Below the pieces are notes generated by a model. That model had not been told where the DNA came from, did not search any database, and was given only the letters and a program-made list of their open reading frames with translations. 36,734 nucleotides of DNA, taken from the NCBI GenBank assembly GCA_944386675.1, contig CALXBY010000015.1:1-36734 (forward strand). Direction: 5' to 3'. Origin of the DNA: an uncultured Clostridia bacterium. GTDB lineage: Bacteria > Bacillota > Clostridia > TANB77 > CAG-508. Positions 1-36,734 of the stretch are shown here, piece by piece. The translations under genes and the position numbers were made by a program. Every line of letters starts with the position of its first letter. Position 1 is the stretch's first letter.

Positions 1-16
1 TCAAGCTCTTTAAACT
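1..16 (-). rRNA. Probable 5' tip of a 16S rRNA gene (rest lies outside the window)
   Basis: Read on the minus strand, the window ends in GTTTAAAGAGCTTGA. This matches the start of bacterial 16S rRNA (E. coli AAATTGAAGAGTTTGA) with a T-to-C change at the position of E. coli nucleotide 12. In helix 1 that nucleotide pairs with G22, so the change turns a G-U wobble into a C-G pair and is structurally harmless. Three rRNA-type promoters and a leader lie immediately upstream. Only about 16 nt are visible, so this rests on context as much as on sequence. Another stable RNA start is possible. Confidence 0.45.
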
Positions 17-163
17 TCTTTCTTTTTTGGCTAAAAAACTTTTAAAAAATTTACTTGTTCGGTACAATATTTCTTTTCGAAATATTCTCCGCTTCGGTTT
101 ATTCTCTAAAGGATTTTATTGTTTACTTTTCAATGTACTTTTCTTCGTTCCTCTTGCGGAACG
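17..163 (-). other. Putative rRNA operon leader
   Basis: This untranslated stretch lies between promoter P1 and the presumed 16S start. Two hairpins are visible: CGTTCC/GGAACG (146-151 with 158-163), which would sit exactly at the 5' end of the P1 transcript, and AATATTTC/GAAATATT (66-73 with 79-86). A segment reading TACATTGAAAAGTAAAC on the minus strand (about 122-138) resembles the boxA-type antitermination motif of Firmicutes rRNA leaders (CTTTGAAAACT). Open frames here on the plus strand are shadows without ribosome binding sites. Confidence 0.5.
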
Positions 164-169
164 AGTTGC

Positions 170-198
170 ATTATACTATACCTTGTTTTGTTTGTCAA
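170..198 (-). promoter_or_regulatory. Promoter P1 of the rRNA-like operon
   Basis: On the minus strand there is a perfect TTGACA (193-198), a 17-nt spacer and a perfect TATAAT (170-175). Transcription would start near 163 and run toward position 1. It is the most downstream of three tandem consensus promoters, an arrangement typical of rRNA operons. Confidence 0.8.
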
Positions 199-343
199 TA
201 CTTTTTTTGACATTTTTTTATTTTTTTAATTTGGGCAAAATAAAAAACTAGTAATTGGTTTTTGAGAGTCGTATTTAAATGTGTTTTTATTACTAATTCT
301 CTTGTTTGTTTTTATTATTTTGTCTGTTGCAAGGTACTTATTT

Positions 344-372
344 ATAATAGCATTTTTATTTTTTTATGTCAA
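344..372 (-). promoter_or_regulatory. Promoter P2 of the rRNA-like operon
   Basis: On the minus strand: perfect TTGACA (367-372), 17-nt spacer, TATTAT (344-349). It is the second of the tandem promoters, 174 nt upstream of P1. Confidence 0.75.
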
Positions 373-449
373 GACTTTTTTCGATTTTTTTTATATTTTT
401 TTGTGGTAAGTTTTGACATAAAATTTTCTAAGCAAATCTTAGTAAAATT

Positions 450-478
450 ATATTAACATCTCTTTATCTTTCTGTCAA
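450..478 (-). promoter_or_regulatory. Promoter P3 of the rRNA-like operon
   Basis: On the minus strand: perfect TTGACA (473-478), 17-nt spacer, TAATAT (450-455). It is the third tandem promoter, 106 nt upstream of P2. No open reading frame with a ribosome binding site lies between P3 and position 1. Confidence 0.7.
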
Positions 479-559
479 TACTTTTATAAAATTTTTTTTA
501 ATTTTTATTTTACATTTAATAAAATACAATAATGAAAACATATATAAATAAATAAAACT

Positions 560-583
560 GTAACTAAAAAAAATTTTAGTTAC
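560..583 (-). terminator. Candidate terminator after the GH15 gene
   Basis: Inverted repeat GTAACTAAAA/TTTTAGTTAC (560-569 with 574-583) with a 4-nt A/T loop, about 100 nt past the GH15 stop codon and followed on the minus strand by a T-rich run. The stem is AT-rich. The rest of 484-683 is low-complexity AT-rich DNA with repeated TTTCTATT-like words and no gene. Confidence 0.4.
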
Positions 584-683
584 ATTTTTATTTCTACTTT
601 ATTTCTATTTTATTTCTATTAATTTAATTATATTCTATTAATTATATTTTATCTAATTCTATATTTTATTTATATTAGTTACA

Positions 684-2645
684 TTATTTATTATTATATA
701 ATCTTTCTAAAACGATAATAAACATCGCATGACTCCATCCTAAACCAATGACCCAATTTGGTTTTAAAGTATTGTTGTCAATTTGCTCTCCTAGAAAATA
801 ATGTTTACCTGCTGTTTTTACCACAAAATCAAATGTCTCTTTCGCCTTTTTCTTTTCTCCAGCGTCTAAATAATATAATGTCATCCAAAGATTAGATATT
901 GGCCATGGATTTCCATTCATATAATGGTCATGTTCAAATCTTTGATATCCTCCTGTATAGGTTCTAATACTTAAATTAATCTTTTCAATTGTATTTAATA
1001 TTTTCTTTTCTTTTGGTTTAAAAAGATTAAAAGGTTCTACTACTCCTAATATACTAATATCCATTAATTTATCTTCTGTATTTCTATAGTAGGAATTTGT
1101 TTCTTTATCATACATATTTTCATTGACAAATTTCTTTATTTCTGTCTGTAAGTATGTTAATTCTTTTTCTGTTTTTGATACTTTTTCTTCTTTTAATCGA
1201 TTGTTGTCAAATTCAGAAAGATTTTTATCTAATACTTTATACATTTTTATAATACATTCAAATGCTGCATATATACTTGCCAAAGAGTATAAATGAATTC
1301 CCTCATGCATCTCCCAAATATCATAACTTATATGTATCTTATTCTTATTGGCATACCAGCTGTTTTCAATTTCTTCTTTTACCACATCTCCACTTTGATC
1401 TTTTATCTCTAGCCATTGATATATATATCTTTTTAGAAAATCCACTGCTTTTTCGCACATTTTCAAATTATCTTTTAAAAACTTTTCAGATTTTGTATTT
1501 TTATAATGCTCATAAACACCATATACAACACTTGCAGTTTCATCTATTTGATATCCCCAACAAGGTGCTAATTTTCCATCTGTATAAAATCTTTGCTCCC
1601 ACATCCCATTTTTGCTTTGTGTCATTTTACAGAAGTTTTTATAAAATTTTTCTGTTTCTTTTTGCATATTCAAAATGTCCATTGCTTTTGTAATAAATAC
1701 GGCATCTCTTGGCCAACAATACGCATATCTTCCACATTTTGTAAAATATTCATCAATTTCTGGTGAAGCAATTATTCCTCCTGTTTCTTGATTTGTTAAT
1801 AAAGGAAATAGTAATATTGTTCTTTTGTATATTTCATATATTTTTTCTTCATAACTATTTTCTGATTCTTTTAAATTTAAGCCGTTATGTGATTTCAAGT
1901 ATTTTCTCCAATAACTTTTGGTTAGCACACACTCTTTATTTAAATCTTTTCGTCTAATTCTATCAATTTCATCTTCTATATCAGATATGTTTCTATTTTC
2001 ATCTGTTGCAATACATATTTCTATGGTTTTCTTTTCATTTGGATGGATAACGCCTATTTTATAACTTATGCTTGAATCTTTTGACATGCCAATATAATCT
2101 TTGTCATATATTTCTGTTCTTTTAATTGTTTCTTTACTTCCATTAATTTGATGTTTATCTATCATATAACCTTTTGCAAATGTGGAAATAACAAAATCAT
2201 GAGCATATTGAATCATTCCACTATCAATTACTTTACAACTAACATGATTATTTTCTTCTGATAATAGTTCGGAATGTATATAAAATTCTATATCTAAATC
2301 TATTTTACTATCATTAATAAATGTATATCTTTTTAATAATACATTGTCTTCTCTTATCAAAGCACAATCTGTTTGAAGCATTGTTAAATTAAAATACGTA
2401 TTTGTAATTTCTGTATTCAAAACATTTGTATCTGTATCATAATATTGTTTATAAATATTATTAATATCATCATGTAAATAAATTAAATCAGAATTATTTA
2501 CTTTTACTCCTGTATGGAAGAAATTAATATATTGTCTATTTTCTCTTGAAGGAAAATAAAGTCTTTGCAATTCTCCTTTTGAAGAATAGGTTACTAGCAT
2601 TTTTTTATTTCCTATAATCGCTTCATTTAAATATTTATTTTCCAT
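684..2645 (-). CDS. Glycoside hydrolase family 15 (glucoamylase-like) protein
   Basis: Predicted cytoplasmic exo-acting alpha-glucosidase (glucan 1,4-alpha-glucosidase or a trehalase-like GH15) that would release glucose from alpha-glucans. The 653 residues fit the bacterial GH15 layout: an N-terminal beta-sandwich (about 1-250) and an (alpha/alpha)6 barrel (about 265-650). Visible family signatures are YCWPRDAV (about 309-316), the WEMHEG block (444-449) carrying the likely general-acid Glu, NGNPWPISNLW (about 577-587), and LGEQID (618-623), whose Glu is the likely general base. There is no signal peptide, so the substrate is probably intracellular glycogen or imported oligosaccharide. AAAGGAGAAAA precedes the ATG. 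It is last in its direction before the rRNA promoters, and the gene to its right encodes an unrelated nuclease-fold protein. Substrate specificity cannot be read from the sequence. Confidence 0.88.
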   Translation of the reverse strand: MENKYLNEAIIGNKKMLVTYSSKGELQRLYFPSRENRQYINFFHTGVKVNNSDLIYLHDDINNIYKQYYDTDTNVLNTEITNTYFNLTMLQTDCALIREDNVLLKRYTFINDSKIDLDIEFYIHSELLSEENNHVSCKVIDSGMIQYAHDFVISTFAKGYMIDKHQINGSKETIKRTEIYDKDYIGMSKDSSISYKIGVIHPNEKKTIEICIATDENRNISDIEDEIDRIRRKDLNKECVLTKSYWRKYLKSHNGLNLKESENSYEEKIYEIYKRTILLFPLLTNQETGGIIASPEIDEYFTKCGRYAYCWPRDAVFITKAMDILNMQKETEKFYKNFCKMTQSKNGMWEQRFYTDGKLAPCWGYQIDETASVVYGVYEHYKNTKSEKFLKDNLKMCEKAVDFLKRYIYQWLEIKDQSGDVVKEEIENSWYANKNKIHISYDIWEMHEGIHLYSLASIYAAFECIIKMYKVLDKNLSEFDNNRLKEEKVSKTEKELTYLQTEIKKFVNENMYDKETNSYYRNTEDKLMDISILGVVEPFNLFKPKEKKILNTIEKINLSIRTYTGGYQRFEHDHYMNGNPWPISNLWMTLYYLDAGEKKKAKETFDFVVKTAGKHYFLGEQIDNNTLKPNWVIGLGWSHAMFIIVLERLYNNK

Positions 2646-2763
2646 TTTTATTTTCTCCTTTTATTACTATTTTTTCAATGGTTTATCTTAATTTTTAGCT
2701 AAAATATTATTTCTTAATTACTTTTACATCAAACTACAAAAAGTACATTAATAGCATTCATTT

Positions 2764-4410
2764 CTATCCTTCTATGACATTTAATATCTGCTTTTCTAAG
2801 TCTTTTATTTTTTCATTAATTCTAAAAATATCTTCATCTCGTAAATTATCATCTTGTAAATCTTGATGTACATAAACTTCCATATCTTTTATTTCGCCTT
2901 TTAGTTTTTCTAATCTTTGTAATATTTCTGACTTAATTGTTGGATTTACTTTTCTTTCTATCTTATGTGTCATGACAATTTCTTCATTTAGTTCATAAGT
3001 TTCTCCAAACTCTGGAATCGTAACACCAATTCCTGTTTCTGTTTCTATTTTATCACCTAATATGTCTTGTGATTCTGGTTCTCCATGTACTAAGAAGATA
3101 TGTTTTGGTTTTTTGATATAAGAATATATACAATTCATCAATAATTCTTGGTCTGCATGTCCAGAATATCCTTCTATATATTCTATTCTAGCATTTACTG
3201 CAATTTCTTCTCCAAATATTTTTACAGTTTTTGCTCCATTGACAATATTATATCCTAATGTTCCTGGTGCTTGGTAACCAACAAAAAGAATTGTGCTTTT
3301 TGGGTTCCACAAATTATGTTTTAAATGATGTTTAATTCTTCCTACATCACACATACCACTTGCAGATATGATAATACTTGGTGTTGGATCTTCATTTAAG
3401 GCTTTTGATTCATCTGCTGTTTTTGTAAATTTTAATCCAGGAAATTCCAAAGGATTATCTCCTCTTAATATTTCCGCTTTTGTTTCTTCATCAAATAACT
3501 CTGTGTTTTCTCTAAATACTTCTGTTGCAGATATTGCAAGTGGGCTATCCACATATACAGGTGCTTTCATTAAGGTTTTATATTTTCTTCTAAATTCTTC
3601 ATCTCCACTATGTTCATCTTTTAAATTATTTATTTCATATAAAATTTCTTGTGTTCTTCCTACTGCAAAAGATGGAATAACTACAGTTCCTCCATTATCT
3701 AATGTTTCTGATACAACATCTAAGAATATTTGCGCTTTTTCATCATTTCTCATATGTAATCTGCTTCCATAAGTTGATTCCATAACAAGAAAATCGGTAT
3801 CTTCTATCATAGTTGGTGGGCTTAGTAATGGAATATCATTATTTCCAATATCTCCTGTAAATACAGTTTTGGTTTCTTTATCTCCTTCTTTAACCCATAC
3901 CTCTATAATACTAGAACCCAACATATGTCCTGCATCATTAAATCTTACATGGATTTCAGGTGTTATTTCAATAATTTGGTCATATTCAACAGGTTCAAAT
4001 ATCTCTAGACATCTTGCAGCATCCTCTGCTGTATAGATTGGCTCTATTGGTTTTTCACCTTTTCTTTTTCTTTTCTTATTTTTCCATTCTGCCTCTGTTT
4101 CTTGTATGTGTCCACTATCTGGTAACATTAAAGCACATAAATCACAGGTTGCTTTTTGTGCATATACTTTATTTCTATATCCTTCATTATAAAGTTTAGG
4201 AATTCTGCCTGAGTGGTCTATATGTGCATGAGTTAAAAGCATAAAATCGATTTCTGATGGATTAAATTCGAATGCTTCACTATTCTCCATCTCTTGTTCC
4301 GCTTTTCCTTGCCACATTCCACAATCTACTAAAAACTTTTTTCCAGCCCCTTCTACTAAGAAGTTTGAACCTGTTACAGTTCTTGTTGCACCTAAAAATG
4401 TAATTTTCAT
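2764..4410 (-). CDS. MBL-fold RNA-processing hydrolase with beta-CASP domain
   Basis: Metallo-beta-lactamase/beta-CASP protein with a C-terminal RMMBL segment, of the YSH1/CPSF-like group found in many bacteria and probably a zinc-dependent ribonuclease. Visible motifs are the metal-binding HAHIDH (His61, His63, Asp65, His66), a downstream AGHMLGS histidine, FTGDIG, the beta-CASP helix GRTQEIL, SASGMCDVGR, GYSGHAD and the C-terminal LVHGE histidine. The last 70 residues are a charged helical tail. I start it at 4410, where GAAAGGA lies about 8 nt upstream. The longer in-frame version would overlap the preceding gene and lacks a good ribosome binding site. It follows the 153-aa hypothetical by 16 nt, so it is probably co-transcribed with it. 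Whether it acts on RNA is inferred from the family. Confidence 0.88.
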   Translation of the reverse strand: MKITFLGATRTVTGSNFLVEGAGKKFLVDCGMWQGKAEQEMENSEAFEFNPSEIDFMLLTHAHIDHSGRIPKLYNEGYRNKVYAQKATCDLCALMLPDSGHIQETEAEWKNKKRKRKGEKPIEPIYTAEDAARCLEIFEPVEYDQIIEITPEIHVRFNDAGHMLGSSIIEVWVKEGDKETKTVFTGDIGNNDIPLLSPPTMIEDTDFLVMESTYGSRLHMRNDEKAQIFLDVVSETLDNGGTVVIPSFAVGRTQEILYEINNLKDEHSGDEEFRRKYKTLMKAPVYVDSPLAISATEVFRENTELFDEETKAEILRGDNPLEFPGLKFTKTADESKALNEDPTPSIIISASGMCDVGRIKHHLKHNLWNPKSTILFVGYQAPGTLGYNIVNGAKTVKIFGEEIAVNARIEYIEGYSGHADQELLMNCIYSYIKKPKHIFLVHGEPESQDILGDKIETETGIGVTIPEFGETYELNEEIVMTHKIERKVNPTIKSEILQRLEKLKGEIKDMEVYVHQDLQDDNLRDEDIFRINEKIKDLEKQILNVIEG

Positions 4411-4426
4411 AATTTTATTCCTTTCT

Positions 4427-4888
4427 TCAATTTTTTTTCTTTTCAATATGAAATATATTTTTTATCACATTCCATATTTTTTGATACCATTTTTCTTCTT
4501 GTACTACTAAACTTGTAAGTTCTTCTTTTTTCTTATCTTCTTCAATATGCTGTGTATTTGGTGATTTCTTAAATAAATTATCGGGGTTATATTTTTCCCT
4601 TATTTCTTCTTCTACTTGCCTTAATTCTTCTGCATCACTTAATTGTAGTTCTTTTCTTTTTTCTTTAGAAACTAAAAAATCTCTATAAATCAATCCCAAG
4701 ATAATAATAGTTTCGTTCATTAGTTTTTCTTCTTCTAATGGTTCTTTGATAATAGGGTTATATGAAATATCTTTTTCCTCTCTAACCATTTCTATAAATC
4801 GTCTTGGAATTTTATTTACTAACTCTAATGGCATCATATTAATAATTGCATCTACTTCCGAAAACGCTTGTCTATATTCTTTTTTCAT
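4427..4888 (-). CDS. Conserved-looking hypothetical, 153 aa, with amphipathic C-terminus
   Basis: I do not recognise this protein as a named family. It is highly charged and mostly helical. The N-terminal part (EVDAIINMMPLELVNKIP) looks like a compact folded helical segment. The middle (residues 60-130) is Glu/Lys-rich. The last 20 residues (WYQKIWNVIKNIFHIEKKKN) form an aromatic, basic, amphipathic helix that could bind a membrane or a partner. AGAGGA precedes the ATG, which lies 1 nt after the upstream stop codon, so translation is probably coupled. The upstream 511-aa protein and the 284-aa protein at 32179 carry a comparable Trp-led basic tail. Confidence 0.7.
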   Translation of the reverse strand: MKKEYRQAFSEVDAIINMMPLELVNKIPRRFIEMVREEKDISYNPIIKEPLEEEKLMNETIIILGLIYRDFLVSKEKRKELQLSDAEELRQVEEEIREKYNPDNLFKKSPNTQHIEEDKKKEELTSLVVQEEKWYQKIWNVIKNIFHIEKKKN

Positions 4889-4889
4889 T

Positions 4890-6425
4890 TTATCCTCTTT
4901 CCATATTTTCTGTTCTATCTTCTTTTTGCTTATTCCTATTTGTCATTGCATCTAATATGTTTGCTCTCATTATAACGAATTTACTCTTTAATTCGTGTGG
5001 CGCTTTTTTTACTGCCTCATAATATGTTTTTAGTCGATTTTCCCACATAGTTGTAGAAACTTCATCTTCTTGTTTTTCTGCTTGTGTAACCACTGCTTGA
5101 GCCGGTTCTTGTTGTGTTTGAGTATCAGTTAAAGAAACTTCTTGTTCGTAAGGAATACATCTACCATTACTAACTCTCTTTATTGGCAAACTTCCTTGTG
5201 CTTCTGACATTTCTTGCAACTTTTCATAATTTTCTTCATTTTTCCCTAAAAAAGTAATAACACCTTCATATTCAAAATCTTCTAAAACAATTTCTGAATA
5301 GTTTGTGTTTCCTTTTCCTTGCTCTACTTCCATTTGTTGTGGTAATCCTACTACTATAGAATTTAATGCATAATATTTGTTAGCCACACCATTTCTTGTA
5401 TAGGAATCTTGATTCATTGTTCCAACAATTTTCTTGGGTTTTATAATATATCCATTTCTTTCTCCATATGTATCTTGTTGTTTACCTACTACAACTAAAG
5501 ATGTTGACATATATTTTTCATTAAATTTTCCTTTTATTGGTCCAGATGTTACATGTACTAACATATGGTTTTCATCTTCTAGATAATTTTCCCATGCCTT
5601 TTTAGCAAAGCCATTCCATTTATCAATAAAAGCTTCTTTTTGGTCGATATCATCCCCTATAGTTTCAAACTCTTCTTGTAATTGTTCTAAGGAATACATT
5701 TCTTCTTCTGAAAACATTCCTTCATAATTTTTCAAACTCACAAAAAACTTTTCTATATTTCTTACCCCATCAATTACACGGCGATTTCTAGTTTTTTCAT
5801 AGTCAATTTCAAATGCTTCTATTGAAGGATGTAGACTTTTGCTTCCTAGTCTTTCTAAAAAATCTTTTTCTGAAATCATTCCTTTATCATAAAAATACAT
5901 TATATCATCTATTAGCTCTTCTTCATTCGTGCCTTTACTATAACTTGATAACAAACTTTTTAACTGTCCAAACATGATTGTGTTATCTTTTATCATTGAA
6001 TCTTCCTTTACGAATGATGCTTTATATCTTGTCGTTTCCAATAACGCTAGCTTTTTAGCCATGCTTTCTGATAGTTGTATTGGCACTTCTTCTATCATAT
6101 TCGCTGAATTATATATTTTAGAAACATCAGACATCATGATTTTTCCTTCATCTAATCCAATTCTAGATTTCAGAATATCAAAATTTTCTTTTCCCATGAC
6201 ACGTTCAAAATCTTTTTGCTGTTCTTCTTCTATTGGAATTTCTATATCTAATGTGGTAATTTTGCATAAATCATCTGTTACTACATCATATTCTTTTAGT
6301 TTTGAAACTGCTTTTTTAAAATTATCATCATTACCAAAATCCTCTTCTATCCAAGACCAGTCCTGTTTATCTAATTCTTCTATAATTTCTTTCTTTTTTT
6401 CTGGTGACACTTTAATTTCAAACAT
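4890..6425 (-). CDS. Hypothetical protein, 511 aa, possible ADP-ribosyltransferase-like fold
   Basis: No named family is evident. Residues 1-260 are acidic and helical. Residues about 285-400 are the most structured-looking part: LVHVTSG, KYMSTSLVVVG, YGxRNGYIIKPKKIVG and YSEIVLEDFEYEGVITFLG. An H-x-T, then an S-T-S, then an E-rich strand recalls ADP-ribosyltransferase folds, but the match is by eye only and catalytic function is not established. A Gln/Thr-rich linker (about 425-455) leads to a C-terminal helical tail beginning TTMWENRLKTYYEAVKKAP. It is the middle gene of a three-hypothetical run, with the stop codon 1 nt from the next start and a GAGG about 13 nt before the ATG. Confidence 0.65.
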   Translation of the reverse strand: MFEIKVSPEKKKEIIEELDKQDWSWIEEDFGNDDNFKKAVSKLKEYDVVTDDLCKITTLDIEIPIEEEQQKDFERVMGKENFDILKSRIGLDEGKIMMSDVSKIYNSANMIEEVPIQLSESMAKKLALLETTRYKASFVKEDSMIKDNTIMFGQLKSLLSSYSKGTNEEELIDDIMYFYDKGMISEKDFLERLGSKSLHPSIEAFEIDYEKTRNRRVIDGVRNIEKFFVSLKNYEGMFSEEEMYSLEQLQEEFETIGDDIDQKEAFIDKWNGFAKKAWENYLEDENHMLVHVTSGPIKGKFNEKYMSTSLVVVGKQQDTYGERNGYIIKPKKIVGTMNQDSYTRNGVANKYYALNSIVVGLPQQMEVEQGKGNTNYSEIVLEDFEYEGVITFLGKNEENYEKLQEMSEAQGSLPIKRVSNGRCIPYEQEVSLTDTQTQQEPAQAVVTQAEKQEDEVSTTMWENRLKTYYEAVKKAPHELKSKFVIMRANILDAMTNRNKQKEDRTENMERG

Positions 6426-6443
6426 ATATCTTTTTTAACCTCA

Positions 6444-8027
6444 TTATTCAAAAACTTTTATCTTTTTATTTAATTTGATTTCCAAGTCTTTTTTATTGAT
6501 ATTTTGAAAATCTTCTATTTCTATTTTTTCTTCAAAAGCTTCTTCATCAAACAATTGAATATATCCTTTATCTTTTTCTTTTGCTAATTTAATGTAAATT
6601 TCTTCTAATGAAATTCCTCTTATGTTAAATATATGTCTTAATATTTGTTCATCTATTTCTTTATTTTTTGAAGTTACCATTATTGATTTTAATTCTTGTG
6701 CTTTATCTAATAAAATCCTTCTGGTTTCTTTTAATTCTTCTTTTATTTCCTTTACTTTATATATCTCTTTATCATCATTAAATGGTAATAGGTTATAATA
6801 TCTAAATTCATAGATACCTTCCATAATGTCTGACTTATTTTGTATTTTTTCAATCTTCTCTTTATAGCATTTTAAAAATATTTTTTGTATTTTAATATTG
6901 GTATTTTGTATTTCCTTTTCAATGTCTTTTATCTCTACCAATTTTAAATATTCATATTTTTGTTCCATTTCTTTTTTATATGCAACAAATTTCTTTGGAT
7001 TTAGTAGTTCATTTAATTTTTCTATTTCTTCTAATTTTTCTTCTCTTTCTTTTAGCATCAATTTTGATAAAATTCTTACACTAAAGATTTTTTTCTTTAA
7101 TGGTAATTTTTCGTTTCTTTTTACATATTCATTTTGTAATAAGTCTTTATTATTGATTGTTTCGTCTATTATTTTTATTTCTTTGTTCAAATCTCTTTTT
7201 TGTTTTGTAAGCATCTCTATGAATTTTTCTTTATCATCTATTTTAGATAATTTTTCTTCTATTTCTTTTTTTTCTTTTTCTAGTTTTTCTTTTTCTTTGG
7301 CATTATATTTCATTTCTAACAGTACAGACATTTTCTCAATTTGTTTTAGCATTTCTTTTTGATTTTTTATGCCATAATTTTCTTCTAATCTACTTTTTAG
7401 AACTTCCATATAATCTATAATGAATTCTTTATTATTAATCCATTTTTCTAAAAAATCATATCCTAATAATATTCTTAAATTTTGATAAATCAAATTATAT
7501 TCTATGCTTTCTATTTCATTTCGGATGGTTGTCCAAGAATACCCATTAAAGTCTCTTAATGGTTCTACCATGTCAATATTATTCCCAATATTTATGAGGT
7601 TGGATATGGTTTTATCAATAATTGGATAATCTTTTTTTATAATTGTATCATGTTTACTAATCTTAGCTATACAATATAATAATTTTCTTTCTATTGGATA
7701 ACATACAATTCTTTTATTCTCTTTATCAACCAAAAAAGTTTTTCCATTTAAAATATCTTCACCAGCTGAATTCATCTGACAAATTGTAATACTATCACAA
7801 TTTTCTTCTATCATTTTTATAAAATCCATGATATAGGATTCTTTTGATTTTACATGTTGTTTTACTTTTTCATAATCTTTATAAGAAGCTTCTATTTTAT
7901 ATAAAATATTAAGGAGAAGATTTTTAGCAGTTTCATCAAAAGTTTTCTTTTCTAATATCATTTCAAGTTTGTTATTATAATCTTTTTTTACTAATTTTTC
8001 TAAAAACTTTTCTTTTTTCTTTTGCAT
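6444..8027 (-). CDS. Coiled-coil hypothetical protein, 527 aa
   Basis: Function unknown. It is extremely Lys/Glu/Ile-rich with long predicted coiled coils, most clearly around residues 230-300 (EKEKLEKEKKEIEEKL) and 325-390. The N-terminal third (about 20-215) is mixed alpha/beta and includes a TVxYPIERKLLYCIAK-like segment that may be a globular domain. There is no signal peptide or transmembrane segment. I start it at 8027 because AAAGGAGAAGAAT sits directly upstream; the longer frame adds only a basic leader without its own binding site. It lies 43 nt after ftsK and 18 nt before the 511-aa gene, so the three hypotheticals plus the MBL gene may be read from the ftsK direction. Confidence 0.65.
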   Translation of the reverse strand: MQKKKEKFLEKLVKKDYNNKLEMILEKKTFDETAKNLLLNILYKIEASYKDYEKVKQHVKSKESYIMDFIKMIEENCDSITICQMNSAGEDILNGKTFLVDKENKRIVCYPIERKLLYCIAKISKHDTIIKKDYPIIDKTISNLINIGNNIDMVEPLRDFNGYSWTTIRNEIESIEYNLIYQNLRILLGYDFLEKWINNKEFIIDYMEVLKSRLEENYGIKNQKEMLKQIEKMSVLLEMKYNAKEKEKLEKEKKEIEEKLSKIDDKEKFIEMLTKQKRDLNKEIKIIDETINNKDLLQNEYVKRNEKLPLKKKIFSVRILSKLMLKEREEKLEEIEKLNELLNPKKFVAYKKEMEQKYEYLKLVEIKDIEKEIQNTNIKIQKIFLKCYKEKIEKIQNKSDIMEGIYEFRYYNLLPFNDDKEIYKVKEIKEELKETRRILLDKAQELKSIMVTSKNKEIDEQILRHIFNIRGISLEEIYIKLAKEKDKGYIQLFDEEAFEEKIEIEDFQNINKKDLEIKLNKKIKVFE

Positions 8028-8070
8028 ATTCTTCTCCTTTCTTTTATATTGTTTTTTCATCTGTTCTTCT

Positions 8071-10497
8071 TTAAGCTTCTTTCATTTCACTTGTTCCCAT
8101 CTTTAATTCATTTAATTTATCTAATGTCATTAATACTTCTCTTGGTTTACTTCCTTGATATCCAGAAATGACACCTCTTTCTTCCATTTGGTCAATAATT
8201 CTTCCTGCTCTTGCATATCCTACTTTAAATCTTCTTTGGATAAAAGAGGTTGAAGCTTGTCCTGTCTCTACAACTGTTTGTATAGCATCCATTAAAAATG
8301 GATCTGTTTCATCATCTGCTGCTTGTTCTTGTGCTAATTCTTTGTCTGTTTTATTATTATTTTCTATACTTTCTAATATATCTTCACTATATGTTGCAGT
8401 TCCATTTGATTTTACGAAATCTACAATTTTTTCTACTTCTTCATCCGACACAAAGGCACCTTGCACTCTTGATGGTTTTGGGGCACCTGATGGAAAAAAT
8501 AACATATCTCCTTTTCCTAATAATTTTTCTGCTCCAATTGTATCTAGAATAGTTCTTGAATCCACTTGTGATGATACGGCAAATGCGATTCTTGATGGAA
8601 TATTTGCTTTAATTAATCCTGTAATAACATCAACAGATGGTCTTTGTGTAGCGATAACTAAATGCATTCCAGCAGCTCTAGCTTTTTGTGCTAATCGACA
8701 AATGGCCTCTTCAACATCTTTAGCCGCTACCATCATTAAGTCAGCTAACTCATCTACAATAATCACAATTTGTGGAAGTTTTCCTACTCCGCCTTCTTTT
8801 TCAATAGCTTTATTATATCCTTTTAAATCTCTTACACCTTTTCCCGCAAATTTGTTATATCTATCATCCATTTCTTGAACAGCCCATGCCAATGCTCCTG
8901 CTGCCTTTTTAGGATCTGTTACAACTGGTATTAGTAAATGTGGAATTCCATTATATACAGATAATTCTACAACTTTTGGGTCCACCATTACTAATTTTAC
9001 TTCACTTGGTTTTGCATTATAAATAATACTTGTGATAATTGTATTTATACATACACTCTTACCAGAACCTGTTGAACCTGCAATTAATACATGTGGCATT
9101 TTAGCAATATCTGCTAATTGCGTATTTCCAGCAACATCTTTTCCTAATGCGATCGTCAATTTTGATTTATTATTTTGAAATTCTTTACTTTCTAATACTT
9201 CTCTTAAATGAACTGTTTCTTTTTCCTTGTTTGGAACCTCTATACCTACAGCTTGTTTTCCAGGGATTGGTGCTTCAATTCTTATTGTTTCTGCTGCTAA
9301 GTTTAGAGCAATATCATCTGCTAGATTAGCAATTTTGCTAACCCTAACTCCCTCTGCTGGTTTTAGCTCATATCTTGTAATTGCTGGTCCTACTGAAACA
9401 TTTTCTACTTTTGCAGATACTCCAAAACTATATAAAGTTTTTTGCAATTTTGTAGCCGTATCTGTTAAAGCTTTTGCACCACCTTTTAACGCTTTTGCCT
9501 TTGCCTTACTTAACAATTCAATTGGTGGATATTCATAATGTTCATCTTCCACTACCATAGCATGCTCTAGTTGAAGTACTTCTTTTTTCTTGTCTTCTTT
9601 CTTTTCTTCTTCTTGCTTGAATAAATTATTTTCTATCACATCTGGTTGCATCTCTTTCTTGCTGTCTTTTGTTAATGGTTCTAAGTCATCATTTGAATGG
9701 TCATATTTTTTTAATCCTCTTGCATTTTCTGTTTCATCTAATATTCTTCCCCCAAAATTAATTTTTATTTGGTTATCCATTATTTCTTTATCTTTTTGTG
9801 CTTTTGCATTTGCAATCTTCTCTGCCTTTATTCTAGCCCTCTCAGCCATTCTTTCTTCACGTTCTCTTTTTCTTCTCTCTTGTGCTGTTTCCTTTAATTC
9901 CTCTTGACTTCTTGTTTCTTTTTCTTCTAGTCTTTCTTCTCTCTTGGTTTCAATCTTTTCTACAAACATATTAATTAAGTCAGACATATTGATTCCAAAT
10001 GTAAATACTAAAAATACAACTGCCACACCTATGCAAAGAATAACCGCACCAACATCGCCTAATAATTTTGCAAGTGGTACTGCTGCAACAGCCCCTATTG
10101 CACCTCCTCCTTTGCTTTGTTCTCCTATATAGTACGCATCTTTTACAACTTCTGACAACTCTTTTTCTGATTGTAATTCTCCACTAGAAATTTGAATTAC
10201 GCTAAACAACACCGTTAAACTAACAACAAAAATTGCATATTGTATTAATTTAGACACAAGTGTATCTCTTCCATCAGTTGCTAGTTTTATTCCTATAGCA
10301 AATCCACCAATTGGAAGAACATATTGCATAATTCCGAACATTCCTCCCAATATTTCATTTAATTTAACACCTACTATTCCAGACTTCGTATATATTAAAA
10401 CACCTAATAATAAACTTAGCATAATAATAACAACAACTGCCAAATCTAATTTAGATGCTGTTTTTTTACTTTTTTTGTATCTTCTTTTTTTTGCCAT
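8071..10497 (-). CDS. ftsK: FtsK/SpoIIIE-family DNA translocase
   Basis: ATP-driven double-stranded DNA pump that clears chromosomes through the closing septum; the SpoIIIE form moves DNA into the forespore. The 808 residues show four N-terminal membrane helices (about 20-175), a charged coiled linker (180-320), the alpha domain, and a RecA-like motor. The motor has Walker A AGSTGSGKSV (about 473-482), Walker B VIIVDELADL (578-587) and the ATQRPSVDVITG motif (617-628). It ends in a winged-helix gamma domain (about 735-790, FKVGYARAGRIIDQMEERG) that would recognise KOPS/SRS-like sites. I use the ATG at 10497, 9 nt after AAGGG; the in-frame ATG 9 nt upstream abuts that site. FtsK and SpoIIIE cannot be told apart by sequence alone. 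Confidence 0.93.
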   Translation of the reverse strand: MAKKRRYKKSKKTASKLDLAVVVIIMLSLLLGVLIYTKSGIVGVKLNEILGGMFGIMQYVLPIGGFAIGIKLATDGRDTLVSKLIQYAIFVVSLTVLFSVIQISSGELQSEKELSEVVKDAYYIGEQSKGGGAIGAVAAVPLAKLLGDVGAVILCIGVAVVFLVFTFGINMSDLINMFVEKIETKREERLEEKETRSQEELKETAQERRKREREERMAERARIKAEKIANAKAQKDKEIMDNQIKINFGGRILDETENARGLKKYDHSNDDLEPLTKDSKKEMQPDVIENNLFKQEEEKKEDKKKEVLQLEHAMVVEDEHYEYPPIELLSKAKAKALKGGAKALTDTATKLQKTLYSFGVSAKVENVSVGPAITRYELKPAEGVRVSKIANLADDIALNLAAETIRIEAPIPGKQAVGIEVPNKEKETVHLREVLESKEFQNNKSKLTIALGKDVAGNTQLADIAKMPHVLIAGSTGSGKSVCINTIITSIIYNAKPSEVKLVMVDPKVVELSVYNGIPHLLIPVVTDPKKAAGALAWAVQEMDDRYNKFAGKGVRDLKGYNKAIEKEGGVGKLPQIVIIVDELADLMMVAAKDVEEAICRLAQKARAAGMHLVIATQRPSVDVITGLIKANIPSRIAFAVSSQVDSRTILDTIGAEKLLGKGDMLFFPSGAPKPSRVQGAFVSDEEVEKIVDFVKSNGTATYSEDILESIENNNKTDKELAQEQAADDETDPFLMDAIQTVVETGQASTSFIQRRFKVGYARAGRIIDQMEERGVISGYQGSKPREVLMTLDKLNELKMGTSEMKEA

Positions 10498-10581
10498 TTC
10501 TATCATCCCTTCTCATTATGCAATTTTTCCGTGCAATAGATTACATTAATTAAAGCCAGAAATCAAAAGCCCACATTTCTT

Positions 10582-10604
10582 TGACTTCTGAATCTGACTT
10601 CTGA
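10582..10604. repeat. Two 10-nt direct repeats with related copies nearby
   Basis: TGACTTCTGA occurs at 10582-10591 and again at 10595-10604. A looser copy (CAGAAATCAAAAG on the plus strand) occurs at about 10558-10570. They lie in the 110-nt gap between the 167-aa coiled-coil gene and ftsK, just past the stop codon at 10608. The pattern looks like a degraded short tandem repeat. No terminator is apparent in the gap. Confidence 0.5.
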
Positions 10605-10607
10605 TTA

Positions 10608-11111
10608 CTATTTTAATTCTTTTCTACTATTTTGTATTGTTTTAATTGTATCTTGTAATGAGATTTCCATTAATCTTAAAGCTTCAGACATATTTGTTTC
10701 TAATTTTTCTAATGTTTCTTTCATTACATCTTCTGTATTTCCTAATAAGCTGTCTGCATATTCTTTTGTTCCTTTTGATATTTCTCTTGACATTTCATTT
10801 GCTGTTTCTATAATTTCTGTTTTTTGATCATAAGCCTTTCTTGTTATTTCATGTTCATCTATCATTGCTATAATTCTATTTTCTGCTTCTTTAACAATTC
10901 CATCAGCTTCCTTTTGTGCTTCTACCAATATTCTTTGTCTTTCCTCTTTAATCCATTTTGCTTGTTTTAATTCATCTGGTAATTTCAAACGTATTTCTTT
11001 TATTAAATCCAATAATTCATCTTTGTCTATAACACTTTTAGAAGAAAAAGGTAAGTTTCTACTTTTTTCTAATAAATCCTCTAATGTTTCTAATAATGTA
11101 AAAATTTCCAT
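10608..11111 (-). CDS. Coiled-coil protein next to rsmD (H+-ATPase subunit-like helix)
   Basis: This is a 167-residue almost entirely helical protein. Residues 55-110 (KEERQRILVEAQKEADGIVKEAENRI) resemble the stalk helices of ATP synthase subunits b/E/H, which is why relatives are often auto-labelled ATPase. There is no transmembrane segment here, so it is not subunit b. A small conserved-looking protein of this kind next to rsmD is familiar from Clostridia. Role unknown; DivIVA-like or SMC-like scaffolding would fit but is a guess. GAAAGGGG precedes the ATG. It lies 21 nt after rsmD in one operon. Confidence 0.75.
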   Translation of the reverse strand: MEIFTLLETLEDLLEKSRNLPFSSKSVIDKDELLDLIKEIRLKLPDELKQAKWIKEERQRILVEAQKEADGIVKEAENRIIAMIDEHEITRKAYDQKTEIIETANEMSREISKGTKEYADSLLGNTEDVMKETLEKLETNMSEALRLMEISLQDTIKTIQNSRKELK

Positions 11112-11132
11112 GGTTTTGCCCCTTTCTACTAT

Positions 11133-11684
11133 TTATATCCTTTTTAAGAATATAAGATATGCTCGCCCATATTTTCGAATATCTTTTATCTCACAATTTA
11201 CATTTTCTAATTTTTCTATCATTCTATCTTTGTCATCAGTTTCTATTATGATAATTGAATCTTCTTTTAACAAATCTTTTTTTAATATATACTCTATTGA
11301 TTCAATAGCAAAATCGGTTTTATATGGTGGATCTAAAAAAACAATATCTAATTTTTCATTTATCTTATTTTGTAAAACATTTTTAAAATCCATATGATAT
11401 ATTTCTACATTTTCTAAAAAATGTGTCTTTTCCATGTTTTTCTTTATTATATTGCATGCCTCTTTGGAATTATCACACATGATAACTTTTCTGGCTCCTC
11501 TACTTAATGCTTCTAAACCTATGGCTCCACTTCCAGAAAACAAATCCAAAAAAATGGCATCTTGTATTTTATTTTGAATAATATTAAATAATGATTCTTT
11601 TACTCTATCTAATGTGGGTCTTGTATTTTCCCCCTCCAAAGTATACAGTTTTGTTCCTCTTGATTTTCCCGCGATAATCCTCAT
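11133..11684 (-). CDS. rsmD: 16S rRNA (guanine966-N2)-methyltransferase RsmD
   Basis: Methylates N2 of G966 in 16S rRNA using S-adenosylmethionine during 30S assembly. The 183 residues match the family length. Visible motifs are the N-terminal MRIIAGxxRG (substrate side), RPTLDRVKESLFN, the SAM-binding LDLFSGSGAIGLEALSRGA (about 46-64), MCDNS after strand 2, and the catalytic FLDPPY (about 115-120). AAAGG precedes the ATG. It heads an operon with the 167-aa coiled-coil gene and perhaps ftsK, driven by the promoter at 11704-11731. Confidence 0.95.
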   Translation of the reverse strand: MRIIAGKSRGTKLYTLEGENTRPTLDRVKESLFNIIQNKIQDAIFLDLFSGSGAIGLEALSRGARKVIMCDNSKEACNIIKKNMEKTHFLENVEIYHMDFKNVLQNKINEKLDIVFLDPPYKTDFAIESIEYILKKDLLKEDSIIIIETDDKDRMIEKLENVNCEIKDIRKYGRAYLIFLKRI

Positions 11685-11703
11685 ATTTTAACCTTTCTTT
11701 ACT

Positions 11704-11731
11704 ATTATCATTTTAAACCTTTTTTAGTCAA
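11704..11731 (-). promoter_or_regulatory. Promoter of the rsmD operon
   Basis: On the minus strand: TTGACT (11726-11731), 16-nt spacer, GATAAT (11704-11709). A second TTGACT sits immediately upstream and could pair with TAAAAT at a 16-nt spacing, giving an alternative start about 6 nt earlier. The leader would be very short, beginning at or just before the ribosome binding site. Confidence 0.6.
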
Positions 11732-11941
11732 AGTCAATACTATTCATAGAAATGTAACATACATTTAACAGTTCTGTAACATATTACCTATTTTGTAATA
11801 TTTTTCTCTCATTTCCTACTTTTTACTAAAATTTTCTCACTCATCAATTTTATATCATCTCTAATTAATTAAAATCCTGTTGCATTCTTAGAGTAAAGTG
11901 CTATGCTTGTATAAGAAGAGTCGAGTTTTTTCTATACAAAC

Positions 11942-11978
11942 ACAAAAGACTATCTAATCTTCTTAGATAGTCTTTTGT
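11942..11978 (-). terminator. Terminator after divIVA
   Basis: Perfect 16-bp stem: 11942-11957 (ACAAAAGACTATCTAA) pairs with 11963-11978 around a 5-nt loop, 10 nt past the divIVA stop codon. On the minus strand the 3' arm ends in CTTTTGT and is followed by TTTG, giving a U-rich tail. The rest of the rsmD-divIVA gap (about 300 nt) shows only the rsmD promoter and scattered TGTAACAT words. Confidence 0.85.
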
Positions 11979-11988
11979 ATAAATATCA

Positions 11989-12441
11989 TTAATCCTCTTT
12001 ATTAACATCTTTTAATAATTCTAATTGTGAAATTAAAAGTGATTCCATTTTTGCTTTATATATATCAAATTGTTTTTTTATATCATCTAATTCTTTAGTT
12101 TTTAGTACGATTTGATTTTCTAACTCATCTGCTTGTTGTTTTGCTGAACTCTTTGCATCATTAATAATTTGGTCTGCTTGTTGCTTTGCCACATTTTTTA
12201 TATCTTCTGCTGTAGTTTGTGCCATAACTAAAGTATTTTGCAAAGTTGTTTCTATTGTTTTATAATGCTCTAAACTTTTATTCAATTCTTCTACTTTTGA
12301 TCTTAGTTCTGTTATTTCTTTATAATTTTTACTATAATCTACTGTTAAGTCATCTAAAAAATCGTCTACTTCTTCTACATTATATCCATTCATCATCTGT
12401 TTAGAGAATTTTTTATTTTCTATATCTAATGGTGTAATCAT
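11989..12441 (-). CDS. divIVA: DivIVA-domain cell division/polarity protein
   Basis: Membrane-curvature-sensing scaffold of poles and septa in Gram-positive bacteria. The N-terminal lipid-binding module is clear: MITPLDIENKKFSKQMMNGYNVEEVDDFLD (residues 1-30) matches the DivIVA signature, in which position 17 is usually an exposed aromatic or hydrophobic residue. The remaining residues (33-145) form a continuous parallel coiled coil with a conspicuous AKQQADQIINDAKSSAKQQAD internal near-repeat. At 150 residues it is on the short side for DivIVA. AAGGAGG lies 5 nt before the ATG. It follows sepF by 47 nt and shares its promoter and the terminator at 11942-11978. Confidence 0.93.
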   Translation of the reverse strand: MITPLDIENKKFSKQMMNGYNVEEVDDFLDDLTVDYSKNYKEITELRSKVEELNKSLEHYKTIETTLQNTLVMAQTTAEDIKNVAKQQADQIINDAKSSAKQQADELENQIVLKTKELDDIKKQFDIYKAKMESLLISQLELLKDVNKED

Positions 12442-12488
12442 ATTTCCTCCTTATAGAAAGGCACAAAGACCCCTTTGATATTTTTTAA

Positions 12489-12971
12489 TTAGTTAATTCC
12501 ATTATTTTTTAACCATGAAACGGATAATTTACTTTTTATTTCTTCTCTAGCCATTTCGTTTGTAATTTCATAGTTTGATGGTGCAACTAAGAATATAGAA
12601 TTAGATACTTTTTGAATATATCCATCTAGTGCATATACACCACCACTAATAAAGTCTACAATTCTTCTTGCTACATCTTTATTTACATATTCCAAATTTA
12701 CAATAACAGACTTTCTTTCTTTAAGAAAACTACAAATTTCATCTGATTGCTCAAATGTTGTTGGTTGTGATATAACCATCTTTATTGCATTTGGTTGACT
12801 TTGTTGCATATTAACAACTTTATTGTTATTTTTTCTACCAAATATTTTTTTATCTTCTTCTTCCTCTTGTTCATTATCATAGTCATAGATATCCTCATCT
12901 TCATATTCCTCTGGTTCAGCTGAGTCCATACCAAATAGTCCCCAAACTTTATCCATTAACGCTCCTGACAT
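12489..12971 (-). CDS. sepF: Cell division protein SepF
   Basis: FtsZ-binding ring-forming protein that anchors the Z-ring to the membrane in Firmicutes and Actinobacteria. It has an N-terminal amphipathic membrane helix (ALMDKVWGLFGM, residues 4-15), an acidic linker (17-42), and the SepF domain (about 62-150) with VISQPTTFEQSDEICSFLKE, VIVNLEYVNKDVARRIVDFISGGVYALDG and FLVAPSNYEI. The 160-residue length is typical. AGGAGG lies 7 nt before the ATG. It starts its own operon with divIVA from the strong promoter at 13015-13043. Confidence 0.96.
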   Translation of the reverse strand: MSGALMDKVWGLFGMDSAEPEEYEDEDIYDYDNEQEEEEDKKIFGRKNNNKVVNMQQSQPNAIKMVISQPTTFEQSDEICSFLKERKSVIVNLEYVNKDVARRIVDFISGGVYALDGYIQKVSNSIFLVAPSNYEITNEMAREEIKSKLSVSWLKNNGIN

Positions 12972-13014
12972 AAAAAAACCTCCTACATTACTTCATTTGT
13001 ATTCATTTGTACTA

Positions 13015-13043
13015 AGTATCTACTTTTTTTTCTTTATTGTCAA
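13015..13043 (-). promoter_or_regulatory. Promoter of sepF-divIVA
   Basis: On the minus strand: perfect TTGACA (13038-13043), 17-nt spacer, GATACT (13015-13020). The leader is about 35 nt before the strong sepF ribosome binding site. This lets the division genes be expressed independently of the upstream mutL-miaA group. Confidence 0.75.
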
Positions 13044-13076
13044 TAGTTTTTTAAAATGTAATATTTTTTTAATATT

Positions 13077-13099
13077 TTTGTAATATTATTGTAATATTA
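13077..13099. repeat. TAATATTA palindromes at the end of the HlyD-like gene
   Basis: On the minus strand the HlyD-like stop codon is embedded in GTAATATTA-CAA-TAATATTAC, a perfect 9-bp hairpin. Further AATATTA words follow to about 13050. The tail is A-rich rather than U-rich on the minus strand, so it is a poor intrinsic terminator. It could be a binding site for a regulator of the sepF promoter just downstream, but this is unproven. Confidence 0.4.
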
Positions 13100-14398
13100 C
13101 TCTTCTAGTTTTGTTAAATCTGGATTTAGTACTACTTCATCATATAAACTTATCTTTTTGTATGATATAATCTCTTCATTTGTAAATCCTAATTCTTTTA
13201 ATTCTTCTGTATCATAAGGCTCAACAATTGAATATTTTTCTCCTTCTTTTTTTATTTTTACTAAAATTTTATTTAAATATCCCGCTCTATTTCTTACAAC
13301 ATATGCTAAATCATTTTCTTTTACAATTGCTTGATTTGGAATTTTTAACCCACTCTCACTCCACCAAATCAAGTCAAACGAAACCTTTCTATAGCTTATT
13401 AATTCTTCTACGCCTTTTTCTATTCTTAATATTAAGACAATGTCGTTATCATCTTCTTGTAATGTATATGTAATTTCCGCTGAAACTTCTGAACCACTTG
13501 GTAATCTCACTTTAACTTTGTCTCCTACCTTTGCATTCTTAGCTTCATCTGTATTTGTTATGGTCGCTATATAGCAATTTGTATTATCAATTATTTTCCC
13601 ACATTCATCACTTGCAGGAATAATTTTTCCTGTTTTCAAATCTAAATTTTCTAAATACTCTTTGCTCAACGTAGAAAAACATTCCTCTGTTGGTTTCAAT
13701 ACATCTTCTAAACCATCTACTCTATATGAAACCACTCCACTTTTACTCGAATTTACATATTCTGCACCAGAATTTAATTCGTTTTCATAATTTTTTCTTT
13801 CTTCAATAAGTTGTTTTAAATATGAACCTTGTGGACTTAAATCACCAGCTATATTTGCTTTTTTAGTGATTAACTCATCAATTTCTTTTTTATATTCTTC
13901 CAATTTTGTAGTATCAGTAATGTTACTAATTTCCAGTAATTTTTGTTCTATTTGTGTTTCCAAAGATTTCATATCACTCGTAAATAGATTTGTTTCATTA
14001 GACATTGCCTCTTGTATCTTTGTATCTAATTGAGCTATTTTTTCTTTCAATGACGCCTCATTTTTTGTATAATATCTAAATACTGCTTCATTAACAGCGA
14101 CCTTTTCACCCTCAGATTTTATTTTTTCCATTCCATTTTTATAATTTTCACCTTGTACAACAACTTCATCTCTTATAACATATCCTATGTCAGTTTCTTC
14201 TGAATACAAAGTTCCCTCTTCTAAAGTAAATATATCTGTTGGTTGTTTAATTAATAAATATATTGTATACATTAAATAAATCGAAACCAGCGCAACAGCT
14301 ATATAGATAATAATTTTTTTATTAAATTCAAACCTTTCTTTTGGTTTCTTTTGTTCTTTTTTCTCTCTTTTTAATTCTTGCGTTTTTTGTTCTTTCAA
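13097..14398 (-). CDS. HlyD-like membrane-anchored adaptor protein
   Basis: Membrane-fusion/adaptor-type protein of the kind encoded beside sepF in Clostridia; its partner and substrate are unknown. A basic N-terminus (1-27) precedes one transmembrane helix (about 28-49), then a beta/barrel-sandwich segment (50-105), a coiled-coil hairpin (about 108-205), the second barrel half, and a C-terminal domain (about 270-425, IPNQAIVKENDLAYVVRNRAG, a typical HlyD motif). The start is TTG, with GGAGG 7 nt upstream, and its TTGA overlaps the miaA stop codon by 4 nt, implying translational coupling. No exporter ATPase or permease gene adjoins it, so a role in envelope or division rather than classical type I secretion is plausible. 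Confidence 0.8.
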   Translation of the reverse strand: MKEQKTQELKREKKEQKKPKERFEFNKKIIIYIAVALVSIYLMYTIYLLIKQPTDIFTLEEGTLYSEETDIGYVIRDEVVVQGENYKNGMEKIKSEGEKVAVNEAVFRYYTKNEASLKEKIAQLDTKIQEAMSNETNLFTSDMKSLETQIEQKLLEISNITDTTKLEEYKKEIDELITKKANIAGDLSPQGSYLKQLIEERKNYENELNSGAEYVNSSKSGVVSYRVDGLEDVLKPTEECFSTLSKEYLENLDLKTGKIIPASDECGKIIDNTNCYIATITNTDEAKNAKVGDKVKVRLPSGSEVSAEITYTLQEDDNDIVLILRIEKGVEELISYRKVSFDLIWWSESGLKIPNQAIVKENDLAYVVRNRAGYLNKILVKIKKEGEKYSIVEPYDTEELKELGFTNEEIISYKKISLYDEVVLNPDLTKLEE

Positions 14399-15315
14399 TT
14401 CATACCCTCCAAAATAATTTTAATATTATTTTGTATATCGTCTTCTGCATTTAGCCATATTGTTTGCTTATTTTTTCTAAACCATGTTAACTGTCTTTTA
14501 GCATATCTTCTTGTTTCCATTTTTATTTTTTCAATCATTTCTTCTTTTGTATATTTCCCGTCTAAATAATCTACGACTTCTTTATAGCCTAATCCTTGCA
14601 TTGCTGTTGGGAATTTTTCATATTTATTTAAAATTTGTCTCACTTCTCCAATTAGACCTTGTTCAATCATGATGTCTACTCTTTTATTAATCCTGTCATA
14701 CAGTTTTTGCCTATCCCATTGCAAAGCATATACTTTATAATCATATTCCACTTCTTTTTTCCTAGATTCTATTTCTTGCTGTGTTTTTGTTTTTCCTGTT
14801 GCATGATAAATTTCTAAAATTCTTAATATTCTTTTTTGATCATTTGGACTTATTTTCTCTATAGCTTTAGGATCTATCTCTTTTGCTCTTTCATATAATG
14901 TTTCTAATCCTTTTTCTTTTACGATTTTTTCTAACTCTCTTCTATATTCTTCATCCAACTTTATATCTTGATATTCTATCTCATAAATTAGACTATCTAT
15001 GTATAGTCCTGTACCACCAACAACAATTGGTACTTTTCCTTTTTCTATAATTTCTTTAATTGCTGTTTTTGCATCCTTTTTGTAGTCTGCCACACTATAT
15101 CTTTCTTCTGGCGATACATACCCTATCAAATAATGTTTAATTCCCTGCATTTCCTCAAGTGTTGGTTTAGCTGTTCCAATATCCATATCTTTATATATTT
15201 GCATAGAATCACAAGATACAATTTCTCCATCGATTTTTTTAGCTAATTCAATTGATAATGCTGTTTTTCCAGATGCAGTTGGACCACATATAACAATTAC
15301 TTTATTTTTCTGCAT
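14395..15315 (-). CDS. miaA: tRNA dimethylallyltransferase MiaA
   Basis: Transfers the dimethylallyl group to N6 of A37 in tRNAs reading codons that begin with U, which include tRNA-Tyr. The 306 residues carry the P-loop CGPTASGKTALS (about 8-19), the D(S)MQIYKDMDIGTAKP substrate-binding segment, GGTGLYIDSLIY, and the C-terminal MQGLGYKEV and RRYAKRQLTWFRK motifs that contact tRNA. I start at 15315, with GAGG 6 nt upstream; the in-frame ATG 12 nt earlier overlaps that site. It overlaps the preceding membrane-protein gene by 14 nt and the following HlyD-like gene by 4 nt, so it belongs to one operon with mutL. Confidence 0.97.
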   Translation of the reverse strand: MQKNKVIVICGPTASGKTALSIELAKKIDGEIVSCDSMQIYKDMDIGTAKPTLEEMQGIKHYLIGYVSPEERYSVADYKKDAKTAIKEIIEKGKVPIVVGGTGLYIDSLIYEIEYQDIKLDEEYRRELEKIVKEKGLETLYERAKEIDPKAIEKISPNDQKRILRILEIYHATGKTKTQQEIESRKKEVEYDYKVYALQWDRQKLYDRINKRVDIMIEQGLIGEVRQILNKYEKFPTAMQGLGYKEVVDYLDGKYTKEEMIEKIKMETRRYAKRQLTWFRKNKQTIWLNAEDDIQNNIKIILEGMN

Positions 15316-15742
15316 TTTGCACCTCATTATACATATTAATAATTCCCTCTTGTGTATCTTTTAAATATCCTTTTTCGATAAATATACATGCGACAAGTAC
15401 AATAAGTATAATTATAAATCTCTTCTGTGCCTGATTCTTATCAATTTCTTCCTCAAGAATTTTATCAAATACATTTGCTGTAAACGGCAATAAGATGAGT
15501 GAATTCAATCCTGTAAATACTAATATTAATGTATTTGACACTGTCTTTTGCATTTCTTCACTTGGATATATGATACTTCCCTTTGTTAATTGATATATGA
15601 TGAGTGTTATAAAATAAGTAATTAGTAGTCCTATCACAATAAATGCAATTTTTCTAGGTTTCTCTATATTTCCTAAATTATGCCATATCCATATAATGCT
15701 TACTATAAATATCAATATTGCTCCTATAATAATAAATGTCAT
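15302..15742 (-). CDS. Small integral membrane protein, 146 aa
   Basis: Function not recognised. It has four or five hydrophobic segments: residues about 2-20, 33-55, 74-95 and 113-130, with short polar connections and an acidic C-terminal stretch (EGIINMYNEVQNAEK). I start at 15742, where AAGGAG lies 6 nt upstream; the longer frame lacks a site. It is sandwiched between mutL (16 nt) and miaA (14-nt overlap), so it is translated with them, but nothing in the sequence ties it to mismatch repair or tRNA modification. Confidence 0.75.
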   Translation of the reverse strand: MTFIIIGAILIFIVSIIWIWHNLGNIEKPRKIAFIVIGLLITYFITLIIYQLTKGSIIYPSEEMQKTVSNTLILVFTGLNSLILLPFTANVFDKILEEEIDKNQAQKRFIIILIVLVACIFIEKGYLKDTQEGIINMYNEVQNAEK

Positions 15743-15758
15743 TTCATTCTCCTTACTC

Positions 15759-18230
15759 TTATTTTCTAGCAAATTTTCTTTCTATGTCATATTTCGTCAT
15801 TTTTATAGCTGTTGGTCTTCCATGTGGACAAGTAAATGGGTTTGGTAATGCTAATAATTTATCCATTAAACTCTCTACTTCTTTAGTATCTAGTGCCATA
15901 TTCGCTTTTACAGCTGCTTTACATGCAACTGTTGCTATAAATTTTTCTTCTTTTTCTTGTTTAGCTGTTCTTGCAACTGTATTTATCTCATCTAATGTTT
16001 CTAAGAATAATTCCTTTGTATCTAAATCTATACAAACTGTTGGAACACCAGTTAATTTAATTGTGTTTTCGCCAAATTCTTCTAATGTAAAACCTGCTTT
16101 TCTAAACATATCCATATTTTCTTTTGCAATATCCATTTCTTTATGTGTTAATGTTATCACATCTGGTAATAATAACATTTGAGAGTCTTTACTTTTTTCA
16201 CTGTAATAATTTTCTTTTACTTTTTCATACATAATTCTTTCATGTGCTGCATGTTGATCTATAATATACATTTCTTGTCCAATTTCTATGATAATATATG
16301 TTTTAAATACAATTCCTATAAATTTATATGCTGGTTTTTGATATTCTTCTAGTCCTTCAAATACTGAAACATTATCTTTTAATATGTCTAGTTTATCTTC
16401 CTTTTCTTCTGGCTGTATTTCGTCATCTTGTATTGGTAATCTTCCAAATAATTTTGCATACATTTCATTAAAATCATCTGATACAACTTTAGGATTGTCA
16501 TTTAGTTTATCCATCTTTTCTTTTATTTCTTTAAATTCTTGCTTAATTTCTGGATTATCTATATTTTCAATAATTTCATTTGTATTATCCACTATCTGTT
16601 CACTATTTGTGGATTTTTGAATATTTTCATTTTTTACAATTTCTGAATTGTGTTCTTCATCTCCATAGTTATTTTCTGACTCTTTAAATTCACTTTTATC
16701 CAAAGAATCTTCATTTTCTTTATATAGCTCTTTTCCTTTGTCTGAATCTTCTATATTAGCCTCTTCTTGATTTTTGTTTTCTTCTTGTCCCTCTTTTAAA
16801 GTATAATCTTCTTTTGTTTCCTCTAGCTTTTCTTCTGTGTTTTCTTCTGAAGACATAGTATTCTTTTCTTTTAATTCTTTTTCTAAGTTTTCCTTCATTT
16901 GTCTTAATTTTGCTAACACATCAGAAGTATCTATTGGCTCTCCTATATTTAGTTTGTTTTCTTTATTATTTTTTGCACGATATACTTCCTCAATAATATT
17001 GGAATCTGTTTGATGTTCACCATTATCCATGTTTTTGGCTACATTTGTTTTTATTTTACTTTCTTCATCTGTATAATGTTCAATTACTTTTTCATTTTGC
17101 TTTCTAAAAGAAAATAATCCTCCAACATTTTGTCTTTCTTGTTTTTCTTCTTTTAAATTTTTTAGTCTTTCCTCAAATGTTAATTCTCTTGCTGTTTCCA
17201 TTTTTTCTTCATGTAATGCTTTTTCTGAATTTGCCACCAATTCTGTTTTTAACAAAGTATCTTTTATAGCATGATAAACTGCTTGGAAAATTTTATTTTC
17301 TTCTTCAAATCTAACTTCCAATTTTGCTGGATGCACATTTACATCTACTTTTGCCGGATTCATTTCTATATTTAATATTACAAAACCAAATTTTCCAATT
17401 GGAATTAATCCTTTATAACTTTGCTCTGTTGCTGCTGTTAATGTTTTATCTTTTATATATCTTTTATTAACAAAGAATAATTGATTAGATCGATTAGAAC
17501 GTGCTATTTCTGGTTTTCCTACAACGCCAGTAATATGAATATCTTCATATTGATAAGAAACTTCCATAATGCCATTTGCAATATCTTTTCCATAAATACT
17601 ATATATTACATTCTTAATATCTCCACTGCCATTTGTTTGAATAACTGTTTTTCCCGTATTAATTAATTTGATAGCAATATTTGGATTTACAAGAGCAATT
17701 CTTGTAATTACATCTTCTATATATCCTGATTCTGTATAATCTTTTTTTAAGAATTTATATCTAACAGGTGTATTAAAAAATAAATTTCTAACAGTAATTG
17801 TTGTTCCTGTTTTGCAACCTGCCTCTTCTTTTTCTAAAACATTTCCTGCTTCTACAACTACTCTATAACCAATTTCTTGTTCTTTTGTTTTTGATACCAG
17901 TTCAACATTAGCAATTGCAGCAATACTTGCTAATGCCTCACCTCTAAACCCCATTGATGTAACAGTATCCAAATCATCTGCACTTCTTATTTTACTAGTG
18001 GCATGTCTTTCAAAAGCAATTTCTAAGTCATCTTGGGCAATTCCTTTTCCATTGTCACTTACTTTTATATAAGAAATTCCTCCATTTTTTATTTCTACAG
18101 TTATATTGGTTGCTCCTGCATCAATTGAATTTTCTACCATTTCTTTTATAACAGAAGCTGGTCTTTCAATAACTTCGCCTGCTGCTATTTTATTAATTGT
18201 TAAATCATCTAATAAAACAATATTTCCCAT
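15759..18230 (-). CDS. mutL: DNA mismatch repair protein MutL (endonuclease type)
   Basis: Couples mismatch recognition by MutS to strand removal. The N-terminal GHKL ATPase (about 1-330) shows EVIERPASVIKEMVENSIDAGA, DNGKGI, GFRGEALASI and the KVDVNVHPAK motif. A very long acidic Glu/Asn/Lys linker runs from about 380 to 610. The C-terminal dimerisation/endonuclease domain carries the metal motif DQHAAHERIMYE, the ACKAAVKAN helix and CPHGRPT, so this is the nicking type found in organisms without MutH. At 823 residues it is longer than the usual 620-650, entirely through the linker. I start at 18230, where GGAGG lies 6 nt upstream. The mutS gene is not in the window. Confidence 0.97.
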   Translation of the reverse strand: MGNIVLLDDLTINKIAAGEVIERPASVIKEMVENSIDAGATNITVEIKNGGISYIKVSDNGKGIAQDDLEIAFERHATSKIRSADDLDTVTSMGFRGEALASIAAIANVELVSKTKEQEIGYRVVVEAGNVLEKEEAGCKTGTTITVRNLFFNTPVRYKFLKKDYTESGYIEDVITRIALVNPNIAIKLINTGKTVIQTNGSGDIKNVIYSIYGKDIANGIMEVSYQYEDIHITGVVGKPEIARSNRSNQLFFVNKRYIKDKTLTAATEQSYKGLIPIGKFGFVILNIEMNPAKVDVNVHPAKLEVRFEEENKIFQAVYHAIKDTLLKTELVANSEKALHEEKMETARELTFEERLKNLKEEKQERQNVGGLFSFRKQNEKVIEHYTDEESKIKTNVAKNMDNGEHQTDSNIIEEVYRAKNNKENKLNIGEPIDTSDVLAKLRQMKENLEKELKEKNTMSSEENTEEKLEETKEDYTLKEGQEENKNQEEANIEDSDKGKELYKENEDSLDKSEFKESENNYGDEEHNSEIVKNENIQKSTNSEQIVDNTNEIIENIDNPEIKQEFKEIKEKMDKLNDNPKVVSDDFNEMYAKLFGRLPIQDDEIQPEEKEDKLDILKDNVSVFEGLEEYQKPAYKFIGIVFKTYIIIEIGQEMYIIDQHAAHERIMYEKVKENYYSEKSKDSQMLLLPDVITLTHKEMDIAKENMDMFRKAGFTLEEFGENTIKLTGVPTVCIDLDTKELFLETLDEINTVARTAKQEKEEKFIATVACKAAVKANMALDTKEVESLMDKLLALPNPFTCPHGRPTAIKMTKYDIERKFARK

Positions 18231-18325
18231 TATTTCCTCCCTCTTTTGTTCCATCATCACTTTGGTGCTATTATATCATTTTCTCCTTCTTTTTGTATAG
18301 TTTTTCATCAAAAATTTTCAAAAAA

Positions 18326-18423
18326 GGATTTTGGGGACGGACTCATTTTTCCCTTTTTTACAAAATTTAAATAATTAAAATATAAAATAAAAAAAGGGAA
18401 AAATGAGTCCGTCCCCAAAATCC
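18326..18423. repeat. Palindromic element A (GGGGACGG type)
   Basis: Perfect 34-nt inverted arms (18326-18359 and 18390-18423) flank a 30-nt AT-only loop. The arm core is GGGGACGGACTCATTTTTCC. The outer end lies about 6 nt past the permease stop codon at 18430. The same arm recurs in element B. It resembles a REP/MITE-type non-autonomous repeat. It could also fold as a strong RNA hairpin and end transcription, although the minus-strand tail is not a clean U-tract. Confidence 0.8.
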
Positions 18424-18429
18424 CTTTTT

Positions 18430-21400
18430 CTATTCCACACTTTTTAAACTTCCTATCATGTCAATTTTCTTTAATGTAAAATATGTAACAATATTAACAA
18501 TAATTGAGAAAACAATTGTAATTGCTGCTGCATACACATAGCTAATTGGATAAATTACTTTTTCAAATCGCAATATATTAATTTCGCAGGTTCCTAAGAT
18601 GTAAAAATTCAAGAAATATCCTCCCACTAATCCTAACAAGATTCCAATTATCGTTAAAATAAGTGTTTCTCTTGTCACGTAATCATATACTTCTCTATCA
18701 TAAAATCCCAATACTTTTATGGTTGCTAATTCTCTAATTCTTTCACCTATATTAATATTTGATAAATTATATAATACAACAAATGCCAATAAGCCTGCTG
18801 ATATAATAAGAACTACTACTACATAATTTAGAGAATTCATGGTATCATCCAATGTTTTCATTGTGGTTGTTGTTAATGTAACAGTAGATACTTCATTTTT
18901 TGCTACCATTTCTTGCATAATTGCTTTTTCTTGTTCTTCATTCAAATTATTATCTTGAATTAATAATACATTTGTACTATATGTTTCTCCAAATACTTGT
19001 TGATATAATTCTTTAGACATATACACATAATGACTAATATAATTTTCTGTTATACCAACGACTTTTATCTCTTTTTCTACATCATCAGCAGTGGTTACTT
19101 TTACCATATCCCCTACTTTAGCATTAATCAATTCTGCTAGTTTATCAGTTATAATAATACCTTCTTCTGATAGTGTAAATGGTTCTTTTGTTTTGACATC
19201 TCTTAATTTTATCATTTTATCTATTTCTTTGTTGTCACTTGGAACAACAATTTGAACTGTTTCACGATTATCTTTTCCGGCTGTCCCAGATTCCATAAAC
19301 GTTTCTACAACTTCTTGTATATCTTCTTTTTGTTTTAACTCTTCTACATAATTGTCTTTTTGCTCAGTGGTTAAAGCTGTTTTTAAACTTACTAACATAT
19401 CATAATGGCATATATCTTCATATTGATTTGGCAAAATCGAAGATATAGAATCTTTTATTCCAAATCCTGCTAATATTAAAGATGTGCATCCCATAATACC
19501 GATAATAGTCATTAAAAATCTTTTCTTATATCTAAAAATATTTCTAACAGTTACTTTATGTGAAAATTTTAAGCGTTTCCAGATAAAAGTAACTCTTTCT
19601 AACAATACCCTTTTTCCATATTTTGGTGCTTTTGGTCTTAATAACGTTGCTGGCGTTTCTTTAACTTCTTTTAAAATGGTATATAATGTTGCTCCTACAA
19701 TACAAATATAAATTAATCCTAATCCAATTGAAGAATATTGATGATTAAAAGATACTATAAATTCTGGTAATGTATACATCATTTCATACATATCCCATAT
19801 AATTCTAGGTAGTAACTGAAAGCCAATATTCATTCCAATAATTCCACCAATAATACAAGCTAAACTAGAATAAACTAAATATTTTAGCATGATATGAAAT
19901 TTGTTGTATCCTAATGCTTTTAATGTTCCAATTTCTTGTCTTTCTTCTTCTACCATTCTTGTCATAGAAGTTAGAGAAACTAATGCTGCAATTGCAAAAA
20001 ATACAATTGGAAATACCACACTTAAGTTTTCTATACTTTCTGTGTCCTGAATATAACTACTATATCCTGCATTTTGCTGTCTATCTAAAATATACCACTT
20101 CGCCTTTTCTATTTCTGAAACTTTTTCTCTAGCATCAATCAATTTTCCTTCTGCTTCTTGTATCTTCGTATTAAATTCTGCTCTTGCATTTTCTAGCTCT
20201 ACCTCTGCATTTTCAATTTCTTGTTTTGAAGCTTCTAATTCTTTTTTAGCATTTGCAATTTGTGCATAAGTATTATTTTTGGTTCTTTCTAAAGTTGCCT
20301 CTTGATTTTGAATTTCAGCTCTTGCACTATTAATTTGTGCTTCTGCATTTTGCAATTCTTGTCTTCCACTTGCAATCTGATTATCAATCTCAGTAATTCC
20401 TGCCTCAATAGATTGTTTATTGGTTTCATATACTTGTTTTGTGGCTTGCAATTTTGCAATTTCTTGATTAATAGCATTTATCTCTTCTTCTGTGTCTGCC
20501 GTTTCTAATTGTGCCTGTTTTTCTGCTATTGAATTATCTGCTATTTTAATTGCATTATTAATATTTTCTAATGTACTTTGTAAACCTGCCTTTTGATTTT
20601 CTGCCTCTTCAAATCCCTTTTCTGCTTCAATTTTTTCATTATTTAATCTAAGCGCATTTTTGGCGACTTCTGTTTTTGCACTTTCAATTTGTGATTCTGC
20701 ATTTTCAAATTTTTGATTTGCTGTACGTTCATTACTAGTTATTTGTGCTTCCCCAGATTCTATTTGTGTTTTTCCTTCATTAATCTTATTTTCTGCATCC
20801 TGAAGCTCGGCTTCTCCTTTTTGTTTTTCGGTATTAAACTCTTCTTCTGCTTTTGCAATTTCTGCATTTGCTTCATCAATTAATTCTTGATATCTTGCAT
20901 TTTCTCTTTCTTCTTTTATTTCTTCTATCTTTTCTTTGGTTTCTTCCACATAATCTTCATATTTATTGCTTCCTGTTTGATATTTCTCTGCATTTTTTAA
21001 AGTTATATAAATTTCTGTATACACTTCTGAATTTATATTTTCTCTATTGACATAGATATAATAGTCAATCACACCTGTTCCTAATTTTGTACTTCCTCTT
21101 TCTCTTGATATGTATAAAGGACTTTCTACCACACCTACAATTTTTAATGTTTTATTTTTTAAATATTCTGTTCCTTCTTCATCCGTCGTTCCTGTTTGCT
21201 CTGTCTTTTCTGGTTCTATATCTATACTATCACCAATCTTTTTTCCTGTTCCTTCTAAGAAATCTTTTTCTACCACACATTCATCTATATTTTCTGGCAT
21301 ACTACCTTCTACTAGAACTGGTTTATTTACATCGTCTACACATAAGATTTTTGAAACAATTTCCTTATCATTTGTTTTAATTAATCCATCTCTACTATAT

Positions 21401-21669
21401 GTACCATACACATTTTCAACATTTTCTATGTTAGATAAAGCTTCAATATCACTGTTTGTTAAGCCAAGTGTAGACATCACTTCTATATCATATACATTTT
21501 GATTTTTATAATATATATCAATCGAATCTATCATATCTGGTGAAGATGCTCTTAGTCCTGCAAAAAATCCTACACCTAACAAAGCCATTAATAAAATAGA
21601 AATAAATCGTTTATATGATTTCTTGATTTCTTTAAAAGTATCTTTAAGTAATGCTTTTTTTATTTTCAC
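18430..21669 (-). CDS. ABC transporter permease, FtsX/MacB-like, with long extracytoplasmic coiled coil
   Basis: Membrane subunit of an ATP-driven exporter or mechanotransmitter, paired with the ATPase at 21896. The roughly 1080 residues run: first transmembrane helix (about 20-42); extracytoplasmic domain (45-235); a very long Ala/Glu/Gln-rich coiled coil (about 240-530) of repeated EIxNAxAE-like units; FtsX core 1 with three helices (about 555-690, SLTSMTRMVEEERQEIGTLKALGY); another helix (about 720-740) with a second extracytoplasmic domain; and FtsX core 2 (about 955-1075, RIRELATIKVLGFYDREV). The start is GTG at 21669, with GGAGG 8 nt upstream; the ATG 9 nt earlier is too close to that site. 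Substrate unknown. Confidence 0.9.
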   Translation of the reverse strand: MKIKKALLKDTFKEIKKSYKRFISILLMALLGVGFFAGLRASSPDMIDSIDIYYKNQNVYDIEVMSTLGLTNSDIEALSNIENVENVYGTYSRDGLIKTNDKEIVSKILCVDDVNKPVLVEGSMPENIDECVVEKDFLEGTGKKIGDSIDIEPEKTEQTGTTDEEGTEYLKNKTLKIVGVVESPLYISRERGSTKLGTGVIDYYIYVNRENINSEVYTEIYITLKNAEKYQTGSNKYEDYVEETKEKIEEIKEERENARYQELIDEANAEIAKAEEEFNTEKQKGEAELQDAENKINEGKTQIESGEAQITSNERTANQKFENAESQIESAKTEVAKNALRLNNEKIEAEKGFEEAENQKAGLQSTLENINNAIKIADNSIAEKQAQLETADTEEEINAINQEIAKLQATKQVYETNKQSIEAGITEIDNQIASGRQELQNAEAQINSARAEIQNQEATLERTKNNTYAQIANAKKELEASKQEIENAEVELENARAEFNTKIQEAEGKLIDAREKVSEIEKAKWYILDRQQNAGYSSYIQDTESIENLSVVFPIVFFAIAALVSLTSMTRMVEEERQEIGTLKALGYNKFHIMLKYLVYSSLACIIGGIIGMNIGFQLLPRIIWDMYEMMYTLPEFIVSFNHQYSSIGLGLIYICIVGATLYTILKEVKETPATLLRPKAPKYGKRVLLERVTFIWKRLKFSHKVTVRNIFRYKKRFLMTIIGIMGCTSLILAGFGIKDSISSILPNQYEDICHYDMLVSLKTALTTEQKDNYVEELKQKEDIQEVVETFMESGTAGKDNRETVQIVVPSDNKEIDKMIKLRDVKTKEPFTLSEEGIIITDKLAELINAKVGDMVKVTTADDVEKEIKVVGITENYISHYVYMSKELYQQVFGETYSTNVLLIQDNNLNEEQEKAIMQEMVAKNEVSTVTLTTTTMKTLDDTMNSLNYVVVVLIISAGLLAFVVLYNLSNINIGERIRELATIKVLGFYDREVYDYVTRETLILTIIGILLGLVGGYFLNFYILGTCEINILRFEKVIYPISYVYAAAITIVFSIIVNIVTYFTLKKIDMIGSLKSVE

Positions 21670-21694
21670 TCGCATCACCTCCAAAGTTCAATTT

Positions 21695-21895
21695 TGTCCA
21701 GTTTGGGACATTTGAGGGATTTTGGGGACGGACTCATTTTTCCCTTTTTATATTATTATATAATGAATTATATGTATAAACTAATTTTCAAAAAATACTT
21801 TTATAGACCCTATATGATTTTTCAAATCTTTTAAATCTTAAAAAGGGAAAAATGAGTCCGTCCCCAAAATCCCTCAAAACGTCCCCAATTGGACA
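21695..21895. repeat. Palindromic element B, splitting the ABC operon
   Basis: Perfect 40-nt arms (21711-21750 and 21839-21878) share the GGGGACGG core and flanks with element A. They are extended outward by imperfect arms containing TGTCCA-TTGGGGACG. The central 88 nt are AT-rich and have no coding potential. On the minus strand the outer end begins directly after the TAG of the ATPase gene (21896-21898). The element therefore fills the space between ATPase and permease, which are normally adjacent or overlapping in this family. Confidence 0.85.
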
Positions 21896-22597
21896 CTACC
21901 ATTCTATATTTTCTACAGGGATTGGATTTTGATTACTCTCGATACTTTCTGCAGTCCCATTTTTAAATCTGATAATTTTATCTGCCATTGGAGCAATTGC
22001 TGCATTATGCGTTATGATAATAACGGTCATCTTTTCTTTTCTCGCAGTATCTTGTAATAATTTTAAAATTTGTTTTCCTGTTTTATAATCTAAGGCTCCT
22101 GTTGGCTCATCACACAATAATAATTTTGGATTTTTTGCAATTGCCCTTGCTATTGCTACCCTTTGTTGTTCTCCTCCTGACAATTGTGATGGAAAATTCT
22201 TTTTTCTATCTGCTAATCCTACCTTTTCCATTACTTCATCTGGATTTAAAGAATCTTTACAAATTTGTGTTGCTAGTTCTACGTTTTCAATTGCTGTTAA
22301 ATTTTGTACCAAATTATAAAATTGAAAAACAAATCCAATATCTTCTCTTCTATATTTTATTAATGCTTTATTTTTTAATTTTGCTACATTTTTTCCATCA
22401 ACAATCACATCTCCGGAAGTTACACTATCCATACCACCTAAAATATTTAATGCTGTCGTTTTTCCTGCGCCTGATGGTCCAACAACTACTACCAATTCTC
22501 CTTTTTCTATTGAAAAATTCGTATTATTTAAAGCTTTTATGATGATTTCACCCATTTTATATTCTTTGCAAACATTTTTAAATTCTATATATGACAT
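21896..22597 (-). CDS. ABC transporter ATP-binding protein (LolD/MacB type)
   Basis: Cytoplasmic ATPase of the exporter whose permease lies downstream. The 233 residues include Walker A GPSGAGKTTALN (about 40-51), Q-loop FVFQFYNLVQNLTAIENV, signature LSGGEQQRVAIARAI (about 139-153), Walker B LLLCDEPTGALD (about 159-170) and the H-loop ITHN. This is the LolD/MacB/FtsE group that pairs with FtsX-domain permeases. GGGAG lies 7 nt before the ATG. The gene begins the operon from the promoter at 22665-22693. Element B now separates it from the permease by about 226 nt. Confidence 0.95.
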   Translation of the reverse strand: MSYIEFKNVCKEYKMGEIIIKALNNTNFSIEKGELVVVVGPSGAGKTTALNILGGMDSVTSGDVIVDGKNVAKLKNKALIKYRREDIGFVFQFYNLVQNLTAIENVELATQICKDSLNPDEVMEKVGLADRKKNFPSQLSGGEQQRVAIARAIAKNPKLLLCDEPTGALDYKTGKQILKLLQDTARKEKMTVIIITHNAAIAPMADKIIRFKNGTAESIESNQNPIPVENIEW

Positions 22598-22664
22598 ATA
22601 AATTCTCCCTTCTTTAAGAGATTTATCATTATCTGAAAATTTTTCCTATTATTTTTCTAATGAC

Positions 22665-22693
22665 ATTATATCATATCAAATTTAAAAGTTGAA
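22665..22693 (-). promoter_or_regulatory. Promoter of the ABC transporter operon
   Basis: On the minus strand: TTCAAC (22688-22693), 17-nt spacer, TATAAT (22665-22670) preceded by an extended TGA. A palindrome ACTCTAGAGT sits about 40 nt upstream (22730-22739), a possible operator. Confidence 0.55.
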
Positions 22694-22799
22694 GAAATTT
22701 TTTCCATTTTATATGTGAATTTTAAGTGAACTCTAGAGTCAATTTTAAAGTTGATTTAAAATTGATTTTAACTTTTCTAAAATTATTAAAAACAAAAAT

Positions 22800-22826
22800 G
22801 AACTTTAAGGAATGTCCCTAAAGTTC
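22800..22826 (-). terminator. Terminator after the SPL-like gene
   Basis: An 8-bp stem (22800-22807 with 22819-22826) overlaps the stop codon at 22825. On the minus strand it is followed by ATTTTTGTTTTT, a good U-tract. Confidence 0.85.
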
Positions 22827-23823
22827 ATACCATATACTCTATTATATTTTCTTTAAAATATTTATGCATTTCTTCTAATAAAAATCTTTTTCCATCTTCT
22901 CTTAAATCTGATCTATACATATATTTTCCCTTTCCTCTACCTTGCATTTTTTCTTTATCATAAATTTGAATTGCATTCGGGAATGCTTCTTCATTAATTT
23001 TTGTATGAACAAAACTATAAGTCATAAAAATGATTTCAAAAAATACTTGTCTCTTTGCTTTTTTAGAAAGTTTATTATCTAGCTCTATGATTAATTCTTT
23101 ATATAGTGTTTTCCAATTTTCTACCATAATCACAGGTGCAATTAAAATTCCTACCTTATATCCAGCTTCACTTAAGCTATTAATTGCTTCTATTCTTTCT
23201 TCCAATCTAGAAGTACCAAATTCTACACGATTAATAATTTCTTTTGGATTTACACTCATTCTAATAATTATTCTTCCTTGATGATTTAAATTCAATATAT
23301 TATCTACCATAGAGAATTTAGTTGGTAAAGTTAAAAATCCTTTTTTGCAATCCTTAAAATTTTCAATTGTCCAAACTAGATTATTTGTAATTGTATTTTC
23401 TAATATTAAATCACTATTACTGCCAATTTCAAAAGTTAATTCCTTTTCTGATGTTTCACTTGTCTTGATAATTTTTTCTAACATTTTCTCCCTATTTACA
23501 AACAAACGTAAATACGCACATTTATTATAATTACAAACTAAATAACAATACATACAAGCAGCTGTACATCCTGATGAAGTATATGGCACTAAAAAATCTG
23601 AAGTTTTATGATTAGGAACAAATTTATGTGTTTTTCTAACACCAATAATTAAATTACGTTTCATATCCATAAATTCTTTATTAGATTTTTTTCTCATTTC
23701 TTCAATATTATTATGATTTTCGATTTCTACCATTGGCACTTCTTTGTACTTTTCCATTAATTGTTTTCCTAAATCATAATTCAAAATATTTTTTTCAAAA
23801 TAAATCGCTTTTGGCTTAAACAT
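22825..23823 (-). CDS. Spore photoproduct lyase-like radical SAM protein
   Basis: The family repairs the UV lesion 5-thyminyl-5,6-dihydrothymine in spore DNA by hydrogen abstraction from SAM. The 332 residues fit the SplB length. The [4Fe-4S] motif is SSGCTAACMYCYL (Cys86, Cys90, Cys93), with Tyr92 and Tyr94 flanking as in SplB. However, the position that by my alignment corresponds to the hydrogen-donating Cys140/141 of characterised enzymes is serine: FEIGSNSDLI here (Ser135) against FE-AC-SD in the family. The protein may therefore be an SPL-family member with altered chemistry. AAAGGA lies about 8 nt before the ATG. It has its own terminator (22800-22826). Upstream is the perfect palindrome C, so it probably stands alone. 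Confidence 0.85.
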   Translation of the reverse strand: MFKPKAIYFEKNILNYDLGKQLMEKYKEVPMVEIENHNNIEEMRKKSNKEFMDMKRNLIIGVRKTHKFVPNHKTSDFLVPYTSSGCTAACMYCYLVCNYNKCAYLRLFVNREKMLEKIIKTSETSEKELTFEIGSNSDLILENTITNNLVWTIENFKDCKKGFLTLPTKFSMVDNILNLNHQGRIIIRMSVNPKEIINRVEFGTSRLEERIEAINSLSEAGYKVGILIAPVIMVENWKTLYKELIIELDNKLSKKAKRQVFFEIIFMTYSFVHTKINEEAFPNAIQIYDKEKMQGRGKGKYMYRSDLREDGKRFLLEEMHKYFKENIIEYMV

Positions 23824-23878
23824 CTAAATCATCCTTTCATGACTTAGTTTAACCAAAAGCGAGTTTTTTAACCCAATG

Positions 23879-23978
23879 GGGACGTGCCAAATCGTTTCAA
23901 AATGATACTAAAAGGGACAGACCTTCCTTTCAAGGTCTGTCCCTTTTAGTATCATTTTGAAACGATTTGGCACGTCCC
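23879..23978. repeat. Palindromic element C, perfect 47-bp hairpin
   Basis: Arms 23879-23925 and 23932-23978 are perfect inverted copies around a 6-nt loop (CCTTTC). The arms start GGGACGTGCC and contain ATCGTTTCAAAATGAT and AAAAGGGACAGACC. The right end shares the final G of the dfrA TAG stop codon. It has no coding potential. It shares only the GGGGACG end with elements A, B and D. It would be an extremely stable RNA stem or DNA cruciform. Confidence 0.9.
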
Positions 23979-24463
23979 TAACGTTCATAAGTTACATATT
24001 CATATGTAAATTTATTTTCTTCATCTTCAGGACCTTTTTCTCTACTAATTTCTTTCCATATTTCTTTATCTATTTTAGGAAAGAAGGCATCTCCGTCAAA
24101 TTCTTTATCAATTTCTGTTACATACATTTTCTTTACATATGGCATTAATAAATTATAAATAATTGCTCCACCTATAACAAATGCCTCTTCTTCATTTTCT
24201 ATATATTCTTGAATTTGTAACATAGAATGTACTATCTCAACATTTTCATCATTTACTTTAAAATCTGGATTTTGTGTAAATACTATGTGTTTTCTATTAG
24301 GTAATACTCTTCCTAATGATTCAAATGTTTTTCTTCCCATGATAATAGTATGTCCTGTTGTTAGTTTCTTAAATCTTTTTAAATCATCTGATAAATGCCA
24401 TAATAATTGATTATCTTTTCCAATGGCATTATTTTTTGCTTTTGCTACTATGATACTCAACAT
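23978..24463 (-). CDS. dfrA: Dihydrofolate reductase
   Basis: NADPH-dependent reduction of dihydrofolate to tetrahydrofolate, regenerating the cofactor consumed by ThyA. The roughly 161 residues are the normal bacterial length. Visible motifs are LSIIVAKAKNNAIGKDNQLLWHLSDDLKRFK (N-terminus and substrate loop), HTIIMGRKTFESLGRVLPNR (NADPH binding), and FVIGGAIIYNLLMPYVKKMYVTEID with the GG motif. I use the ATG at 24463. A TTG 9 nt upstream sits closer to AAAGGA and could be used instead, adding three residues. It lies 38 nt after thyA, one operon. Its stop codon touches palindrome C. Confidence 0.96.
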   Translation of the reverse strand: MLSIIVAKAKNNAIGKDNQLLWHLSDDLKRFKKLTTGHTIIMGRKTFESLGRVLPNRKHIVFTQNPDFKVNDENVEIVHSMLQIQEYIENEEEAFVIGGAIIYNLLMPYVKKMYVTEIDKEFDGDAFFPKIDKEIWKEISREKGPEDEENKFTYEYVTYER

Positions 24464-24501
24464 GTTAATCAATATTCCTTTCTTTCTATAAACATTTTTC
24501 C

Positions 24502-25359
24502 TTATATAGCAACTGGTATTTTACCAATTTTAACATCTTTGTTATAATCATATCCTTCAACTTCAAAATCTTCTACTTTGAATTCATAAAAATCTTTTGT
24601 TGGATTTTTGATTACCAATTTTGGTGTTACATCCATTGGTTCAGCTTCTAATAATTTTTCAACCAATGGAATATGTCTATCATAGATATGACAATCTCCT
24701 ATATTATGTGTTAATGTTCCTACTTCTAATCCTGACACTTGTGCAAACATACATTGTAGAGCTGCATATTGCATTAAATTCCATCCATTCGCTGTCAACA
24801 TATCTTGTGAACGTTGATTTAAAATTAGATGTAATTTTCCTTCTTTAACCAACCATTGTGTTCCATAGGCACATGGTTCTAATTCCATATCTTTTAATTC
24901 TTCATGATTAAATAAATTTGTCATAATTCTTCTGCTTGATTGGTCATTTTTTAGCAAATATAAAACATAATCTACTTGGTCCATCACTTTTATGCCTTCT
25001 TTTGTTTTGAATTCATATTTTTTTCCTAATTGATATCCATAAGCTTTTCCTATTGTTCCTTCTGCATTTTGCCATTGATCCCATATATGAGAATGTAAAT
25101 CACTGATTTTATTTGATTTTTTTTGCCATATCCATAAAATTTCATCTATTGCATTTTTATAAGTTTTTGTATTGTTTCTTAATGTTATCATTGGAAATTC
25201 TTTTCCTACATCATATTTATTTTGTACACCTACAATTGAAAAATAATTTGCTTCTTCTCCATCATCCCATCTTGTTCTTACATTTGTTCCTTTTGATGAA
25301 TAACCATTTTTTATAATTTCTTTACAAGTTTTTATAAATTGTTCATCTGCTTGTGTCAT
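24502..25359 (-). CDS. thyA: Thymidylate synthase ThyA (B. subtilis ThyA/phi3T subtype)
   Basis: Makes dTMP from dUMP with methylene-tetrahydrofolate, producing dihydrofolate for DfrA. The 285 residues show the nucleophile motif LEPCAYGTQW. Most ThyA proteins have PCH, but the B. subtilis ThyA/phage phi3T subtype has PCVYETQW, so the missing histidine marks the subtype rather than damage. Other motifs are SSRRIMTNLFN, NQRSQDM (phosphate-binding Arg-Ser), NIGDCHIYDRHI, and the C-terminal IPVAI closing the active site. GGGAGG lies 7 nt before the ATG. Promoter at 25391-25419. The dfrA gene follows in the same operon. Confidence 0.96.
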   Translation of the reverse strand: MTQADEQFIKTCKEIIKNGYSSKGTNVRTRWDDGEEANYFSIVGVQNKYDVGKEFPMITLRNNTKTYKNAIDEILWIWQKKSNKISDLHSHIWDQWQNAEGTIGKAYGYQLGKKYEFKTKEGIKVMDQVDYVLYLLKNDQSSRRIMTNLFNHEELKDMELEPCAYGTQWLVKEGKLHLILNQRSQDMLTANGWNLMQYAALQCMFAQVSGLEVGTLTHNIGDCHIYDRHIPLVEKLLEAEPMDVTPKLVIKNPTKDFYEFKVEDFEVEGYDYNKDVKIGKIPVAI

Positions 25360-25390
25360 TTGAAATTCCTCCCACTATTTTATTTTTTTC

Positions 25391-25419
25391 AATATATCAA
25401 ATTTTGTCTTTTTTTACAA
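25391..25419 (-). promoter_or_regulatory. Promoter of thyA-dfrA
   Basis: On the minus strand: TTGTAA (25414-25419), 17-nt spacer, TATATT (25391-25396) with an extended TGA before it. It is about 30 nt upstream of the thyA start, in the 134-nt gap after folC. Confidence 0.55.
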
Positions 25420-25493
25420 GTTATTTCATTCATATTTTACATTTCTCTATAATATTTTTATTATGCTTTAAGATATATGTTTTAACTGATACA

Positions 25494-26762
25494 TCAATCA
25501 TTCTTGTTTGATTCAAGTATCTTTTTTACATCCTCATAAATATAAAATGACCCAATTATAAAAGAAACACAATCTGTTTTACTTTTGCAAAATTGTACTG
25601 CATCTTCTAATTCCATCTCATGTATCTCCACATTTTTGTTAACTTGTTTTGCATATTCAAACATTAAATGATTATTCATATATCGATTCTTATCATTTCC
25701 ATTTGTAAAAATATATACACTATCCTCTTCTAAAATATCTTCTACTATCTTTTTATAATTTTTAGATTTCAATACTGAAATGACATAAATCTTTTTTGCT
25801 GTTTTATAAAATATATCTATTGTTTCTTTAAGATTCTCTATTGCTTGTTCATTATGCCCACCATCAAATATAATAGTTGGATTTTCATATATCGTTTCAA
25901 ATCTTCCTTTATGAATAACTGTCTTTAATCCACTCTTAATTGTTTCTTCTTTAATTATATATCCATTTTTCTTTAATATTTCACAGCATATTAGCACTAA
26001 ACTAGCATTTTGTATTTGTTTTTTTCCTTTTAAATTCACTTCTATGTCATGATATTGTTTATAATCAAAAATCTCAAAGCTATTTTGAAATTTTTCATTT
26101 TTAATTTCTTCCTTTTCTATCATATGTAAAGTATTCTTTTTTTCTTTACAAGTTTCTATAATTATTTTGTCTATTCTTGGTTCTTGCTTGATATATACTG
26201 TATGAGAATCTTCCTTTATAATACCCGCTTTTTGTTGAGCAATATCTTCTAGTGTATTTCCTAGAACTTGCATATGGTCATATCCGATAGATGTAATAAC
26301 AGAAATCATTGGATGAATAATATTTGTACTGTCATATAATCCACCTAATCCAACTTCCATCAAAACAACATCTACTTTTTCTTTATAAAAATATACAAAT
26401 GCAAGAATTGTAAAAAATTCAAAAAAACTAATCTCTATATTTTCTTTCTCTATTATTGGTTGTATTTCTTGATATATCGCTTGCATTTCTTCATCTTTAA
26501 TATTTTTTCCATTTATACTGATTCTTTCATTGTAGCAAACCAAATGTGGTGAAATAAATTTTCCTACCTTTAAACCACTTTTGATTAAAATGCTATTTAA
26601 CATTTCTATAAAGCTTCCTTTTCCATTCGTTCCTGTCACATGTATATATTTTAATTTATCCTGTGGATTTCCTAACACTTTCATTATGTGTTTCATTTTT
26701 ATAACAGATTGATTATCTGCTTTTCCATTTGGTAATCTTTGTACAAATTCTTGTATATTCAT
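25494..26762 (-). CDS. folC: Folylpolyglutamate synthase / dihydrofolate synthase
   Basis: ATP-dependent Mur-ligase-family enzyme that adds glutamate to dihydropteroate or folates, retaining them in the cell. The 422 residues have the family length. Motifs are the P-loop VTGTNGKGSF (about 43-52), GKFISPHLVCYNERISING, the metal/ATP segment LMEVGLGGLYDSTNIIHP, SIGYDHMQVLGNTLEDIAQQKAGIIK, and the C-terminal-domain FDGGHNEQA. GAAGGG precedes the ATG. It is the last gene of the 28388-25494 operon and lies just upstream of thyA-dfrA, so three folate genes are clustered. Whether it has both activities cannot be told by eye. Confidence 0.95.
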   Translation of the reverse strand: MNIQEFVQRLPNGKADNQSVIKMKHIMKVLGNPQDKLKYIHVTGTNGKGSFIEMLNSILIKSGLKVGKFISPHLVCYNERISINGKNIKDEEMQAIYQEIQPIIEKENIEISFFEFFTILAFVYFYKEKVDVVLMEVGLGGLYDSTNIIHPMISVITSIGYDHMQVLGNTLEDIAQQKAGIIKEDSHTVYIKQEPRIDKIIIETCKEKKNTLHMIEKEEIKNEKFQNSFEIFDYKQYHDIEVNLKGKKQIQNASLVLICCEILKKNGYIIKEETIKSGLKTVIHKGRFETIYENPTIIFDGGHNEQAIENLKETIDIFYKTAKKIYVISVLKSKNYKKIVEDILEEDSVYIFTNGNDKNRYMNNHLMFEYAKQVNKNVEIHEMELEDAVQFCKSKTDCVSFIIGSFYIYEDVKKILESNKND

Positions 26763-26779
26763 TTTTGCATTCCCTTCTC

Positions 26780-27664
26780 TTAATCATCCCATTTAGGAAC
26801 ATATTCTTCCTCATGTTCTCCTAATTCTTGCATATATCCATTTTTAATATCTAATTGATATACATATTCTTCTATTTCTTGATATTCTTCTTTTGTTAAC
26901 TTTCTATTCAGATCTTTTGTTTCTTTTGCCTTATATGTAGGAAAATATTGTGCCATAATGTCAATATACACGTTTTCATCCATATTCTCTTTTATCCATT
27001 TCAATATTTTTTTGCTATTTTCTATGTTATTTGGTAAAACTAAATGTCTTATCATCAAACCTTTTTGTATCATACCATATCTATCTAGTTTAGGACTTCC
27101 CACTTGTCTATACATTTCTAGTATCGCTTTCGTTGCTATTTCAAAATAATTTTCAATTTTAGAATATTTTCTACCAATTTCATTATCATAATATTTTAAA
27201 TCTGGTAAATACACATCTATATATCCTTCTAATAGTTTTAATGTTTCTATTCTTTCATATCCATTTGTATTATAAATAATCGGTATTGTTAAACCATTTT
27301 TCTTAGCTATTTTTATTGCTTCAATAATCTGAAGTGTATAACTGGTAGGGGTTACCAAGTTTATATTTTCAGCATGTTTATTTTGTTGCTCTAAAAATAT
27401 TTCTGCCAATTCTTCTATTGAAATTTCTCTTCCTTTCCCCTCTTGACTAATTTCATAGTTTTGACAATATACACAATTTAAATTACAGTTAGAAAAGAAC
27501 ACAGTTCCTGAGCCGTGTTCTCCACTTATGCATGGTTCTTCAAAATAATGTAGTGAATATAAAGCAATTTTTATTTTATCTGTACTTTTACATCTTCCTA
27601 TTTCGTTTTTTATTCTATTTACACCACATTCATGTGGACAAATTTCGCATTTTTCTAAGTTCAT
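26780..27664 (-). CDS. PflA-like radical SAM protein (COG1313 type)
   Basis: Radical SAM enzyme of the group annotated as putative pyruvate-formate-lyase activating enzyme-like; its true substrate is unknown. The 294 residues begin with a cysteine motif CEICPHECGVNR (residues 6-17), followed by Cys-containing GRCKST. The radical SAM cluster is NCNLNCVYC (C-x3-C-x2-C, about 59-67). The LPDLKYYDNEIGRKYSKI and RHLVLPNN motifs are typical of this group and absent from true PflA. No glycyl-radical enzyme gene is nearby. GAGGGAG precedes the ATG. The gene is 28 nt after the membrane-anchored hypothetical and 17 nt before folC. Confidence 0.85.
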   Translation of the reverse strand: MNLEKCEICPHECGVNRIKNEIGRCKSTDKIKIALYSLHYFEEPCISGEHGSGTVFFSNCNLNCVYCQNYEISQEGKGREISIEELAEIFLEQQNKHAENINLVTPTSYTLQIIEAIKIAKKNGLTIPIIYNTNGYERIETLKLLEGYIDVYLPDLKYYDNEIGRKYSKIENYFEIATKAILEMYRQVGSPKLDRYGMIQKGLMIRHLVLPNNIENSKKILKWIKENMDENVYIDIMAQYFPTYKAKETKDLNRKLTKEEYQEIEEYVYQLDIKNGYMQELGEHEEEYVPKWDD

Positions 27665-27692
27665 TTTTTCTCCCTCAATTGTTTTATTTTAA

Positions 27693-28388
27693 TTAACTAT
27701 TTTTCACACTTTTTACATATATATTTCCAGTTTCGTCTGTTTTTAATATAACTTCTTTTTTGGTAAATCTATCTATATTGTCTTTTACAAATTGTTGTAT
27801 GTTTGTTTCAGATTCTGTATTTTTTACTGTTCCAATTACTTCATTATTTAGATTTTTTATTTGAATATCATATTCTGAATTTGTTGCTTCATAACCTTGT
27901 GAATAATCTTCTAAATATTCTATAATTTGAACAACATATCCTTCTTCTTGTTTTTCTATTTTATCTAATAAAAAAACATCTTCTTCATTATCTAATGCAC
28001 TTCCTATTGCATAATATGTATTGGTTTCTTGATTATATTCCATATATTCATATCCGTTTTTAGGAAATTCTTTTTGAAAATCTTGTCCAAATATTTCTTT
28101 TGCTTTATTTTGCAATTGCTCTCCTGATAATTCATATTCTTCTAAATTCTTCTTTACAACTTCCCAAACCCAAATATCTGGTGCATCATTTATACTTTCA
28201 AATACTGGTAATGCTTCTCCAGTAATTTCTCTCCACATATATATTTTTTGCAAATATGTTTCTATTTTTGTAATTTCATCAATTGTTATTTCACTACTTT
28301 TATTAGTACTTATTTTATTTTGCTTATACACATACATTCCAATAAATATGATTAATAAAATTAAAATAATAACAATTAATTTTTTCAT
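27693..28388 (-). CDS. Membrane-anchored hypothetical protein, 231 aa
   Basis: Unrecognised family. A single N-terminal hydrophobic helix (residues about 3-20, LIVIILILLIIFIGMYVY) precedes an extracytoplasmic region without an evident lipobox cysteine. The body contains TYLQKIYMWREITGEALPVFESINDAPDIWVWEVV (about 44-78) and several short beta-rich stretches, including a C-terminal VKNTESETNIQQFVKDNIDRFTKKEVILKT segment. I start it at 28388, where AAGGA is 6 nt upstream. It begins the operon leading to the radical SAM gene and folC. A TATAAT at 28417-28422 (minus) may be its -10 box, with no good -35. Confidence 0.65.
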   Translation of the reverse strand: MKKLIVIILILLIIFIGMYVYKQNKISTNKSSEITIDEITKIETYLQKIYMWREITGEALPVFESINDAPDIWVWEVVKKNLEEYELSGEQLQNKAKEIFGQDFQKEFPKNGYEYMEYNQETNTYYAIGSALDNEEDVFLLDKIEKQEEGYVVQIIEYLEDYSQGYEATNSEYDIQIKNLNNEVIGTVKNTESETNIQQFVKDNIDRFTKKEVILKTDETGNIYVKSVKNS

Positions 28389-28523
28389 TCGCAATCCTTC
28401 TCCTATTTTTTGTTTTATTATATCTCATTTTTTCTATTTTACCATACTTTCTTATTATTTATCATCCTTTTTCATATTTTTTTAAATTTATGACAAGTTT
28501 CGACATCTTTTTATTTTCCGCTT

Positions 28524-28532
28524 TGCTATAAT
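28524..28532 (+). promoter_or_regulatory. Extended -10 promoter of the 58-aa gene
   Basis: Plus-strand TGC-TATAAT (TATAAT at 28527-28532) lies about 35 nt before the start codon and 20 nt before the strong AAGGGGGAG ribosome binding site. The -35 region is weak. Confidence 0.5.
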
Positions 28533-28566
28533 TTTATTTGTTAACCAAAGAAAAGGGGGAGAAAAC

Positions 28567-28743
28567 ATGAATGTTGTAAAATTACATGACAAAGATAGTA
28601 GAGTTATTGGAAATATGACTGGTCAAATAACGATTTCTATTTACAATGGAGAATTTAAAGGACATCCTAATTTCTTAATCCAAGCAGATCATTCTGTATC
28701 TGAAATTGCTGACATTATTGAAGATGTTTTGTATTCTTATTAA
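28567..28743 (+). CDS. Small hypothetical protein, 58 aa
   Basis: A short gene on the plus strand: starts MNVVKLHDKDSRVIG, ends IADIIEDVLYSY. The strong site AAGGGGGAG lies 7 nt before the ATG, an extended -10 promoter lies upstream, and a hairpin with a T-run lies directly after the stop codon, so it looks like a complete transcription unit. The protein has no membrane segment. The predicted fold is a few strands followed by a C-terminal acidic helix (SVSEIADIIEDVLYS). No family recognised. It runs divergently from the hypothetical at 27693. Confidence 0.7.
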   Translation: MNVVKLHDKDSRVIGNMTGQITISIYNGEFKGHPNFLIQADHSVSEIADIIEDVLYSY

Positions 28744-28770
28744 GGCTTCTGTATGTGGCCTTTTGTTTTT
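28742..28770 (+). terminator. Terminator of the 58-aa gene
   Basis: AAGGC (overlapping the stop codon) pairs with GCCTT across an 11-nt loop and is followed by TTGTTTTT on the plus strand. The stem is short (5 bp). Confidence 0.55.
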
Positions 28771-28797
28771 CTAACTTTAAGCCTTCCCCCAATTTTA

Positions 28798-28826
28798 TTG
28801 TATTTTAAAGAAAAATATGTTATACT
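28798..28826 (+). promoter_or_regulatory. Promoter of the 134-aa gene
   Basis: Plus-strand TTGTAT (28798-28803), 17-nt spacer, TATACT (28821-28826) with extended TGT. About 40 nt upstream of AAGGAGG. Confidence 0.6.
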
Positions 28827-28879
28827 TAAATATAGCTACTGTAAATTTATGTCTATATTTAACTAAGGAGGTAGACTAA

Positions 28880-29284
28880 ATGTTCAACAAATTAGCGCTT
28901 GCCCGGATTTGGAACATAGACTCCATTAACTCAGGGAAGAGTGAAGAATCCACAAGAATTGAGCCTATGGCTATTCCTCATTTCGAGGAAATTGCAGCTT
29001 TAGCTTTTGACAAGTTAGAGGCTGCTGGCTTCTCAGTGCGTCGGGTGTCTCCAAGAAAAGCAAACTGTGTCATTCGAGTCTTTCGTCATGAAGGACTAAT
29101 CCATGACGGGAGTACATACTGGATGTGGGGCATTGACATTTTTGTCAAACAAAGAGAAGGAATGATTTCTTCTTACGATACACTGATAAACTTTTCAAAG
29201 TATGAGCTGCGTTACTGGTATCAAAACGGCGAATATACTGATATGGAGCCTCATTTTGTGGACTACTTTGTAAAGTTGACATGA
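28880..29284 (+). CDS. Hypothetical protein, 134 aa, atypical composition
   Basis: Soluble, unrecognised protein. Residues 30-134 look like one small alpha/beta domain: MAIPHFEEIAALAFDKLEAAGFSVRRVSP (helix and strand), then NCVIRVFRHEG, TYWMWGIDIFVKQREG, and an aromatic C-terminus ELRYWYQNGEY. The base composition is clearly richer in G+C than its neighbours (many GC-ending codons, CGG/CGT/GCC), pointing to recent acquisition. AAGGAGG lies 8 nt before the ATG. It has its own promoter (28798-28826) and terminator (29303-29341) and is opposite in direction to the surrounding genes. Confidence 0.75.
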   Translation: MFNKLALARIWNIDSINSGKSEESTRIEPMAIPHFEEIAALAFDKLEAAGFSVRRVSPRKANCVIRVFRHEGLIHDGSTYWMWGIDIFVKQREGMISSYDTLINFSKYELRYWYQNGEYTDMEPHFVDYFVKLT

Positions 29285-29302
29285 AGTTGAACAAACTCAC
29301 AA

Positions 29303-29341
29303 GAAAGATGCATGGAGCAAAAGCGTTTCCATGCATCTTTC
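29303..29341 (+). terminator. Terminator of the 134-aa gene
   Basis: A perfect 14-bp stem (29303-29316 with 29328-29341), containing GATGCATGGA, with an 11-nt loop and then AATTTTTTC on the plus strand. It lies 19 nt after the stop codon and between convergent genes, so it may serve both. Confidence 0.9.
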
Positions 29342-29377
29342 AATTTTTTCATAACTAATAAGTTAAACTTCTTGCAT

Positions 29378-31045
29378 CTATGTTTTTTCCACTAGTAATT
29401 TAACTTTTTTCTTTTTCATGATTGCCATTCCTACTAAAACAATCACTGTTCCCAAATTTAAAATATTGGCTAATTTCATAATGGTTGTTTTTTCATAGGT
29501 TAAAGTATATGTTCCACTTTGCTGAATCGTTGCTTGTAAAAAACCATTATCACTTTCTGTTAATTCAATCTTTTGTCCATTTCCTTCTAATTGATAACCC
29601 ATATAATAAATTCTTGGAAGTTCTATCACTATAGTTTCTGAAGTATTTACTTCAAAGGTTAAGTCTGGAACATTATCTACTGTTTTTATAATTTCTCCTG
29701 TTCCACTTTTTATAATGATATCATTGTTTCGATTATTAAAATAATCTATATTTTTCAAAGCTTTTTCTGGTAAATATTCTTTTTCATTTCCCATAGACTT
29801 TGGATTGTTAATATTGTGAATATCAATTTGTGATTCCTCCAAATGGTCTATATTTACATATGTTCCTATTAGAGTAAATAATAATAATATACAACAAATA
29901 ATATTAAATCCTTTCTTATTCTCTACTTGTTTTAGGCAAATACCAGCTATCAATATTGCTCCAAACGCTATATAAATTACTAATCTCCATGGGAATTGTA
30001 AAGCTTGCAGAATATCTGGGATATAATACCATGGAAATAAATTTGTTATCATAATGACAGATAAAACTGTAAAAATTAGTAAAAATATCCATACCTTTTC
30101 TTTCCATAATTTTTTCTTAATAACAAAAAATAGGCTAATAAAAAACATAATTGTTACAAATAATTGTAAATTATATCTTATAAAATGAAAATCAATTTCT
30201 CTATTAAATGCAAATAATTCCCCTATTGAAATTGTACTATATTTTAATCCACCTTTTCCTGTCATATAATTTGGCATAAATATTCCATAACTTCCCATTA
30301 ATTTTATTTCTAATAATGGCATCCAAAATGAAGCTGTCAGTAAAAGAATTAATCCAGAAGCTTTTATTAAATATACTATATTTTTCTTTGTAAATATCTG
30401 TTTAAAATACACTACAAAAAATGTTACAAGTAACATTAAAGTAAAATATATTGTCATCGCTAAATGAGAATATATCGCTAATGTGTATCCTCCCACAAAG
30501 CATAGAAAAAATCGTTTATGATTATTTTCAATTAAATATAGTAAGCCTAGCACAATTAATGGAATTGCAACAGGAATAAATATCTCTGAAAAAGCATCTC
30601 TAACAAATATTTCTGCTAAATGATATGGTGCTGTCATGTAGAATAAAGATAAAATTGTTGCTATTTTTTTGTTTTTAAATATCTTCTCTCCTAAAAGATA
30701 AAATGTAACACCTGATGCAAAAAGAGTTATCCATTGTGTAATACGCATTCCAATTGCCACATTTCCTACATTAAAAATACTTAATATTTTTGTAATATAT
30801 GCTGCTGTTAAATGTGGAATGGGTGGATAAAAAAATCTTGTTCCATATCCTAAATTATTTGCTATATATTTTAATGGCTCTTGCACAGTTAAATTATCCC
30901 AAGATAACTGGTCGACAATTGCTGTGATTGTTGCTAAATGAAAGTCTGTATCATGTCCTTTAATATATCCATTGTGTATATCTATTAGCATAATTATGAT
31001 GCTAAAAATAAATATTGCTAATATAAATTTTATTTTTTTCTTCAT
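29378..31045 (-). CDS. Polytopic membrane protein, GT-C glycosyltransferase-like (PTPS-related membrane family)
   Basis: Predicted integral membrane enzyme transferring sugars from a lipid-linked donor in the cell envelope. The 555 residues contain about 10-12 transmembrane helices (first at 7-25, last at 528-545). The signature YIKGHDTDFHLATITAIVDQL (about 27-47) holds the Asp/His cluster typical of this family's first outer loop, followed by YGTRFFYPPIPHLTAAYI, as in proteins labelled 6-pyruvoyl-tetrahydropterin synthase-related. Residues about 395-525 form an extracytoplasmic beta-rich domain before the last helix. AAAGGTGG precedes the ATG. It lies 110 nt after the endonuclease gene, with no sign of a functional link. 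Acceptor unknown. Confidence 0.75.
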   Translation of the reverse strand: MKKKIKFILAIFIFSIIIMLIDIHNGYIKGHDTDFHLATITAIVDQLSWDNLTVQEPLKYIANNLGYGTRFFYPPIPHLTAAYITKILSIFNVGNVAIGMRITQWITLFASGVTFYLLGEKIFKNKKIATILSLFYMTAPYHLAEIFVRDAFSEIFIPVAIPLIVLGLLYLIENNHKRFFLCFVGGYTLAIYSHLAMTIYFTLMLLVTFFVVYFKQIFTKKNIVYLIKASGLILLLTASFWMPLLEIKLMGSYGIFMPNYMTGKGGLKYSTISIGELFAFNREIDFHFIRYNLQLFVTIMFFISLFFVIKKKLWKEKVWIFLLIFTVLSVIMITNLFPWYYIPDILQALQFPWRLVIYIAFGAILIAGICLKQVENKKGFNIICCILLLFTLIGTYVNIDHLEESQIDIHNINNPKSMGNEKEYLPEKALKNIDYFNNRNNDIIIKSGTGEIIKTVDNVPDLTFEVNTSETIVIELPRIYYMGYQLEGNGQKIELTESDNGFLQATIQQSGTYTLTYEKTTIMKLANILNLGTVIVLVGMAIMKKKKVKLLVEKT

Positions 31046-31155
31046 TTATTCCACCTTTTATTTTTTATTTATCTTCTCAATTATAATACATTCCTTTACT
31101 TATAGCAATATTCTTTTTCATAGGTTCTTTGCTTTTTTATTCTATATCATCAAAT

Positions 31156-31539
31156 TTAAATCTTAACTCTGTACTCTTTATACTTACTACATAAATTCAA
31201 TGTACTTTTATTAGAAATTTTATCTTTGGGAATTAAATACATTTCTAATCTCTCATTTAATACAAATAGAAAATCAATTTTAGTATTAATTAAAGTTTTA
31301 TATGTTTTCCCATTAGTACCACCACAACTTTTTAAAGCCACTTGATATGTGCCATTACTAGTTTTACAACCTGTTGATTTTACTTGCACCGTTTTTAAGT
31401 TTCCATCTTTTTCTATCACTAAGTCATAATCCTGCGTATCATTTAATGGAATTGAAACTACAAATCCATTTGTAGTAAAATATGCTATTGCCATACCTAA
31501 ACCAGAATTTCCTTTTTCTCTATTTGTTTTAAAATCCAT
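31156..31539 (-). CDS. PD-(D/E)XK endonuclease, group I intron-associated (I-Ssp6803I-like)
   Basis: Predicted homing endonuclease. The 127 residues match the small PD-(D/E)XK family whose type member, I-Ssp6803I, lives in a cyanobacterial tRNA-fMet intron. Visible features are the N-terminal helix NREKGNSGLGMAIAYFTTNGFVVSIPLND, then the core YDLVIEKDGNLKTVQVKST with catalytic Asp39, Gln52 and Lys54 (the QxK variant of the motif), and a C-terminal DFLFVLNERLEMYLIPKD strand-turn-strand. I start at 31539, where AAGGA is 8 nt upstream; the ATG 6 nt earlier is too close. It lies 73 nt downstream of the 3' end of tRNA-Tyr, past that tRNA's terminator, on the same strand. The tRNA carries a group I intron. 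No promoter of its own is evident. Confidence 0.85.
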   Translation of the reverse strand: MDFKTNREKGNSGLGMAIAYFTTNGFVVSIPLNDTQDYDLVIEKDGNLKTVQVKSTGCKTSNGTYQVALKSCGGTNGKTYKTLINTKIDFLFVLNERLEMYLIPKDKISNKSTLNLCSKYKEYRVKI

Positions 31540-31586
31540 TGGCATTTCCTTTCTTGAAACATTTGTTTGTTTTGTTGCTTAAAAAT

Positions 31587-31610
31587 AAAATACAAGTTTC
31601 CTTGTATTTT
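31587..31610 (-). terminator. Terminator of the tRNA-Met/tRNA-Tyr unit
   Basis: On the minus strand AAAATACAAG-GAAA-CTTGTATTTT forms a 10-bp stem with a GNRA loop, followed by a T-rich run. It begins 2 nt after the CCA of tRNA-Tyr and lies before the endonuclease gene. Confidence 0.8.
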
Positions 31611-31611
31611 A

Positions 31612-31926
31612 TGGTGGGCAGGGATGGATTCGAACCATCGTACTCAAATGAGAACAGATTTCTTACTACTATAGTTTTCACTACCATAATTAATATTATT
31701 ATGTTTGTAGTCTGGACTTTCTCTTTATCTTTTTCAAGATACCAGGTATAAAGTCTCTACACTCGGAAATTGCTTTCCTAGCTCGGGATTGTCATCAGCC
31801 TAACTGTTAAGAGTTCCCCGAATTAGCCCGGTGTTCATCATATAATCACTTATATGAGCTGCAAGTTTAGGTTTTGATTAACCAAAGACCACAGTCTGCC
31901 GCCTTTAGCCACTCGGCCACCTACCC
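31612..31926 (-). tRNA. tRNA-Tyr(GUA), interrupted by a group I intron
   Basis: Exon 1 is 31891-31926 and exon 2 is 31612-31661; the 229-nt intron is removed between them. The joined 86-nt RNA folds as a class II tRNA: acceptor GGGTAGG/CCTGCCC with a U4-G69 wobble, D-arm GCC/GGC, anticodon stem GCAGA/TCTGT with loop CTGTAAA (anticodon GTA), long variable arm CTCA/TGAG, T-arm GATGG-TTCGAAT-CCATC, and encoded CCA. The intron follows U35, between the second and third anticodon bases. A plus-strand open frame starting MVGRDGFEPSY is the well-known shadow translation of a tRNA 3' half. It is co-transcribed with tRNA-Met from the promoter at 32050-32078. All tyrosine codons would depend on splicing unless another copy exists. 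Confidence 0.93.
31662..31890 (-). ncRNA. Group I self-splicing intron (229 nt, tRNA anticodon-loop type)
   Basis: All core elements can be paired on the minus strand. P1: exon CTGT with GCAG (31859-31862), placing a U-G pair at the 5' splice site. P2: CATATAA/TTATATG with a GTGA loop (31839-31856). P3: CCGGG (31827-31831) with CCTGG (31742-31746). P4: CGGGG (31816-31820) with TCCCG (31784-31788). P5: AACT/AGTT. P6: GGAAA/TTTCC with a GCAA loop (31765-31778). P7: GACTTT (31750-31755) with AAAGTC (31715-31720). P8: TATCTT/AAGATA with a GAAA loop (31726-31741). P9: CTAC plus CATAAT paired with ATTATG plus GTAG. The Q-, R- and S-type boxes (AATCCCGAGC, GTGTAGAGACTT, GAGAAAGTCC) are clear. The last intron base is G. 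No open reading frame lies inside. It resembles the compact IC3-type tRNA introns. Confidence 0.92.
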
Positions 31927-31941
31927 GTATATTTACTTTAA

Positions 31942-32018
31942 TGGTGCTCCCTCAAGGATTCGAACCTTGGACCCACCGGTTATGAGCCGGTTGCTCTGAC
32001 CAACTGAGCTAAGGGAGC
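31942..32018 (-). tRNA. tRNA-Met(CAU) (or tRNA-Ile2)
   Basis: A 77-nt cloverleaf with encoded CCA: acceptor GCTCCCT/AGGGAGC, D-arm GCTC/GAGC, anticodon stem ACCGG/CCGGT with loop CTCATAA, and T-arm CAAGG/CCTTG. The CAU anticodon fits elongator Met. An Ile2 tRNA (lysidine-modified) shares this loop, and the two cannot be separated with certainty by eye. It lies 15 nt upstream of the intron-bearing tRNA-Tyr, in one transcript. Confidence 0.93.
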
Positions 32019-32049
32019 GTTTACGCTATTTTTCCCTAACGCAAGATAC

Positions 32050-32078
32050 AGTATAAACTATTTTTATTTCGTTGTCAA
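32050..32078 (-). promoter_or_regulatory. Promoter of the tRNA-Met/tRNA-Tyr unit
   Basis: On the minus strand: perfect TTGACA (32073-32078), 17-nt spacer, TATACT (32050-32055), about 32 nt before the first base of tRNA-Met. Confidence 0.8.
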
Positions 32079-32135
32079 GACATTTTTTAAAATTCCTACA
32101 TTTTCTTGTGCAAATTAGTTAAAGTTACAATCATG

Positions 32136-32166
32136 AAAGGAGTTAGCCTTTATTTCTAACTCCTTT
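32136..32166 (-). terminator. Hairpin after the 284-aa gene
   Basis: An 11-bp stem AAAGGAGTTAG/CTAACTCCTTT (32136-32146 with 32156-32166) begins 13 nt past the stop codon. The U-tract is better on the plus strand (TTTTTG) than on the minus strand, so it may act more as a 3' stabiliser or a weak terminator. Confidence 0.5.
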
Positions 32167-32178
32167 TTGTTCGTTTTT

Positions 32179-33033
32179 TTAATAATTATCTGAACCTTTT
32201 CCCTCTGGTAATGCTGGGTATTGTATAACAATTCTAATTTTAGTAATGTATCTAATTGCTCTAACAATTTTACTATTTTTAATTCTTTGCCATAGGCTTG
32301 GTTTCTTTTCAAAAGTAATTGATTGCTCATATTGTTGTTGCTCAGCTGCATTTACTTGTTCAACATTTTGCTCTAGCTCTACTTGTTCTACAACTGGTGC
32401 TGCTTCTTCTACTGGTGTTGGTATAGATTTTAAAGCATCTGCTACTTCTATTCCAATATAACTTAATGCTTTTGATCTATCTTCTATTCTTTCCATGTCA
32501 ATTTCTATATGTAAATTTGACTCAAGATTTGTTACCCTAGCATTTAACAATTTCATTGCATCTAAGTAATTTTGAGATTTTTTTCCTTTAGATTTTCCAA
32601 CAATATTTAATGTATCAATAATATCTTCTGAAAATTCGTCTTCAGCTTCTTTTACTTGGTCTTTCCAATCTTTTTCTTTGTTATCTACAACATCAATTAA
32701 TTCTTTTAATCTTCCAGATAAAGCTATATTTTGTTCTCTTTGTCTAATTAATTCTTCTATTTTCTTTGTATTTTCTTCAAATTGATTTGTAGCATATTCA
32801 ACCAATCCATAAGCTGCTTTATACACACTTATTGGGAAATTCTTCTTTTTAGGATATTCAATTAAATATGTTTTTATAGATTCTATTAAATCTTTAAAAT
32901 AAGAATCATCTTCTAATTGTACAATTTGTTTTTTACTGTTTGGATTAATAAGTTTATGTACTTTATCTATATTTGATAATATTTTCTCCTCAGTGATAAC
33001 CATTCTCACATTTACTATGCCAGATCTAGACAT
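32179..33033 (-). CDS. Hypothetical protein, 284 aa, helical with basic C-terminal tail
   Basis: Not a family I can name. Residues 1-200 are helical and charged, with coiled-coil stretches (about 85-125 and 160-180) and a segment FPISVYKAAYGLVEYATNQFEEN. Residues about 205-245 form a Pro/Ala/Glu/Gln-rich flexible linker. The last 40 residues are a distinctive tail: LWQRIKNSKIVRAIRYITKIRIVIQYPALPEG, basic, aromatic and partly hydrophobic, which could sit on the membrane. AAGGAGG lies 8 nt before the ATG. It has its own promoter (33082-33110). Similar Trp-led tails occur in the hypotheticals at 4427 and 4890. Confidence 0.7.
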   Translation of the reverse strand: MSRSGIVNVRMVITEEKILSNIDKVHKLINPNSKKQIVQLEDDSYFKDLIESIKTYLIEYPKKKNFPISVYKAAYGLVEYATNQFEENTKKIEELIRQREQNIALSGRLKELIDVVDNKEKDWKDQVKEAEDEFSEDIIDTLNIVGKSKGKKSQNYLDAMKLLNARVTNLESNLHIEIDMERIEDRSKALSYIGIEVADALKSIPTPVEEAAPVVEQVELEQNVEQVNAAEQQQYEQSITFEKKPSLWQRIKNSKIVRAIRYITKIRIVIQYPALPEGKGSDNY

Positions 33034-33081
33034 GTAAATTACCTCCTTTTTATCTTAAGCATATGATTTTATTCAATTATA

Positions 33082-33110
33082 ATTATACATTAACCTACAA
33101 AAAACTACAA
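33082..33110 (-). promoter_or_regulatory. Promoter of the 284-aa gene
   Basis: On the minus strand: TTGTAG (33105-33110), 17-nt spacer, TATAAT (33082-33087), immediately followed by a second TATAAT. About 40 nt before the strong ribosome binding site. Confidence 0.6.
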
Positions 33111-33146
33111 TACCAACGGAAGATTTTTTTTTTAAGTTTTTGTTAC

Positions 33147-33172
33147 AGAAATGTTACAATTTTGTAACATTT
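33147..33172. repeat. ATGTTACAA palindrome
   Basis: A near-perfect palindrome, AAATGTTACAA-TT-TTGTAACATTT, with a further GTTACAG word directly to its left. On the plus strand it is followed by a T-run, so it could be a terminator in that direction. On the minus strand it lies about 40 nt upstream of the 284-aa gene promoter, where an operator would lie. Similar TGTAACAT words occur upstream of rsmD (11750-11780). Confidence 0.45.
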
Positions 33173-33242
33173 CTTGTTTTTTTACTGTCTCCTTAGAAAT
33201 TATTCTTTCCGCAAGGTAAATATCATTTTTTGTATTTTACAT

Positions 33243-33295
33243 AAAAATGTCCCATTAGGAAACGTCCCCAACTGGACACCTAACTGGACATTTTT
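33243..33295. repeat. Palindromic element D (TGTCCA-TTGGGGACG type)
   Basis: 17-nt arms with two mismatches (33243-33259 and 33279-33295). On the minus strand the centre reads TGTCCAGTTGGGGACGTTT, almost the same as the outer end of element B. It begins about 8 nt past the acyl-CoA synthetase stop codon (33304). Confidence 0.7.
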
Positions 33296-33303
33296 GTTTT
33301 TTA

Positions 33304-35019
33304 TTATAATACTGTTTTGATTTCTTCAAATCTTTTTACTTTTTGTGTTGTTGTTTTGATTAGTTCTCTATTTGTTACACTAATATCTCTTACATATTTA
33401 TATGCTGGCATTGTTTTATTTACTTTTTTTACTTCTTGCCAGATTTTTTCTTTTAATTCTTCTGGATTTTTTGTTCCAAATATTTCTTCTGCTGTTTCTT
33501 CATCATACACAATTTTTGCACATATTTTATAGTCTCCATCATCTTCTGGTTTTCCATAAACAAAAGATTCTTTTATACCTTCGATTTTATTAATTAGTGC
33601 TTCTATTTCTTCTGGATAAATATTTTTTCCGTTTTTTAATACAATAACAAATTTCTTTCTTCCTGCAATATAGATAAAATCATCTTTATCAATTTTTGCT
33701 AAGTCTCCTGTATGTAGCCAACCGTCTTCTGTTATGGTTTCTTTTGTTGCTTCTTCATTGTTATAATATCCAAGCATAACAGATGGTCCTTTAACTAATA
33801 ATTCTCCTATTCCTTCTTCATTAGGGTCTTCAATTTTTACATCTAAACTTGGAAATGCTTTTCCAATAGAACCTATTCTTTGATATTTATCATCCTCTAC
33901 AGAAATAACTGGTGAGCTTTCTGTTAATCCATATCCTTGATATAATGTAAATCCTAACTCATTAAATCCTTTTTCTGTTTCTGGGTCTAAAGCTGCTCCT
34001 CCTGCAACAAAAACTCTTATATTTCCACCTAATGTATCATGAATTTCTTTAAATAATTTCTTTCTGATATCAATTCCAAATTTTAATAAGAATTTACTAA
34101 TTTTGATTCCTTTTTGTACAGTTTTTAATTTTCCTTTTTTTTCAATTGTTTTCATTACTTTTTTATACATTGCTTCAAATAAAATTGGAACTGAAACCAT
34201 AACACTTGCTTTATATTCTTTTAAGTTATCTGCTATATGTCTAATACCTTCACAAAATGCAATTGAAGAACCTCTTGATAATGGATATAAAAATCCAGTT
34301 GTACATTCAAATGTATGATGCAATGGTAAAAAAGATAAGAATCTGTCAGTATCATAAATTCTTAAAACAGATGTAATATCCATTAAATTTGCACATATAT
34401 TTTTATGTGACAACATAACTGCTTTTGACATAGCAGTTGTACCTGAAGTAAATAGCATGATAGACATATTTTCAGCATCTATTTTAGCATCTAGGAATTC
34501 TCTATTTCCGGCTTCTAATAATTCTTTTCCTTGTCTAATTAATTCATGTTCAAAATATACTCCATTTTCTTCTTTATCTAAATCCATTGAAATGAAATAT
34601 TTTACTTTTGTATGATTTTCGTTTCTTATTTTATTCATGATATCATTGTATTTTTCTGAATATACAATAGCTTCTACTTCTGAACGAATCATTAAACTTT
34701 CAATCTCATTTTCTGGCAAAGATTTATCTAATGGAACAATAACACCTGTTCCAGTAACAGTTGCTAAATACACAATTCCCCATTCATATCTATTTTCTGA
34801 TATAACAGCAATTCTTTTATCTTTTAATCCCATATTTACAAATTTTGTTCCCAATGCTTTTATATCATCTCTAACTTCTTTATGTGTAATTTTTCTGAAT
34901 TTTCCTTCTTCCTCTGTTTTAAAAACATATGCTGGTCTATCTCCATAAAGTTCTCCAGATTTTTCTAACATATCTCTTAAATCTGTAAATTTCATAAACT
35001 CATGTATTGGTTCTCTCAT
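33304..35019 (-). CDS. AMP-forming long-chain acyl-CoA synthetase
   Basis: Activates a fatty (or related carboxylic) acid to acyl-AMP and then acyl-CoA; of the FadD/LcfB-like ANL superfamily, cytoplasmic or membrane-associated. The 571 residues include the P-loop motif MLFTSGTTAMSKAVMLSH (about 190-207). The usual SGTTGxPKG is altered (Ala, Ser, Ala) but the Lys is kept. Other motifs are the core YQGYGLTESSPV (about 338-349), GWLHTGDLAKID (about 419-430) with the ribose-binding Asp, and GRKKFVIVLKNGKNIYPEEIE (about 436-456). The final Lys-containing segment TTTQKVKR supplies the A10 catalytic Lys. GGGGG lies 7 nt before the ATG. The TetR gene ends 14 nt upstream, so the two are probably co-transcribed and the regulator may sense acyl-CoA. 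Confidence 0.93.
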   Translation of the reverse strand: MREPIHEFMKFTDLRDMLEKSGELYGDRPAYVFKTEEEGKFRKITHKEVRDDIKALGTKFVNMGLKDKRIAVISENRYEWGIVYLATVTGTGVIVPLDKSLPENEIESLMIRSEVEAIVYSEKYNDIMNKIRNENHTKVKYFISMDLDKEENGVYFEHELIRQGKELLEAGNREFLDAKIDAENMSIMLFTSGTTAMSKAVMLSHKNICANLMDITSVLRIYDTDRFLSFLPLHHTFECTTGFLYPLSRGSSIAFCEGIRHIADNLKEYKASVMVSVPILFEAMYKKVMKTIEKKGKLKTVQKGIKISKFLLKFGIDIRKKLFKEIHDTLGGNIRVFVAGGAALDPETEKGFNELGFTLYQGYGLTESSPVISVEDDKYQRIGSIGKAFPSLDVKIEDPNEEGIGELLVKGPSVMLGYYNNEEATKETITEDGWLHTGDLAKIDKDDFIYIAGRKKFVIVLKNGKNIYPEEIEALINKIEGIKESFVYGKPEDDGDYKICAKIVYDEETAEEIFGTKNPEELKEKIWQEVKKVNKTMPAYKYVRDISVTNRELIKTTTQKVKRFEEIKTVL

Positions 35020-35033
35020 GTTTTAACCCCCAT

Positions 35034-35603
35034 TTATTTTATTTTTAAACCTTCAATAACTGTATTTTCAAATTCCTTATATAATTTCATAATATCAATT
35101 TCTTTTTCGTTTCTCAATTTATATACCAATGTTGAACAAATTAATCCATATATCTCTGATGCAATTACTTTTGGATTTCCCTCTTTAATTTGTTTTTTAT
35201 CGATTCCTTCTTTTACAATTTCTTCAATTTTTTTAATATAATCATAAACATGATTTTTACATTTTTGATTTCTTGCTTCATTTCCCCAAAATTGACTAAG
35301 TAAAATTGTTATCAAGTCTTCATATTTCATAACAATCTTTATTTGTATTAAAACAATTGCCTTTAATTTATCTATATAGTTATCATATTTTGCTGTTTTA
35401 ATATCAATACTATTTTGTAATAGTTTCATACCTTCTTCAATCAAAAAATTAAAAATCTCTTCTTTGCTTGAAAAATGATAATATAAAGTACCTTTCGCAA
35501 CACCTACTGTTGCTGTAATTTCCTCTATACTTGTTGCATCATATCCTTTTTCAGCAAATAATTTCATTGATGTTTCAAAAATTTTTCTTTTCGTTTTATT
35601 CAT
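35034..35603 (-). CDS. TetR-family transcriptional regulator
   Basis: DNA-binding repressor; 189 residues, the standard length. The helix-turn-helix is textbook: RKIFETSMKLFAEKGYDATSIEEITATVGVAKGTLYYHFSSKEEIFNFLI (about 6-55). The C-terminal ligand domain (60-189) is helical and unassigned, with TILLSQFWGNEARNQKCKNHVYDYIKKIEEIVKEG typical of the FadR/AcrR-like group. AAAGGA is about 10 nt before the ATG. It is followed by an acyl-CoA synthetase, so fatty-acid responsive control is a reasonable inference. It is likely autoregulated through its promoter at 35643-35671. Confidence 0.93.
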   Translation of the reverse strand: MNKTKRKIFETSMKLFAEKGYDATSIEEITATVGVAKGTLYYHFSSKEEIFNFLIEEGMKLLQNSIDIKTAKYDNYIDKLKAIVLIQIKIVMKYEDLITILLSQFWGNEARNQKCKNHVYDYIKKIEEIVKEGIDKKQIKEGNPKVIASEIYGLICSTLVYKLRNEKEIDIMKLYKEFENTVIEGLKIK

Positions 35604-35642
35604 TTTCTAAACATCCTTTCAACATGGTATATCAATGTATAT

Positions 35643-35671
35643 ATTATATATGTAAAGACTCAATATTGCAA
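35643..35671 (-). promoter_or_regulatory. Promoter of the tetR-acyl-CoA synthetase operon
   Basis: On the minus strand: TTGCAA (35666-35671), 17-nt spacer, TATAAT (35643-35648). The overlapping TATATATTATATA stretch is roughly symmetrical and could be the regulator's site, but AT-richness makes this weak. Confidence 0.55.
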
Positions 35672-35735
35672 TATTTTTTTATGGTTTTATACTAATTATT
35701 CTAACTAAAAAATCTTTTTCTTTTTTTAGCTCACA

Positions 35736-35776
35736 AAAATAAGATACTGCATCTTTAAAATACAATATCTTATTTT
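35736..35776 (-). terminator. Terminator after the DUF4085-like gene
   Basis: An 11-bp stem AAAATAAGATA/TATCTTATTTT (35736-35746 with 35766-35776) with a 19-nt loop and a TTTTTG tail on the minus strand, about 70 nt past the stop codon. The remainder of 35604-35846 shows only the tetR promoter. Confidence 0.6.
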
Positions 35777-35846
35777 CTACTCCCCAAAAACAAATTAGGC
35801 TCATTATGTACAACTATTATTGGTCTTTTCCTACTTTTATACGACA

Positions 35847-36575
35847 TCAATATGAGTATATAACATCACTTGTATATAATACAAAATCAATTAATTTTCC
35901 TTTTGAATTTTCTAACAATACATGAATCTCATAGCCGTTATTCTTTATATATATTTCATTGTATAACCATATAGTTTCACAAATATTTTTTTCTTCTTTT
36001 ATAATGTCACAATCTTTAAATATAATTTGCTTTATATCTACTAAATAATTATTGCTTGTATCTAATGTTATTATTAAATCTCTTTCTTGTTTCTCACAAG
36101 ATTTAATTTTACAATCATGAAAGTTGAAATCTTTAATAAATGTATTTTCAAATTTTTTCAAATTATCATTATAGTATTGCTCGTATTCATTCAATGCTTT
36201 TTCTACTATTACTTTTTGCTTTTGGCAGTATTCATCTAATTCTTTTTTTACTATAGAAGACGCTTTTCCTAAGGCTAATACACGTATGTCAGCTATTTTT
36301 TCCAATATATAATCTGGTAGATCATTTTCAAATTTTTTTATAGTTTGTTCTTGTATGTTTTTAAATTGTTCTTTTTCTATGTTTTCCAAATGATTATTTA
36401 TATTCTTAAAATTCTTAATGGTGTTTTGCAATTCTATCCATTTTCTTTCTTCTTCTTGATATACTTTTCTATAATATTTTTCTGAAAATGTTTCTGCTTC
36501 TTTTGCAATTTCTATCAATAAATTCATATCTATTTTTTGTAAGCTTTCATACCAATTTTTTGTTAAATATTTCAT
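35847..36575 (-). CDS. DUF4085-like hypothetical protein, 242 aa
   Basis: The N-terminus MKYLTKNWYESLQKIDMN recalls DUF4085 proteins of Firmicutes (MKYFTKEWYE...), whose function is unknown. Residues 1-150 are helical and charged with a coiled-coil tendency (about 40-80 and 110-145). Residues about 150-240 are beta-rich: FNFHDCKIKSCEKQERDLIITLDTSNNYLVDIKQIIFKDC, then a series of strands ending in DFVLYTSDVIYSY. There is no signal peptide. AAAGGA lies about 7 nt before the ATG. It follows the short partial frame at 36609 by 33 nt and is probably co-transcribed with it. Confidence 0.7.
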   Translation of the reverse strand: MKYLTKNWYESLQKIDMNLLIEIAKEAETFSEKYYRKVYQEEERKWIELQNTIKNFKNINNHLENIEKEQFKNIQEQTIKKFENDLPDYILEKIADIRVLALGKASSIVKKELDEYCQKQKVIVEKALNEYEQYYNDNLKKFENTFIKDFNFHDCKIKSCEKQERDLIITLDTSNNYLVDIKQIIFKDCDIIKEEKNICETIWLYNEIYIKNNGYEIHVLLENSKGKLIDFVLYTSDVIYSY

Positions 36576-36608
36576 ATCTTATTCCTTTTCTTATTTTTTC
36601 TTTTATTT

Positions 36609-36734
36609 TTAATAAAAGTCTTCTACTAAATTTCCTTTTTTCTTTTCTCTTTCTAGTGCTCTTATTATTCTATCATCAAAGTTGTATATATTATATCCTA
36701 CTGGATGATCATGACTTTTTTCTATGTCATCCAT
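36609..36734 (-). CDS. C-terminal part (or whole) of a small unrecognised protein, cut by the window edge
   Basis: An open frame enters from the right edge and reads MDDIEKSHDHPVGYNIYNFD through KGNLVEDFY to a TAA at 36609-36611. The first visible codon is an ATG exactly at the edge, so the true start may lie outside the window. At least 41 residues are encoded, charged and without a membrane segment. The spacing to the following gene (33 nt) and the good ribosome binding site of that gene support an operon. No family recognised. Confidence 0.5.
   Translation of the reverse strand: MDDIEKSHDHPVGYNIYNFDDRIIRALEREKKKGNLVEDFY

Follow-up and report, generated by a model that had tools for sequence, protein, structure and literature searches.

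A probable self-splicing group I intron in a clostridial tRNA-Tyr gene and its likely spread by collaborative homing

Introduction

Group I introns of bacteria are known from the genes for tRNA-Leu(UAA), tRNA-fMet, tRNA-Arg(CCU) and tRNA-Ile(CAU) (Azoarcus type, IC3). In Synechocystis the gene for the homing endonuclease I-Ssp6803I lies inside the tRNA-fMet intron, and we take the protein of PDB entry 2OST to be the enzyme of that intron. The available text of PMC4033280 lists cyanobacteria, alphaproteobacteria and betaproteobacteria for such introns, and that of PMC8450103 names the fMet and Ile2 introns and describes tRNAscan-SE 2.0 as a program not designed for group I introns. Introns of cyanobacterial tRNA-Arg, tRNA-Gly and tRNA-Lys are claimed in the available part of PMC5733544, one of them at nucleotides 39-60, which we judge too short for group I. 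Collaborative homing is described for two phages in what is available of PMC3984707, according to which the phage introns known by 2014 all lay in protein genes; one of the titles it cites concerns an endonuclease whose specific target is the anticodon region of tRNA-fMet.

The window analysed here is a stretch of 36,734 nucleotides from an uncultured Clostridia bacterium (contig CALXBY010000015.1). An initial annotation of the window had described a group I intron in its tRNA-Tyr gene, and was silent on the adjacent endonuclease gene and on sister introns in tRNA-Thr and tRNA-Asn. We propose that the tRNA-Tyr intron is probably self-splicing and is likely to have spread by collaborative (trans) homing on the bacterial chromosome.

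Results

The anticodon of tRNA-Tyr(GUA) is interrupted after U35

The tRNA-Tyr(GUA) gene occupies 31926-31612 on the minus strand, and a group I intron of 229 nt, with no space for an ORF of any length, is inserted after U35 (Table 1). Run without introns, ARAGORN called the neighbouring tRNA-Met as the sole gene at the locus and passed over tRNA-Tyr; with introns allowed, it returned tRNA-Tyr(gta) with a 229-nt intron at the same place. Among the exon joins compared, 31926-31891 with 31661-31612 scored highest (118.9, anticodon gta), and the resulting 86-mer reads as tRNA-Tyr. The Rfam model Intron_gpI (RF00028) matched 31894-31690 on the minus strand with 39.3 bits (E 1.2e-8, 481 nt searched). 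Of the Infernal check suggested in the initial annotation, the significant match thus stood, but its score falls short of the gathering score of 50, which is a curator's threshold and no structural feature. At that threshold no match was reported at the locus, and a search of the whole genome with RF00028 missed the tRNA-Tyr intron. Applied to 20 related loci, the same model listed matches at E 1e-4 or better in four, with 37.6-43.6 bits, and left 16 unlisted.

Table 1. Features of the interrupted tRNA-Tyr locus and its surroundings in the window, in order of transcription
Feature	Positions	Strand	Evidence and remarks
Promoter-like site before tRNA-Met, TTGACA-17-TATACT	32050-32078	-	11/12 consensus bases; consensus match only
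tRNA-Met(CAU)	31942-32018	-	Upstream of tRNA-Tyr; same neighbour in intron-bearing and intron-free relatives
tRNA-Tyr(GUA) 5' exon	31891-31926	-	Ends in GACUGU (U35); empty-site alignment, query 1-36; ARAGORN on joined exons 118.9
Group I intron, 229 nt, terminal G	31662-31890	-	RF00028 39.3 bits; covariation; intron-free alleles
Internal guide sequence GCAG	31859-31862	-	Base-paired to CUGU at the exon end (31894-31891) as P1, with U.G at the splice site; drawn pairs
P2 hairpin, GUGA loop	31839-31856	-	Both-side changes at 6/7 pairs in A1
P3 5' strand, partner 31746-31741	31827-31832	-	Both-side changes at 3/6 pairs in A1, 4/6 in A2
P4-P5 domain (P4 31822-31817 with 31787-31782)	31782-31822	-	Covariation counts in A1; RNAalifold
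R/S core: P7 (31755-31750 with 31720-31715), P3 3' strand, P8 with GAAA loop	31715-31755	-	Covariation counts; served as R/S search pattern
P9 (31711-31707 with 31669-31665) around two hairpins, one with GAAA loop	31665-31711	-	Covariation counts; RNAalifold
tRNA-Tyr 3' exon	31612-31661	-	A36 onward, long variable arm, encoded CCA; empty-site alignment, query 266-315
Free-standing PD-(D/E)XK endonuclease gene, 129 aa, I-Ssp6803I-like	31156-31545	-	66 nt after tRNA-Tyr, same strand; Pfam, PDB, Foldseek

The junctions follow from intron-free relatives. With the gene as query, 44 of 55 genomes (own genome included) gave a match; 13, again counting the own genome, hold the full interrupted gene, and in many of the others the exons abut directly, query bases 1-36 against 266-315, so that the junction is exact to the base. 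The insert is unambiguously 229 nt long, because its first base (G) differs from the first base of exon 2 (A) and its last base (G) from base 36 of exon 1 (T). The same alleles fix the terminal G at the 3' splice site; our host tallies by exon joining required a terminal G and are no test of it. Eight of the 13 intron-free or partial tRNA-Tyr loci fetched (L018-L030) carry an intact tRNA-Tyr that adjoins tRNA-Met, as in the window. The group I type, insertion point, length, terminal G and tRNA-Tyr(GUA) host given in the initial annotation are all supported, and its attribution to a Firmicute agrees with the close relatives, which include uncultured Clostridia. We found no description of a group I intron in a bacterial tRNA-Tyr in the literature searched, which covers few subscription journals; to that extent the suspicion that this host was undescribed holds.

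Covariation supports a group I ribozyme fold

Helices P1, P2, P3, P4, P5, P6a, P7, P8 and P9 were drawn on the window sequence and their pairs counted on two alignments, A1, comprising 26 of 27 representatives of 45 tRNA-Tyr introns (L013 excluded), and A2, comprising 31 introns from Tyr, Thr, Asn and Lys hosts; A2 and a third alignment, A3 (32 introns), were taken from 66 representatives. In A1, 98.1% of cells are paired, against 92.3% in shuffles and at most 46.1% in slid controls, and both sides have changed at 25 pairs and in 94 cells, against 10.9 and 22.9 in shuffles. In A2, 86.6% of cells are paired (shuffles 74.6%) and 254 cells show both-side changes (shuffles 93.0); further pair types are not clearly beyond shuffles (81 against 78.3), and P2, P8, the P1 extension and the inner P5 pairs of the window drawing fit these mixed hosts poorly (52-77%). 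Unaided, RNAalifold recovered P1, P2, P3, P4, P5, P6, P8 and P9; P3 and P7 cross, so that the program cannot draw both, and it gave the 5' strand of P7 to a small hairpin. The fold z-score of the gene is -3.89, a value reached by none of 100 shuffles.

Two helices stand apart in this test. The drawn pairs of P1 are invariant in 26/26 A1 introns, including U14.G50 (A1 columns), and the guide therefore escapes the covariation test in A1. For P7, 100% of the cells in A1 and 98.4% of those in A2 are paired; this helix hardly varies, and is thus neutral as covariation evidence. The drawing contains the P3-P9 core with the P3/P7 pseudoknot that defines a group I intron. The drawing of P1 to P9 is supported overall by the pair counts and, P7 apart, by RNAalifold, and the loop count needs amending, the drawn model having four GNRA loops (GUGA, GCAA, GAAA, GAAA) where three had been claimed. 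From its R/S motifs, the intron is presumably IC3-like.

Related introns occupy up to three tRNA genes per genome

RF00028 having missed the tRNA-Tyr intron in the whole-genome search, we built a covariance model for this intron family, R1. In the order, 102 of 288 genomes contain a match to R1; in the class the count is 11 of 196 (four of them strong) and in the phylum 10 of 299, where the own genome is strong, two genomes reach 83-91 bits and the rest at most 45.4 bits. Introns lie in tRNA-Tyr, tRNA-Thr(UGU) or tRNA-Asn(GUU), singly or together, in 95/288 genomes of the order, and with one Lys genome the number with introns in one to three tRNA genes is 96/288. By genome (n=102), the hosts are Tyr only in 30, Thr only in 22, Thr and Tyr in 13, Asn only in 11, Asn and Tyr in 8, all three in 6, Asn and Thr in 5, Lys in 1 and unassigned in 6. 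The order and class searches yielded 132 fetched loci (50 Tyr, 46 Thr, 28 Asn, 8 unassigned). For the weak R1 matches in class and phylum (L318-L324, L357-L364) no tRNA placement was obtained, and in all except L357 no core was found. Two more distant matches in the phylum (L355, L356) fit tRNA hosts with anticodons CAU and UCU. At four loci (L105, L051, L055, L095) the interrupted tRNA-Asn lies shortly after 5S rRNA, as at the ends of rRNA operons.

The R/S core pattern occurs in at least 119 stretches of named genome contigs and in 98 of viral contigs. Among the matches listed, the hosts of 122 genome sites are Tyr (39), Thr(UGU) (32), Asn (15) and other tRNAs (16), with 15 sites showing no tRNA and five weak. 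Many of the viral contigs (L186-L283) have group I introns in tRNA genes, mostly tRNA-Leu(UAA), at 58 of 105 sites, and also Asn, Lys and Gln.

The tRNA-Tyr introns probably do not share one origin. Five of them, together with two that contain an endonuclease, group with Thr introns in the tree (support 97/95; viral rows and L136 excluded), and they are 75-90% like the nearest Thr intron and at most 74% like the main Tyr clade. Tree and identity thus disfavour a single origin, which the AU test does not reject (one Tyr-intron clade, p 0.284). A tree that included phage introns held at most 12 phage Leu introns and no offset-0 junctions. In L127, another interrupted tRNA, whose 3' exon fits tRNA-Thr, lies directly upstream of the interrupted tRNA-Tyr.

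The guide varies with the exon of its host: taking the best placement in a range, which is somewhat favourable and picked some false places, exon and guide read CUGU/GCAG in Tyr and Asn, UGU/GCA (three pairs) in Thr, CUCU/GGAG in Lys-CUU, CUUU/GAAG in Lys-UUU, CUU/GAG in Leu and CCU/GGG in Arg. The junction follows position 35 in Tyr and Asn and position 36 in Thr, and UGU precedes it each time, so that the sequence, rather than the position in the tRNA, seems to set the place of insertion. In tRNA-Thr(UGU), tRNA-Asn(GUU) and tRNA-Lys(CUU), which related introns would have reached, the anticodon loop provides an exon end fitting the guide.

These observations bear on whether the introns instead reverse-spliced into tRNAs and reached the DNA through reverse transcription and recombination, with endonuclease homing playing a minor part. 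The UGU shared by three hosts despite the different positions speaks for such a route, as does the guide, which alone accounts for the choice of target, and no endonuclease lies near the Thr or Asn introns (0/38 and 0/23 loci). Reverse splicing leaves the endonuclease next to tRNA-Tyr unexplained, and we regard it as the less probable main route, though one that deserves weight. For jumps between tRNA species, reverse splicing and homing may both be right; for tRNA-Tyr itself, we favour collaborative homing, on the evidence of its neighbouring gene.

An I-Ssp6803I-like endonuclease gene accompanies the tRNA-Tyr intron

Sequence and structural model identify the product of the gene at 31156-31545 as a PD-(D/E)XK endonuclease and a relative of I-Ssp6803I, a homing enzyme. 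It belongs to Pfam PF11645 (PDDEXK_5; 65.3 bits against a cut-off of 26.1, E 7.6e-18), and among solved structures the closest to it in sequence is 2OST (E 9.3e-5; next match 0.63). With a model of moderate confidence (pLDDT 68.9), Foldseek placed chains of 2OST, titled homing endonuclease I-Ssp6803I, at ranks 1-4 (probability 1.00, TM 0.46-0.55 by query length). Residues D39, Y40, D41, Q54 and K56 are invariant in 20/20 endonuclease sequences, and are presumably catalytic, as in the family at large. In 11/11 chosen pairs dN/dS is 0.11-0.32, which at the level of the coding sequences shows selection on the endonuclease. In the phage record collection there was a single weak match, over 23% of the query.

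The endonuclease is present in 40 of 288 genomes of the order, 33 of the 57 with a Tyr intron and 7 of the 231 without (Fisher 3e-21, a value that ignores kinship among genomes); in the other 24 Tyr-intron genomes none was detected. With the tRNA end taken as the intron end plus 50, 25 of the 33 have a same-strand copy that starts less than 500 nt downstream (in 22 of them at 65-78 nt), and the rest lie at 0.9-1.1 kb (2), at 8.6-9.4 kb (3) or on other contigs (3, among them a weak match in G009). Some copies in the 33 are short or broken, with 34 to 78 aligned residues in six and an internal stop in G284. Among loci with at least 700 nt of flank, duplicates removed, an endonuclease within 700 nt downstream was found for 21/50 Tyr and 1/7 Met introns and for none of the Leu introns (0/37); the Asn and Thr values given above are from this count, which supersedes an earlier one (Tyr 22/60, Asn 0/24, Thr 0/44, Leu 0/57) with duplicates and too narrow a limit on ORF starts. 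A free-standing endonuclease is thus linked to an ORF-less intron, the pattern that marks collaborative homing. Two Bacilli contigs (L093, L127) have a relative of the endonuclease within the tRNA-Tyr intron itself, where its ORF follows exon 1 and precedes the guide. Two further Bacilli tRNA-Tyr introns (L171, L175) are ORF-less and retain a CTGGAG stretch resembling the one that precedes the ORF of L093 and L127, which would fit a deletion of the endonuclease gene.

Intron-free tRNA-Tyr genes are followed by the endonuclease at 1/28 loci, and there in broken pieces. Of the seven genomes that have the endonuclease but no Tyr intron, two (G417, G378) show broken pieces of it after an intron-free tRNA-Tyr; G469 has a nearly full copy 17 nt behind such a gene, with three otherwise invariant residues changed and a short C-terminus; G003 (pieces) and G213 (a partial copy) have no tRNA in the locus; G446 holds a fragment; and G333 has a divergent copy beside tRNA-Asp. 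The last, a PDDEXK_5 gene at 831-1220 of L530 just before tRNA-Asp(GUC), is perhaps a related enzyme with another tRNA target. Genes of PDDEXK_5 also stand beside or inside group I introns of other tRNAs: in L119, a Bacteroidetes contig (host Met(CAU) by exon joins, Leu(CAA) by ARAGORN with introns), in L236, a viral contig (host Lys or Leu), and in L077, a Patescibacteria contig where ARAGORN draws a tRNA-Met with a 640-nt intron spanning the ORF.

Could the intron be real and the nuclease have nothing to do with its mobility, as a chance neighbour or the cargo of integrative elements attached to the tRNA? Elements do use this tRNA-Tyr: in G252 (L528), tRNA-Tyr and its distant endonuclease are separated by an element that carries Phage_integrase and Mob_Pre, and 3' remnants of the tRNA also occur; the nearly full copy of G469 moreover follows an intron-free gene. 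The spacing of 65-78 nt in 22 of the 33 genomes leaves no room for an element, however, and the copies are far likelier to occur with the intron, belong to the family of I-Ssp6803I and have a relative inside the tRNA-Tyr intron of two Bacilli contigs. We therefore hold an unrelated nuclease to be improbable and keep to an endonuclease serving the intron. In four loci (L528, L529, L060, L063) the interrupted tRNA-Tyr appears to have received integrative elements at its 3' end, the last three with 3' tRNA-Tyr remnants of 31-37 nt.

Decoding of tyrosine codons very probably depends on splicing

The contigs of the own genome (75% complete, 53 contigs) contain no second tRNA-Tyr, in line, for the assembled part, with the suggestion that the interrupted gene is the only one. 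A loop pattern for intact tRNA-Tyr matched perfectly in two intron-free control genomes; the other 14 genomes gave no perfect match and only one-mismatch matches, which in intron-bearing genomes are somewhat commoner than in the reversed control, and none of the 26 one-mismatch places (24 + 2) in these 14 is a tRNA-Tyr. In a sample of 98 genomes of the genus, 21 have a known interrupted tRNA-Tyr, all except the own genome at least 90% complete, and 0/21 also have an intact one; 53 others match intact tRNA-Tyr over its full or nearly full length, and the rest give no good match, a fragment or remain unclassified. Decoding of Tyr codons therefore very probably depends on splicing by the predicted ribozyme.

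That the interrupted gene is dead and another tRNA-Tyr sits in the missing part of the genome is conceivable for an assembly of this completeness, but we give it almost no credence in view of the 0/21 against 53 and because different families of the order conserve both the ribozyme core and the ends of the exons. An assembly artefact or chimera is less credible still: the records of the close named relatives come from uncultured organisms or MAGs, but the same insert recurs at the same base in 13/55 genomes, own included, and tRNA-Tyr introns occur in 50/132 fetched loci, with covariation. Pseudogene, artefact and missing-copy readings were rejected on recurrence at the same base, covariation and the 0/21 second copies.

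Discussion

The results allow us to propose a series of linked steps for the intron and its endonuclease. A small IC3-like group I ribozyme would splice itself out of the tRNA-Tyr precursor, a guanosine bound in P7 attacking first and exon 1 then attacking after the terminal G. Splicing would rejoin G34-U35 with A36, so that tyrosine codons could be read only if the ribozyme works. The PD-(D/E)XK protein would, most probably, cleave tRNA-Tyr alleles that lack the intron in their anticodon region, and repair templated by the interrupted locus would copy in both the intron and the endonuclease gene, as in collaborative homing. The association of the gene with tRNA-Tyr introns of two lineages, and its broken copies behind empty sites, bear indirectly on this predicted target. 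Once the intron is fixed the endonuclease may decay, and loss of the intron would restore the empty site. Related introns appear to have reached tRNA-Thr(UGU), tRNA-Asn(GUU) and tRNA-Lys(CUU). The states seen here are an intron that has its endonuclease, one whose endonuclease is broken, one that stands alone, an empty site that keeps an endonuclease remnant and a plain empty site, and they are those that a homing cycle predicts (PMC1654191).

We further favour, with somewhat less assurance than homing itself, the view that two different group I intron lineages, sharing one anticodon site, were served by a single tRNA-Tyr-specific I-Ssp6803I-like endonuclease, whose gene is free-standing beside the tRNA in Clostridia and part of the intron in Bacilli, with all stages of gain, decay and loss visible in living relatives at an essential single-copy tRNA. 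The origin of homing enzymes in mobile introns has so far been argued mainly from phages (PMC3984707); an endonuclease inside the intron in one group and outside it in another may offer living stages of how mobile introns acquire a homing enzyme. The arrangement of such an intron with an adjacent endonuclease has likewise been described mainly in phages.

In these uncultured gut Clostridia an essential tRNA, with no spare copy found, relies on a predicted ribozyme that splits its anticodon. Introns of this kind, in 96/288 sampled genomes of the order, fall below the standard Rfam threshold where tested and are invisible to default ARAGORN. The system is directly testable with short RNAs and a protein of 129 residues.

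The locus can be set against four known systems. With the described bacterial tRNA introns it shares the small, here predicted, self-splicing type, the anticodon-loop site, the U.G splice site, the terminal G and the core motifs; the hosts differ, being Tyr, Thr(UGU), Asn(GUU) and Lys(CUU), with the anticodon split after U35 in Tyr and Asn, and the introns here lie in Clostridia and Bacilli, score below the Rfam threshold and occupy up to three tRNA genes per genome. Synechocystis tRNA-fMet with I-Ssp6803I, the nearest solved relative, likewise ties a PD-(D/E)XK homing endonuclease to a group I intron of a tRNA anticodon loop, whereas the endonuclease of the window is free-standing downstream; L093 and L127 have it inside the tRNA-Tyr intron. 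The group I introns of Bacillota in flagellin, recA and nrdE and the IStrons belong to the same phylum and are set apart by their protein-coding or transposon context. Phage collaborative homing, in the available account of PMC3984707, also combines an ORF-less intron with a free-standing endonuclease at the insertion site; in contrast, the present pair resides on a bacterial chromosome, in a tRNA gene, with a PD-(D/E)XK enzyme of predicted target specificity.
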